A stretch of 38,261 bases of DNA from Candidatus Uhrbacteria bacterium RIFOXYB12_FULL_58_10. Lineage in GTDB: Bacteria > Patescibacteriota > Patescibacteriia > UBA9934 > GWF2-40-263. This document shows, piece by piece, positions 1 to 38,261 of the stretch. A program made the position numbers and the translations under genes. Location: positions 42,085-80,345 of the forward strand of contig MGFA01000001.1 of the NCBI GenBank assembly GCA_001791645.1, given 5' to 3'. Under the pieces are notes generated by a model. That model did no database searches. It was not told the origin of the DNA and worked only from the letters and a program-made list of their open reading frames with translations. Numbering within the stretch: position 1 is the stretch's first letter; every line of letters starts with the position of its first letter.

Positions 1-650
1 ACCGAACGCGGAATGACGGATCGGAAAATCTTGTCCGGAAAAAATCGATACAATTCCTGTAACACCTCGTTCGACAGCCGCGTGCGCGAATCGTACATGG
101 TAATGACCGCGCCCATCACGCTTAATTCCGGCTTGATGTTTTCCTTGACCAGATTCACCGTGTTCATGAGCTGTCCGAGTCCTTCAAGCGCATAGTATTC
201 GGCCTGCACAGGAATAAGCACGGAGTCGGATGCAACCAGTCCGTTGATGGTCAACAGACCAAGCGTTGGCGGATTATCGATCAGGATGTAATCGTAATCG
301 TTGCGGATCTCAAGAAGCGCCTTACGCAAATAGTGCTCACGCTCCTCCACGTTCACGAGCTCCACGGACGCGCCAGAGAGCGCCTGGGTTGCCGGAATAA
401 CCTTCAGGCCCTGGTGCGAGGTCGCCATCACCACGTCGCGCATGGAACGTTCGCCAATGAGCCCCTCATAAATGCCATGCGGCAATTCCGCGTGCGCAAT
501 CCCAAGCCCGGAAGTCGCGTTAGCCTGTGGATCGAGATCGATCACCAGCACGAACTTTCCGATCTCAGCCAAATACGCGGCCAAATTCAAAGTCGTCGTG
601 GTTTTCCCCACCCCGCCCTTCTGGTTCACCACGGATACGATATGCGCCAT
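1..650 (-). CDS. parA: ParA/Soj-family chromosome partitioning ATPase (3' end outside window)
   Basis: The translation from ATG at 650 opens with a deviant Walker A motif, KGGVGKTT at residues 11-18, followed by a Walker A' segment (LVIDLDPQANAT) and a Walker B-like segment (YILIDNPPTLG). This is the MinD/ParA P-loop ATPase layout. Such proteins bind DNA non-specifically in the ATP state and, with ParB, move or segregate the origin region. 216 codons are visible of a usual 250-260, so only the C-terminus is lost at the window edge. No Shine-Dalgarno (SD) sequence precedes the start. A -10-like TATACT lies 12 bases upstream, so the mRNA would be leaderless or nearly so. A parB partner would be expected just beyond position 1. 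A non-Par member of the family is possible but less likely given the close match to Soj. Confidence 0.93.
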   Translation of the reverse strand, partial: MAHIVSVVNQKGGVGKTTTTLNLAAYLAEIGKFVLVIDLDPQANATSGLGIAHAELPHGIYEGLIGERSMRDVVMATSHQGLKVIPATQALSGASVELVNVEEREHYLRKALLEIRNDYDYILIDNPPTLGLLTINGLVASDSVLIPVQAEYYALEGLGQLMNTVNLVKENIKPELSVMGAVITMYDSRTRLSNEVLQELYRFFPDKIFRSVIPRS

Positions 651-662
651 ATGAACGCTCGC

Positions 663-668
663 AGTATA
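663..668 (-). promoter_or_regulatory. -10 element for parA
   Basis: Minus-strand TATACT lies 12 bases before the parA ATG, predicting a start of transcription about 0-6 bases before the codon. The only -35 candidate at a 17-base spacing is TTTTTG, which is the T-tract of the tRNA terminator next to it. Promoter strength is therefore uncertain. Confidence 0.5.
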
Positions 669-685
669 CCAAACGCATGCACAAA

Positions 686-717
686 CAAAAAGATCCGTCA
701 CGAGGACGGATCTTTTT
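686..717 (-). terminator. Rho-independent terminator after the initiator tRNA
   Basis: On the minus strand a perfect 11-bp stem (AAAGATCCGTC paired with GACGGATCTTT, 5-base loop) begins directly after the encoded CCA and runs into TTTTTGTTTG. It ends the tRNA transcription unit. The stem also has an A-tract on its other side, so it could act weakly in both directions. Confidence 0.9.
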
Positions 718-793
718 GGTTGCGGGGGCCGGATTTGAACCGGCGACCTCCAGGTTATGAGCCTGGCGAGCTGCCTGGCTGCTCTACCCCGCG
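717..793 (-). tRNA. Initiator tRNA-fMet (CAU)
   Basis: 77 bases including an encoded CCA (717-719). The cloverleaf has a 7-bp acceptor stem with the C1:A72 mismatch that marks bacterial initiators for formylation, D-stem GAGC/GCTC, anticodon loop CTCATAA and T-loop TTCAAAT. The three anticodon-stem pairs nearest the loop read A29-U41, G30-C40, G31-C39 instead of the usual three G-C pairs. The C1:A72 mismatch and overall match to bacterial initiators make the identity secure. No convincing promoter lies in the 45 bases upstream, so it is probably co-transcribed with the tRNA at 839-915. Confidence 0.95.
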
Positions 794-838
794 GCCTATG
801 CCCATACAGGCACACGCCGCGAGGCATTGCGGATCTCT

Positions 839-915
839 TGGTAGCTGGGGCCGGAATTGAACCGGCGACCTAGGGCTTATGAGTCCCTCGCTCTAACCAA
901 CTGAGCTACCCAGCC
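839..915 (-). tRNA. tRNA with CAU anticodon, elongator Met (Ile2 possible)
   Basis: 77 bases with encoded CCA (839-841). The body begins GGCTGGG and has discriminator A73. The anticodon loop is CTCATAA, so the anticodon is CAU. The start and D-arm resemble elongator tRNA-Met, but a CAU tRNA can also be tRNA-Ile2 if TilS converts C34 to lysidine, and the sequence alone does not settle this. Two oddities: an A31-G39 mismatch closes the anticodon stem, and the acceptor opens with G1-U72. The T-stem GCCGG/CCGGC equals that of the neighbouring initiator tRNA. Confidence 0.9.
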
Positions 916-928
916 CCGATGTGTCAGG

Positions 929-957
929 ATGATATCACTAGTCCCTTGCCTTGGCAA
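929..957 (-). promoter_or_regulatory. Promoter of the CAU tRNA pair
   Basis: Minus strand TTGCCA (952-957), 17-base spacer, TATCAT (929-934), then 13 bases to the mature 5' end at 915. The -35 box sits inside the perfect 8-bp palindrome at 943-960. Confidence 0.75.
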
Positions 958-960
958 GGG
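943..960. repeat. Perfect inverted repeat over the tRNA promoter
   Basis: CCCTTGCC and GGCAAGGG separated by two bases. It covers the -35 box and part of the spacer of the CAU tRNA promoter, so it could be an operator, or part of the end of the upstream tRNA-Leu unit. It has no T-tract of its own. Confidence 0.6.
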
Positions 961-972
961 CTTTCCTTCGTC

Positions 973-1012
973 AAAAACTGTTTAATTTTGATGGCAAAAT
1001 AAAACGGTTTTT
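973..1012 (-). terminator. Terminator after tRNA-Leu
   Basis: On the minus strand, directly after the tRNA-Leu CCA, a long A/T-rich stem (AAAAAC/GTTTTT, GTTT/AAAC, ATTTTG/CAAAAT with two mismatches) ends in TTTTTG. Its position and T-tract fit an intrinsic terminator, although the stem is poor in G-C. Confidence 0.65.
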
Positions 1013-1098
1013 GGTGCCGCGGGAGGGAATCGAACCCTCAAGCCCTTGCAGGCACGGGATTTTGAGTCCCGCGCGTATACCAGTTCCGCCACCGCGGC
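1012..1098 (-). tRNA. tRNA-Leu (CAA)
   Basis: 87 bases with encoded CCA (1012-1014). The acceptor stem GCCGCGG pairs fully. The anticodon loop CTCAAAA gives CAA, and a long class II variable arm follows, as expected for leucine. The T-loop is TTCGATT. It is the first tRNA of the minus-strand group and has its own promoter and terminator. Confidence 0.96.
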
Positions 1099-1108
1099 AA
1101 GCGACAAG

Positions 1109-1137
1109 ATCATAACAGGACATTGACATTTTGCCAA
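1109..1137 (-). promoter_or_regulatory. tRNA-Leu promoter
   Basis: Minus strand TTGGCA (1132-1137), 17-base spacer, TATGAT (1109-1114) with an upstream TG (extended -10), then 10 bases to the mature tRNA end at 1098. It overlaps the divergent promoter at 1123-1151. Confidence 0.8.
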
Positions 1138-1151
1138 GAAAGACATAGGTT
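1123..1151 (+). promoter_or_regulatory. Promoter of the secreted protein gene at 1171
   Basis: Consensus -35 TTGACA (1123-1128), 17-base spacer, TAGGTT (1146-1151). Transcription would start near 1158, leaving a short leader that contains the SD AAGGAG. Confidence 0.65.
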
Positions 1152-1170
1152 CTTATCCAAGGAGTGAACC

Positions 1171-1695
1171 ATGCGTACCATCACGGCGTTCTTTCTGGCA
1201 GCCCTCTTTGCGGGAAGCGCATCCGCGAAGCCGGTCGTGGATGACTTTCACACGTATGGCGATCCCGACGCCTACTGTCGCGCCGAGGAGTTCGGCACCG
1301 CGATCGGATGGTCGGAGCCCAATCCCTGGACGGACACGCTCCTGTGTCTCAACGACGAAGGGCTTCGAGAGATCACGGCCCCGCGGCTCGGCGGCACGCC
1401 CACGGTCATCCTGATCGTGGGCACGGCCAGCATCCCGCAGGCCTCAACATGGATCGCGCGATTCAACGGAGACCAGCGGGTCGAACTCGCCGATGCGATC
1501 GGCAACGGATGCCTCGACGGGTCCATGCCATTCGCCGTCATCCCAACCGAGGCGGACGTGTACCAGACTGGCGCGACAATCAGGCGCGGGTTGCGTCTGT
1601 GCGCCAAGGACGGTAACCTTGTCGCCTACCGCGATGACGCGGTGGGCAGTATCGTGGAAACCTTCCGGATCCCGAACGTCGCGATCATGCGCTGA
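1171..1695 (+). CDS. Small secreted protein of unknown function
   Basis: 174 aa, not recognised. Residues 1-19 form a classic Sec signal peptide: MRT, a hydrophobic core, then SASA with cleavage expected before K20. The mature chain has four cysteines (in YCRA, LLCLN, NGCLDG and LRLCAK), which would allow two disulfides outside the membrane. The start is firm: AAGGAG sits 6 bases before the ATG, behind a TTGACA promoter. A terminator follows 15 bases after the stop, so it is a single-gene unit, divergent from tRNA-Leu. It is one of four plus-strand unknown genes here that have a strong SD, unlike most monocistronic neighbours. Function cannot be named. Confidence 0.85.
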   Translation: MRTITAFFLAALFAGSASAKPVVDDFHTYGDPDAYCRAEEFGTAIGWSEPNPWTDTLLCLNDEGLREITAPRLGGTPTVILIVGTASIPQASTWIARFNGDQRVELADAIGNGCLDGSMPFAVIPTEADVYQTGATIRRGLRLCAKDGNLVAYRDDAVGSIVETFRIPNVAIMR

Positions 1696-1710
1696 TCGTC
1701 CGTTCCGTCA

Positions 1711-1734
1711 GAGGACCGCCTGGTCCTTCTTTTT
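1711..1734 (+). terminator. Terminator of the secreted protein gene
   Basis: Stem AGGACC (712-717 of the kilobase, i.e. 1712-1717) with GGTCCT (1722-1727), loop GCCT, followed by a T-rich tract. Confidence 0.88.
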
Positions 1735-1735
1735 A

Positions 1736-1764
1736 TTGCACTGAATCGACAAATATGCTATCTT
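1736..1764 (+). promoter_or_regulatory. Promoter of the membrane hydrolase-like gene
   Basis: TTGCAC (1736-1741), 17 bases, TATCTT (1759-1764). The ATG at 1776 lies 11 bases after the -10, which predicts a leader of only a few bases. It abuts the T-tract of the preceding terminator. Confidence 0.5.
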
Positions 1765-1775
1765 TTTGTCGTATT

Positions 1776-2240
1776 ATGACCCTGACCACGCACGCGACAT
1801 TGGGGGCCGTCATTGGAAAAGCATTCGGAAATCCGGTCCTCGCCTTCGTTTTCGGTTTTGTCTCCCACTTTCTCATCGACATGGTCCCACACGGGGACAC
1901 GGGCATTTCGGACAACTTTCGCGTTCACAAACGACGTCAAAAACAGGCCGTGGCCTACGTGGTCGTCGACGCCATCGTCGCGCTTCTGTTCGTGCTTCTC
2001 CTTGCCAACACCCGCGACATCGACTCCATGCGCACATTCACATGGGGAATCATAGGCGGTGTGCTTCCCGACCTGATCGTCGGGCTATACGAGGTGACGA
2101 AGACACCGCTTTTGCGGTGGTTCAACGTGCTGCATTTCTTCTTCCACGATTATTTCGTCAAGCGCCGTGGCGAGGTTCCCCTCTATTATGCGCTCCTTGC
2201 CCAAATCGTCCTTATCGCGTACTTGCAGACAAAGTTGTAA
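1776..2240 (+). CDS. Membrane-bound metal-dependent hydrolase-like protein (YdjM/DUF457-like)
   Basis: 154 aa from ATG 1776. I chose this start over the ATG at 1755 because it fits the -10 and begins with the family-like T-H-A motif. The N-terminal THATLGAVIG and the SHFLIDMVPHGD segment put conserved His and Asp residues at the start of hydrophobic helices, as in the LexA-binding inner-membrane hydrolase-like family (PF04307 type). About four membrane segments are visible, including VVVDAIVALLFVLLL and a C-terminal ALLAQIVLIAYL. Substrate unknown. The 3' end overlaps the convergent glycosyltransferase gene by 29 bases, and I see no terminator between them. Family assignment is by motif recollection and is moderate. 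Confidence 0.7.
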   Translation: MTLTTHATLGAVIGKAFGNPVLAFVFGFVSHFLIDMVPHGDTGISDNFRVHKRRQKQAVAYVVVDAIVALLFVLLLANTRDIDSMRTFTWGIIGGVLPDLIVGLYEVTKTPLLRWFNVLHFFFHDYFVKRRGEVPLYYALLAQIVLIAYLQTKL

Positions 2241-3279
2241 TCACGTCCAGAATCTCAGAAGCCGCGCGTTCCCAGGTGAATTGGTCCGCGCGGTTTTTTG
2301 CTTGCGCGGTCATCTCCCGCATCGCATCCGGCAGCATGACGCATTGCGCGAGGGCGAGCGCCATTTGCTCGACGTCATCCGGCTCCACGTACATGGCCGC
2401 ATCCCCGCACACTTCCGGCAATGCCCCGCGGTTCGACGCAATCACCGGAAGCCCGGCTGCCATTGCCTCTAGGGCTGGAAGGCCGAATCCTTCGTACCAG
2501 GACGGAAAAAAAAGACAGACGGCTTGCGCATACAAGGATTGCTTCTCCCCTTCCGTCACGTACCCGAGCAGACGCACCACGTCCTCTCCGGCCTTTTTTC
2601 TCCATGCGTCGTTCGTCTGGAAAATTGCCTCCAGAATTTCTTCCGACTTCCAGCCTACCTTTCCAGCCAAAGCGAACCTTGCCGTCGCGGATCGCTCCGG
2701 ATGCATGCGCAAAAAAGTATCGAACGCGGCAACGGCGTTTACCAGGTTCTTCCTCGGCTCAATCGTTCCCACGAACAATACCGTCTCATGACGGCTGGTT
2801 TGTGCCATTTGACAGACATCAACCGCCGGATAAACGACACGTACTTTTGATGCGACCCCAGGAAACAGCCTGGCAATTTGATCGCGCGTGGCTTCGGAGA
2901 CCGCGATAATCGCATCCGCGCGCCGAATGGATCGCACCGCATTGTCCAACATTTTGTGTTGGAATCCTTTGTGCGGAAACCATTCGGGATGCTCATACAC
3001 GGCCAAGTCATGGACCACGATCACTGATCGGCCAAGCCATCCAAGCGGAATTTGTCCCGATGGACAGAACAAAATGTCCGCGCCAAACAGATAAGCACGG
3101 AGGGCGACGGACAGGTGTCGCGAAAAGATTGGCAGGCGGCCGATCGGCAAAGCGACAAAGATGAGATCCGGGGCAGCCGCAACGAGCGCGGAAGAAATCA
3201 TCCGCGTATACTGTTCAATGCCGGCACCAGGACTCCCGTCCCGTGCGCGCAGCGTCGTTCCGTCGATGGCAATCTTCAC
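2212..3279 (-). CDS. GT-B glycosyltransferase, family 4 type
   Basis: 355 aa from GTG 3279. The frame stays open far upstream, but the protein proper starts at VKIAIDGTTL, and the GTGA overlap with the stop of the preceding gene (TGA 3278-3276) shows translational coupling. The C-terminal half is a Glycos_transf_1 domain: FVGTIEPRKNL at about 169-179 and EGFGLPALEAMAAGLPVIAS at 263-282, containing the nucleotide-sugar-binding glutamates. The N-terminal half has GAGIEQYTR, typical of mannosyl- or rhamnosyltransferase-like enzymes. It would transfer a sugar from a nucleotide-sugar donor to an envelope glycan or lipid. Donor and acceptor cannot be read from sequence. It is the last gene of the asnS operon. 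Confidence 0.9.
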   Translation of the reverse strand: MKIAIDGTTLRARDGSPGAGIEQYTRMISSALVAAAPDLIFVALPIGRLPIFSRHLSVALRAYLFGADILFCPSGQIPLGWLGRSVIVVHDLAVYEHPEWFPHKGFQHKMLDNAVRSIRRADAIIAVSEATRDQIARLFPGVASKVRVVYPAVDVCQMAQTSRHETVLFVGTIEPRKNLVNAVAAFDTFLRMHPERSATARFALAGKVGWKSEEILEAIFQTNDAWRKKAGEDVVRLLGYVTEGEKQSLYAQAVCLFFPSWYEGFGLPALEAMAAGLPVIASNRGALPEVCGDAAMYVEPDDVEQMALALAQCVMLPDAMREMTAQAKNRADQFTWERAASEILDVITTLSASTR

Positions 3280-3755
3280 AAGAACGAAGCGTACGCGCCC
3301 AGCGTTCCCGTCGTAATGGCCAGGACAACGAGCCCGGCAGCGAGCACGCCCACGGCAATGCCCGGAATCGAATACCTCGGGCGAATCGCAAACAAGACGG
3401 CAAGAATCGAGGCTGTCCACGCGCCCGTTCCGGGAAGCGGGATACAAACGAACGCGGCAATCACAACCATCCCCGCACGCTCGAACGTTTGGCCGTGCTT
3501 GCGCCGAAGGCGTAGAAAATATGCGTCCAGGACGCGATGCGCCCATGTCCAATGCCGCGAAGTCCACCGAACCACGGGAGGCAAGAGCCAAAGGATGAAG
3601 GGAACCGGGATGAGGTTCCCAATCACGGAAAACACGTAGGCCGGTCCCACGCCTAGTCCAAACGTACCGATGGCAATCGGCAACGCGGCGCGCAATTCGG
3701 TCAATGGCAACGCGGCCAAGGCCACGGTCAGAAGTTCGGGAGATACTTCGGTCAT
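3276..3755 (-). CDS. Small multi-drug export family membrane protein
   Basis: 159 aa with four or five hydrophobic segments. The N-terminal pattern LTELRAALPIAIG, then G-P-A-Y and a GNLIPVPFILWLLP segment, matches the putative small multi-drug export family (PF06695, COG2426). Experimental support for drug export by that family is thin, so the family name should not be taken as function. Both ends overlap their neighbours by four bases: ATGA with the carboxypeptidase upstream and GTGA with the glycosyltransferase downstream. The three genes are therefore translationally coupled, which hints at an envelope-related role. Confidence 0.8.
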   Translation of the reverse strand: MTEVSPELLTVALAALPLTELRAALPIAIGTFGLGVGPAYVFSVIGNLIPVPFILWLLPPVVRWTSRHWTWAHRVLDAYFLRLRRKHGQTFERAGMVVIAAFVCIPLPGTGAWTASILAVLFAIRPRYSIPGIAVGVLAAGLVVLAITTGTLGAYASFL

Positions 3756-4753
3756 AATGGGAAAGATGTCGCATCGGATTCATCGGGCCACTGGAACGCC
3801 TTGTAGGCCCACGCGGCAAGCGCCTTCACGTCCTGAAAACGACCGGTAATCGTCTCGGATCCAAGCACGACCACGATAATTTCGTGCACGTCATTTTCCG
3901 AAACAAGCGAGCCCAGACAGTATCCGGCTTCTGGCAAAAATCCCGTTTTCCCCCCGATGATCTTATACGGAGATTGGTTTAAAAAACTATGAAGGAGGTC
4001 GTCCGTCGTTCGAATGGAATACATGCGTCCGGAAGAACCTTGAAATGTGACCGCAAAGAGCTGGGTGGCCTCCCTGATCGCATCGACCTTCATGGCCTCG
4101 TCAATCAGCCGGACGACGTCTGGTGCGATGGAACGATTCTCCGGGGAAAGGCCGGTCGGATCGTAAAACGTCGTCGCACGCATGCCAATTTCGGCGGCAA
4201 CCTCGTTCATACGACCAACAAAGTCTCCCTCGCTCATGCCAGAAAGCCTCATAAGCGATACCGTCGCCGAATTGTCGGATCCGACCAAGCTTGCCCGAAG
4301 CAGGTCTCCGATCGTCACGACATCACCGACGGAGATATGCTGAACGCCGCCGGCCCGCACGTCGCTCGCCGCAATCGCCGCGGGTGAAGTCAGGTCAGGA
4401 TTTCCCCGAAGAAATACGAAGGCGGTCATGAGCTTGGTGATGCTTCCAATCGAACGCGGTTCTTCCCCGTTCTTTTCATACAGCACGAATCCGGTCGCGC
4501 GATCTACCACCACGGCGCTTACAGCCGAGGTCACGACGCCAACGCTCGTCGAATCCACTTTGGTGGGAGCGCGGTTCGCATCAGGGGCAGAAGGCAGCCG
4601 GCGATGCAAAAGGGCCAGCGCGTCATAGGCGCCGGATTGTCTCATTTCCGCGGCCGGAAGCGTGGCGTAGCGCTCAATCATCCCGGCATCGGACGGGTAC
4701 AATTGCAACAGCGTCGTCGCGAGCATCAGTTGTACCATCAGACGGATCACCAC
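3752..4753 (-). CDS. D-alanyl-D-alanine carboxypeptidase (peptidase S11)
   Basis: 333 aa. All three penicillin-binding motifs are present: SITK at 104-107 (acylating Ser104 and Lys107), SDN at 159-161 and KTG at 269-271. Family S11 enzymes (DacA/PBP5-like) trim the terminal D-Ala from peptidoglycan stem peptides outside the membrane. A hydrophobic N-terminus (about residues 4-20) would be the export signal or anchor. The start is GTG 4753; an internal ATG at 4738 is an alternative. There is no clear C-terminal amphipathic anchor after the catalytic domain. It lies 11 bases after scpB. Confidence 0.92.
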   Translation of the reverse strand: MVIRLMVQLMLATTLLQLYPSDAGMIERYATLPAAEMRQSGAYDALALLHRRLPSAPDANRAPTKVDSTSVGVVTSAVSAVVVDRATGFVLYEKNGEEPRSIGSITKLMTAFVFLRGNPDLTSPAAIAASDVRAGGVQHISVGDVVTIGDLLRASLVGSDNSATVSLMRLSGMSEGDFVGRMNEVAAEIGMRATTFYDPTGLSPENRSIAPDVVRLIDEAMKVDAIREATQLFAVTFQGSSGRMYSIRTTDDLLHSFLNQSPYKIIGGKTGFLPEAGYCLGSLVSENDVHEIIVVVLGSETITGRFQDVKALAAWAYKAFQWPDESDATSFPL

Positions 4754-4764
4754 AAGAAATGTCG

Positions 4765-5313
4765 TTAGGCCTCCGAATCGCCAAGCGACTCCATGAGCTC
4801 CGTGATTTTTTCGCTTTGATGCAACTCATCGAAGTCCGGCAGTTCCGAAAGATCATGTAATCCGAGATGCCGAACGAAATTCGTGGACACCGTATATACG
4901 GGCTGCAAGCGTTCGACATCGTCCATCTCGTCAATCAGCCCACGCATGAGCAGGTTACGAATGATGAGCGTGCAGTTCACCCCGCGAATCTGCTCGATTT
5001 CCGGCTTTGTAATCGGCCCACGATACGCGATGATCGTCAGCGTCTCGACGGATGGGCGCGTCAGCTCTCCAGACGTTTCCTCCCTAAGAAGCGCCGCGAT
5101 GAGTTCCGTCTGCGACGGATTGGTCACAAATTGAATTTTCCCCTCATGTTCGACGATATGAATCCCCGAAGTCTCGACATTAAATCGTTCCTTCACGCTC
5201 GCAATTGCCTCATGAAGTACCTCATCAGAAACAGAAAGGATTTTTTTCAGCGACGAAATCGCGATCGGCTTCGAAGACGCGAACAGAATCGATTCAAGGG
5301 AAGTGAGGATCAT
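4765..5313 (-). CDS. scpB: Segregation and condensation protein B
   Basis: 182 aa, the usual length. Two winged-helix domains are recognisable: SLESILFASSKPIAI at the start and the very characteristic ETLTIIAYRGPITKPEIEQIRG near the middle. ScpB dimers bind ScpA and, with SMC, form the bacterial condensin that organises the nucleoid. The C-terminal tail is short and acidic. It lies 13 bases downstream of scpA. The SMC gene is not in the window. Confidence 0.94.
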   Translation of the reverse strand: MILTSLESILFASSKPIAISSLKKILSVSDEVLHEAIASVKERFNVETSGIHIVEHEGKIQFVTNPSQTELIAALLREETSGELTRPSVETLTIIAYRGPITKPEIEQIRGVNCTLIIRNLLMRGLIDEMDDVERLQPVYTVSTNFVRHLGLHDLSELPDFDELHQSEKITELMESLGDSEA

Positions 5314-5326
5314 AGAAATGTCTTCG

Positions 5327-6028
5327 CTACTCAGTCGCTTTCGTGATCACGATATCGTTAAATGTCTCCCCTTGCACGGCCTTCACGATGCGTTGTTTCA
5401 TGAGTTCCAGAAGCGCAAGGAAGCTCACGACCACGTCCACCTTGGACGCGGCGCCACCGACCATGTCGCGGAAGACCAGATGCGACCGCTCGACAATGGC
5501 ATCGCGCAGCTGTGTCATGCGCTCCTGCACGGATACGACGCGCGCGAGTGACGCTCTCTTCAGGGCGAAGAACGGTTCGAGCCGTTTCAAAAGCGATTGA
5601 AAGGCCTCCTGGAGCACGCCCGGCGAAACCTCCGAGGGAGGAAGAAACTCCCTGGTCTTCACAAGCACGGTCTTTTCGCGGGGGAACATGATTTTCTCGG
5701 AGAGGTACAGCGACTCAATCGCGTGTGACGCATCCACGAACTGCTTGTACATGCGCAGCTGATCCGCAAGCTTGGTCCCGTCATCCTCGTCATCGAGCTG
5801 CAACTGCGGCAGAATCGCCCGCGACTTGATGAGCAAGAGTTTGGTCGCGACCACGAGAAAATCCGCCAGCTCCTCCGGGGGAACGTCATGCGCATCCATG
5901 TGCTTCAGGAAGCCCTCGGTGACGCGCGCAAGCGACACTTCGGTAATCGGAAGCTTCTCCCCCTCGATCAGCTCAAGAAGCAGTTGCAGCGGTCCGGAGA
6001 ATTGTTCGAGCTTGATTTCGAAGGACAC
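5327..6028 (-). CDS. scpA: Segregation and condensation protein A (kleisin)
   Basis: 233 aa from GTG 6028, two bases after the aspS stop. The N-terminal FSGPLQLLLELIEGEKLPITEV and the following ADFLVVATKLLLIKSR are hallmark ScpA segments, which bind the SMC neck and ScpB. A C-terminal winged-helix-like part (VVSFLALLELMKQRIV) would contact the other SMC head. The length is at the short end for the family (about 230-260). Being co-transcribed with aspS and asnS ties condensin dosage to translation genes; that link is inference. Confidence 0.94.
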   Translation of the reverse strand: MSFEIKLEQFSGPLQLLLELIEGEKLPITEVSLARVTEGFLKHMDAHDVPPEELADFLVVATKLLLIKSRAILPQLQLDDEDDGTKLADQLRMYKQFVDASHAIESLYLSEKIMFPREKTVLVKTREFLPPSEVSPGVLQEAFQSLLKRLEPFFALKRASLARVVSVQERMTQLRDAIVERSHLVFRDMVGGAASKVDVVVSFLALLELMKQRIVKAVQGETFNDIVITKATE

Positions 6029-6030
6029 AG

Positions 6031-7428
6031 TTATTCGGTCACGCGGATGTGCGACTCACGCAACGCTTTTTCTGGCAACGCGCTCGGCGCGTCCATCACG
6101 GACGTATGCGCGGAACCCGTCATCGGGAATGCCTGAACCTCGCGCAGGTACGTTTCCCCCGTCAGAATCATGATCATGCGCTCGATGCCAAGCCCGATGC
6201 CACCGTGCGGCGGAGCCCCGTACTTGAATGCCTCGAGCATATGGCCCACGGATTCATCGATCTCCGCATCCGTGTATCCCATTGTCTTATACGTTGAGCG
6301 CAGCACCTTCGGATCATGGGCGCGAATGCTCCCGCCGCCGGTTTCATATCCGTTGCAAACGAGATCGTATTGCGTCGTCAGAATGTTCTCGGTATTCGCT
6401 CCGGCCAAATGGTCGGCCAAAAATTCCGGCTTTGGCTGTGAGAACGGATTGTGCGTAAAAATCCATCCGCCTTCCTCGGTCTTCTCGAAGAACGGAAAAT
6501 CCACGACCCACGCGTACGCAAGGACCCCATGTTTCTTGTCCTCCTCCGTACGCATGTCGAACTTGTCAGCGCCGTACCGCTCCATTGACTCCTTGTAGGT
6601 AAGACGCGGGAACGGTTTTTCCTTGAGAGTGAACCCGAGCGATTCAACGGCCTCGGTGATCATTGCCTCGATCGTTTGCATCACATCCTCCCGCTCCACG
6701 AAACTCAGTTCGATATCGATTTGCGTATGCTCGAATCCACGATCTGCGCGCGGATCCTCATCGCGGAAGCAGCGCGCCATTTGAAAATACCGCTCAAATC
6801 CGGCGACCATCGCCAACTGTTTGTACTGCTGCGGGCTCTGGGGAAGCGCGAAGAATTTTCCGGGTTGAAGGCGCGACGGAACAACGAAGTCGCGCGACCC
6901 TTCCGGTGTCGCCTTCGTCAGATACGGCGTCTCGATCTCGACAAAATGATTCTTCAACAAATGTTGCCGACACGCCTGCACGTACAGGCTTCGCAGGCGT
7001 AGATGATGCTGTAAACGTTCCGTACGCAGGTCAAGATATCGGTACTTCAACCGCAATTCCTCATTCACGTCCATGGTGTCCTTGGATACCTCAAACGGAG
7101 GCGTCTCGGACGTATTCAAAATCTTCAATGTCTTCACGCCGATCTCCACCATTCCCGTCGGCATGTCCGGATTCATCTGCTTCGCGCCGCGCGCGTTCAC
7201 AACGCCCTCGACCTCGACAACGTATTCAATCGAAAGCTCATCGATGGCCTTCATGGTTGCCTCATCGAGGTCGGGCCTGTAAAACACGACCTGCACGATG
7301 GCGGATCCGTCACGCAGATCGATAAACACAAGCTTGTCGCCCATGCGCCGAATCCCATGAACCCAGCCGTTCAGCCTGACCGATTCTCCGACCATGCCGG
7401 TCGTTTCGATATTCCACGTTCGTTGCAT
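6031..7428 (-). CDS. aspS: Aspartyl-tRNA synthetase lacking the GAD domain
   Basis: 465 aa class II synthetase that charges tRNA-Asp. The N-terminal OB-fold anticodon domain (residues 1-105) includes FIDLRDG. The catalytic core shows the bacterial-type TKATPEGSRDF (171-181), the Asp-site motif QSPQQYKQ (197-204), motif 2 FRDEDPRADR (221-230) and motif 3 GIGLGIERM (410-418). Bacterial AspRS usually runs to about 580-600 residues because a GAD domain of roughly 120 residues is inserted after the RYGSDKPD-like segment. Here that segment (RYGADKF, 284-290) runs within about 15 residues into VVDFPFFE, so GAD is absent. With a real AsnRS in the same operon, a role restricted to tRNA-Asp is plausible but unproven. 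Confidence 0.95.
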   Translation of the reverse strand: MQRTWNIETTGMVGESVRLNGWVHGIRRMGDKLVFIDLRDGSAIVQVVFYRPDLDEATMKAIDELSIEYVVEVEGVVNARGAKQMNPDMPTGMVEIGVKTLKILNTSETPPFEVSKDTMDVNEELRLKYRYLDLRTERLQHHLRLRSLYVQACRQHLLKNHFVEIETPYLTKATPEGSRDFVVPSRLQPGKFFALPQSPQQYKQLAMVAGFERYFQMARCFRDEDPRADRGFEHTQIDIELSFVEREDVMQTIEAMITEAVESLGFTLKEKPFPRLTYKESMERYGADKFDMRTEEDKKHGVLAYAWVVDFPFFEKTEEGGWIFTHNPFSQPKPEFLADHLAGANTENILTTQYDLVCNGYETGGGSIRAHDPKVLRSTYKTMGYTDAEIDESVGHMLEAFKYGAPPHGGIGLGIERMIMILTGETYLREVQAFPMTGSAHTSVMDAPSALPEKALRESHIRVTE

Positions 7429-7434
7429 ATGCGT

Positions 7435-8475
7435 TTATCGTACGACGCCGACGTATTCAATCGTGGCGTCCGTTTCATTCGTTATTTGCGTTTCAGTCTT
7501 GGTCGCCAAATCATACAGGTACAGGTTTCCATCCCGGTCAAAGACCACCGTATCACCGAACCAGTCTTTCATGATGCCATTAATCTCCCAACCACTCGCG
7601 ACACGACCGTATTCTAACGAAAGGATGAGCGAATATGCCTGACCGTCCTCTCCTCCAAAGAGCGGGCCGCTCTCATACCATGCCGTTCGTCGACCATCGT
7701 CTGAAAACATCGGGTTCTCGAAGACACGTCTGGCCGCCGATTCGAGTAGGCGTCCTCCCCCAGTTGAAAGATCGACCAGATGAACCTCCGATGGACCGCT
7801 TAATTTCTCTCCGAGGCCATCCGGTGGCACGAATGTCACGCCAAGCAGCTGCTTCGTGGCTGGATTGATATCGTACTGGTACAAGTGATGCTCGCGAACA
7901 TACTCTATTTCGCTCACTTCTCCGGTCGCGACGTCGAGCTTCCAGAGCCCCGCCACCCACGACTCCGTCTCCACGCGTCGGCCGAGGTAAATCGTGCTCT
8001 TATCGTCCGCGACCGCGACGGGCACGAGATATCCTTCCGCGGCGCCCGGCGTGATTCCGAGGTCGCGCGGGTCGATGTTCGCGGTCACCACCTTCTTGTC
8101 GCCATCATAGGCGACAAGCAGAAGCGCGTTGTCACGGCCAATGTCGCACCGCACGCACAGCGCGGTCGGGGCGGTTGCCTCGTCGGCAGTCGCGCAGATA
8201 AACGCCGCCTGCGTGTAACGCGCCGGCCACAGCGGGCCGACCGTCGACGGGTCGACAGCCTTCGTCGTTCCGGACGCAAGATCAAACGCCCGAATCTCAA
8301 CCGTCCCGTTCTCAGACCGGACGACGTACCGCACTGACGCGTCCGAAGCCGACTCGGAAGGCATAGTCTCTTCGACTGGCGATTCCGGGCGCATGACATT
8401 CGCGCGAATATACAAGACCCCCGCAAGCGCAGCGACGATCGCAACGACGACAAATAATGCAAGATACCGATTCAT
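7435..8475 (-). CDS. Membrane-anchored beta-propeller-like protein, unknown function
   Basis: 346 aa. One N-terminal membrane segment (about residues 5-24, LALFVVVAIVAALAGVLYI) is followed by a long extracytoplasmic part. That part has repeated short strands of the type 'LWKLDVATGEVSEI', 'VHLVDLSTGGG' and 'LYLYDLATKTETQIT' about 50 residues apart, the look of TolB/WD-like propeller blades. No catalytic motif is visible. It lies 6 bases upstream of aspS and 24 bases after the gene at 8500, so it belongs to the asnS operon. It is probably a scaffold or binding protein at the cell surface; that is inference from fold only. Confidence 0.8.
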   Translation of the reverse strand: MNRYLALFVVVAIVAALAGVLYIRANVMRPESPVEETMPSESASDASVRYVVRSENGTVEIRAFDLASGTTKAVDPSTVGPLWPARYTQAAFICATADEATAPTALCVRCDIGRDNALLLVAYDGDKKVVTANIDPRDLGITPGAAEGYLVPVAVADDKSTIYLGRRVETESWVAGLWKLDVATGEVSEIEYVREHHLYQYDINPATKQLLGVTFVPPDGLGEKLSGPSEVHLVDLSTGGGRLLESAARRVFENPMFSDDGRRTAWYESGPLFGGEDGQAYSLILSLEYGRVASGWEINGIMKDWFGDTVVFDRDGNLYLYDLATKTETQITNETDATIEYVGVVR

Positions 8476-8499
8476 ATACCAGTCAATAAACTGACTTCA

Positions 8500-8790
8500 T
8501 CACAGTATCGCTCCAAGTCTACGACGAATTTCCAAGTCTTCCCTTTCACGGTTTTGAAGCGCGAGAAACCATCCCTCGACGATGTTCTCACGGTTCAAAT
8601 TTGGATTTTCTAGATTCTCCTCTTGGTTTTTCATGATTCCCTCCAGGGTTCCAACGAGCGATTCGTCCAGATACACGGCCAGCCGTTTCAGCCGTTCCGT
8701 GTTCTTCTGTGAGACTTCCTCGCCCAATGCTACCTGTACCCGGTTCACGAGGCCGACGGTGCGCTGAGCGGTTTTGGAATCAACTTGCAT
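8500..8790 (-). CDS. Small soluble protein of unknown function
   Basis: 96 aa, not recognised. Highly charged and helical throughout, without cysteines, membrane segments or a signal peptide. It starts 7 bases after asnS and ends 24 bases before the next gene, and nothing else is coded there, which supports it as a real operon member. Segments such as RLKRLAVYLDESLVGTLEGI suggest an all-helical, possibly oligomeric protein. No function can be offered. Confidence 0.72.
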   Translation of the reverse strand: MQVDSKTAQRTVGLVNRVQVALGEEVSQKNTERLKRLAVYLDESLVGTLEGIMKNQEENLENPNLNRENIVEGWFLALQNREREDLEIRRRLGAIL

Positions 8791-8797
8791 AGAATGC

Positions 8798-10096
8798 CTA
8801 GGGCGTAATGCGATTTATAAGCCGTGGAAACGGAATCGTTTCGCGGATGTGCTGAAGGCCGCAGACCCAGGCGACGATGCGCTCGAGGCCGTAGCCGAAG
8901 CCGGAGTGCGGGACGGAACCGTACCGGCGCAAGTCAAGGTACCACTGGTACGGCTCGACTGGCACGTCGTGCTCCTTCATGCGCAACAACAGCGTATCGT
9001 AATCATCTTCGCGCTGACTGCCCCCGATGATCTCGCCGTACCCTTCCGGCGCAAGCATGTCCGATCCCAATACGCGCATCGGGTCTTGCGGATCGCGCTT
9101 CATATAAAACGCCTTCACCGCCGCGGGATATTTCTCGACGAAGATCGGCCGATCGTACAGCTTGGTCAGAACGGTCTCGTCGTCGCCGCCGAGGTCGTCC
9201 ATGTCGCCGATGTCACTGCCAAGCTCGCGCAGCTTTGCCACCGCTTCCGCGTGCGTCATGTGCACAAACGGAGCCCGCACCTTTTCAAGCGCGGCCACGT
9301 CGCGTTCCAAAATCTCAAGCTCCTTCCGATTCTTTTCAAGCACGTCCTTCACAATGCGACACACAAGCCCTTCTTGTATCGCCATATTCTCTTCATGCTC
9401 CACGAATGCGGCTTCCGCGTCCATCATCCAAAACTCCGTGAGATGACGGCGCGTCTTAGACTTTTCGGCACGAAACACCGGCCCGAAGTCAAATGCGCGA
9501 CCAAGGCTCATGATGCCAGCCTCGAGGTACAGCTGCCCTGACTGCGACAGGTACGCGTTTCCCATGTCGAAATACTCGATCGAAAACAGCTCGGTCGTTC
9601 CCTCGCATGCCGTCGGGGTCAGAATCGGCGTATCAAACTTCACGTAACCGTTCTCGTTGAAGTACGCGAACGTCGCGTTGATAATGGTGTTGCGCACGCG
9701 CTGGATCGCCCACTGCTTCTCGCTTCGCAACCACAGATGACGCTGGTCAAGCAGAAAGTCCGGACCATGTTCTTTTTTTCCGATCGGATAATCTTCCGGG
9801 GCAACATGAACTGCCCTGAATGAAATGCCCTGCAGCTCGAATCCCGATGGCGACCGAGATTCCGCCTTCACTACTCCGGTCACGATCACGGACGATTCAA
9901 TGCGGATACCATTAAGCGCATTCCATTGATCCTCCGGAAGCTCAGAGTTCGAATACACGGCCTGAACGCGTCCAGTCCCATCACGAAACTGCAGGAAAAA
10001 AATTTTGCCGCTGGATCGAAAATTATACGCCCATCCCTTCAATTCGACTTCTTGGCCAACGTAAGCACCGATTTCAGCAGCAGTTGTGGAAATCAT
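8798..10096 (-). CDS. asnS: Asparaginyl-tRNA synthetase
   Basis: 432 aa from ATG 10096. The N-terminal OB-fold (VELKGWAYNFRSSGKIFFLQFRDG in pieces) binds the anticodon. The class II core has a TACEGTTELF segment, motif 2 FRAEKSKTRRHLTEFW and motif 3 GFGYGLERIV, with the AsnRS-type ending HIRETIPFPR. Having AsnRS means Asn-tRNA can be made directly rather than only through AspRS plus GatCAB. The start is set by a strong promoter whose -10 ends 8 bases before the ATG, so the transcript is leaderless. A longer frame to 10258 would run through that promoter and is rejected. It is the first gene of a nine-gene operon. Confidence 0.96.
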   Translation of the reverse strand: MISTTAAEIGAYVGQEVELKGWAYNFRSSGKIFFLQFRDGTGRVQAVYSNSELPEDQWNALNGIRIESSVIVTGVVKAESRSPSGFELQGISFRAVHVAPEDYPIGKKEHGPDFLLDQRHLWLRSEKQWAIQRVRNTIINATFAYFNENGYVKFDTPILTPTACEGTTELFSIEYFDMGNAYLSQSGQLYLEAGIMSLGRAFDFGPVFRAEKSKTRRHLTEFWMMDAEAAFVEHEENMAIQEGLVCRIVKDVLEKNRKELEILERDVAALEKVRAPFVHMTHAEAVAKLRELGSDIGDMDDLGGDDETVLTKLYDRPIFVEKYPAAVKAFYMKRDPQDPMRVLGSDMLAPEGYGEIIGGSQREDDYDTLLLRMKEHDVPVEPYQWYLDLRRYGSVPHSGFGYGLERIVAWVCGLQHIRETIPFPRLINRITP

Positions 10097-10104
10097 ACCG
10101 ATAA

Positions 10105-10133
10105 ATAGTAACCGATTCGCACGTCTAACGCAA
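10105..10133 (-). promoter_or_regulatory. asnS operon promoter, leaderless geometry
   Basis: Minus strand TTGCGT (10128-10133), 17 bases, TACTAT (10105-10110), then 8 bases to the asnS ATG. The -35 hexamer is the same as that of the tuf promoter at 25499-25504. Confidence 0.8.
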
Positions 10134-10138
10134 CCGGA

Positions 10139-10167
10139 TAGACAGATTTCAAAAACGGGGCTAAGAT
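10139..10167 (+). promoter_or_regulatory. Promoter of the plus-strand unit at 10199
   Basis: TAGACA (10139-10144), 17 bases, TAAGAT (10162-10167). It is divergent from the asnS promoter, with their -35 ends about 5 bases apart. Transcription would start near 10174. Confidence 0.6.
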
Positions 10168-10198
10168 AACGCTCGCTCTGTGGAGCGGAGGTGCTTCG

Positions 10199-10555
10199 AT
10201 GTTCCTGATGGGTTCCCGTCCCCACTTCTCGGACGGACAGCTCTCGTACGTCTGTCAAAACGGGCCGGTGACCACCGTAATCCTGTGGAATCCAACCACG
10301 AGAAAGGAGACTCTCACGTCAACCGCGAGCCCTGCAAGCGTCGACAAGCCCCTGCCCAGGCGCGCGGGCGTCATCGGCCCAGAGCCATTGACTCGAACCT
10401 TCGTCCTGACCCACCTCGGGTCTTTTTTATATAATCGAACACGCGGCGCGAATCGAATTCGCCGGGATCACCGGAAAATGCGATACCATGAGCGACTCCA
10501 CTGCCTCGTGATATTCAGAAAGATGCGCGCCCACCAAATGTGGTCGCAATTGTGA
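10199..10555 (+). CDS. Putative small protein whose frame runs through its terminator
   Basis: The frame from ATG 10199 has a textbook start: promoter at 10139-10167 and GGAGGT (10187-10192) six bases before the ATG. About 70 codons follow with third positions rich in G and C, as in real genes here. However no in-frame stop occurs before the terminator at 10408-10428. The open frame continues to 10555, antisense to recO, for a formal 118 aa. A TGA directly before the hairpin (10407-10409) is in the +1 frame. Either an indel removed the true ending, the mRNA is non-stop and rescued, or the unit is a small RNA. The first 70 residues have no recognisable domain or signal peptide. Not recognised. 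Confidence 0.4.
   Translation: MFLMGSRPHFSDGQLSYVCQNGPVTTVILWNPTTRKETLTSTASPASVDKPLPRRAGVIGPEPLTRTFVLTHLGSFLYNRTRGANRIRRDHRKMRYHERLHCLVIFRKMRAHQMWSQL
10408..10428 (+). terminator. Terminator of the plus-strand unit
   Basis: Stem GACCC/GGGTC with loop ACCTC, then six Ts. It overlaps the last codon of the convergent recO gene. Confidence 0.85.
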
Positions 10556-11203
10556 GGCAAACGACTCGGACATCCCGAAGCGAATGAGCTTCAATGCTTC
10601 GTCGGACAGCGCCCGCGCCGCGAACCACTGCTCCTGATCATGATCCACGCACGAACGACACACTACCCCGCCCTTGAGCGCATGCCAACGATATGCCCCG
10701 GGTTCGATGGCGAGTTTACATGAAAGACAAAGGGACAATTCGGGACGATATCCGATGATTGTCAGAAGCTTCAACGCGTAACTGCCAAGCAAAAATCCTG
10801 CGCGCTCGTTCGTGATGGCCTGCGTTTGCTCAACTGTTTCCAACCACTGGACGAGCAATTCGTATAAAATTGGGTCCGTCTCATTCGGTCGAGTTCCGAT
10901 GTCCGTGAGATGCAGGGCGTTTTGTACAAGGAGGAGCCGTGACGCGTCCGCATACACGGACGGAAATGCGCGCAGCCGATCCGTTCCCGCGATGGTATCG
11001 AACTGGCGGCCGTTCACGACGTAAAAATCCACGATGGCCGGCATCTCCAAATGCGGGGTTAACTTGGCGAGCATCTTATGCCCTCCGCGCGCGAGCATGT
11101 CTACTTTTCCGAACTCGCGCGTCAAAACGGAATACCACCGATCCGCTTCGCGGTGGTCTTTGCGCGAAAGCACGATCCCAGTGGCACGATATAGGCTAGC
11201 CAT
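10427..11203 (-). CDS. recO: DNA repair protein RecO
   Basis: 258 aa. The N-terminal OB-fold begins ATGIVLSRKDHREAD, the standard RecO opening. The helical C-terminal part holds a four-cysteine zinc site, C159-x2-C162 and C182-x2-C185. RecO loads RecA with RecR and anneals SSB-coated single strands during gap repair. The start overlaps the end of ruvX by 8 bases, so the two are coupled. The stop codon lies in the T-tract of the convergent terminator. It is the last gene of the adk operon. Confidence 0.94.
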   Translation of the reverse strand: MASLYRATGIVLSRKDHREADRWYSVLTREFGKVDMLARGGHKMLAKLTPHLEMPAIVDFYVVNGRQFDTIAGTDRLRAFPSVYADASRLLLVQNALHLTDIGTRPNETDPILYELLVQWLETVEQTQAITNERAGFLLGSYALKLLTIIGYRPELSLCLSCKLAIEPGAYRWHALKGGVVCRSCVDHDQEQWFAARALSDEALKLIRFGMSESFASQLRPHLVGAHLSEYHEAVESLMVSHFPVIPANSIRAACSII

Positions 11204-11591
11204 GTTGATCGATATATGCCTGTACGATCAGCATGGCGGCAAGAGCGTCCTCGTCGGCCTGAGCTCCCTCCTCGCGTTGAAGCCGGATACTTTCGGCAGT
11301 GGTAAACGACTCATCTTCTTCCACCACAGGAACCGAAACAAGTGATTCTAATTTTTTAATAAAGGCACGAGTTTTTTCAAGTTGGTCGGACGAATGATGA
11401 CTTCCGGTAGACAACGGCACCCCGATCACGATTAGGTCGATATCTTCTCCGGTCACACGTTTCGCGAACGTGTGAAGCGTCGCGTCGCCCATGTTCGGCA
11501 CCACGTCGAGCGGAACCGCCACGCGTGCCTCGGAATCGCCAAACGCAAGCCCGATCTTCTTATCGCCGTAGTCAATGCCAAGAATGCGCAT
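11196..11591 (-). CDS. ruvX: Putative pre-16S rRNA nuclease / Holliday junction resolvase RuvX (YqgF)
   Basis: 131 aa from ATG 11591. The RNase H-like fold is plain: N-terminal LGIDYGDKKIGLAFGD with the first acidic residue, the IVIGVPLSTG segment, and a late DEDALAAMLIVQAY segment with the catalytic Asp. YqgF-family enzymes process the 5' end of 16S rRNA in E. coli, and the family was first proposed as a Holliday resolvase. The longer frame starting at 11729 is not supported, since it overlaps the next gene. It lies one base after the membrane protein upstream. Confidence 0.93.
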   Translation of the reverse strand: MRILGIDYGDKKIGLAFGDSEARVAVPLDVVPNMGDATLHTFAKRVTGEDIDLIVIGVPLSTGSHHSSDQLEKTRAFIKKLESLVSVPVVEEDESFTTAESIRLQREEGAQADEDALAAMLIVQAYIDQHG

Positions 11592-11592
11592 A

Positions 11593-11982
11593 TTAATCGA
11601 ACCGCAACAACATGTAAGCAAACCAAAACAATGTGCTTGCCACAAAGGCCAGCAGAGCAAAACCAAACAAGGGGGCACGCTCCTTTTCCGGTTTCCGAGA
11701 CCATCGAATCGCGAGATAGGCGACCGCAAACCAAAAGAAAAAGTTCGCCAATAGCGGAGTCATTGACTGGCTCGGTCCTGGCCCAAGCGGAGGCATGGGA
11801 TATGCGAACACGCGCATGGGAAACCCTCCATATCCCATCACGCTTGCCGGAACATCCGGATTGAATTCAAATGCCTTCTGTGTGTCGAAAAACTCATTCG
11901 TTCGATGTGAAAAAACAGTAGACCAAACCGTAAGCGTCCAACCAAAACAAATTGCTGCCCCGTGTTGATAGCCGATCTTCAT
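11593..11982 (-). CDS. Small membrane protein of unknown function
   Basis: 129 aa with three hydrophobic segments: about 7-24, 78-93 (LLANFFFWFAVAYLAIRW) and 105-126 (PLFGFALLAFVASTLFWFAYMLL). Between the first two is a Pro/Gly/Met-rich stretch (FPMRVFAYPMPPLGPGP) that probably lies outside. It overlaps map by four bases (ATGA) and ends one base before ruvX, so it is fully embedded in the operon. No family recognised. Confidence 0.78.
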   Translation of the reverse strand: MKIGYQHGAAICFGWTLTVWSTVFSHRTNEFFDTQKAFEFNPDVPASVMGYGGFPMRVFAYPMPPLGPGPSQSMTPLLANFFFWFAVAYLAIRWSRKPEKERAPLFGFALLAFVASTLFWFAYMLLRFD

Positions 11983-12755
11983 ACGGGAAGCGGAGTTAAC
12001 ACCTCAATTCCATCCTTTGTCACCACGATCGTTACTTCAAAGTGGGCCGCGAGTTTGCGATCCTTCATGACCACTGTCCATCCATCCTCGGCCGTTTCCA
12101 CGTCCCATGTACCAAGTCCGATCATCGGTTCGATGGCCAGGCACATTCCCTCGACGATCTCCACCCTTGGGTATCGATGATCGGAATAATTTGGGATGTG
12201 CGGACCCTCATGAACCTTGTGTCCCACCCCGTGTCCAACCAACGCACGAACAATGCCATATCCATGTGGTTCGACGACCGATTCGACGGCCTTCGCCACG
12301 TCACTCACCAACCCGCCAACGTGCACGACGTTTGCCCCTGCGAGACAGGCTTCACGCGTTACGGCGATCAACTTCGCGGCCTCTTCCGATACATGACCGA
12401 CCGGGACGGTTGCAGCCATGTCCGTGCACAATCCGTTATACCAAAGGCCAATATCAAGTCCGACAATGTCTCCTTCCTTCAAGACGATTGGGCGATCACC
12501 GCAGCCGTGCACCACCTCCTCATTCACGGAAATGCATAAGGTCGTTGGGAACGGTTCGTCGTCCGCATGTGATTTGTACCCCTTGAATGACGGTTCTCCG
12601 CCCCCCTCACGAATCACCTGTTCGGCAACGGCGTCAATGTCCGAGAGGGTTACGCCCGGCCGTACCGCGTCGCACGCCGCCTTCAGCGCACGCGAAAGCA
12701 GGTGTCCGCCCTCACGCATCGAATCAATCTCATTTTTTGTTTTCGTCAGCGCCAT
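11979..12755 (-). CDS. map: Methionine aminopeptidase, type I
   Basis: 258 aa from ATG 12755. I prefer this start to TTG 12767 because GGGAAGG lies just before it. The five metal ligands of the pita-bread fold are present: D101 (GLDIG), D112 (TDMA), H175 (VGHGVG), E209 (AIEPM) and E240 (HFEVT). The enzyme removes the initiator Met from nascent chains at the ribosome exit. Adjacency to adk and the secY end of the spc cluster is the classic bacterial order. There is no N-terminal zinc or SH3 extension. Confidence 0.96.
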   Translation of the reverse strand: MALTKTKNEIDSMREGGHLLSRALKAACDAVRPGVTLSDIDAVAEQVIREGGGEPSFKGYKSHADDEPFPTTLCISVNEEVVHGCGDRPIVLKEGDIVGLDIGLWYNGLCTDMAATVPVGHVSEEAAKLIAVTREACLAGANVVHVGGLVSDVAKAVESVVEPHGYGIVRALVGHGVGHKVHEGPHIPNYSDHRYPRVEIVEGMCLAIEPMIGLGTWDVETAEDGWTVVMKDRKLAAHFEVTIVVTKDGIEVLTPLPV

Positions 12756-12778
12756 ACGCCTTCCCAACCAAGAAAAAG

Positions 12779-13405
12779 TTACATTTCCAAGCCAGCTAAA
12801 ATTCGATCTTGTACTTCTTTGACGGTTCCTACACCGTTCACGCGGCGCAGAATGCCACGATCCTCAAACTTCGCGAGCATTGGGATCGTATCGTGATCGT
12901 AGATGTCGAGACGACGATTAATCGCCTCCGGCACATCATCCGAACGCTGAAGAAGCGACCCTCCGCACGCACACGGGTCGCCGATGCTTGAACCGGACGA
13001 CATAGCATAGACCTTCCCGCACCGTTCACACGTCAGGCGACCGCCGAGCCGCTTAAGCGACTCCTCCCGTGGAACTTCAATCACAATCGCATGTGTCGGC
13101 TCATCGAATGTAAACATTCCGTACTGCTCCAAATTACGGGGATAACCGTCAAGGATGTATCCGTTCGCGACATCCGGACGCTTGAGTCGCGCCTGAAGCA
13201 CCTCCGCCGCGACAAGGTCAGAGACCAGATGGCCACTTTCTAGAATCCATTTTACCTTCATTCCAACCTCGGTCCCAGCGGCAACCTCGTCACGCAACAA
13301 TTGTCCCATCGCAAACGCTGGGACGTTAAGCTTTTCGGATAAAATCTGAGCCTGGGTTCCTTTTCCGCTTCCCTGTGGTCCAACGAGCAAAATCTTATGG
13401 GTCAT
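12779..13405 (-). CDS. adk: Adenylate kinase
   Basis: 208 aa. The P-loop GPQGSGKGT is at 9-17 and DGYPRN at 86-91. The LID carries C126-x2-C129 and C145-x-C147, so it should hold a structural zinc as in Gram-positive-type enzymes. It interconverts AMP plus ATP with two ADP. It has its own extended -10 promoter with leaderless spacing rather than relying on read-through from secY, and it heads the adk-map-ruvX-recO operon. Confidence 0.96.
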   Translation of the reverse strand: MTHKILLVGPQGSGKGTQAQILSEKLNVPAFAMGQLLRDEVAAGTEVGMKVKWILESGHLVSDLVAAEVLQARLKRPDVANGYILDGYPRNLEQYGMFTFDEPTHAIVIEVPREESLKRLGGRLTCERCGKVYAMSSGSSIGDPCACGGSLLQRSDDVPEAINRRLDIYDHDTIPMLAKFEDRGILRRVNGVGTVKEVQDRILAGLEM

Positions 13406-13414
13406 AATGAATTC

Positions 13415-13423
13415 AGTATATCA
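13415..13423 (-). promoter_or_regulatory. Extended -10 promoter of adk
   Basis: Minus strand TGATATACT (TG-n-TATACT), with 9 bases between the hexamer and the ATG, predicting a leaderless mRNA. No good -35 is present; the region is the T-tract and arm of the spc-operon terminator. Confidence 0.65.
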
Positions 13424-13504
13424 AAAAGTCGTGGAGTGACGGAGTCATGGAGCCGCGGAGTGACTCGGTGACTCCCAGGCCTTACGAACTCAAAATCCCA
13501 CGAC
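13423..13504 (-). terminator. Large branched terminator after secY
   Basis: On the minus strand GTCGTGG (13504-13498) pairs with CCACGAC (13434-13428), which runs straight into TTTTT. The about 60-base interior folds on itself through GGAGTCA/TGACTCC and GGAGT/ACTCC pairs. A long loop of this size is unusual for an intrinsic terminator. Confidence 0.5.
13433..13477. repeat. Short degenerate repeats of GGAGTGAC type
   Basis: Two exact GGAGTGAC copies (13433-13440, 13457-13464) with related GGAGTCA, TGACTCGG and TGACTCC words between and after them. They form the interior of the secY terminator. Confidence 0.6.
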
Positions 13505-13510
13505 ATCTCC

Positions 13511-14785
13511 TTACATCTCGTACTCGTGCATGCTCATCTGTGCCTCAACCTGTTTCAGCGTTTCAATCACCACGTTCACAACGATCAACATCGACGTTCC
13601 TCCGATCACGAGCGTCGCGTTCCCGGTAATCTGCTGGGCGAGCAACGGAAGCACCGCGATAAGCGAGAGAAAGAGAGCTCCAGCCAAAAGAATTCGATTG
13701 GTCACCCACGCGATGTATTCGGCTGTCGGCTTGCCCGGACGGATGCCGGGAACGAAGCCGCTTTGCTTCTGGAGATTTTCCGCGACCTGGTCCGGATGGA
13801 AAATCACAGAAGTATAGAAGAAGGTAAAGGCAAAGACCAAGGCGAAATAAACGATGCCGTACACCAGTTGATTCTGAAACATCTGCAATGCCCATTCGGC
13901 CGCCGCCCGGAGCGCCGGAGTACGCGCGTTCATGAAAAACTGCGCGACAACGCTTGGGAACAGAATGATGGAGATCGCGAAAATTATCGGGATCACGCCG
14001 GCAATGTTAAGCTTAATGGGAAGATTTGAGCTCACGGCTCCAGACAACCGAGATCCGCGCATCTGCCTGGCATATTGCACGGGGATATTGCGCTGTGCCT
14101 CTTGCATAATGACCACAGCCGCAATGGTCACGAGTGTAAGCACCACAAAAATGATAGCAGTGATAAGCTGAGAACGGTCATAAAGCGCGAGAGACTGGCT
14201 GAAGTAACTCGGTAATCCAGCGATGATTCCAGCAAAAATCAAAATAGAAATTCCGTTACCCATGTTCTTTTCAGAGATAAGCTCCCCCATCCACATGAGA
14301 AAGATCGTTCCGGCCGTCATGCTTACCATCACCAAAAGCGTTGTCATGAGATTCGCGCTTCCACCGGCAAACAAGGTTGATCCGGACTGCTGTTCGAACA
14401 AGAGGACCAGACCATATCCCTGCAAAAGAGCGAGTGGAACCGTAAGCATGCGAGACCACTGGTTGATCTTATTTCGACCCTGTTCCTCTTTTTGCATTTC
14501 CTCAAGCTTCGGAACAATCATCCCGAGCAGCTGAAAGATAATGGACGCCGTAATATAAGGAGCCAGTCCAAGGGCCACGACCGAAAAATTCTCAAGCGTG
14601 CCGCCAGAGAAAATGTTCAATAGCCCAAAAAACTGATTTCCTTGAAAAAAGTTCATCAGAGCGCTCGGATCTACCCCTGGAACAGGGACGTGGGCCACGA
14701 CGCGAAAAATCACCAACATCGCGAAGACGAACAACAAACTTGTTCGCACTTCCTTCGTTTTCCACACGCGAGCGAATGAAAACAT
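13511..14785 (-). CDS. secY: Preprotein translocase subunit SecY
   Basis: 424 aa from ATG 14785 (a TTG six bases upstream is possible). It has ten hydrophobic helices. The plug region (FFGLLNIFSGGTLENFSVVALGLAPYITASII in pieces), IPIIFAISIILFPS, and the C-terminal loop FVPGIRPGKPTAEY with its conserved arginine are typical. It forms the protein-conducting channel with SecE, driven by SecA. It is the last gene of the ribosomal cluster, 9 bases after rplO, and is followed by its own terminator. Confidence 0.97.
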   Translation of the reverse strand: MFSFARVWKTKEVRTSLLFVFAMLVIFRVVAHVPVPGVDPSALMNFFQGNQFFGLLNIFSGGTLENFSVVALGLAPYITASIIFQLLGMIVPKLEEMQKEEQGRNKINQWSRMLTVPLALLQGYGLVLLFEQQSGSTLFAGGSANLMTTLLVMVSMTAGTIFLMWMGELISEKNMGNGISILIFAGIIAGLPSYFSQSLALYDRSQLITAIIFVVLTLVTIAAVVIMQEAQRNIPVQYARQMRGSRLSGAVSSNLPIKLNIAGVIPIIFAISIILFPSVVAQFFMNARTPALRAAAEWALQMFQNQLVYGIVYFALVFAFTFFYTSVIFHPDQVAENLQKQSGFVPGIRPGKPTAEYIAWVTNRILLAGALFLSLIAVLPLLAQQITGNATLVIGGTSMLIVVNVVIETLKQVEAQMSMHEYEM

Positions 14786-14794
14786 AGCCAATGT

Positions 14795-15232
14795 TTAGAG
14801 GATGGAACCGCCAGCCTTCTCAATTTTTTCCTTGGCCGTCGCAGACACCGTACATCCCTCGATGATCACCTTGATCGAAATCGCACCGTCCCCAAGAATC
14901 TTCACTTTCTTTCCCTCGAATGGAATAAGACCCTTGGCTGCAAGCATCTTTGGGTTAATTTTTGCCCCGTCCGGAAACGACTTTGAAATGATGCCGAGGT
15001 TCACGACCGCTGCCTTCTCATGTGGACTCTTAAATCCACGCGATTTCTTCATCGACAACATGATCTGGCGAATACCCTTTTTCTGAAGTCCAGAACGACC
15101 ACCCGAACGAGAGCGCTGACCTTTCACGCCCTTACCAGAATACGAACCGCCTTTCGAAAGACCGCGGCCAATACGCTTGGCAGATTTCCGAGATCCTTTT
15201 GCCGGCTTAATTGTATGAAGGGAGATAGCCAT
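14795..15232 (-). CDS. rplO: 50S ribosomal protein L15
   Basis: 145 aa. The basic glycine-rich N-terminus (GLSKGGSYSGKGVKGQRSR) is the extended arm that threads into 23S rRNA. The globular part ends with VIIEGCTVSATAKEKIEKAGG. It follows rpsE after a single base, so rpmD (L30), which normally sits here, is missing. Confidence 0.97.
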   Translation of the reverse strand: MAISLHTIKPAKGSRKSAKRIGRGLSKGGSYSGKGVKGQRSRSGGRSGLQKKGIRQIMLSMKKSRGFKSPHEKAAVVNLGIISKSFPDGAKINPKMLAAKGLIPFEGKKVKILGDGAISIKVIIEGCTVSATAKEKIEKAGGSIL

Positions 15233-15233
15233 A

Positions 15234-15776
15234 TTATTCTGCCTTTACCTCAACTTTTTCTGTCGGAAATTCCTTTTTCTTTTGAATCCGCAAAGACTTG
15301 ATCGCCTCCATCGTGGCTTTTGCGATGTTAATTTTGTTCGATGAGTTCAAAATCTTCGACGATGCGTTCGGGACCCCGGCGAACTCGAGCACCATACGCA
15401 CAGCACCGCCAGACTTAAGCCCGGTCCCACGCGGAGCCGGCTTCAGCAGCACGACCGCTGAACCGAACTTCATCTGAACCGGGTGTGGAATCGTGTCGTA
15501 AACGAGCGGAACGCGAATAACCTTCTTTTTTGCCTGACGATATGCTTTTTCGATCGCAATTTGCACGTCAATGCCTTTGGCGACCCCAATGCCAACGCGA
15601 CCCTTTTTGTCACCAATGACCAATGTACACCGGAAGGACATGCGCTTACCACCGGCAGTCACACGAGTAACCCGAGAAAGGTCGAGAATTTTTTGCTCGA
15701 ATTCTTTCGGCTCGCGACGAGGGCCACCACTTCGGCCGCCACGTCCCATCGGTTTTCGTTTCTGCTGTTCGTCCAT
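15234..15776 (-). CDS. rpsE: 30S ribosomal protein S5
   Basis: 180 aa. The double-stranded RNA-binding-like domain begins at about residue 26 (EQKILDLSRVTRVTAGGKRMSF) and the signature GDKKGRVGIGVAKG is intact. This protein helps form the mRNA entry channel and affects decoding accuracy. There is an Arg/Gly-rich N-terminal tail (GRGGRSGGPRREP) and a charged C-terminal tail. Confidence 0.97.
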   Translation of the reverse strand: MDEQQKRKPMGRGGRSGGPRREPKEFEQKILDLSRVTRVTAGGKRMSFRCTLVIGDKKGRVGIGVAKGIDVQIAIEKAYRQAKKKVIRVPLVYDTIPHPVQMKFGSAVVLLKPAPRGTGLKSGGAVRMVLEFAGVPNASSKILNSSNKINIAKATMEAIKSLRIQKKKEFPTEKVEVKAE

Positions 15777-15782
15777 ATGATT

Positions 15783-16139
15783 TTAGAAATTCAGTCCGCC
15801 CTCGCGCGCGCCCTCTGCGAGCGCTGCGACGCGGCCAATGTACCGATTCGAACCACGATCAAACACAACCTGCTCAATGCCGGCCGCCTTTGCCTTCTCG
15901 GCAAGTTTCATGCCCACGATCTTCGCCGTCTCAACGGGCTTGCCCTTCTCGGACACGTCCTTGTCAGACGATGCCGCGAGGGTGCGTCCGGCCGCGTCAT
16001 CGATAAGCTGGGCATAAATATGCTTCAGGCTCCGTTTGACAGAAAGACGCGGGCACTCGGCAGTACCGTGAATACGCACACGCACGCGATGTGCGCGACG
16101 CTTGGTCCGTTCGTGTTTAGATTTCATGACGTTCGGCAT
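15783..16139 (-). CDS. rplR: 50S ribosomal protein L18
   Basis: 118 aa. The core [20 protein letters not shown] and the ending [19 protein letters not shown] match L18, the 5S rRNA binder of the central protuberance. Six bases separate it from rpsE. Confidence 0.96.
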
Positions 16140-16144
16140 ATATT

Positions 16145-16702
16145 CTATTCGCCCGCCTTAGCCGCCTTACCGGCCTTACGACGGATCGTTTCATCGGTGT
16201 ATTTGATGCCCTTCCCCTTATACGGTTCAGGAACACGGAGCTTGCGAATGTGGGCAGCCGTCTGACCGACCACTTCCCGGTCGATACCAATAATCGTCAG
16301 AACGTTCTTTTCGACCGTCGCGCTCACGCCTGCCGGGAGTTCGTACTCCACATCATGGGAAAATCCAAGGTTCAAGACAACCTTCTGGCCTTGAACGCTG
16401 ACACGGAACCCGACGCCGTTGATCTCAAGGGACCGAGTAAAGCCCGCTGTCACGCCCGTCACCATGTTGGCGACAACCGCGCGAGCCGTTCCCCACTGCG
16501 CCCGGTCGCCGACAGCATCCGGATTTCGCACGGACACAACGATCCCCTTTCCTCCATCAACGTCTTCAATCGCAACAGACACATGTGAATGAAGCTTGTG
16601 GCTCAAGGACCCCTTTGGCCCCCTTACATCCACTCGGCCATTCTCAAGCGTTACGTCAACACCGGAAGGGATCGGAATAAATTTTTTTCCTATACGGGAC
16701 AT
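16145..16702 (-). CDS. rplF: 50S ribosomal protein L6
   Basis: 185 aa. It starts [16 protein letters not shown] and carries the second-domain signature [14 protein letters not shown] that lies near the sarcin-ricin loop. Two tandem L6 folds are visible by length and strand pattern. The C-terminus is an Ala/Lys tail. Confidence 0.97.
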
Positions 16703-16706
16703 ATGG

Positions 16707-17099
16707 TTATGACACTTCGCAAATCACTTCGCCGCCGAGCTTGCGGGAACGTGCCTCCTTGTTGGTCATCAAACCGTTTGGGGTGGAAATGATGGCGATG
16801 CCCATGTCGGATTTGACGCGCGGCATCTCCGTGCACTTCGTATATACACGATGCCCAGGCGTACTTACGCGATGAACTTCAAGCAGAGCCGGCTCACCAT
16901 CACGGTAGGCGAGCGACATCTTGAGCGACGGAAACTTACCCTGCGTAACCTTCTCTACGCCGCTCACGTATCCCTCCTTCTCGAGAATCTTGGCGATTGC
17001 GAACTTCACGTTCGAGTATGGCAAGACCACCTCGCGCTTTCGCACGGCGAAGGCGTTTCGGAGACGAGTCAACATGTCAGAAATTGGGTCGGTCATCAT
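16707..17099 (-). CDS. rpsH: 30S ribosomal protein S8
   Basis: 130 aa starting with MMTDPISDMLTRLRNA. The C-terminal signature GIAIISTPNGLMTNKEAR is intact. S8 binds helix 21 of 16S rRNA, and in E. coli it represses the spc operon by binding near rplE; no such site was obvious here. Confidence 0.97.
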   Translation of the reverse strand: MMTDPISDMLTRLRNAFAVRKREVVLPYSNVKFAIAKILEKEGYVSGVEKVTQGKFPSLKMSLAYRDGEPALLEVHRVSTPGHRVYTKCTEMPRVKSDMGIAIISTPNGLMTNKEARSRKLGGEVICEVS

Positions 17100-17100
17100 A

Positions 17101-17286
17101 TTACCAGCTTGCTTTCACCACACCTGGGATTTCTCCTCGGTTGGCCAGCTCACGGAAACAGATGCGGCAAAGCTCGAAAGCGCGCATGAATCCGTGCCGG
17201 CGTCCACACTTCCAGCAGCGATTAACCTTGCGGCTTGTGAACTTTGGCTTCCGATTCGATTTTGCGATCTGATTTTCCGTTGCCAT
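17101..17286 (-). CDS. rpsN: 30S ribosomal protein S14, zinc-binding type
   Basis: 61 aa, the short S14 form. C-x2-C (CWKC) and C-x2-C (CRIC) motifs frame [11 protein letters not shown], giving a zinc ribbon. It stops one base before rpsH starts. The N-terminus carries about ten extra residues ahead of the usual start. Confidence 0.97.
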
Positions 17287-17291
17287 ATGGC

Positions 17292-17873
17292 TTACTTGGA
17301 CTCTTTATTTTCATTTCCCTCCGCGGCCGCGGCGCCCCCGACGGTAAATGGGAAGCCGAGATTCACGAGAACCGCCTTTCCTTCCTCGGCGGACTTCGTC
17401 GTCATACCGATCGTCACTTCCAAGCCGTGAATCACCTCGATTTCATCCGTTCGGATTTCTGGAAAAGCCGTATGCTCGGGAAATCCGAGCGTATAATTTC
17501 CGCACTCGTCGAACCCGGTCGCTGGCAATCCGCGGAAGTCACGAATGCGCGGGATGGAAATTTTCACAAGCTTTTCGAGAAAGTCCCACATGCGCTTGCC
17601 GCGTAGCGTGACCTTCATCCCAACGACCATTCCTTCACGGATTTTGAAGGTTGAGATAGATTTGCGGGCCTTAGTCTTTACCGTGGCCTGTCCCGTGATA
17701 CGACGAAACGTATTCTCGGCGGTTTCAAGAAATTTTGCATCCTTGATCCCCTTTCCGAGACCGACGTTTAGCGTGACCTTCGTGATCCTTGGCACGGCGT
17801 TCAAGTTCATGTATCCGAACTCGGACATTAGCTTGGGGATCACTTGATTTTTGTAGGTTTCTTTCAACGACAT
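17292..17873 (-). CDS. rplE: 50S ribosomal protein L5
   Basis: 193 aa. Conserved segments: [13 protein letters not shown], the [22 protein letters not shown] region, and [21 protein letters not shown]5 contacts 5S rRNA and the P-site tRNA from the central protuberance. The C-terminus adds an Ala/Glu/Lys tail beyond the normal end. Confidence 0.97.
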
Positions 17874-17874
17874 A

Positions 17875-18198
17875 TTATTCGATCTGTTCGGAGGCGCCCT
17901 TTGACCGGATTACGCGCACCTTGTCCTTACCGCCATCCTTAGCAACAATATCGAATCCGATCCGTCCAGACTTTCCACTTTTCTCGGAAACAATACGGAC
18001 ATTGGAAACATGCAGTGGCGACGGGAACTTGATCGTCTGTCCCTGAGTCGTCCCGCGGCGCTTCAGATGCTTTGTCATGAGGTTGATGTTCTCGACGACA
18101 ATCCGTTCAAGCTTCGGGAATACCTGAAGAACCTTCCCTTCCTTGCCCTTATCTTTGCCCGCAGTGATGCGAACGTTGTCACCAGTCTTAATCTTCAT
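17875..18198 (-). CDS. rplX: 50S ribosomal protein L24
   Basis: 107 aa from ATG 18198. The KOW motif is at the N-terminus (IKTGDNVRITAGKDKGKEGKV). L24 is an early assembly initiator at the 5' end of 23S rRNA. A longer frame upstream would run into rplN and is rejected. One base separates it from rplE. Confidence 0.96.
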   Translation of the reverse strand: MKIKTGDNVRITAGKDKGKEGKVLQVFPKLERIVVENINLMTKHLKRRGTTQGQTIKFPSPLHVSNVRIVSEKSGKSGRIGFDIVAKDGGKDKVRVIRSKGASEQIE

Positions 18199-18199
18199 A

Positions 18200-18571
18200 T
18201 TAAAGCACTTCAGGGGCAAGAGATACGATCTTCGAATACCCGAGGGCACGCAATTCACGTGCGATCGGCCCAAAGATGCGAGTTCCCTTTGGATCCTTCG
18301 AATCCTTATCAACGATCACGCCGGCATTCTCGTCGAAACGAATGTATGTTCCGTCCTTTCGACGCGTTTCCTTACGGACACGAACGAGAACGACCGTTAC
18401 CACGTCGCTTTTTTTGACGGCGGCATGCGGCACGGCTTCCTTGACGACCGCAGTTACGAGATCACCGATTCCTGCGGCGCTCTTCTTATATCCGCCGAGT
18501 ACGCGAATCACCTGAAGCTTTTTTGCCCCACTATTGTCCGCGACTTTCAACATTGTGCGATGTTGGACCAT
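18200..18571 (-). CDS. rplN: 50S ribosomal protein L14
   Basis: 123 aa. The typical opening [18 protein letters not shown] and the [11 protein letters not shown] segment identify it. L14 lies at the subunit interface and is the docking site for RsfS. The stop is one base before the rplX start. Confidence 0.97.
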
Positions 18572-18572
18572 A

Positions 18573-18836
18573 TTAAGCGTTCTTCTTCACAATCCTCCAC
18601 CGCTTGTCACGGGAGATCGGCCGACACTCCGCAAACGTGACCACGTCTCCAACGTGCATCTCGTTTTTTTCGTCATGCACCTTGTATTTTTGGCTACGCA
18701 CGTAGCGCTTCTTATACTTCGAGTGCGTCACGGTTCGGTCAACCTGAACCACGACCGTCTTCGTCATCTTGTCAGACACGACGACCCCCGTAAACGTACG
18801 GGCGACTTTTTCGATTTTAGGGGTGTTGGCTTGCAT
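18573..18836 (-). CDS. rpsQ: 30S ribosomal protein S17
   Basis: 87 aa from ATG 18836. The OB-fold core [20 protein letters not shown] and the [19 protein letters not shown] signature are clear. The start is placed by homology and by a GAAG word upstream; the frame remains open further upstream without support. Confidence 0.96.
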
Positions 18837-18840
18837 AGGA

Positions 18841-19026
18841 TTACTTCTTCTCACACAGGATCCGATGGATGTTCGCTGCGCGTTTACGCAACTCACGAAC
18901 CTGACGAACCTGTTTGAGCTGATGGGACGCGAGTCGGAAGCGAAGTTCACGCAGCTCGGTTTCTGTTTCCGCAAGAAGACGTTCAAGCGCCTCGGCGGAT
19001 TGGGTTGAAAGCGTTTTGATGTCCAT
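18841..19026 (-). CDS. rpmC: 50S ribosomal protein L29
   Basis: 61 aa from ATG 19026, a two-helix hairpin. ELRELRFRLASHQLKQVRQVRELRK is the diagnostic stretch (given here as the family reads it, residues 25-49). L29 sits at the tunnel exit by L23. The frame is open upstream but overlaps rplP, so the short start is right. Confidence 0.94.
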   Translation of the reverse strand: MDIKTLSTQSAEALERLLAETETELRELRFRLASHQLKQVRQVRELRKRAANIHRILCEKK

Positions 19027-19027
19027 A

Positions 19028-19441
19028 TTAATCGCGGAAAACGACTTTTGTCTTACAAGGAAGCTTGTACGATGCAAGATCCATCGCTTCCTTCGCAAGC
19101 TCAGGCGAAACGCCATCGATCTCAAACATCACGGTTCCTGGACGTACCACGGCCACGTAATGATCAACGGCACCCTTCCCCTTACCCATCGGCATTTCGG
19201 CACCCTTCGTGGTTACCGGCTTGTCAGGAAAGATACGAATCCAGATCTTGCCACCGCGTTTGATCGCGCGTGTCATGGCGCGTCGGGCAGCCTCAATCTG
19301 TCGGGAGGTAACCCACGATTCGGTCATGGCTTTAAGTCCGGCCTGCCCGAACGCAAGATTCGTGCAGCGCGTCGCGACACGCTTGCCGCGTGCGCGTCCT
19401 TTATGCCACTTTCGATGTTTTACTTTTTTCGGAATCAACAT
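19028..19441 (-). CDS. rplP: 50S ribosomal protein L16
   Basis: 137 aa from ATG 19441. It begins with the expected [16 protein letters not shown], and the [12 protein letters not shown]-like segment ([20 protein letters not shown]) is the conserved region near the A-site and peptidyl transferase centre. It is preceded by an unusually long 48-base spacer of short repeats. Confidence 0.97.
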
Positions 19442-19489
19442 ATCAGTTGGTAGTTGGTAGCTGGTAGCATTGGCAGTCGTGACCACTCA
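19442..19489. repeat. Micro-repeat spacer between rpsC and rplP
   Basis: Plus-strand TTGGTAG, TTGGTAG, CTGGTAG in direct tandem (19447-19467), then an ACTCACTACTCACTC-like repeat. It is the only spacer of more than about 12 bases between rplC and secY. No promoter or terminator is seen. Confidence 0.65.
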
Positions 19490-20146
19490 CTACTCACTCT
19501 TTGTCTTTTCTTCAAATACCTCTCCACGATTGATCCATACCTTCACGCCGATCGCGCCATAGATCGTCTTTGCCGTCACCGAGGCGAAATCGATATCCGC
19601 CCGCAGATTATGAAGCGGAATTTTTCCCTGGGCGAGCGTTTCCGTACGAGCAATCTCCGCCCCATTGAGACGCCCCGACAAGGTAATTTTCACCCCTTCG
19701 GCACCGCCCTTCATCACGCGTTCGATTGCCATCTTCATGATACGACGGAATGGCATGCGCCGTTCGATGTCCATTGCGATTTGGAGCCCTGTGACGCGAG
19801 CGGAAAGCTCCGGATGTTCAACCTCCTTCACGTTGAGATTGATCACGGTACGACGGCCGGAGAAGAACTTTGTTTTCAACTTTTTCTTGATATCCTCGAT
19901 GCCAGCGCCCGCTCGTCCAATGATTACGCCAGGCTTCGCCGCAAAGATATTGATGGTGACGTTCTGGCGCGAACGCTCAATCTCCACTCGGTCCACCTGA
20001 GCCTCACGAAGATCCTTCAGGAGCAACGCGCGGATACGGATGTCTTCACGCAGCAGGGAGGTAAAATCTCGATCTGCGAACCAATGCGCGTGCCAAGCAT
20101 GCGTAACGGCTAGACGAAATGCTTTCGGATGTGTTTTTTTACCCAT
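19490..20146 (-). CDS. rpsC: 30S ribosomal protein S3
   Basis: 218 aa. The KH domain motif GRAGAGIEDIKKKL binds the mRNA entry region, and the C-terminal domain signature RADIDFASVTAKTIYGAIGVKVW is complete. The N-terminus begins MGKKTHPKAFRL in the usual way. Confidence 0.97.
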   Translation of the reverse strand: MGKKTHPKAFRLAVTHAWHAHWFADRDFTSLLREDIRIRALLLKDLREAQVDRVEIERSRQNVTINIFAAKPGVIIGRAGAGIEDIKKKLKTKFFSGRRTVINLNVKEVEHPELSARVTGLQIAMDIERRMPFRRIMKMAIERVMKGGAEGVKITLSGRLNGAEIARTETLAQGKIPLHNLRADIDFASVTAKTIYGAIGVKVWINRGEVFEEKTKSE

Positions 20147-20147
20147 A

Positions 20148-20585
20148 CTATTTCGTCTTCTTCGCGGCCGATTTCTTGGCTGCGACCTTATTCACCTCCT
20201 TTGGCTTCACCTCTTTCTTCTTCGCGACTTTCGCGCTCTTCTTTTTTGGAATTTCCGCGTCCGATAGAACGATTGTTATGTGGCTCGTGCGCTTACGAAT
20301 TGGCGCCGCGCGACCAAAGGCCTTTGGTGTCCAACGATGAATCGTCGGGCCGCCGTCCGCGGTAATAGTTTTCACGAACAGGTTCTCCTTATCCAACTGG
20401 AAGTTATGTTCCGCGTTGGCAATCGCCGAATTAAGAAGCTTCAACACGGGCAATACCGCTGCCTTTTTCATAAATTGCAGCTGTGTCTGCGCGCGCATCA
20501 CATCCATCCCACGGATGACATCAATAACCAACCGGACCTTCCGGGGTGACATGCGGATATTATTTGCTTTCGCGATGACTTCCAT
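20148..20585 (-). CDS. rplV: 50S ribosomal protein L22 with basic C-terminal tail
   Basis: 145 aa. The body, from EVIAKANNIRMSPRKVRLVID to SHITIVLSD, is a normal L22 whose hairpin lines the exit tunnel. Beyond about residue 112 a 33-residue Lys/Ala/Val tail is added, likely unstructured and RNA-bound. One base separates it from rpsC. Confidence 0.96.
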   Translation of the reverse strand: MEVIAKANNIRMSPRKVRLVIDVIRGMDVMRAQTQLQFMKKAAVLPVLKLLNSAIANAEHNFQLDKENLFVKTITADGGPTIHRWTPKAFGRAAPIRKRTSHITIVLSDAEIPKKKSAKVAKKKEVKPKEVNKVAAKKSAAKKTK

Positions 20586-20594
20586 ATCAGAAGG

Positions 20595-20906
20595 TTATTT
20601 CTTCGCGGCCGGAGCGGCGGCGGCTGGAGCGGACGGAGTCGACGCGGCAACCTGTCCGCCATGACGAACAAACTTACGGGTCGGAGAGAACTCACCGAGC
20701 TTGTGTCCGACCATGTTCTCGACAACGCGCACAGGAACAAAATCCTTGCCGTTATGAACGCCGATCGTGAAACCAACCATCTCCGGGGTAATCGAACACG
20801 CTCGAGCCCAGGTCTTGATGACGGTCTTGTCACCAGCCTTAAGCTTGAGAATTTTCTTCAGAAATTTTTCGTCCACGTATGGACCTTTCTTCAAGCTGCG
20901 AGACAT
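20595..20906 (-). CDS. rpsS: 30S ribosomal protein S19 with Ala/Pro tail
   Basis: 103 aa. It begins [17 protein letters not shown] and contains [18 protein letters not shown], both diagnostic. S19 forms the head protein pair with S13 near the A-site finger. The last 17 residues are an Ala/Pro-rich tail. GGAG lies 9 bases before the ATG, one of the clearer SD sequences in the cluster. Confidence 0.97.
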
Positions 20907-20910
20907 AGGT

Positions 20911-21756
20911 TTATGCTCCTACGAACCGACCTTTCGGACGTCGTTGAATGATGAGCTTATCGGAAGCCTTCTTGCGGCGCGTCTTAACGCCGAGCGCCGG
21001 CTTACCCTGAGGAGTCTTCGGATTCTTGAGACCAATGGAGTTACGTCCCTCGCCTCCACCATGCGGGTGGTCGACCGGGTTCATGGCCTTTCCACGAACG
21101 GTCGGACGGATACCGCGGAGACGCGTGCGTCCCGCTTTTCCCCAACGGATCAAACGACGGTCTGGATTGGAAACCTGGCCAATGGTGGCCATGCATTCCT
21201 TAGACACCTGTCTCAATTCACCAGACGGAAGTTTCAGAGTGGCGAAAGAACCTTCTACGGCCATGATCTGTGCACCTACGCCCGCGCCACGCACGAGCTG
21301 ACCGCCCTTTCCAGCGACAATCTCCACATCATGCACGTTCATGCCAACCGGGATGAACTCAAGTCGATAACGATTTCCATCCGCGATTTCTCCCTTCTCC
21401 TTCGAGGAGATAACCGTCGCACCAACCTTGAGACCGAGCGAAGCGACCATGTAGCGTTTCTCGCCATCCGCATAATGCAGGAGGGCGAGACGGGCTCCTC
21501 GTCCCGGGTCATACTCAATCGCTACGATCTTTGCCGGTACATCGTATTTGTCACGACGGAAGTCCACCACACGAATGCGACGTTTTGCGCCGCCTCCACG
21601 ATGACGGACGGCGATCTTTCCGTTCGAACGACCGGCCTGCTGCTTTCGCGCGATCGTGAGTTTCTTTTCCGGCTCGAATTTCGTTACGTCATCAAATGCG
21701 TCGACGGAAGAAATTCGGCGTGCGTTCGTTGTTGGATTGTATTTTCGAACTGACAT
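20911..21756 (-). CDS. rplB: 50S ribosomal protein L2
   Basis: 281 aa from ATG 21756. The C-terminal [14 protein letters not shown] carries the conserved histidine near the peptidyl transferase centre, and the middle SH3-like domain has [20 protein letters not shown]. The upstream open frame to 21852 is not used, as it would overlap rplW. Confidence 0.97.
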
Positions 21757-21760
21757 AGGA

Positions 21761-22192
21761 TTAAACGCCTTCGTAGACGTCGATCGTCTTTCCCTTCGGC
21801 AGTGTAACAATGGCCTTCTTCCAATCAGAGCGCTGGCCCACCGTCCGGCCAAATCGCACGAACTTGCCTCGGACGCGCTGAATGTTTACGGACGTGGGAA
21901 TAACTCCGTACATCGCCTTGATTGCGGCGCGTACTGCCACGCGATTCGCATTCGGTGCGACCAAGAACGAATACTGACCGACGTGTGCGATAATCGCGGC
22001 CTTTTCCGTAACAAGCGGGCGAACAATCGTTCCGGAGAGATCAGTCGAAATCACCCTGGCTTTCTTGACCGGTTTCTTTTCGACGGCCTTCTCGGTCCTC
22101 ACGGCATCTGACTTCACGACTTTCGTTTCCTCAAGGATCTCCCCCTTAAGCTCTTGCTCTTTCTTCGATTTGAACTTGTCGAGAATACCCAT
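21761..22192 (-). CDS. rplW: 50S ribosomal protein L23 with long N-terminal extension
   Basis: 143 aa from ATG 22192, against a usual 95-100. The L23 body starts around residue 56 ([12 protein letters not shown]) and keeps the [17 protein letters not shown] signature. The first 50 or so residues are an extra charged segment rich in Lys and Glu. L23 is the docking site for trigger factor and SRP at the tunnel exit, so an extension there may alter factor access (inference). Confidence 0.95.
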
Positions 22193-22193
22193 A

Positions 22194-22829
22194 TTAAGAG
22201 CGCTTAAAGGTCTTCGTGATCGTATCGATCGCTTCCTTTGAAACAATGACAAACTCATGCGCGAGCAAATCACCGATGTTCAGCGAGTGCGCCGGGAGCG
22301 TGGTCACACGAGGAATATTGCGCGCGGCGCGGGCAGCGGCCGTGTTGGCCGTTTCAAGCACCACGAGCGTTCTCTTTCCGGCGGCCGGAAGTTTCTTGAG
22401 GACATTGACGAACACCTTGGTCTTCGCCTCCGGAAGCACCATGCTTTCAATCGCGACGAACTTCTCACTCACGACCTTGTCGGTAAGTACCATGGCAAGC
22501 GCCTTGCGCTTCGCGGCCTTGTTCAATTTGACGGAAAAGTTACGGTCACTGCGCGGTCCGAACGTAATTCCACCACCGACCCAAATTGGCGAGCGGCGAG
22601 AACCATGACGGGCCTTACCAGTTCCTTTTTGTTTCCAAGGCTTCTTACCCGTTCCAGCGACCTCTGAACGATCCTTCGTGTGAGCGAGCACCTGGCGACC
22701 ATTCGCATGCTGGGCCACGAGTGCCTCATGAATGAGCGCAGGGTTCGGCTTCACGTCAAAGAGGGCGGCATCGAGCACAAGCTCACCGACGGAAGCTCCT
22801 TCCTGATTATAGAGGGTTACTTTTGCCAT
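22194..22829 (-). CDS. rplD: 50S ribosomal protein L4
   Basis: 211 aa. The tunnel-loop region KPWKQKGTGKARHGSRRSPIW and GPRSDRNFSVKLNKAAKRKA are diagnostic. In E. coli L4 also represses its own operon by binding the S10 leader. Its start overlaps the end of rplC by 13 bases, so the two are coupled. Confidence 0.97.
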   Translation of the reverse strand: MAKVTLYNQEGASVGELVLDAALFDVKPNPALIHEALVAQHANGRQVLAHTKDRSEVAGTGKKPWKQKGTGKARHGSRRSPIWVGGGITFGPRSDRNFSVKLNKAAKRKALAMVLTDKVVSEKFVAIESMVLPEAKTKVFVNVLKKLPAAGKRTLVVLETANTAAARAARNIPRVTTLPAHSLNIGDLLAHEFVIVSKEAIDTITKTFKRS

Positions 22830-23443
22830 ACGGACTTGGCTTCGCGCGACACCACGAGGAGAATGCCTCCGCGGGCGCCAGGCACGGCACCTTTGATTGC
22901 CAAAATATTGTTGACAGGATCAACCGAAATCACCTCGAGATTCTTTACCGTTACGCGATCATCGCCCAAGTGACCTGCCATGCGCTGACCCTTTGAAACC
23001 GGACCTTGTCGCTGAGAAGCGATGGAACCAGGCATACGCATCTGGTCTTTCTGACCATGGGTGGCGGGACCACCGGAGAAATGATGGCGTTTCATCACGC
23101 CAGCAAAACCGCGGCCTTTTGAGGTACCAACGACGTCCACGTGCATCCCCACAACGAAGACAGACGCATCGATCATATTCCCTCGCGCAAGATCAGTGGC
23201 ATCCACGCGGAATTCGCGCAACGTCCCGACCGTCGAGAGATCCTTGACGTGTCCTGCTTCTGGTTTTGGGAGGACGCGCTTTACGTCCGTACCAAGCTGA
23301 ACGGCAACATAGCCGTCTTTTTCTGTCGTGCGTACCTGCGTCACGACGTTCGGATCCGCCTTAACAAGCGTTACCGGAATAACCGTCCCATCCTCACGGA
23401 ACTGCTGCGTCATCTCGAGTTTTCGACCAATAATGAATGGCAT
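22817..23443 (-). CDS. rplC: 50S ribosomal protein L3
   Basis: 208 aa. GRGFAGVMKRHHFSGGP and PGSIASQRQGPVSKGQRMAGH form the long loop that reaches the peptidyl transferase centre. It is preceded by a 306-base structured non-coding stretch. The best SD (AGAGG) lies in a small hairpin 11 bases before the ATG. Confidence 0.97.
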   Translation of the reverse strand: MPFIIGRKLEMTQQFREDGTVIPVTLVKADPNVVTQVRTTEKDGYVAVQLGTDVKRVLPKPEAGHVKDLSTVGTLREFRVDATDLARGNMIDASVFVVGMHVDVVGTSKGRGFAGVMKRHHFSGGPATHGQKDQMRMPGSIASQRQGPVSKGQRMAGHLGDDRVTVKNLEVISVDPVNNILAIKGAVPGARGGILLVVSREAKSVWQK

Positions 23444-23749
23444 ATGACAGTGGTCCTCTTAGGACATATCTCCGGCATAAGTAAAAGCCAGAAGTCGGTC
23501 CGTCTTGGAATATTCGCTGTATCAACTTGATTCAAGACAAAACGGCTTCTGACCTGTTCGCGTCACGGAACAGAATGTGTCGGGGGATTCGTAAATGAAT
23601 GGCAATATGTCCTTTTCGGTCTTCGGAAGCCCCAGGATGTTTTGCACTGCATCTTATCCTGTGTTCGTCGACCGACATTGATCACGGGTGACCGATCGTA
23701 TGGACCTCCATTGAGATCCATACTCTTCTGTCATCCGTGCGGGATCGTA
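23444..23749 (-). promoter_or_regulatory. Structured untranslated region between rpsJ and rplC
   Basis: 306 bases with no plausible gene. On the minus strand it folds into several clear hairpins: an 11-bp stem with loop AATG (23698-23723), a 6-bp stem CTGTTC/GAACAG (23554-23573), a 19-bp stem with two mismatches and a 25-base loop (23489-23551), and GTCCT-AAG-AGGAC (23453-23465) over the rplC SD. No T-tract follows the strong stems, so they are not intrinsic terminators, and I found no convincing promoter. By analogy with the E. coli S10 leader, which binds L4 and lies before rpsJ, it may be an autoregulatory element moved to between rpsJ and rplC. Confidence 0.7.
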
Positions 23750-24091
23750 CTATGTCTTGATCTCGACGTCAACCCCCGCAGGAAGATTGAGCGACATCAG
23801 CGCGTCAATGGTCTTTTCTGTCGGCTCCGTAATGTCGATGAGACGCTTGTGAATACGCATCTCATATTGCTCACGCGAGTCCTTGTGGACGAACGTGGAG
23901 CGATTCACCGTGTACTTACGCTTCTCGGTCGGAAGGGGCACCGGCCCATGCACCTTTGCCCCGGAACGCTCGGCTGCCTTGATGATGGTGAGCGTTGCCT
24001 GGTCAATGATTTTATGGTCATAGGCGCGGATTCGAATGCGAATACGCTGTTCTTCCGGCTGCTTTTCGGCTTTCTTTGTTGCGTTTGACAC
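23750..24091 (-). CDS. rpsJ: 30S ribosomal protein S10
   Basis: 113 aa from GTG 24091. The frame also offers GTG 24118, giving 122 aa, but the extra MAIVLSINT is untypical. The core [14 protein letters not shown] and [20 protein letters not shown] are diagnostic. S10 is a head protein that also pairs with NusB in antitermination. No SD precedes either start. It lies about 50 bases after tuf and is presumably read from the tuf promoter. Confidence 0.95.
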
Positions 24092-24140
24092 AGTGTTTAT
24101 AGAAAGAACGATTGCCACGCCAGCGGCGGGGCATTAATGG

Positions 24141-25334
<1,194 letters not shown>

Positions 25335-25368
25335 AGCATTTTTTTGAGCTTGACCGCCCTTTGCGATC

Positions 25369-25424
25369 TTGCCCGGCCGGATCAAGTGGCCACATCCTTA
25401 CGTGCACTTGGTCCAGGCGGGCAA
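25369..25424 (-). promoter_or_regulatory. Large hairpin in the tuf leader
   Basis: In the minus-strand transcript a 20-pair stem with only two mismatches (TTGCCCG... with ...CGGGCAA, 16-base loop) ends 34 bases before the tuf ATG. The loop holds AAGGA. A smaller A/T-rich stem (ATTAATT/AATTAAT, 7 bp) lies upstream at about 25442-25459. No T-tract follows the large stem, so control of translation or mRNA stability is more likely than termination. Confidence 0.65.
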
Positions 25425-25475
25425 AAAATTGCTCTAGTTAGATTAATTTCTTAATTAATGTCGTAAGACGGCGAA

Positions 25476-25504
25476 ATTATAACAAAAGGACTCGAGTTAC
25501 GCAA
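25476..25504 (-). promoter_or_regulatory. tuf promoter
   Basis: Minus strand TTGCGT (25499-25504), 17 bases, perfect TATAAT (25476-25481). Transcription should begin near 25469, giving a leader of about 135 bases. Confidence 0.88.
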
Positions 25505-25519
25505 GGCCTTTGGCGCAGA

Positions 25520-26044
25520 TTATTCGACCGGTTCTAGATAAAACTGTTCCTCGCCGAAATCCTCGTCAGTTTTCATGTTTTCAGCCGGTTTTTCATGTTT
25601 CTGCTGTTCGGTCGCTCCAACGACTGATTCCTGGCCTTTTTGGCGTTGATATTCAAGAAACTGTCGCTCCAGATCGGATTTCTCAATTTCTGACATTTTG
25701 CTGAGATCCCATGTATCCCCAGGCTCACCGGCCGATTGCATGGCTTCCCAAATGTCCGATGGCTGGCCGAGGGCTGATTCCGGCTCCGGTGACGGAGAAG
25801 TCTCGGGTCTGACGGCGTCGTCGGGAACATCAGGACCATTATTCGGTTTGTCTAACCCTGTGTTGTCATCCCACCACCCTTCTTCCCATTCACCGCCATC
25901 TTCGGATGACTGAAAATCAACCAATGTCTCGTACTGTTCCAATCCCATGACAACGTAAACGTCCTCCCCGTTGGTATCGGTAACAACCATTCGGTCGCCG
26001 GTACGTCGAATCAGATCAAGAATGCGCCGAAGTTGTTTGTCCAT
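25520..26044 (-). CDS. Phd-antitoxin-like N-terminus with acidic disordered tail
   Basis: 174 aa. Residues 1-45 (LRRILDLIRRTGDRMVVTD, then VYVVMGLEQYETLVD) resemble the DNA-binding start of Phd/YefM-type proteins: a short helix, a strand pair, then 'G-L-E-x-Y-E-x-L'. The remaining 130 residues are acidic, Pro/Gln/Glu-rich and probably disordered. No toxin gene lies next to it, so an antitoxin role is doubtful, and a DNA-binding or adaptor role is only a guess. It is monocistronic with a near-consensus promoter and no SD; the -10 ends 9 bases before the ATG. Confidence 0.7.
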   Translation of the reverse strand: MDKQLRRILDLIRRTGDRMVVTDTNGEDVYVVMGLEQYETLVDFQSSEDGGEWEEGWWDDNTGLDKPNNGPDVPDDAVRPETSPSPEPESALGQPSDIWEAMQSAGEPGDTWDLSKMSEIEKSDLERQFLEYQRQKGQESVVGATEQQKHEKPAENMKTDEDFGEEQFYLEPVE

Positions 26045-26053
26045 ATTGCAGGC

Positions 26054-26081
26054 ATTTTAACCCACGAGGCCAGGGTGTCAA
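26054..26081 (-). promoter_or_regulatory. Promoter of the Phd-like gene, leaderless geometry
   Basis: Minus strand TTGACA (26076-26081), 16 bases, TAAAAT (26054-26059), then 9 bases to the ATG at 26044. Confidence 0.82.
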
Positions 26082-26097
26082 ATCAAATGATCCATGG

Positions 26098-26126
26098 TTG
26101 ACAATTTGGTCTTTCTCTGGTAGACC
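26098..26126 (+). promoter_or_regulatory. Promoter of the gene at 26159
   Basis: TTGACA (26098-26103), 17 bases, TAGACC (26121-26126). It is divergent from the Phd-like gene promoter, with 16 bases between the -35 boxes. Confidence 0.6.
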
Positions 26127-26158
26127 AATGCTACGACTCCAACAACGAAGGAGGGCGC

Positions 26159-27268
26159 ATGCCCAGCGAAAAAGAAGAACTCAAGGGCGCGTATATCCCG
26201 TTCGGAAAGAACGACGTGCTGGCGCTTCCGATCCACGTCGACGCGGATCTGGTTGCGCTGTCAATCGCCGACGCCAACCCTGGAACATTCCTGGTCTACG
26301 CGGCGGTTGCCAAGGTCGACGGCAAAGGATCGATACTTCTCAGGCACGATCGCCTCGACGGATGGACCGAGACGCACAGCGGTGCCATCGAGCGGGTCGT
26401 GGCAATCGACGACGACGTAGAAATCTCTCAAGGCGATTCCACTACCGGAGAGTACGTGATGTGGGGAGGAGAACCAGTCACCATCCCCGATGGTGGGCGC
26501 TGGTGGATCGGAACCGATCAGCGGACGCCTACCCTGATCGTTCAGCACGGAGCCGTGCTGACCAGACACTTCGTCTCCGGACGCACAGAGACGTTCGACG
26601 CCTCGAACGTCATCCCGGCGGTTGCCGTGCTCGACGAGGAATTGGACCGCGTGGTATTCCGCGACGGCATCCCGTACTTCGAAGCGCGAAGCAAGGAACC
26701 GCGCGTCGTCGGCGACGCGCAGACGCGCGTCTTCGAATGCGGGGGCGAACTCGTCGCCGTGGACTACAAGGATCCAAAACGGCCGTGGATCAACACTCTC
26801 ACCTCCGTCGCGGACGGAAGCGAGACCCTGATCGCAGACGCGCCGATCCGCGTCATCGACATTTCCGGAACGGACCTCCACTGGGTCATCACGTTCGACG
26901 TGAACGTTTCGGGCAAGTCGAACGCGCCCGGTGACCATCGTCGCCAGATCATGGTACTGAACCGCGACGGAAGTCGGCGAGTCGCCGAAGAAGACGACGC
27001 CATTCGCGACCGATGGTCGCCGACCGACGCCACCAGGAGCTTCGTTGCCCCTGACGGGTTCCGCGTGGTACTCGTCGAAATGGGACGGCGCACCGAAAAC
27101 GGGGATGCCCAACGCGGCGTCATGATCTACACTGATACCGGACACATCTTCCACGTCCTGCGCGGCGTGGCGTTCGAGACGCTGCACCTGGTCGAGGATG
27201 AGATCTGGGGCTGGCGGCGCTGCCCCGGCGGCGTCATCCTCTCACGCTTTCCCTTCCTCCGCGACTAG
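26159..27268 (+). CDS. Cytoplasmic beta-strand-rich (propeller-like) protein, unknown
   Basis: 369 aa, not recognised. There is no signal peptide or membrane segment. The chain is rich in short beta strands with repeated 'WW/GxD' and 'VVFRDGIPYFEA' style units, consistent with a propeller, but the repeats are too divergent to count blades with confidence. AAGGAGG (26148-26154) stands 4 bases before the ATG. The stop codon TAG sits in the loop of the terminator hairpin. It has many Arg and Asp residues and only two or three Cys. It is monocistronic and divergent from the Phd-like gene. Confidence 0.85.
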   Translation: MPSEKEELKGAYIPFGKNDVLALPIHVDADLVALSIADANPGTFLVYAAVAKVDGKGSILLRHDRLDGWTETHSGAIERVVAIDDDVEISQGDSTTGEYVMWGGEPVTIPDGGRWWIGTDQRTPTLIVQHGAVLTRHFVSGRTETFDASNVIPAVAVLDEELDRVVFRDGIPYFEARSKEPRVVGDAQTRVFECGGELVAVDYKDPKRPWINTLTSVADGSETLIADAPIRVIDISGTDLHWVITFDVNVSGKSNAPGDHRRQIMVLNRDGSRRVAEEDDAIRDRWSPTDATRSFVAPDGFRVVLVEMGRRTENGDAQRGVMIYTDTGHIFHVLRGVAFETLHLVEDEIWGWRRCPGGVILSRFPFLRD

Positions 27269-27284
27269 TTCGCGGAATTTTTTT
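27258..27284 (+). terminator. Terminator overlapping the stop codon
   Basis: TCCGCG (27258-27263) pairs with CGCGGA (27271-27276), and seven Ts follow. The seven-base loop contains the TAG stop of the gene. Confidence 0.85.
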
Positions 27285-27293
27285 ATTGCGCGG

Positions 27294-27322
27294 TTGTTCT
27301 CGCCTTGCCGTCACGATACACT
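27294..27322 (+). promoter_or_regulatory. Promoter of the lipoprotein gene, leaderless geometry
   Basis: TTGTTC (27294-27299), 17 bases, TACACT (27317-27322), then 8 bases to the ATG at 27331. Confidence 0.7.
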
Positions 27323-27330
27323 GTACGCAT

Positions 27331-27843
27331 ATGAATACTTTCAAACTGACGGTGGCAATCTTGTGCGGTGTGGCACTGATGGGATTCGGCTGTTCACCGA
27401 CTGACCGGTTGGCCGAAAAGGCCACGGAGTCCGCGATAAACGCGCAACTTGATGGTCAGGCGAACGTGGACATTGAGGAAGGAATGATTCGATACGAGGA
27501 CGCGGAAACAGGAGCCGTCTCCGCGTGGGGTGAGAACATAGATGTTCCAGAAACCTTCCCTTCCGACGTTCCGCGGTACGAAAATGGCAATGTCGTTGGC
27601 GTCACCATAAGCGAGGATGGCGCATGGATCTCGTATGCCACGTCCGACTCCGTTGAAATGGCCATCTCCTGGTACGAAGACCGACTTGTCTCCGAAGGAT
27701 GGACGCGACAAGCGAGCTACTCCATACGGGGTTCCGAGATGCGCTCCTTCGCGAAGGACGACGCGACCATCACCGTATCCGCCAGCACGGACGAGTCGTC
27801 AGACGCAAAGACATCCGTCATGATCGTTCGATCAGCTAGCTAA
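27331..27843 (+). CDS. Putative lipoprotein
   Basis: 170 aa from ATG 27331. A short N-terminus with Lys5 is followed by a hydrophobic core, with Cys21 in LMGFGC. The residue at -3 is Gly rather than Leu, so the lipobox is imperfect but usable. The mature part has ETFPSDVPRYENGNVVGV, then a region with a WYEDRLVSEGWTRQ segment, a pattern I associate with small surface-domain proteins common in this phylum; no activity is known to me. The stop is 3 bases before the aminotransferase start, so the two are probably co-transcribed. Confidence 0.78.
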   Translation: MNTFKLTVAILCGVALMGFGCSPTDRLAEKATESAINAQLDGQANVDIEEGMIRYEDAETGAVSAWGENIDVPETFPSDVPRYENGNVVGVTISEDGAWISYATSDSVEMAISWYEDRLVSEGWTRQASYSIRGSEMRSFAKDDATITVSASTDESSDAKTSVMIVRSAS

Positions 27844-27846
27844 CCT

Positions 27847-29013
27847 ATGGGAAAACACCTTGCCGACTACGGTTCCGCGCCAATCGATTTCGCGCGCGGG
27901 AACGGTTCGTACCTGTTCGACAAACGCGGAAAAAAATATCTTGATTTTCAAACTGGCTGGTGCGTGGGTACGGTCGGATGGAAAAACGCGGAAATGGCCG
28001 AGGCCATTTCCGCGCAGGCACGCGAGGGCCTTCATCTTCCCCCGTGGTTTCGACTCGAACGCCATGAATGGTTCGCCTCGCGACTTGTGAAAATTGCCCC
28101 GGGCAAGCTCGATCGAGTGTTCCGCGCCTGCAGCGGATCCGAAGCGGTTGAGTTTGCGATCAAGGCCGCGCGCGCCGCAACGCGGAAGCCAACCATTGTG
28201 ACAATCGATGGCGTGTATCACGGCCACACCTATGGCGCCGGAAGCGTCGGGAACGGATTCGGCCGCGTGTTATCGCCATGCGACGGATTTGTGAAAGTCC
28301 GCATGCCTCGATCACGATCGTCGGAACAAAATGTGCTTGCCGCGATCGAAGAACGCTTCGCAATTGGAGACGTGGCAGCCTTTCTTTCCGAGCCAGTTTG
28401 GACGAATGCCGGATGTGTTATTCCTTCCCCAAATTTCTATCCATCCGTGCAATCGCTCTGTCGCGCGTACGACATTCTACTTGTCATGGACGAAGTTGCT
28501 ACGTGCATGGGTCGGTGCGGCAAGATGTTCGGATCGGAACTTTGGAACATCGAGCCGGACATTCTCACGCTCGGCAAATCGTTCACTGGTGGATACGCCA
28601 CCATGGCTGCGACCATGGTTACCGAACGGGTGTTCCAAGGGGCACGTGGCATCCCATCGCATCCGACGTTTGGCTGGGCATTCCAAGACCTCGCCGCAGT
28701 CGAAAAGAACGTCGAGATCATCGTACGCGATAACTTGGCCGGCAACGCGGCGGCGGTCGGGACGTACTTGCTCGATCTTCTGAAGCCGCTCGAATCGATC
28801 AAAAAGGTCAAGGAAGTCCGCGGCGTCGGCATGGTGCTTGCCATCGAATTCCGCCTTCCAATCGCCCCGCTCGTCGCCGCCAAATGCTACCGCCTCGGCC
28901 TAGTCGTGGAGTATACGAACGTCCGTACGCTCTTCATTTCTCCGATGCTCAACCTCACCAAAAAAGAGGCAAAAATGGGAGCAAACATGATAAAACAGGC
29001 TTGTGGAACTTGA
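27847..29013 (+). CDS. Class III PLP-dependent aminotransferase
   Basis: 388 aa. Class III landmarks are in order: aromatic-rich LDFQTGWCVGTVGW (about 32-45), ACSGSEAVEFAIKAAR (94-109, phosphate binding), YHGHTYGAG (124-132, stacking on PLP), D215-E216 (pyridine N contact) and PLP Lys244 in LGKSFTGGY. The signature after D-E is VATCMGRCGKMF instead of the usual V-x-T-G-F-G-R-T-G. Sequence tone is closest to ornithine/acetylornithine or glutamate-1-semialdehyde-type enzymes, but the substrate is open. A sugar aminotransferase role is less likely, since those belong to DegT. It follows the lipoprotein gene without an SD. Confidence 0.9.
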   Translation: MGKHLADYGSAPIDFARGNGSYLFDKRGKKYLDFQTGWCVGTVGWKNAEMAEAISAQAREGLHLPPWFRLERHEWFASRLVKIAPGKLDRVFRACSGSEAVEFAIKAARAATRKPTIVTIDGVYHGHTYGAGSVGNGFGRVLSPCDGFVKVRMPRSRSSEQNVLAAIEERFAIGDVAAFLSEPVWTNAGCVIPSPNFYPSVQSLCRAYDILLVMDEVATCMGRCGKMFGSELWNIEPDILTLGKSFTGGYATMAATMVTERVFQGARGIPSHPTFGWAFQDLAAVEKNVEIIVRDNLAGNAAAVGTYLLDLLKPLESIKKVKEVRGVGMVLAIEFRLPIAPLVAAKCYRLGLVVEYTNVRTLFISPMLNLTKKEAKMGANMIKQACGT

Positions 29014-29038
29014 CGGAATCCGGGTTTTGTGGTATCCT
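29010..29038 (+). promoter_or_regulatory. Promoter of the 46-codon small ORF
   Basis: TTGACG (29010-29015, overlapping the stop of the aminotransferase gene), 17 bases, TATCCT (29033-29038), then 8 bases to GTG 29047 or 11 to ATG 29050. Confidence 0.7.
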
Positions 29039-29049
29039 ACGTTCTTGTG

Positions 29050-29190
29050 ATGAGGGTTGATCGCTTGTCCCCTCAAGGATTCAAAGGTACCGTAACGGAA
29101 CTTTGCACAGGAAAGTCGAAAGATAACACGCAGGATCAAGTAACACTGTTTACGCCTGAACTGGTCTTCTCCGCTTCGAATCAATCATAA
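29050..29190 (+). CDS. Small protein, 46 aa, unknown
   Basis: The frame MRVDRLSPQGFKG... ends ...FSASNQS and fills the space exactly between a good promoter and a strong terminator; the TAA directly touches the terminator stem. The first codon is ATG 29050 or the in-frame GTG at 29047, both at the spacing seen for leaderless genes in this window. It is polar, mildly basic at the start, with a single Cys and no membrane segment. It is too short for domain assignment. A small RNA that happens to be open is the alternative, but promoter, frame and terminator together favour a protein. Confidence 0.55.
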   Translation: MRVDRLSPQGFKGTVTELCTGKSKDNTQDQVTLFTPELVFSASNQS

Positions 29191-29222
29191 ATGCCCTCCT
29201 TGCTTGTCGAGGAGGGCATTTT
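29189..29222. terminator. Bidirectional terminator between convergent genes
   Basis: 10-bp perfect stem ATGCCCTCCT/AGGAGGGCAT (29191-29200 with 29210-29219), 9-base loop, T-tract on the plus side and ATTTATGATT on the minus side. It serves the small ORF and, more weakly, the kinase gene. Confidence 0.88.
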
Positions 29223-29224
29223 GT

Positions 29225-30238
29225 TTACGCGACGATCTTCTTCATCTTTTCCATCTTCTTCCACACATCCCGATACAGGGCAAGCTGGCCGCGGGCACGG
29301 GCAAGATTGTGGGCGCGGCGCGAAGGATACCGTTTGGGATCCCAACCAAAGTAGCTGTCAGTAAAATAGTCGGTGAGAAAACGAGAAGCGAGCTCGAGCG
29401 TGATCGTCGCGATCGAAAGCGGAACCAGTTTGCGTTCGCGGGTGGAAATAAAACCTTCGGATGCCTTTGCGTAGCCACTCCAACCAGCCTTGAAGATATC
29501 CAGTCGAAACATGTTCTTCGGATCGTCTTCTTCATGCCCGCACCAAGAGCGGAACATGTCGCCAGTCTCGACAAGCAGCGGGCGGCGATTGCACGTATCG
29601 AGATCCACGATGCCGCAGGCCTTCCCATTGGCGTCAAACAACAGATTAGAAATTTTTGGATCACCATGGATCGCGCGCAACGGAAGCGAGGCCGGCCACA
29701 AAACCTTGTGCATCTCGTTCGCCAGGAACGCCACGTCCTCAGCCACGTCGTCGAGGAGCGGATTCGTCCAATTCTTTTTCATCGTACTTACGAACGAAGC
29801 GAAGATTTTTTCCGTTTCATGCAAGATCTTCTTGGACTCAAAATCGTATTTCAGATACGCCAAGGTCTTATGGAACCGACCGAACATCATGCCAGCTTCA
29901 CGCGCCTTTTTCGCATCACGGAGCGTTGTAAACGTCTTCCCTGACAAGAACGTCTGAACACGCCACTTGCATCCGTTGGAATCCTTCGTGAGTACCTTCC
30001 GTTTCTTTGATCGCACACACTTCGGCGCCGGGAATCCCTGATCATTGAGAAACGCCGTGACGACAAAAAAGTCTTTTCCACTGGCATCGGATGCGAGAAT
30101 GGGATGCAAGCGCTGAAACACGAATGTTTCCTTTGCCGCGCGAACCTGATATGTTTGGTGAATCAATCCGACGGAAATCGGCTTCACGGACTTTACCGGA
30201 CCGATGTCGTAGGCAGACAATATTTCTTGTGGGATCAT
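29225..30238 (-). CDS. APH/choline-kinase-fold phosphotransferase (sugar-kinase-like)
   Basis: 337 aa. An N-terminal lobe with 'ISVGLIHQTYQV' as the nucleotide loop and FVFQRLHP with the ATP lysine equivalent region is followed by the catalytic loop HGDPKISNLLFD (191-202, base Asp193) and the metal site IVDLDTC (Asp212/Asp214). The opening and the 'HGDxKxxN' form resemble N-acetylhexosamine 1-kinase (NahK)-type members of the phosphotransferase family rather than antibiotic-resistance APHs. It would phosphorylate a sugar or amino sugar in the cytoplasm, perhaps for salvage into glycans. The substrate is inference. It is divergent from the methyltransferase with only 5 bases between start codons. 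Confidence 0.85.
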   Translation of the reverse strand: MIPQEILSAYDIGPVKSVKPISVGLIHQTYQVRAAKETFVFQRLHPILASDASGKDFFVVTAFLNDQGFPAPKCVRSKKRKVLTKDSNGCKWRVQTFLSGKTFTTLRDAKKAREAGMMFGRFHKTLAYLKYDFESKKILHETEKIFASFVSTMKKNWTNPLLDDVAEDVAFLANEMHKVLWPASLPLRAIHGDPKISNLLFDANGKACGIVDLDTCNRRPLLVETGDMFRSWCGHEEDDPKNMFRLDIFKAGWSGYAKASEGFISTRERKLVPLSIATITLELASRFLTDYFTDSYFGWDPKRYPSRRAHNLARARGQLALYRDVWKKMEKMKKIVA

Positions 30239-30243
30239 AGTGT

Positions 30244-30792
30244 ATGAATGTTATCACAATTGTGCTCAGCATCATTCTGTTTAGTCTTCTTGCGCTCAAT
30301 GCCGTGGGCGTGTGGTGGATCTCACGGCTTTTGCTCCCGCTCGTCCATTTTGGCGGGCCCTATGTTCCGACTCGGCAGAAAACCGTTGACGAGATGGTCC
30401 GATTCGCGATGCTTAGGCCATCCGATCGCGTTGCCGACCTTGGAAGCGGCGATGGCCGCATCGTGATCGCGGCGGCGAAGGCGGGAGTTGCGGACGCACT
30501 CGGCATTGAGATTAACGCCTCGCTCGTACGGAAGTCAAAGCGATCCGCCGAACGACTCGGCCTCCAAAACATCCATTTTGTCTGCGAATCATTTTGGAAA
30601 TCGAACGTCATGGACCGCACGGTCATTTTCCTCTTCCAGGTTCCATACACCATGCGTCGACTCGAAAGCAAACTGCGAGAGGAACTCCCCATTGGCGCGC
30701 GCATTGTCTCAAACGACTTCACATTCGTAGACTGGCAGCCAAGCGAGGAACACGGGCAAATCCGCATCTATACCAAAACGGCCCCGACATGA
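30244..30792 (+). CDS. Membrane-anchored SAM-dependent methyltransferase (FAM173-like)
   Basis: 182 aa. One N-terminal membrane helix (about 4-24) is followed by a class I methyltransferase: motif I DLGSGDGRIV (65-74), the acidic SAM-ribose residue in GIEIN (87-91) and a VCESFWKSN segment as motif II. DLGSGDGRI plus the later FQVPYTMRRLESKLREEL and GARIVSNDF match the FAM173 family, whose animal members methylate lysines of ATP synthase subunit c and the ADP/ATP carrier from a membrane anchor. A membrane-protein lysine target is therefore a reasonable but untested idea. The stop lies in the loop of the shared terminator with fusA. Confidence 0.85.
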   Translation: MNVITIVLSIILFSLLALNAVGVWWISRLLLPLVHFGGPYVPTRQKTVDEMVRFAMLRPSDRVADLGSGDGRIVIAAAKAGVADALGIEINASLVRKSKRSAERLGLQNIHFVCESFWKSNVMDRTVIFLFQVPYTMRRLESKLREELPIGARIVSNDFTFVDWQPSEEHGQIRIYTKTAPT

Positions 30793-30810
30793 TCGAGGCC
30801 GTTTTTCTTT
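30775..30810. terminator. Bidirectional terminator between methyltransferase gene and fusA
   Basis: AAAACGGCC (30775-30783) pairs with GGCCGTTTT (30797-30805), with T-tracts on both strands. The TGA of the plus-strand gene (30790-30792) lies in the loop. Confidence 0.88.
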
Positions 30811-30812
30811 TA

Positions 30813-32912
30813 TTACGTCACGCGGCGGTTCATGCCCGCACGCTGTTCGACGATCGTCTTTGAGACGTTCGACGGAACTTCCTCATAGTGATCGAACTCC
30901 ATGGAATATGATGCGCGGCCCTGCGAAATGCTTCGCAGCTGCGTGGCATAGCCGAACAGTTCGGCAAGTGGCACAAACGCGGTCACGACCTTGTTTCCGG
31001 AACGTTCGGTCATCTCCTGAATCTGCCCGCGCTTGGCGTTCAAGTCACCCACGATGGTGCCCATGTACTCTTCCGGCATCACGACTTCGACATTCATCAT
31101 CGGTTCAAGAAGCATGAGACCGGCCTTCTTCGCGGCATCCTGGAACGCCATGGAACCGGCGATCTTAAAGGCCGCTTCGTTGGAGTCGACGTCGTGGAAG
31201 CTTCCGTCGGTGAGCGTCACCTTCACGTCGAGCACCGGATATCCGGCGAGCACACCGCGATCCGCGGCTTCGTGCGCGCCCTTGTCGATCGCGTTCCAGA
31301 ACTCGCGCGGCACGGAACCACCCTTGATCTCTTCCGCGAACTCGTATCCCTTGCCCTGTTCGTTCTTTTCGAGACGAATGCAGGCGTGACCGTATTGGCC
31401 GCGTCCGCCCGTCTGCTTGATGTACTTCCCTTCGCCTTCCGCCGACTGGGAGCGAATCGTTTCGCGGTAGCTCACCTGCGGCGCGCCAACGTTGGCTTCC
31501 ACCTTGTACTCGCGCTTCATGCGGTCAACGATGATGTCAAGGTGAAGCTCGCCCATGCCCGCGATGATAACCTGATTAGTTTCCTCGTCCGTGCGGACGC
31601 GAAACGTCGGGTCTTCTTCCGCGAGACGCTGGAGCGCGAGCCCCATCTTTTCCTGGTCCACCTTCGTCTTCGGCTCGATGGCAATGGAGATAACCGGCTC
31701 CGGAAACGTGATAGATTCCAGAATGACCGGATCATTCTCGTCGCAAAGGGTGTGGCCCGTAAACGTGGACTTGAGACCCACGGCCGCGGCAATTTCGCCG
31801 GCATACACCTCATCCACTTCCTCGCGCTTGTTGGCATGCAAACGAACGATGCGGCTAATGCGCTCACGTTCGCCGGTCAATGGATTGAGCACATAGGATC
31901 CGGACTTTACCGTTCCGGAGTACACGCGGAAGAAAGCGAGCTTGCCCACGAATGGGTCGGCCGCGATCTTGAACGCGAGTGCGGCGAACGGAGCCGTGTC
32001 CGAAGCCGGTCGCTCGATCATTTCTTCCGGATTGTCGACGTTGTGCGCGCGAACCGGCGGGATGTCGAGCGGCGACGGGAGATAATCCACGATCGCGTCA
32101 AGCATGAACTGTACGCCCTTGTTCTTAAGCGCGGATCCGCAGAGCACCGGAATGATATCCACGCTAATGACGGCCTTGCGCAGCGCAACCTTCAGTTCAG
32201 CCTCGGTGAGTTCTTCGCCGCCGAGAAACTTGTTCATGAGCCCCTCGTCTGTCGCGGCAATAGCTTCCAGCAGCTTGCCGCGCCACTCTTCGGAAATAGC
32301 CTTCATGTCTTCCGGAATCTCGAGCTCGTCGATTTGCTTGCCCTGCTCATCTCGGTAGAAGAACGCCTTCATCTTCAAGAGATCCACGATGCCGATGAAA
32401 TTCGACTCCGTGCCAATCGGAAGCTGGAGCGGATACGCGTTCTTGGTAAGACGATTGTGGATTGACACCAGATCCTTGAAGAAATCGGCCCCCGTGCGAT
32501 CAAGCTTGTTGATAAAACACAAGCGCGGGACGTTGTAATCGTCAGCATAACGCCAGTTAGTCTCGGACTGCGGCTCCACGCCGGCAACGCCGTCAAAAAT
32601 GACAACCGCTCCGTCAAGCACGCGAAGGGAACGCTTCACCTCCACCGTGAAGTCGATGTGTCCCGGCGTGTCGATGAGGTTCATCCGATAGTCCTTCCAA
32701 AAGCAGGTCGTTGCGGCCGCGGTAATGGTGATCCCGCGCTCACGCTCCTGTTCCATCCAATCCATGACTGCCTCGCCCTCGTGCACCTCGCCGATTTTGT
32801 GCGTGCGACCGGTGTAATAGAGGACGCGCTCGGAGACCGTGGTCTTACCGGCGTCAATGTGGGCGATGATCCCAAAGTTGCGTGTCTTCTCTAGAGAATA
32901 CTCGCGTGGCAT
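30813..32912 (-). CDS. fusA: Elongation factor G
   Basis: 699 aa from ATG 32912 ([15 protein letters not shown]). G1 is AHIDAGKT (17-24), followed by switch [12 protein letters not shown]3 DTPGH and G4 NKLD. Domain IV with GGRGQYGH and the C-terminal domain V are complete. It drives translocation and, with RRF, ribosome recycling. A frame extending upstream to 33083 overlaps rpsG and is not used. It lies 5 bases after rpsG and ends at a terminator, so tuf is not in this transcript. Confidence 0.97.
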
Positions 32913-32917
32913 AGAGA

Positions 32918-33385
32918 TTATCGTGCAAAGTGAGCAAACGCGCGGTTGGCTTCGGCCATGCGCTGAACATCGGCCTTTTTCTTGACCGCGTCGCCTTCGT
33001 TCTTGGCCGCGGCCATAAGTTCGTCGGAAAGCTTGATCGCCATTGGGCGACCTTTCTTGGCGCGCGTCGCCGTCAGAATCCAACGGGCGGCAAGCATAAA
33101 GCGCCGCTCCCCGCGCACGGGCATTGGCACCTGGTAGTTCGCGCCGCCGACGCGCTTGGACTTCACTTCCAAGGTCGGCATGACGTTCTTGAGAGCCGTT
33201 TCAAACACCTCGACCGGGTCCTGTTCGGTCTTCTTCGCGATGATGTCGAGGCAGTCGTACATGACGCGCATGGCCGTGGACTTTTTTCCGTCGCGCATCA
33301 CAAGATTCGTAAAACGGGCAAGGTTCTCATTTCCAAACTTCGGGTCGGGCGTAATAGCCCGGCGTACGGCGGCTTTCCCACGCAT
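32918..33385 (-). CDS. rpsG: 30S ribosomal protein S7
   Basis: 155 aa. It carries [18 protein letters not shown] and [18 protein letters not shown], both diagnostic, and the primary 16S-head binding surface. In E. coli S7 represses the str operon by binding the rpsL-rpsG spacer; here that spacer is 74 bases and can fold. The C-terminus has the usual length. Confidence 0.97.
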
Positions 33386-33459
33386 AGTTATGTGTTACGT
33401 CGCGACCGCTCCCTTCCCCCTGCGCAGAGGTACTGCGTCGCGATGTGATTAAAGTTTTC
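33386..33459 (-). promoter_or_regulatory. Foldable rpsL-rpsG spacer, candidate S7 site
   Basis: On the minus strand, directly repeated TCGCGAC words (self-complementary core TCGCGA) flank GCAG-TACCT-CTGC and a purine-rich GGGGGAAGGGAG run. The long-range TCGCGA pairing would close a branched hairpin just before rpsG. The place matches the known S7 repressor site of E. coli. The structure itself is unproven. Confidence 0.5.
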
Positions 33460-33885
33460 CTACTTCTTGGCCTTCGGCCTCTTCTGGCCGTAGAGCGAAC
33501 GTCCGCGCTTGCGGTCGGCAACGCCCTGCGTGTCATAGACGCCACGGACAATGTGATAGCGGACACCAGGAAGGTCCTTCACGCGACCGCCGCGAATGAG
33601 CACGATGGAGTGCTCCTGAAGATTGTGTCCTTCGCCCGGGATGTACGCCGACACTTCCGTGCCGTTGGAAAGACGAACGCGCGCGATCTTGCGAATCGCG
33701 GAGTTCGGCTTCTTCGGGGTCATGGTGGTGACCTTGACGCACACGCCGCGCTTGAAGGAAGAGCCCTTCGCGAGATTCGTGCGCTTGCGGTGCAAGGAGT
33801 CGAGGGCGTACTGGAGCGCCGGAGACTTGCTCTTCACCGCCTCGACTTTGCGACCCTTGCGGATCAGCTGGTTCATCGTTGGCAT
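33460..33885 (-). CDS. rpsL: 30S ribosomal protein S12
   Basis: 141 aa. [17 protein letters not shown] contains the decoding-site PNSA loop, and [10 protein letters not shown] and [15 protein letters not shown] follow, all diagnostic and all positions linked to streptomycin response. It has the lineage-typical basic ending KRPKAKK. No SD precedes the start; a short frame in the leader ends 8 bases upstream, which may couple translation. Confidence 0.97.
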
Positions 33886-34004
33886 AGTGTGAGTTACGGC
33901 CGTATCAAATCGCGTTCTGTCATTTCGAACGATAGATTCTCGTCCAAAAACGTCATCCCGTCGATTTTATCCAGCCTCACGACATGTGAGAAAAATGTGG
34001 CCGT
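33886..34004 (-). promoter_or_regulatory. str operon leader with a possible 28-codon leader ORF
   Basis: Between the promoter and the rpsL ATG lie about 113 transcribed bases. A frame beginning GTG AGG CTG GAT and ending TAA at 33896-33894 would encode about 28 residues (ending MTERDLIRP) and stop 8 bases before rpsL. There is no SD for it. It may be a coupling ORF or chance. Confidence 0.4.
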
Positions 34005-34033
34005 AAAGTAACATGGGGCACCAGAAACGTCAA
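34005..34033 (-). promoter_or_regulatory. str operon promoter
   Basis: Minus strand TTGACG (34028-34033), 17 bases, TACTTT (34005-34010). It lies between the M50 peptidase stop and the rpsL leader. Confidence 0.75.
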
Positions 34034-34063
34034 GAATCGTTGGATTCCGTTGTCTTTTATCGT

Positions 34064-34747
34064 CTAGATTCCACCAAAGATCACGTTGAAAAACGCTGCG
34101 CACGAATCGCCGAGCAGCACGTCGCACGTGGCAAACGCCGGCGTACTCACGAAGAAAAAGACGTTTAGACTCGTTGCCAAAGAAAGAATGATCAGAAAAA
34201 GCAATATTTGGGGACCTCGGACGGCTACGAACTCGCGCATCCTTGTGTAACGCGGCGCGTCGAACAGCGCGAAGAAAAGCTTGGAGCCATCGAGCGGATG
34301 AATCGGAACCACGTTGAAGAACATCAAAAACAAATTGAGAACGATAAGAAGGAACAGAAAAATGATGAGCAGGTTGAGCGACGTGATGATTTGGCTCCCT
34401 ACGAGAAAGCGGATCGCAAGCGCGGAAAGCGCGGCGAGAATCAGGTTGGAAGCCGGACCCGCGAGCGCAATTGCGACCGAATCCCATTTTGGATTCTTAA
34501 GGTTGTAGGGGTTGTAGGGGACAGGTTTGGCCCAGCCGAATCCCAGCAGCAGAATCGGGATAAACCCCATGAGGTCGAGATGCGCGAGCGGATTAAGCGT
34601 GAGGCGTCCGGCACGCTCGGCCGTATGGTCGCCACGCCACATGGAAACGAGCGCATGGCTGAACTCATGGATGGTGAGCGACAAAAGAATCGCTGCCACC
34701 CAAGCGAGGGCAACCATTGGGCTTGAGGAAAGCAAGGAGAGAAACAT
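34064..34747 (-). CDS. Site-2-protease-like M50 metallopeptidase
   Basis: 227 aa integral membrane protein. HEFSH (27-31) supplies two zinc His and the catalytic Glu, and NVVPIHPLDG (145-154) supplies the third ligand Asp153 in the conserved N-x2-P-x2-P-L-D-G form. GPASNLILA (97-105) is also typical. Five or six membrane segments. There is no PDZ domain, so it is the short SpoIVFB/Rip3-like group rather than RseP. It would cleave a membrane-embedded substrate such as an anti-sigma factor or signal-peptide remnant; the substrate is unknown. The start fits a -10 only 9 bases upstream. Confidence 0.93.
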   Translation of the reverse strand: MFLSLLSSSPMVALAWVAAILLSLTIHEFSHALVSMWRGDHTAERAGRLTLNPLAHLDLMGFIPILLLGFGWAKPVPYNPYNLKNPKWDSVAIALAGPASNLILAALSALAIRFLVGSQIITSLNLLIIFLFLLIVLNLFLMFFNVVPIHPLDGSKLFFALFDAPRYTRMREFVAVRGPQILLFLIILSLATSLNVFFFVSTPAFATCDVLLGDSCAAFFNVIFGGI

Positions 34748-34756
34748 ACGCGGACA

Positions 34757-34787
34757 AGTATATCAGAGAAACGGGCACCGTTGACAA
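34757..34787 (-). promoter_or_regulatory. M50 peptidase promoter, leaderless geometry
   Basis: Minus strand TATACT (34757-34762), 9 bases before the ATG at 34747. TTGTCA (34782-34787) stands 19 bases upstream, longer than optimal. The -35 overlaps that of the divergent gene. Confidence 0.6.
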
Positions 34788-34809
34788 TCGGCTGGGAAAA
34801 CGACAAGCT
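34781..34809 (+). promoter_or_regulatory. Candidate promoter of the gene at 34839
   Basis: Perfect TTGACA (34781-34786). The hexamer 17 bases downstream (CAAGCT, 34804-34809) is a poor -10, so only the -35 is convincing. Confidence 0.4.
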
Positions 34810-34838
34810 TGCATCGGCCTGAACTACTGGAGGTTCCC

Positions 34839-35429
34839 TTGTGGAAAAAGAACGTTCATGAGGCGCCGGAGACCGCCGTGCTGGTCGATGCGTTTCGTCG
34901 TCACGGATTCCTGGTTCTCGACTGCTCGGATCCGCCGGACGAGGGCGGATGGACCGAATGGGTTCAGCTCGAAGCTCTGGAGCCCATCGATGTCCTCAGC
35001 ACCGACCGGCAGTACCTGGTGCTTCGCGCGCCGGTCGGCAGGCAGACGCTCCGCGAGGCCGAACGACACCCCGAGGTTCCGTGCGTCCACCTTCTGCCGC
35101 GCGAGCCTATCGCCCCATGGTTCTACTCGCTCATGACAATGCACCGCGAACGCCCGGAGCTCTTCCCGGTCCGGCGCATCTTCGTCGAAGCCGGCCCTGA
35201 TCCAGAATGGACACAAGTGAACCTCACGGGACCGGCGAACTTCGACAATCCGGACCTATCCGGAATCATCGTGGTCAACCTCCGACAACTTCCCCTTGTC
35301 GCCGAGCGCGTCCGCGCGGCGACCGAGGAAGAAATCTCGCCGGTCACCCGTGGCTTCGGCATGTGGGGCGAGGCATGCGTTCCGCCAGGATTCGTCGTTC
35401 ACCAGCTTGTGCCGGTCATCCTCGCATGA
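34839..35429 (+). CDS. Soluble protein of unknown function
   Basis: 196 aa from TTG 34839, chosen because GGAGG (34829-34833) lies five bases before it; another in-frame TTG at 34809 has no SD. There is no signal peptide or membrane helix. The sequence is acidic, Pro- and Arg-rich, with IDVLSTDRQYLVLRAPVG and IAPWFYSLMTMHRERPELFPV as its most compact segments. It has the look of a globular alpha/beta protein, but no family was recognised. It is monocistronic, with the stop codon inside its terminator stem, and divergent from the M50 gene. Confidence 0.8.
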   Translation: MWKKNVHEAPETAVLVDAFRRHGFLVLDCSDPPDEGGWTEWVQLEALEPIDVLSTDRQYLVLRAPVGRQTLREAERHPEVPCVHLLPREPIAPWFYSLMTMHRERPELFPVRRIFVEAGPDPEWTQVNLTGPANFDNPDLSGIIVVNLRQLPLVAERVRAATEEEISPVTRGFGMWGEACVPPGFVVHQLVPVILA

Positions 35430-35439
35430 CCGGTTTTTT
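35412..35439 (+). terminator. Terminator containing the stop codon in its stem
   Basis: CCGGTCAT (35412-35419) pairs with ATGACCGG (35426-35433), loop CCTCGC, six Ts. The TGA stop at 35427-35429 is part of the 3' arm. Confidence 0.9.
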
Positions 35440-35599
35440 CATTCCAGCGGCAACGCGTCGGATTCCAAAAAAAACGCTGCCCATGGATTCCCATGTTGTT
35501 ACGAACATCCGTTCGATTTACTTATTCCGTTTCCATTCGGTCAGAACCTCCATGACCGCCTGTTCGTTCACGAGCTGCGTTAAAAGCTTGAGACTTAAT

Positions 35600-36730
35600 T
35601 TAGCATTCTTCCATCTGCAGAATGATACTCTCGCTTGCGTAGTTATTTGTCTCGTCAGTCTCCTGGATGGATCTTCCGGAATCAACTCGAGCCGCCATGG
35701 TAACATCTTTGGTCGTACCGCAGGAAAGGGCGGTTCCCGGAGCATATCCCACGAAAACGAATGTCCGTATCTCGCCCACATCCATCGCGTCGAGACGGCA
35801 GGTATAGACGTTCGAGCTTACCGAGCAGGAATACTTATATCCGACAACGTCCGAATAAAACGGATTGCTGGTCGCGCCGGTATGCCCGGCGAACACGGCA
35901 CCCGACTCCCACTCAAGGTTCTCATAATCCAGCCAGGAAGAGCCCGGGGGCGTGAATGTGAACTCAAAATCGTCTGAAATCCACTCGCTGTCATTAGTAA
36001 TGGTCACCGTGGACACGAGGAACTCGTTCGCGGAGGCGGAAGACGCGGCACCCGACTCGCTTGTGGAAGAGATATCAACCCGCAAGTCAGGATACATGCA
36101 TTCTTCCATCACGAGAGCAATGTTTTCGCTTCCGAAATTATCTGATTCATTCTGTTCGGCAATGACCTTTCCCGTATCAACTCGAGCCGCCAGGGCAACA
36201 TCTTTGGTCGTACCGCAGGAAAGGGCGGTTCCCGGAGCATATCCCACGAAAACGAATGTCCTACTTTTGCCCGCACTAACTCCTCCAACGCGACACGTGT
36301 AAACGTTCGAGCTTACCGAGCAGGAATACTCATATCCGGCGGCATCCGAATAAAACGGATTGCTGGTCGCGCCGGTATGCCCGGCGAACACGGCACCCGA
36401 CTCCCACTCAAGGTTCTCATAATCCAGCCAGGAGGGACCCGGTGGCGTGAATGTGAACTCAAACGTGTCGCCCACATCCCGCTTACCGTCGTTTGTAATG
36501 GTTACCGTGGACACGAGGAACGCATTCGCAGATACGGAGGACGCAGTGCCCGACTCGCTCACGGAAGAGACGCTGATTCGCAAGTTTGGCTTGATGAACT
36601 TAACGCCAGGTAACAACCCGGCCGCATAGCTAATAAGCCCCAGGCCTACGATCACGAGTACTATCGCCGTAACGGTAACTACGGACACTGTCTTCGTAGA
36701 CAGTATTGCTGGTTGTTTGTACTTTGGCAT
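35600..36730 (-). CDS. Membrane-anchored surface protein with two near-identical CARDB-like repeats
   Basis: 376 aa. Residues 17-41 form an N-terminal membrane helix (or uncleaved signal). Two tandem repeats of 165 residues (about 48-211 and 213-376) make up the rest, each with LRxxxSSxSESG, STVTITND, FEFTFTPPGxSWLDYENLEWESG, SCSVSSNVYTCR, FVFVGYAPGTALSCGTTKD and a closing EEC. Each repeat has the strand pattern of CARDB or Ig-like adhesion domains and four to five Cys, suggesting disulfides outside the cell. The protein stops right after the second EEC. It probably acts at the cell surface, for instance in attachment to a host; that role is inference. Its extended -10 promoter lies just after the neighbouring terminator. 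Confidence 0.85.
   Translation of the reverse strand: MPKYKQPAILSTKTVSVVTVTAIVLVIVGLGLISYAAGLLPGVKFIKPNLRISVSSVSESGTASSVSANAFLVSTVTITNDGKRDVGDTFEFTFTPPGPSWLDYENLEWESGAVFAGHTGATSNPFYSDAAGYEYSCSVSSNVYTCRVGGVSAGKSRTFVFVGYAPGTALSCGTTKDVALAARVDTGKVIAEQNESDNFGSENIALVMEECMYPDLRVDISSTSESGAASSASANEFLVSTVTITNDSEWISDDFEFTFTPPGSSWLDYENLEWESGAVFAGHTGATSNPFYSDVVGYKYSCSVSSNVYTCRLDAMDVGEIRTFVFVGYAPGTALSCGTTKDVTMAARVDSGRSIQETDETNNYASESIILQMEEC
35702..35938. repeat. 495-bp tandem repeat, copy near the 3' end of the gene
   Basis: The 65 bases at 35702-35766 and about 91 bases at 35848-35938 recur identically 495 bases further on (36197-36261 and 36343-36433). The stretch between has scattered differences. Confidence 0.85.
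36197..36433. repeat. 495-bp tandem repeat, copy near the 5' end of the gene
   Basis: Partner of 35702-35938 at an offset of exactly 495 bases (165 codons), in phase with the protein repeat. Confidence 0.85.
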
Positions 36731-36746
36731 ATTTTTTATTTAATTC

Positions 36747-36755
36747 ATTATAACA
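36747..36755 (-). promoter_or_regulatory. Extended -10 promoter of the repeat protein gene
   Basis: Minus strand TGTTATAAT (TG-n-TATAAT), 16 bases before the ATG at 36730. No -35 consensus: the T-tract of the upstream terminator occupies that space. The leader is about 9 bases, A-rich and without SD. Confidence 0.7.
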
Positions 36756-36762
36756 GATTCAT

Positions 36763-36795
36763 AAAAAAATACCCGCTGCCGGAAGGCATTGGGTA
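36763..36795 (-). terminator. Terminator of the DUF4407 gene
   Basis: Minus strand TACCC-AA-TGCC, loop TTCC, GGCA-GC-GGGTA with a 2x2 internal loop, followed by seven Ts. Confidence 0.85.
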
Positions 36796-36804
36796 AAGAG
36801 CCGA

Positions 36805-38261
36805 TCACGCGTTGGGCGCGGAGCGGAACTGTTCGTCAATGGGCCGAAGCCAGCCCCATTCCTGCTCGAGAACCTCGTCTGAGAGATCCCAGAGAATGGG
36901 TTTCCTGCGAGGGTCGCCCTCGACGAGCTCGGACGGCCATCCAGGGACGCGAATCCCCTTGGAGTACATCCGTCGCTCGACGGTTGACAGGCCATCGATG
37001 GCCCCTTGGGCGAGCCGGTTCCATTCGGCACGCGCGCTCTTGACAATCTCCGCTCGCGCAAGGCCAAACGCCGTCAGGCCTCCAGCGTGCGCTACGCGTT
37101 CCGTGCACAGCGCGCTGAAGGCAGACTCGTACTCGGCATAAGCCCGGGCCGCGCAAGAACAAGCACGAGCGAACTGCCCATGCAGGTCGAAGACCTCGGT
37201 ATCCCATCCGGCAACATCCACGTTGCCACCGTAGCCGAGCGATGCGAGCGCGGCCGCTGCCGCGGGATTGTTCCCGGCGACAGCGCGCAGGACGTTCATG
37301 GCCTGATCGTGTTCCACCTTTGGACGGCCACTCTCCTTGGCGATGCGGATGTAATACGGCACCACTTCCGGGTTGTTGGCGAACCCTTGGGAGAGAAACC
37401 GATAATACTCCCTGGTGTCTGGACTGGTCCTCGCAAACTTGGACCACAGCACCATGATCCCAACAAGAACCATGAGCAACCGGCAGCCCCAGGCGATGGC
37501 CTGGTTTTTTCCGTCCTGCTCAATGATTTCAAGGAGAGTGCGATATCGCGCCATGAAACCGTTCGGCATCTTGTAGGTCCCGCCGTAGGCCGCGGCGAGA
37601 TCTTCAGCCGGCATGGCCTCGATGTCGAAGAGCTTGGCAGCGAGAGCGTCGTCGCGCCGCGCCAACTCGTCCGTGCCCTTGTCGGCCGCGGCCGATCGCA
37701 TGCGTTCGGTCTCGGCATCGAACGCCACCAGTTCGGCGCGTATGTCCGCTTCCTGCTTCTGCGCGGAAGCAAGCGCCGTGGCCTGGTTGCGCCTCGAAAC
37801 GCCTTTGCCCGCCGCCACGCGGGCCGTGGCCTTCTGGGCGACTTCGATGCGCTGCTCGATGCCAGCGCGATCCGCCTGCCGGCGCGCGACCACGTCGTCC
37901 GCCTGGCCGGTGACCGTCGGGGCCGCCGTGGCCTTCTGGCTCTCAGCGCGCTCTGTCTCGTACGCCTTCGCCTTCTCGCGGATGGCGTCGACCTCAACCT
38001 TCTCGGCGTCTTCTCGCACACGATCGATCTCGGATGCGAATACCCTGAGCTCGACCGGCACGGCGTTCAGCAATGAGAAGAAGAACAACAGGAAGACACG
38101 CGACATGATGATGATGAAACGACGTTTCACGCTCGGGGTGTCCATCACCAAAATCCCGCGATCGACCACGATGGTCAGACGCGCGAAGATCAGAGGCATT
38201 ACCAGGAGCGCGATGCCGATGAGCACTCCCCACACACCAGAAATCAAGGTCTCGCCGACGT
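36805..38261 (-). CDS. DUF4407-type membrane protein with coiled coil (5' end outside window)
   Basis: About 485 codons are visible and the frame is still open at the window edge; TTG 38247 is a possible but unsupported start. Two close membrane helices (VWGVLIGIALLVMPLIFA and FIIIMSRVFLLFFFSLL) lead into PVELRVFASEIDRVREDAEK, then about 150 residues of Ala/Glu/Arg-rich coiled coil. A third helix (CRLLMVLVGIMVLWS) and a 220-residue Ala-rich helical C-terminal region follow. The two helices, 'VDR' between them and 'E-L-x-V-F-x-x-E-I' after them match the DUF4407 arrangement. Function of that family is unknown. Roughly 40-60 N-terminal residues are probably missing. It ends in its own terminator. 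Confidence 0.75.
   Translation of the reverse strand, partial: VGETLISGVWGVLIGIALLVMPLIFARLTIVVDRGILVMDTPSVKRRFIIIMSRVFLLFFFSLLNAVPVELRVFASEIDRVREDAEKVEVDAIREKAKAYETERAESQKATAAPTVTGQADDVVARRQADRAGIEQRIEVAQKATARVAAGKGVSRRNQATALASAQKQEADIRAELVAFDAETERMRSAAADKGTDELARRDDALAAKLFDIEAMPAEDLAAAYGGTYKMPNGFMARYRTLLEIIEQDGKNQAIAWGCRLLMVLVGIMVLWSKFARTSPDTREYYRFLSQGFANNPEVVPYYIRIAKESGRPKVEHDQAMNVLRAVAGNNPAAAAALASLGYGGNVDVAGWDTEVFDLHGQFARACSCAARAYAEYESAFSALCTERVAHAGGLTAFGLARAEIVKSARAEWNRLAQGAIDGLSTVERRMYSKGIRVPGWPSELVEGDPRRKPILWDLSDEVLEQEWGWLRPIDEQFRSAPNA

Follow-up and report, generated by a model that had tools for sequence, protein, structure and literature searches.

A conserved RNA element between rpsJ and rplC in Candidatus Uhrbacteria and its class: a probable leader and attenuator of a ribosomal-protein operon

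Described leaders and the rpsJ-rplC gap

In E. coli, uL4 binds the S10 leader, and termination is promoted together with NusA (PMC10931766). The element described here resembles that leader in that it would control transcription into the same ribosomal-protein (r-protein) block, and in that an upstream hairpin region precedes what is, in the Uhrbacteria element, a putative terminator hairpin (PMC10931766, PMC7186457). However, the E. coli leader lies before rpsJ and the Uhrbacteria element after it; the two have no sequence in common, homology is not demonstrable, and any L4 site in the Uhrbacteria element would be hypothetical. They also differ in reach, as the E. coli site is narrowly conserved (PMC10931766), whereas the Uhrbacteria element is class-wide. 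The rplJL (L10(L12)4) and infC (L20) leaders of B. subtilis likewise place a choice between terminator and antiterminator ahead of r-protein genes (PMC10931766), but they serve other genes through another binding motif, and an antiterminator in our element is only suggested, in some class relatives. A paper on 20 new r-leaders predicts an L4 candidate in Archaeoglobi, upstream of rplC, rplD, rplW and rplB, and names no Patescibacteria (Eckert and Weinberg 2020, PMC7247131). That candidate is archaeal and borderline according to its authors (PMC7247131); we set it apart by its description, not by its structure.

The window, the whole stretch of DNA that we analysed, is 38,261 nt of the genome of Candidatus Uhrbacteria bacterium RIFOXYB12_FULL_58_10, whose nearest named relatives are Candidatus Uhrbacteria MAGs (rplC identity, 82-88%). 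On its minus strand, rpsJ ends at 23750 and rplC starts at 23443, which leaves a gap of exactly 306 nt (23444-23749) in a cluster where rplC and rplD overlap, rplB and rpsS are 4 nt apart, and rpsS and rplV are 9 nt apart. A sequence-only reading had picked out this gap and four hairpins within it. The gap is real and all four hairpins are present: an 11-bp stem (23698-23723, within 23683-23739), a long imperfect one (23487-23554), a 6-bp one (23554-23573), and a GTCC..GGAC one (23453-23465). The same reading was mistaken in finding no T-tracts, as the coding strand carries TTTT at 23483-23486, directly after the long hairpin; its finding of no convincing internal promoter is doubtful and probably wrong, given a TTGACG-N17-TACGAT site at 23772-23744. 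On the coding strand, the gap folds at -103.2 kcal/mol, compared to -80.9 +/- 5.1 in shuffles (z = -4.4; 0 of 100 shuffles equal it), and its sequence occurs once in its own genome. The features, in transcript order, are as follows.

Gene order, minus strand: tuf - rpsJ - [306 nt] - rplC - rplD - rplW - rplB ...
23744..23772, minus strand: candidate promoter TTGACG-N17-TACGAT, 9 of 12 consensus matches, overlapping the rpsJ stop
23683..23739, minus strand: 5' hairpin with the 11-bp apical stem; this 5' part folds with z = -3.9
23670..23675, minus strand: P0 5' strand, TCGGTC, forming 6 bp in the window with the 3' strand
23626..23668, minus strand: core overall (P1, P2, internal loop, P3), from the R3 match and alignment A7
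23664-23666 and 23626-23628, minus strand: P1, GAA/UUC, from the partner swap test
23656-23661 and 23633-23638, minus strand: P2, CAGGAU/AUCCUG; the typical form is GGAAG/CUUCC
23652-23655 and 23639-23642, minus strand: core internal loop, AAGA/AAAC, the constant part of the loop
Within the core, minus strand: P3, UGC/GCA, with a loop of widely varying length
23616..23621, minus strand: P0 3' strand, GACCGA, from the partner swap test
23554..23573, minus strand: hairpin B, CUGUUC/GAACAG, 6 bp, from the swap test
23487..23558 (model match, 23483-23558), minus strand: hairpin C, a terminator-like stem, GGUCAGAAGCCG.../...CGACUUCUGGC, from the R2 match and covariation
23483..23486, minus strand: UUUU tract directly 3' of hairpin C, 39 nt before rplC
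23470..23476, minus strand: segment E, GCCGGAG, complementary to UUCUGGC in the hairpin C 3' arm
23453..23465, minus strand: small hairpin GUCC..GGAC just 5' of the rplC start
22817..23443, minus strand: rplC (uL3), the first gene 3' of the element

We rejected a hidden gene in the gap because no frame stays open across relatives: there is no conserved reading frame, and the longest open frames vary by genome and reach only 20-35 codons in some. An Rfam 15 cmscan of the window's gap gave no match at gathering score or up to E = 10, and in the gaps of ten relatives Rfam gave only chance-level miRNA models. Our literature search, with most subscription papers outside its reach, found no report on r-leaders in candidate phyla. 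The element is probably a new RNA class with a familiar kind of regulation.

Conserved structure within the gap

A gap of 202-398 nt is found in all 41 family genomes (Candidatus Uhrbacteria, the window included) in which both rpsJ and rplC could be placed, and it recurs in order and class relatives; in Chloroflexota from the same rpsJ/rplC search, it is mostly below 130 nt. Every one of the 41 family gaps folds better than its shuffles, with a median z of -5.3 and none above -2. Two blocks are common to them in both sequence and structure, namely a roughly central core and, not far from rplC, hairpin C. The structured leader proposed inside the cluster, after tuf-rpsJ and ahead of rplC-rplD onward, is thereby borne out, with gap and stems conserved and covarying among relatives. 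The 5' hairpin is a variable accessory, without conserved sequence; the 5' part is at least 25 nt long in 27 of the 41 family genomes, with z below -2 in 26 of these, and is absent elsewhere in the family. It is possibly a 5'-terminal mRNA-stabilising stem. We also read directly a further 23 genomes, mostly class members without a model match, which have gaps of 152-708 nt and in most cases a hairpin C end of the type CTTCT[AG]G[CT]TTTT. The gap is much longer in some class members, where additional hairpins or repeats are inserted (755 nt in L199, 708 nt in L220, and about 542 nt in L193 and L208).

Hairpin C is the clearest case of conserved pairing. In an alignment that leaves the window out, 96.8% of the cells of its 18 pairs are paired, 11 of the 18 pairs have double changes, and covariation is 0.540, compared to 0.09-0.14 for slid controls. 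Several pairs alternate between A-U and G-U when read on the coding strand; read on the opposite strand, such changes would give mismatches, and the RNA is therefore that of the coding strand. The predicted terminator is a GC-containing hairpin followed directly by a U-rich tract (UUUU in the window, U5-U7 in relatives), as in intrinsic terminators. Of the 41 family genomes, 39 have U4, while the tracts of the order are mostly U5-U6 and those of the class reach U7.

The core has the layout P0/P1/P2-AAGA-P3...-AAAC-P2', with P1 as GAA/UUC and variants. Alignment A7, with 81 sequences from across the class, has 94.9% of its P2/P3 cells paired and a covariation of 0.416, compared to 0.05-0.11 with the partner strand slid, although these values lean toward structure because the alignment was fitted to the model. 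Exchanging strands between genomes involves no model fitting, and in such tests, with kinship not removed, native partners beat swapped ones for P0 (family, p = 5e-4; order, p = 0.007), P1 (family, p = 1e-4), and hairpin B (40 family genomes, p = 1e-4). A simple pattern scan for rRNA mimicry by the core in the genome's own 23S and 16S loci gave no match above shuffled sequence. In several lineages (L024, L122, L155, L156, L178), the core loop changes from AAAGAUC/GAAAAC to AAAGUUC/GAUAAC, at A7 column 18 and in the AAAC strand; this non-Watson-Crick co-change of A.A to U.U hints at a conserved tertiary contact.

Between hairpin C and rplC, further pairing is possible. In the window, at 23470-23487, the 3' arm of hairpin C (CUUCUGGC) could pair with the downstream GCCGGAG, and matched changes keep this complementarity in many family genomes (CUAGC/GCUAG, CUGGC/GCCGG, CUGAC/GUCAG). 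The D:E complementarity tracks by genome, at 14.3 for native and 12.9 +/- 0.28 for swapped combinations (0 of 5000 swaps, kinship not removed). The small hairpin before the start codon is seen again by eye as GUCC-N-GGACCAAU in L003-L009, L018 and L022.

Distribution in the class and sources of transcription

How far does the element extend beyond the window? We built covariance models of the core (R1) and of hairpin C (R2) without the window, and a further model, R3, from class-wide R1 matches, among which the window was not present. R2 detects the window's hairpin C at 42 bits (E = 1.8e-7 in 38 kb). R1 with default filters gives no match on the window because its P2 has become CAGGAU/AUCCUG and its loop is one A shorter; with filters off, R3 places the window core at 23618-23668 with 28.8 bits, on the same strand as the R2 match and in the expected order. 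The AAGA form also occurs in class relatives without a model match (L221, L223, L226-L229, L231 and L235; e.g., GUAAAU-AAGA-UGC..GCA-AAAC-AUUUAC), and thus the window core is a variant rather than a ruin.

Matches to R1 were found in 68 of 73 order genomes and 60 of 381 class genomes, and matches to R2 in 34 of 286 genomes. Among the order and class hit loci that we fetched, 52 of 60 adjoin rplC (51 with the rpsJ-rplC gap measured and 1 at a contig edge), and all fetched matches outside the family with E < 1e-6 lie within the rpsJ-rplC gap. The other 8 of the 60 loci are weak R1/R2 matches away from rplC, which we treated as chance. A phylum-wide R3 search gave only chance-level scores outside the class, and we found no second strong copy elsewhere in the searched genomes.

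Transcription could reach the element from two sources. A promoter-like site at the rpsJ stop, of the form TTGACG-N17-TA(C/G)(A/G)AT, is the region's best in 5 of 5 genomes of the window's genus (p, 0.005-0.03), with TACGAT as the -10 in the window and TAGAAT or TACAAT in the others; only the -10 is informative, because the -35 sits within rpsJ codons. Most genomes in the rest of the family have no such promoter at the rpsJ stop. For both reasons, transcription there may also enter from tuf-rpsJ, and with either source the element precedes rplC on the rplC transcript. In at least 9 genomes of the class, the best sigma-70 promoter of 2.5-3.6 kb on both strands (TTGACA-N17-TANNNT) lies just 5' of the core; in nine such loci (L210, L221, L223, L226-L229, L231 and L235), the element is therefore a true 5' leader of rplC. 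The promoter in the window's genus is weaker than those of the class relatives.

A candidate attenuator ahead of rplC

An intrinsic-terminator-like hairpin that follows a conserved globular core in the leader of an r-protein operon is how an attenuator is built. The structure of the element is conserved, its orientation is that of the coding strand, its 3' end resembles a terminator, and its place ahead of rplC is constant; it combines two marks of an r-leader, namely covarying conserved structure and a consistent cis position upstream of r-protein genes. We consider it likely that the element acts in cis on the rplC-rplD-... r-protein operon, as its leader and attenuator. RNA polymerase would arrive from tuf-rpsJ or from the promoter at the rpsJ stop, transcribe the core (P0-P3 with the AAGA/AAAC internal loop), and then reach hairpin C and the U-tract before rplC. 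Binding of the core by a product of the downstream operon, by precedent most likely L4, would let hairpin C form and end the transcript, while scarcity of free ligand, e.g., during active ribosome assembly, would give read-through into rplC. We infer that hairpin C ends transcription in this genome, where it is followed by U4 only, that a ligand controls termination, and that this ligand is an r-protein. Because of the uL4 precedent in E. coli, L4 would be the first ligand to try, as the most likely of the putative ligands; our analysis does not discriminate it from L3, L23, L2, or others.

Part of an antiterminator may be visible in the class. In nine distant class loci, the terminator loop is complementary to a strand just 3' of the core, by up to 11 bp and with partners that match within each genome, as would be expected of an antiterminator (native, 18.9; swapped, 14.8 +/- 1.0; p = 5e-5, an optimistic value because the loci were chosen after the match was seen by eye). 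The same pairing does not reach significance in the family of the window (p = 0.30) or in its order (p = 0.70). This result counts against the attenuator reading, as do the lack of rRNA mimicry in the scan of the core, the tract of only U4 in the window and its family, which would make a weak intrinsic terminator, and a drift in the window core large enough for R1 to give no match.

A rival reading is translational control, in which hairpin C, segment E, and the GUCC-GGAC hairpin would alter ribosome access near the rplC start and the U-tract would be incidental in the family. In the family, the 3' arm of hairpin C can pair with segment E, and this pairing may affect translation; the tracking of this alternative D:E pairing between genomes fits such a role, as do the U4 of 39 of the 41 family genomes, several genomes in which hairpin C abuts the start codon, and the use of both modes by E. 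coli uL4 (PMC10931766). However, segment E is missing in several family members and in class relatives, the U-tract is longer, not shorter, among relatives, and in most genomes rplC has no clear Shine-Dalgarno to mask. With this evidence, we regard translational control as unlikely. We also rejected a looped-out Shine-Dalgarno bridged by hairpin C, since neighbouring genes are often without a Shine-Dalgarno too and the upstream GAGG is not kept. In the window, none is recognisable for rplD, rplV or rpsC (22829-18312, minus strand), and rpsS has one.

Rather more doubtful is that hairpin C is a constitutive terminator of the tuf-rpsJ transcript, with rplC transcribed from its own promoter and unregulated. 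Class relatives do have canonical U5-U7 terminators, and several have strong promoters between rpsJ and the core. But these class promoters are 5' of both core and terminator, so the terminator is within the rplC transcript. The U-tract, moreover, may end just 4-20 nt from the rplC start codon. Genomes in which this distance is at most 20 nt make up 11 of 41 in the family, 4 of 26 in the order, and 6 of 16 in the class, and they have no room for a promoter 3' of the tract. Nor would a plain terminator need a class-wide P0-P3 core. We give the least credence to a stable intercistronic or processed small RNA or an mRNA-stability device, acting in trans or protecting the mRNA rather than attenuating rplC: the strong 5' hairpin (26 of 41 family genomes) and the terminator-like 3' end could delimit a discrete RNA of about 250 nt, but the position is always directly before rplC, the 5' hairpin that would give protection is the least conserved part, and the searched genomes have no second strong copy.

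To our knowledge, almost nothing is known about the balancing of ribosome production in Patescibacteria, which are ultra-small and for the most part uncultured. A leader present across a class, and with a core that is small and testable, would be a direct handle on this control. We are evenly divided on the fuller claim that this is an undescribed class-wide Patescibacteria r-leader with a new protein-binding core (P2-AAGA-P3...-AAAC-P2'). On that claim, the S10 operon would be divided, with rpsJ grouped with tuf and the genes from L3 and L4 onward under an attenuator of their own, and the element may exemplify a broader tendency among Patescibacteria to have a terminator directly ahead of rplC. 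If true, an L4/S10-type control point has been moved into the gene cluster, or reinvented there, with an unrelated RNA.

Two observations concern gaps outside the class. In Sphingomonas, five gaps measure 365-368 nt and a further one 206 nt, compared to 16-53 nt in the other Alphaproteobacteria of the same table; these long gaps are probably unrelated to the Uhrbacteria element. In other Patescibacteria beyond the class (L243, L246, L249, L251, L261, L266, L267, L269 and L286), the last 30 nt or so before the rplC start likewise hold a strong terminator-like hairpin and its U-tract, and these hairpins may belong to other leaders. In L243, L245 and L251, an upstream AACGATTYACC is complementary, by eye, to GGGTRAATC of the terminator, which suggests further, different attenuators.
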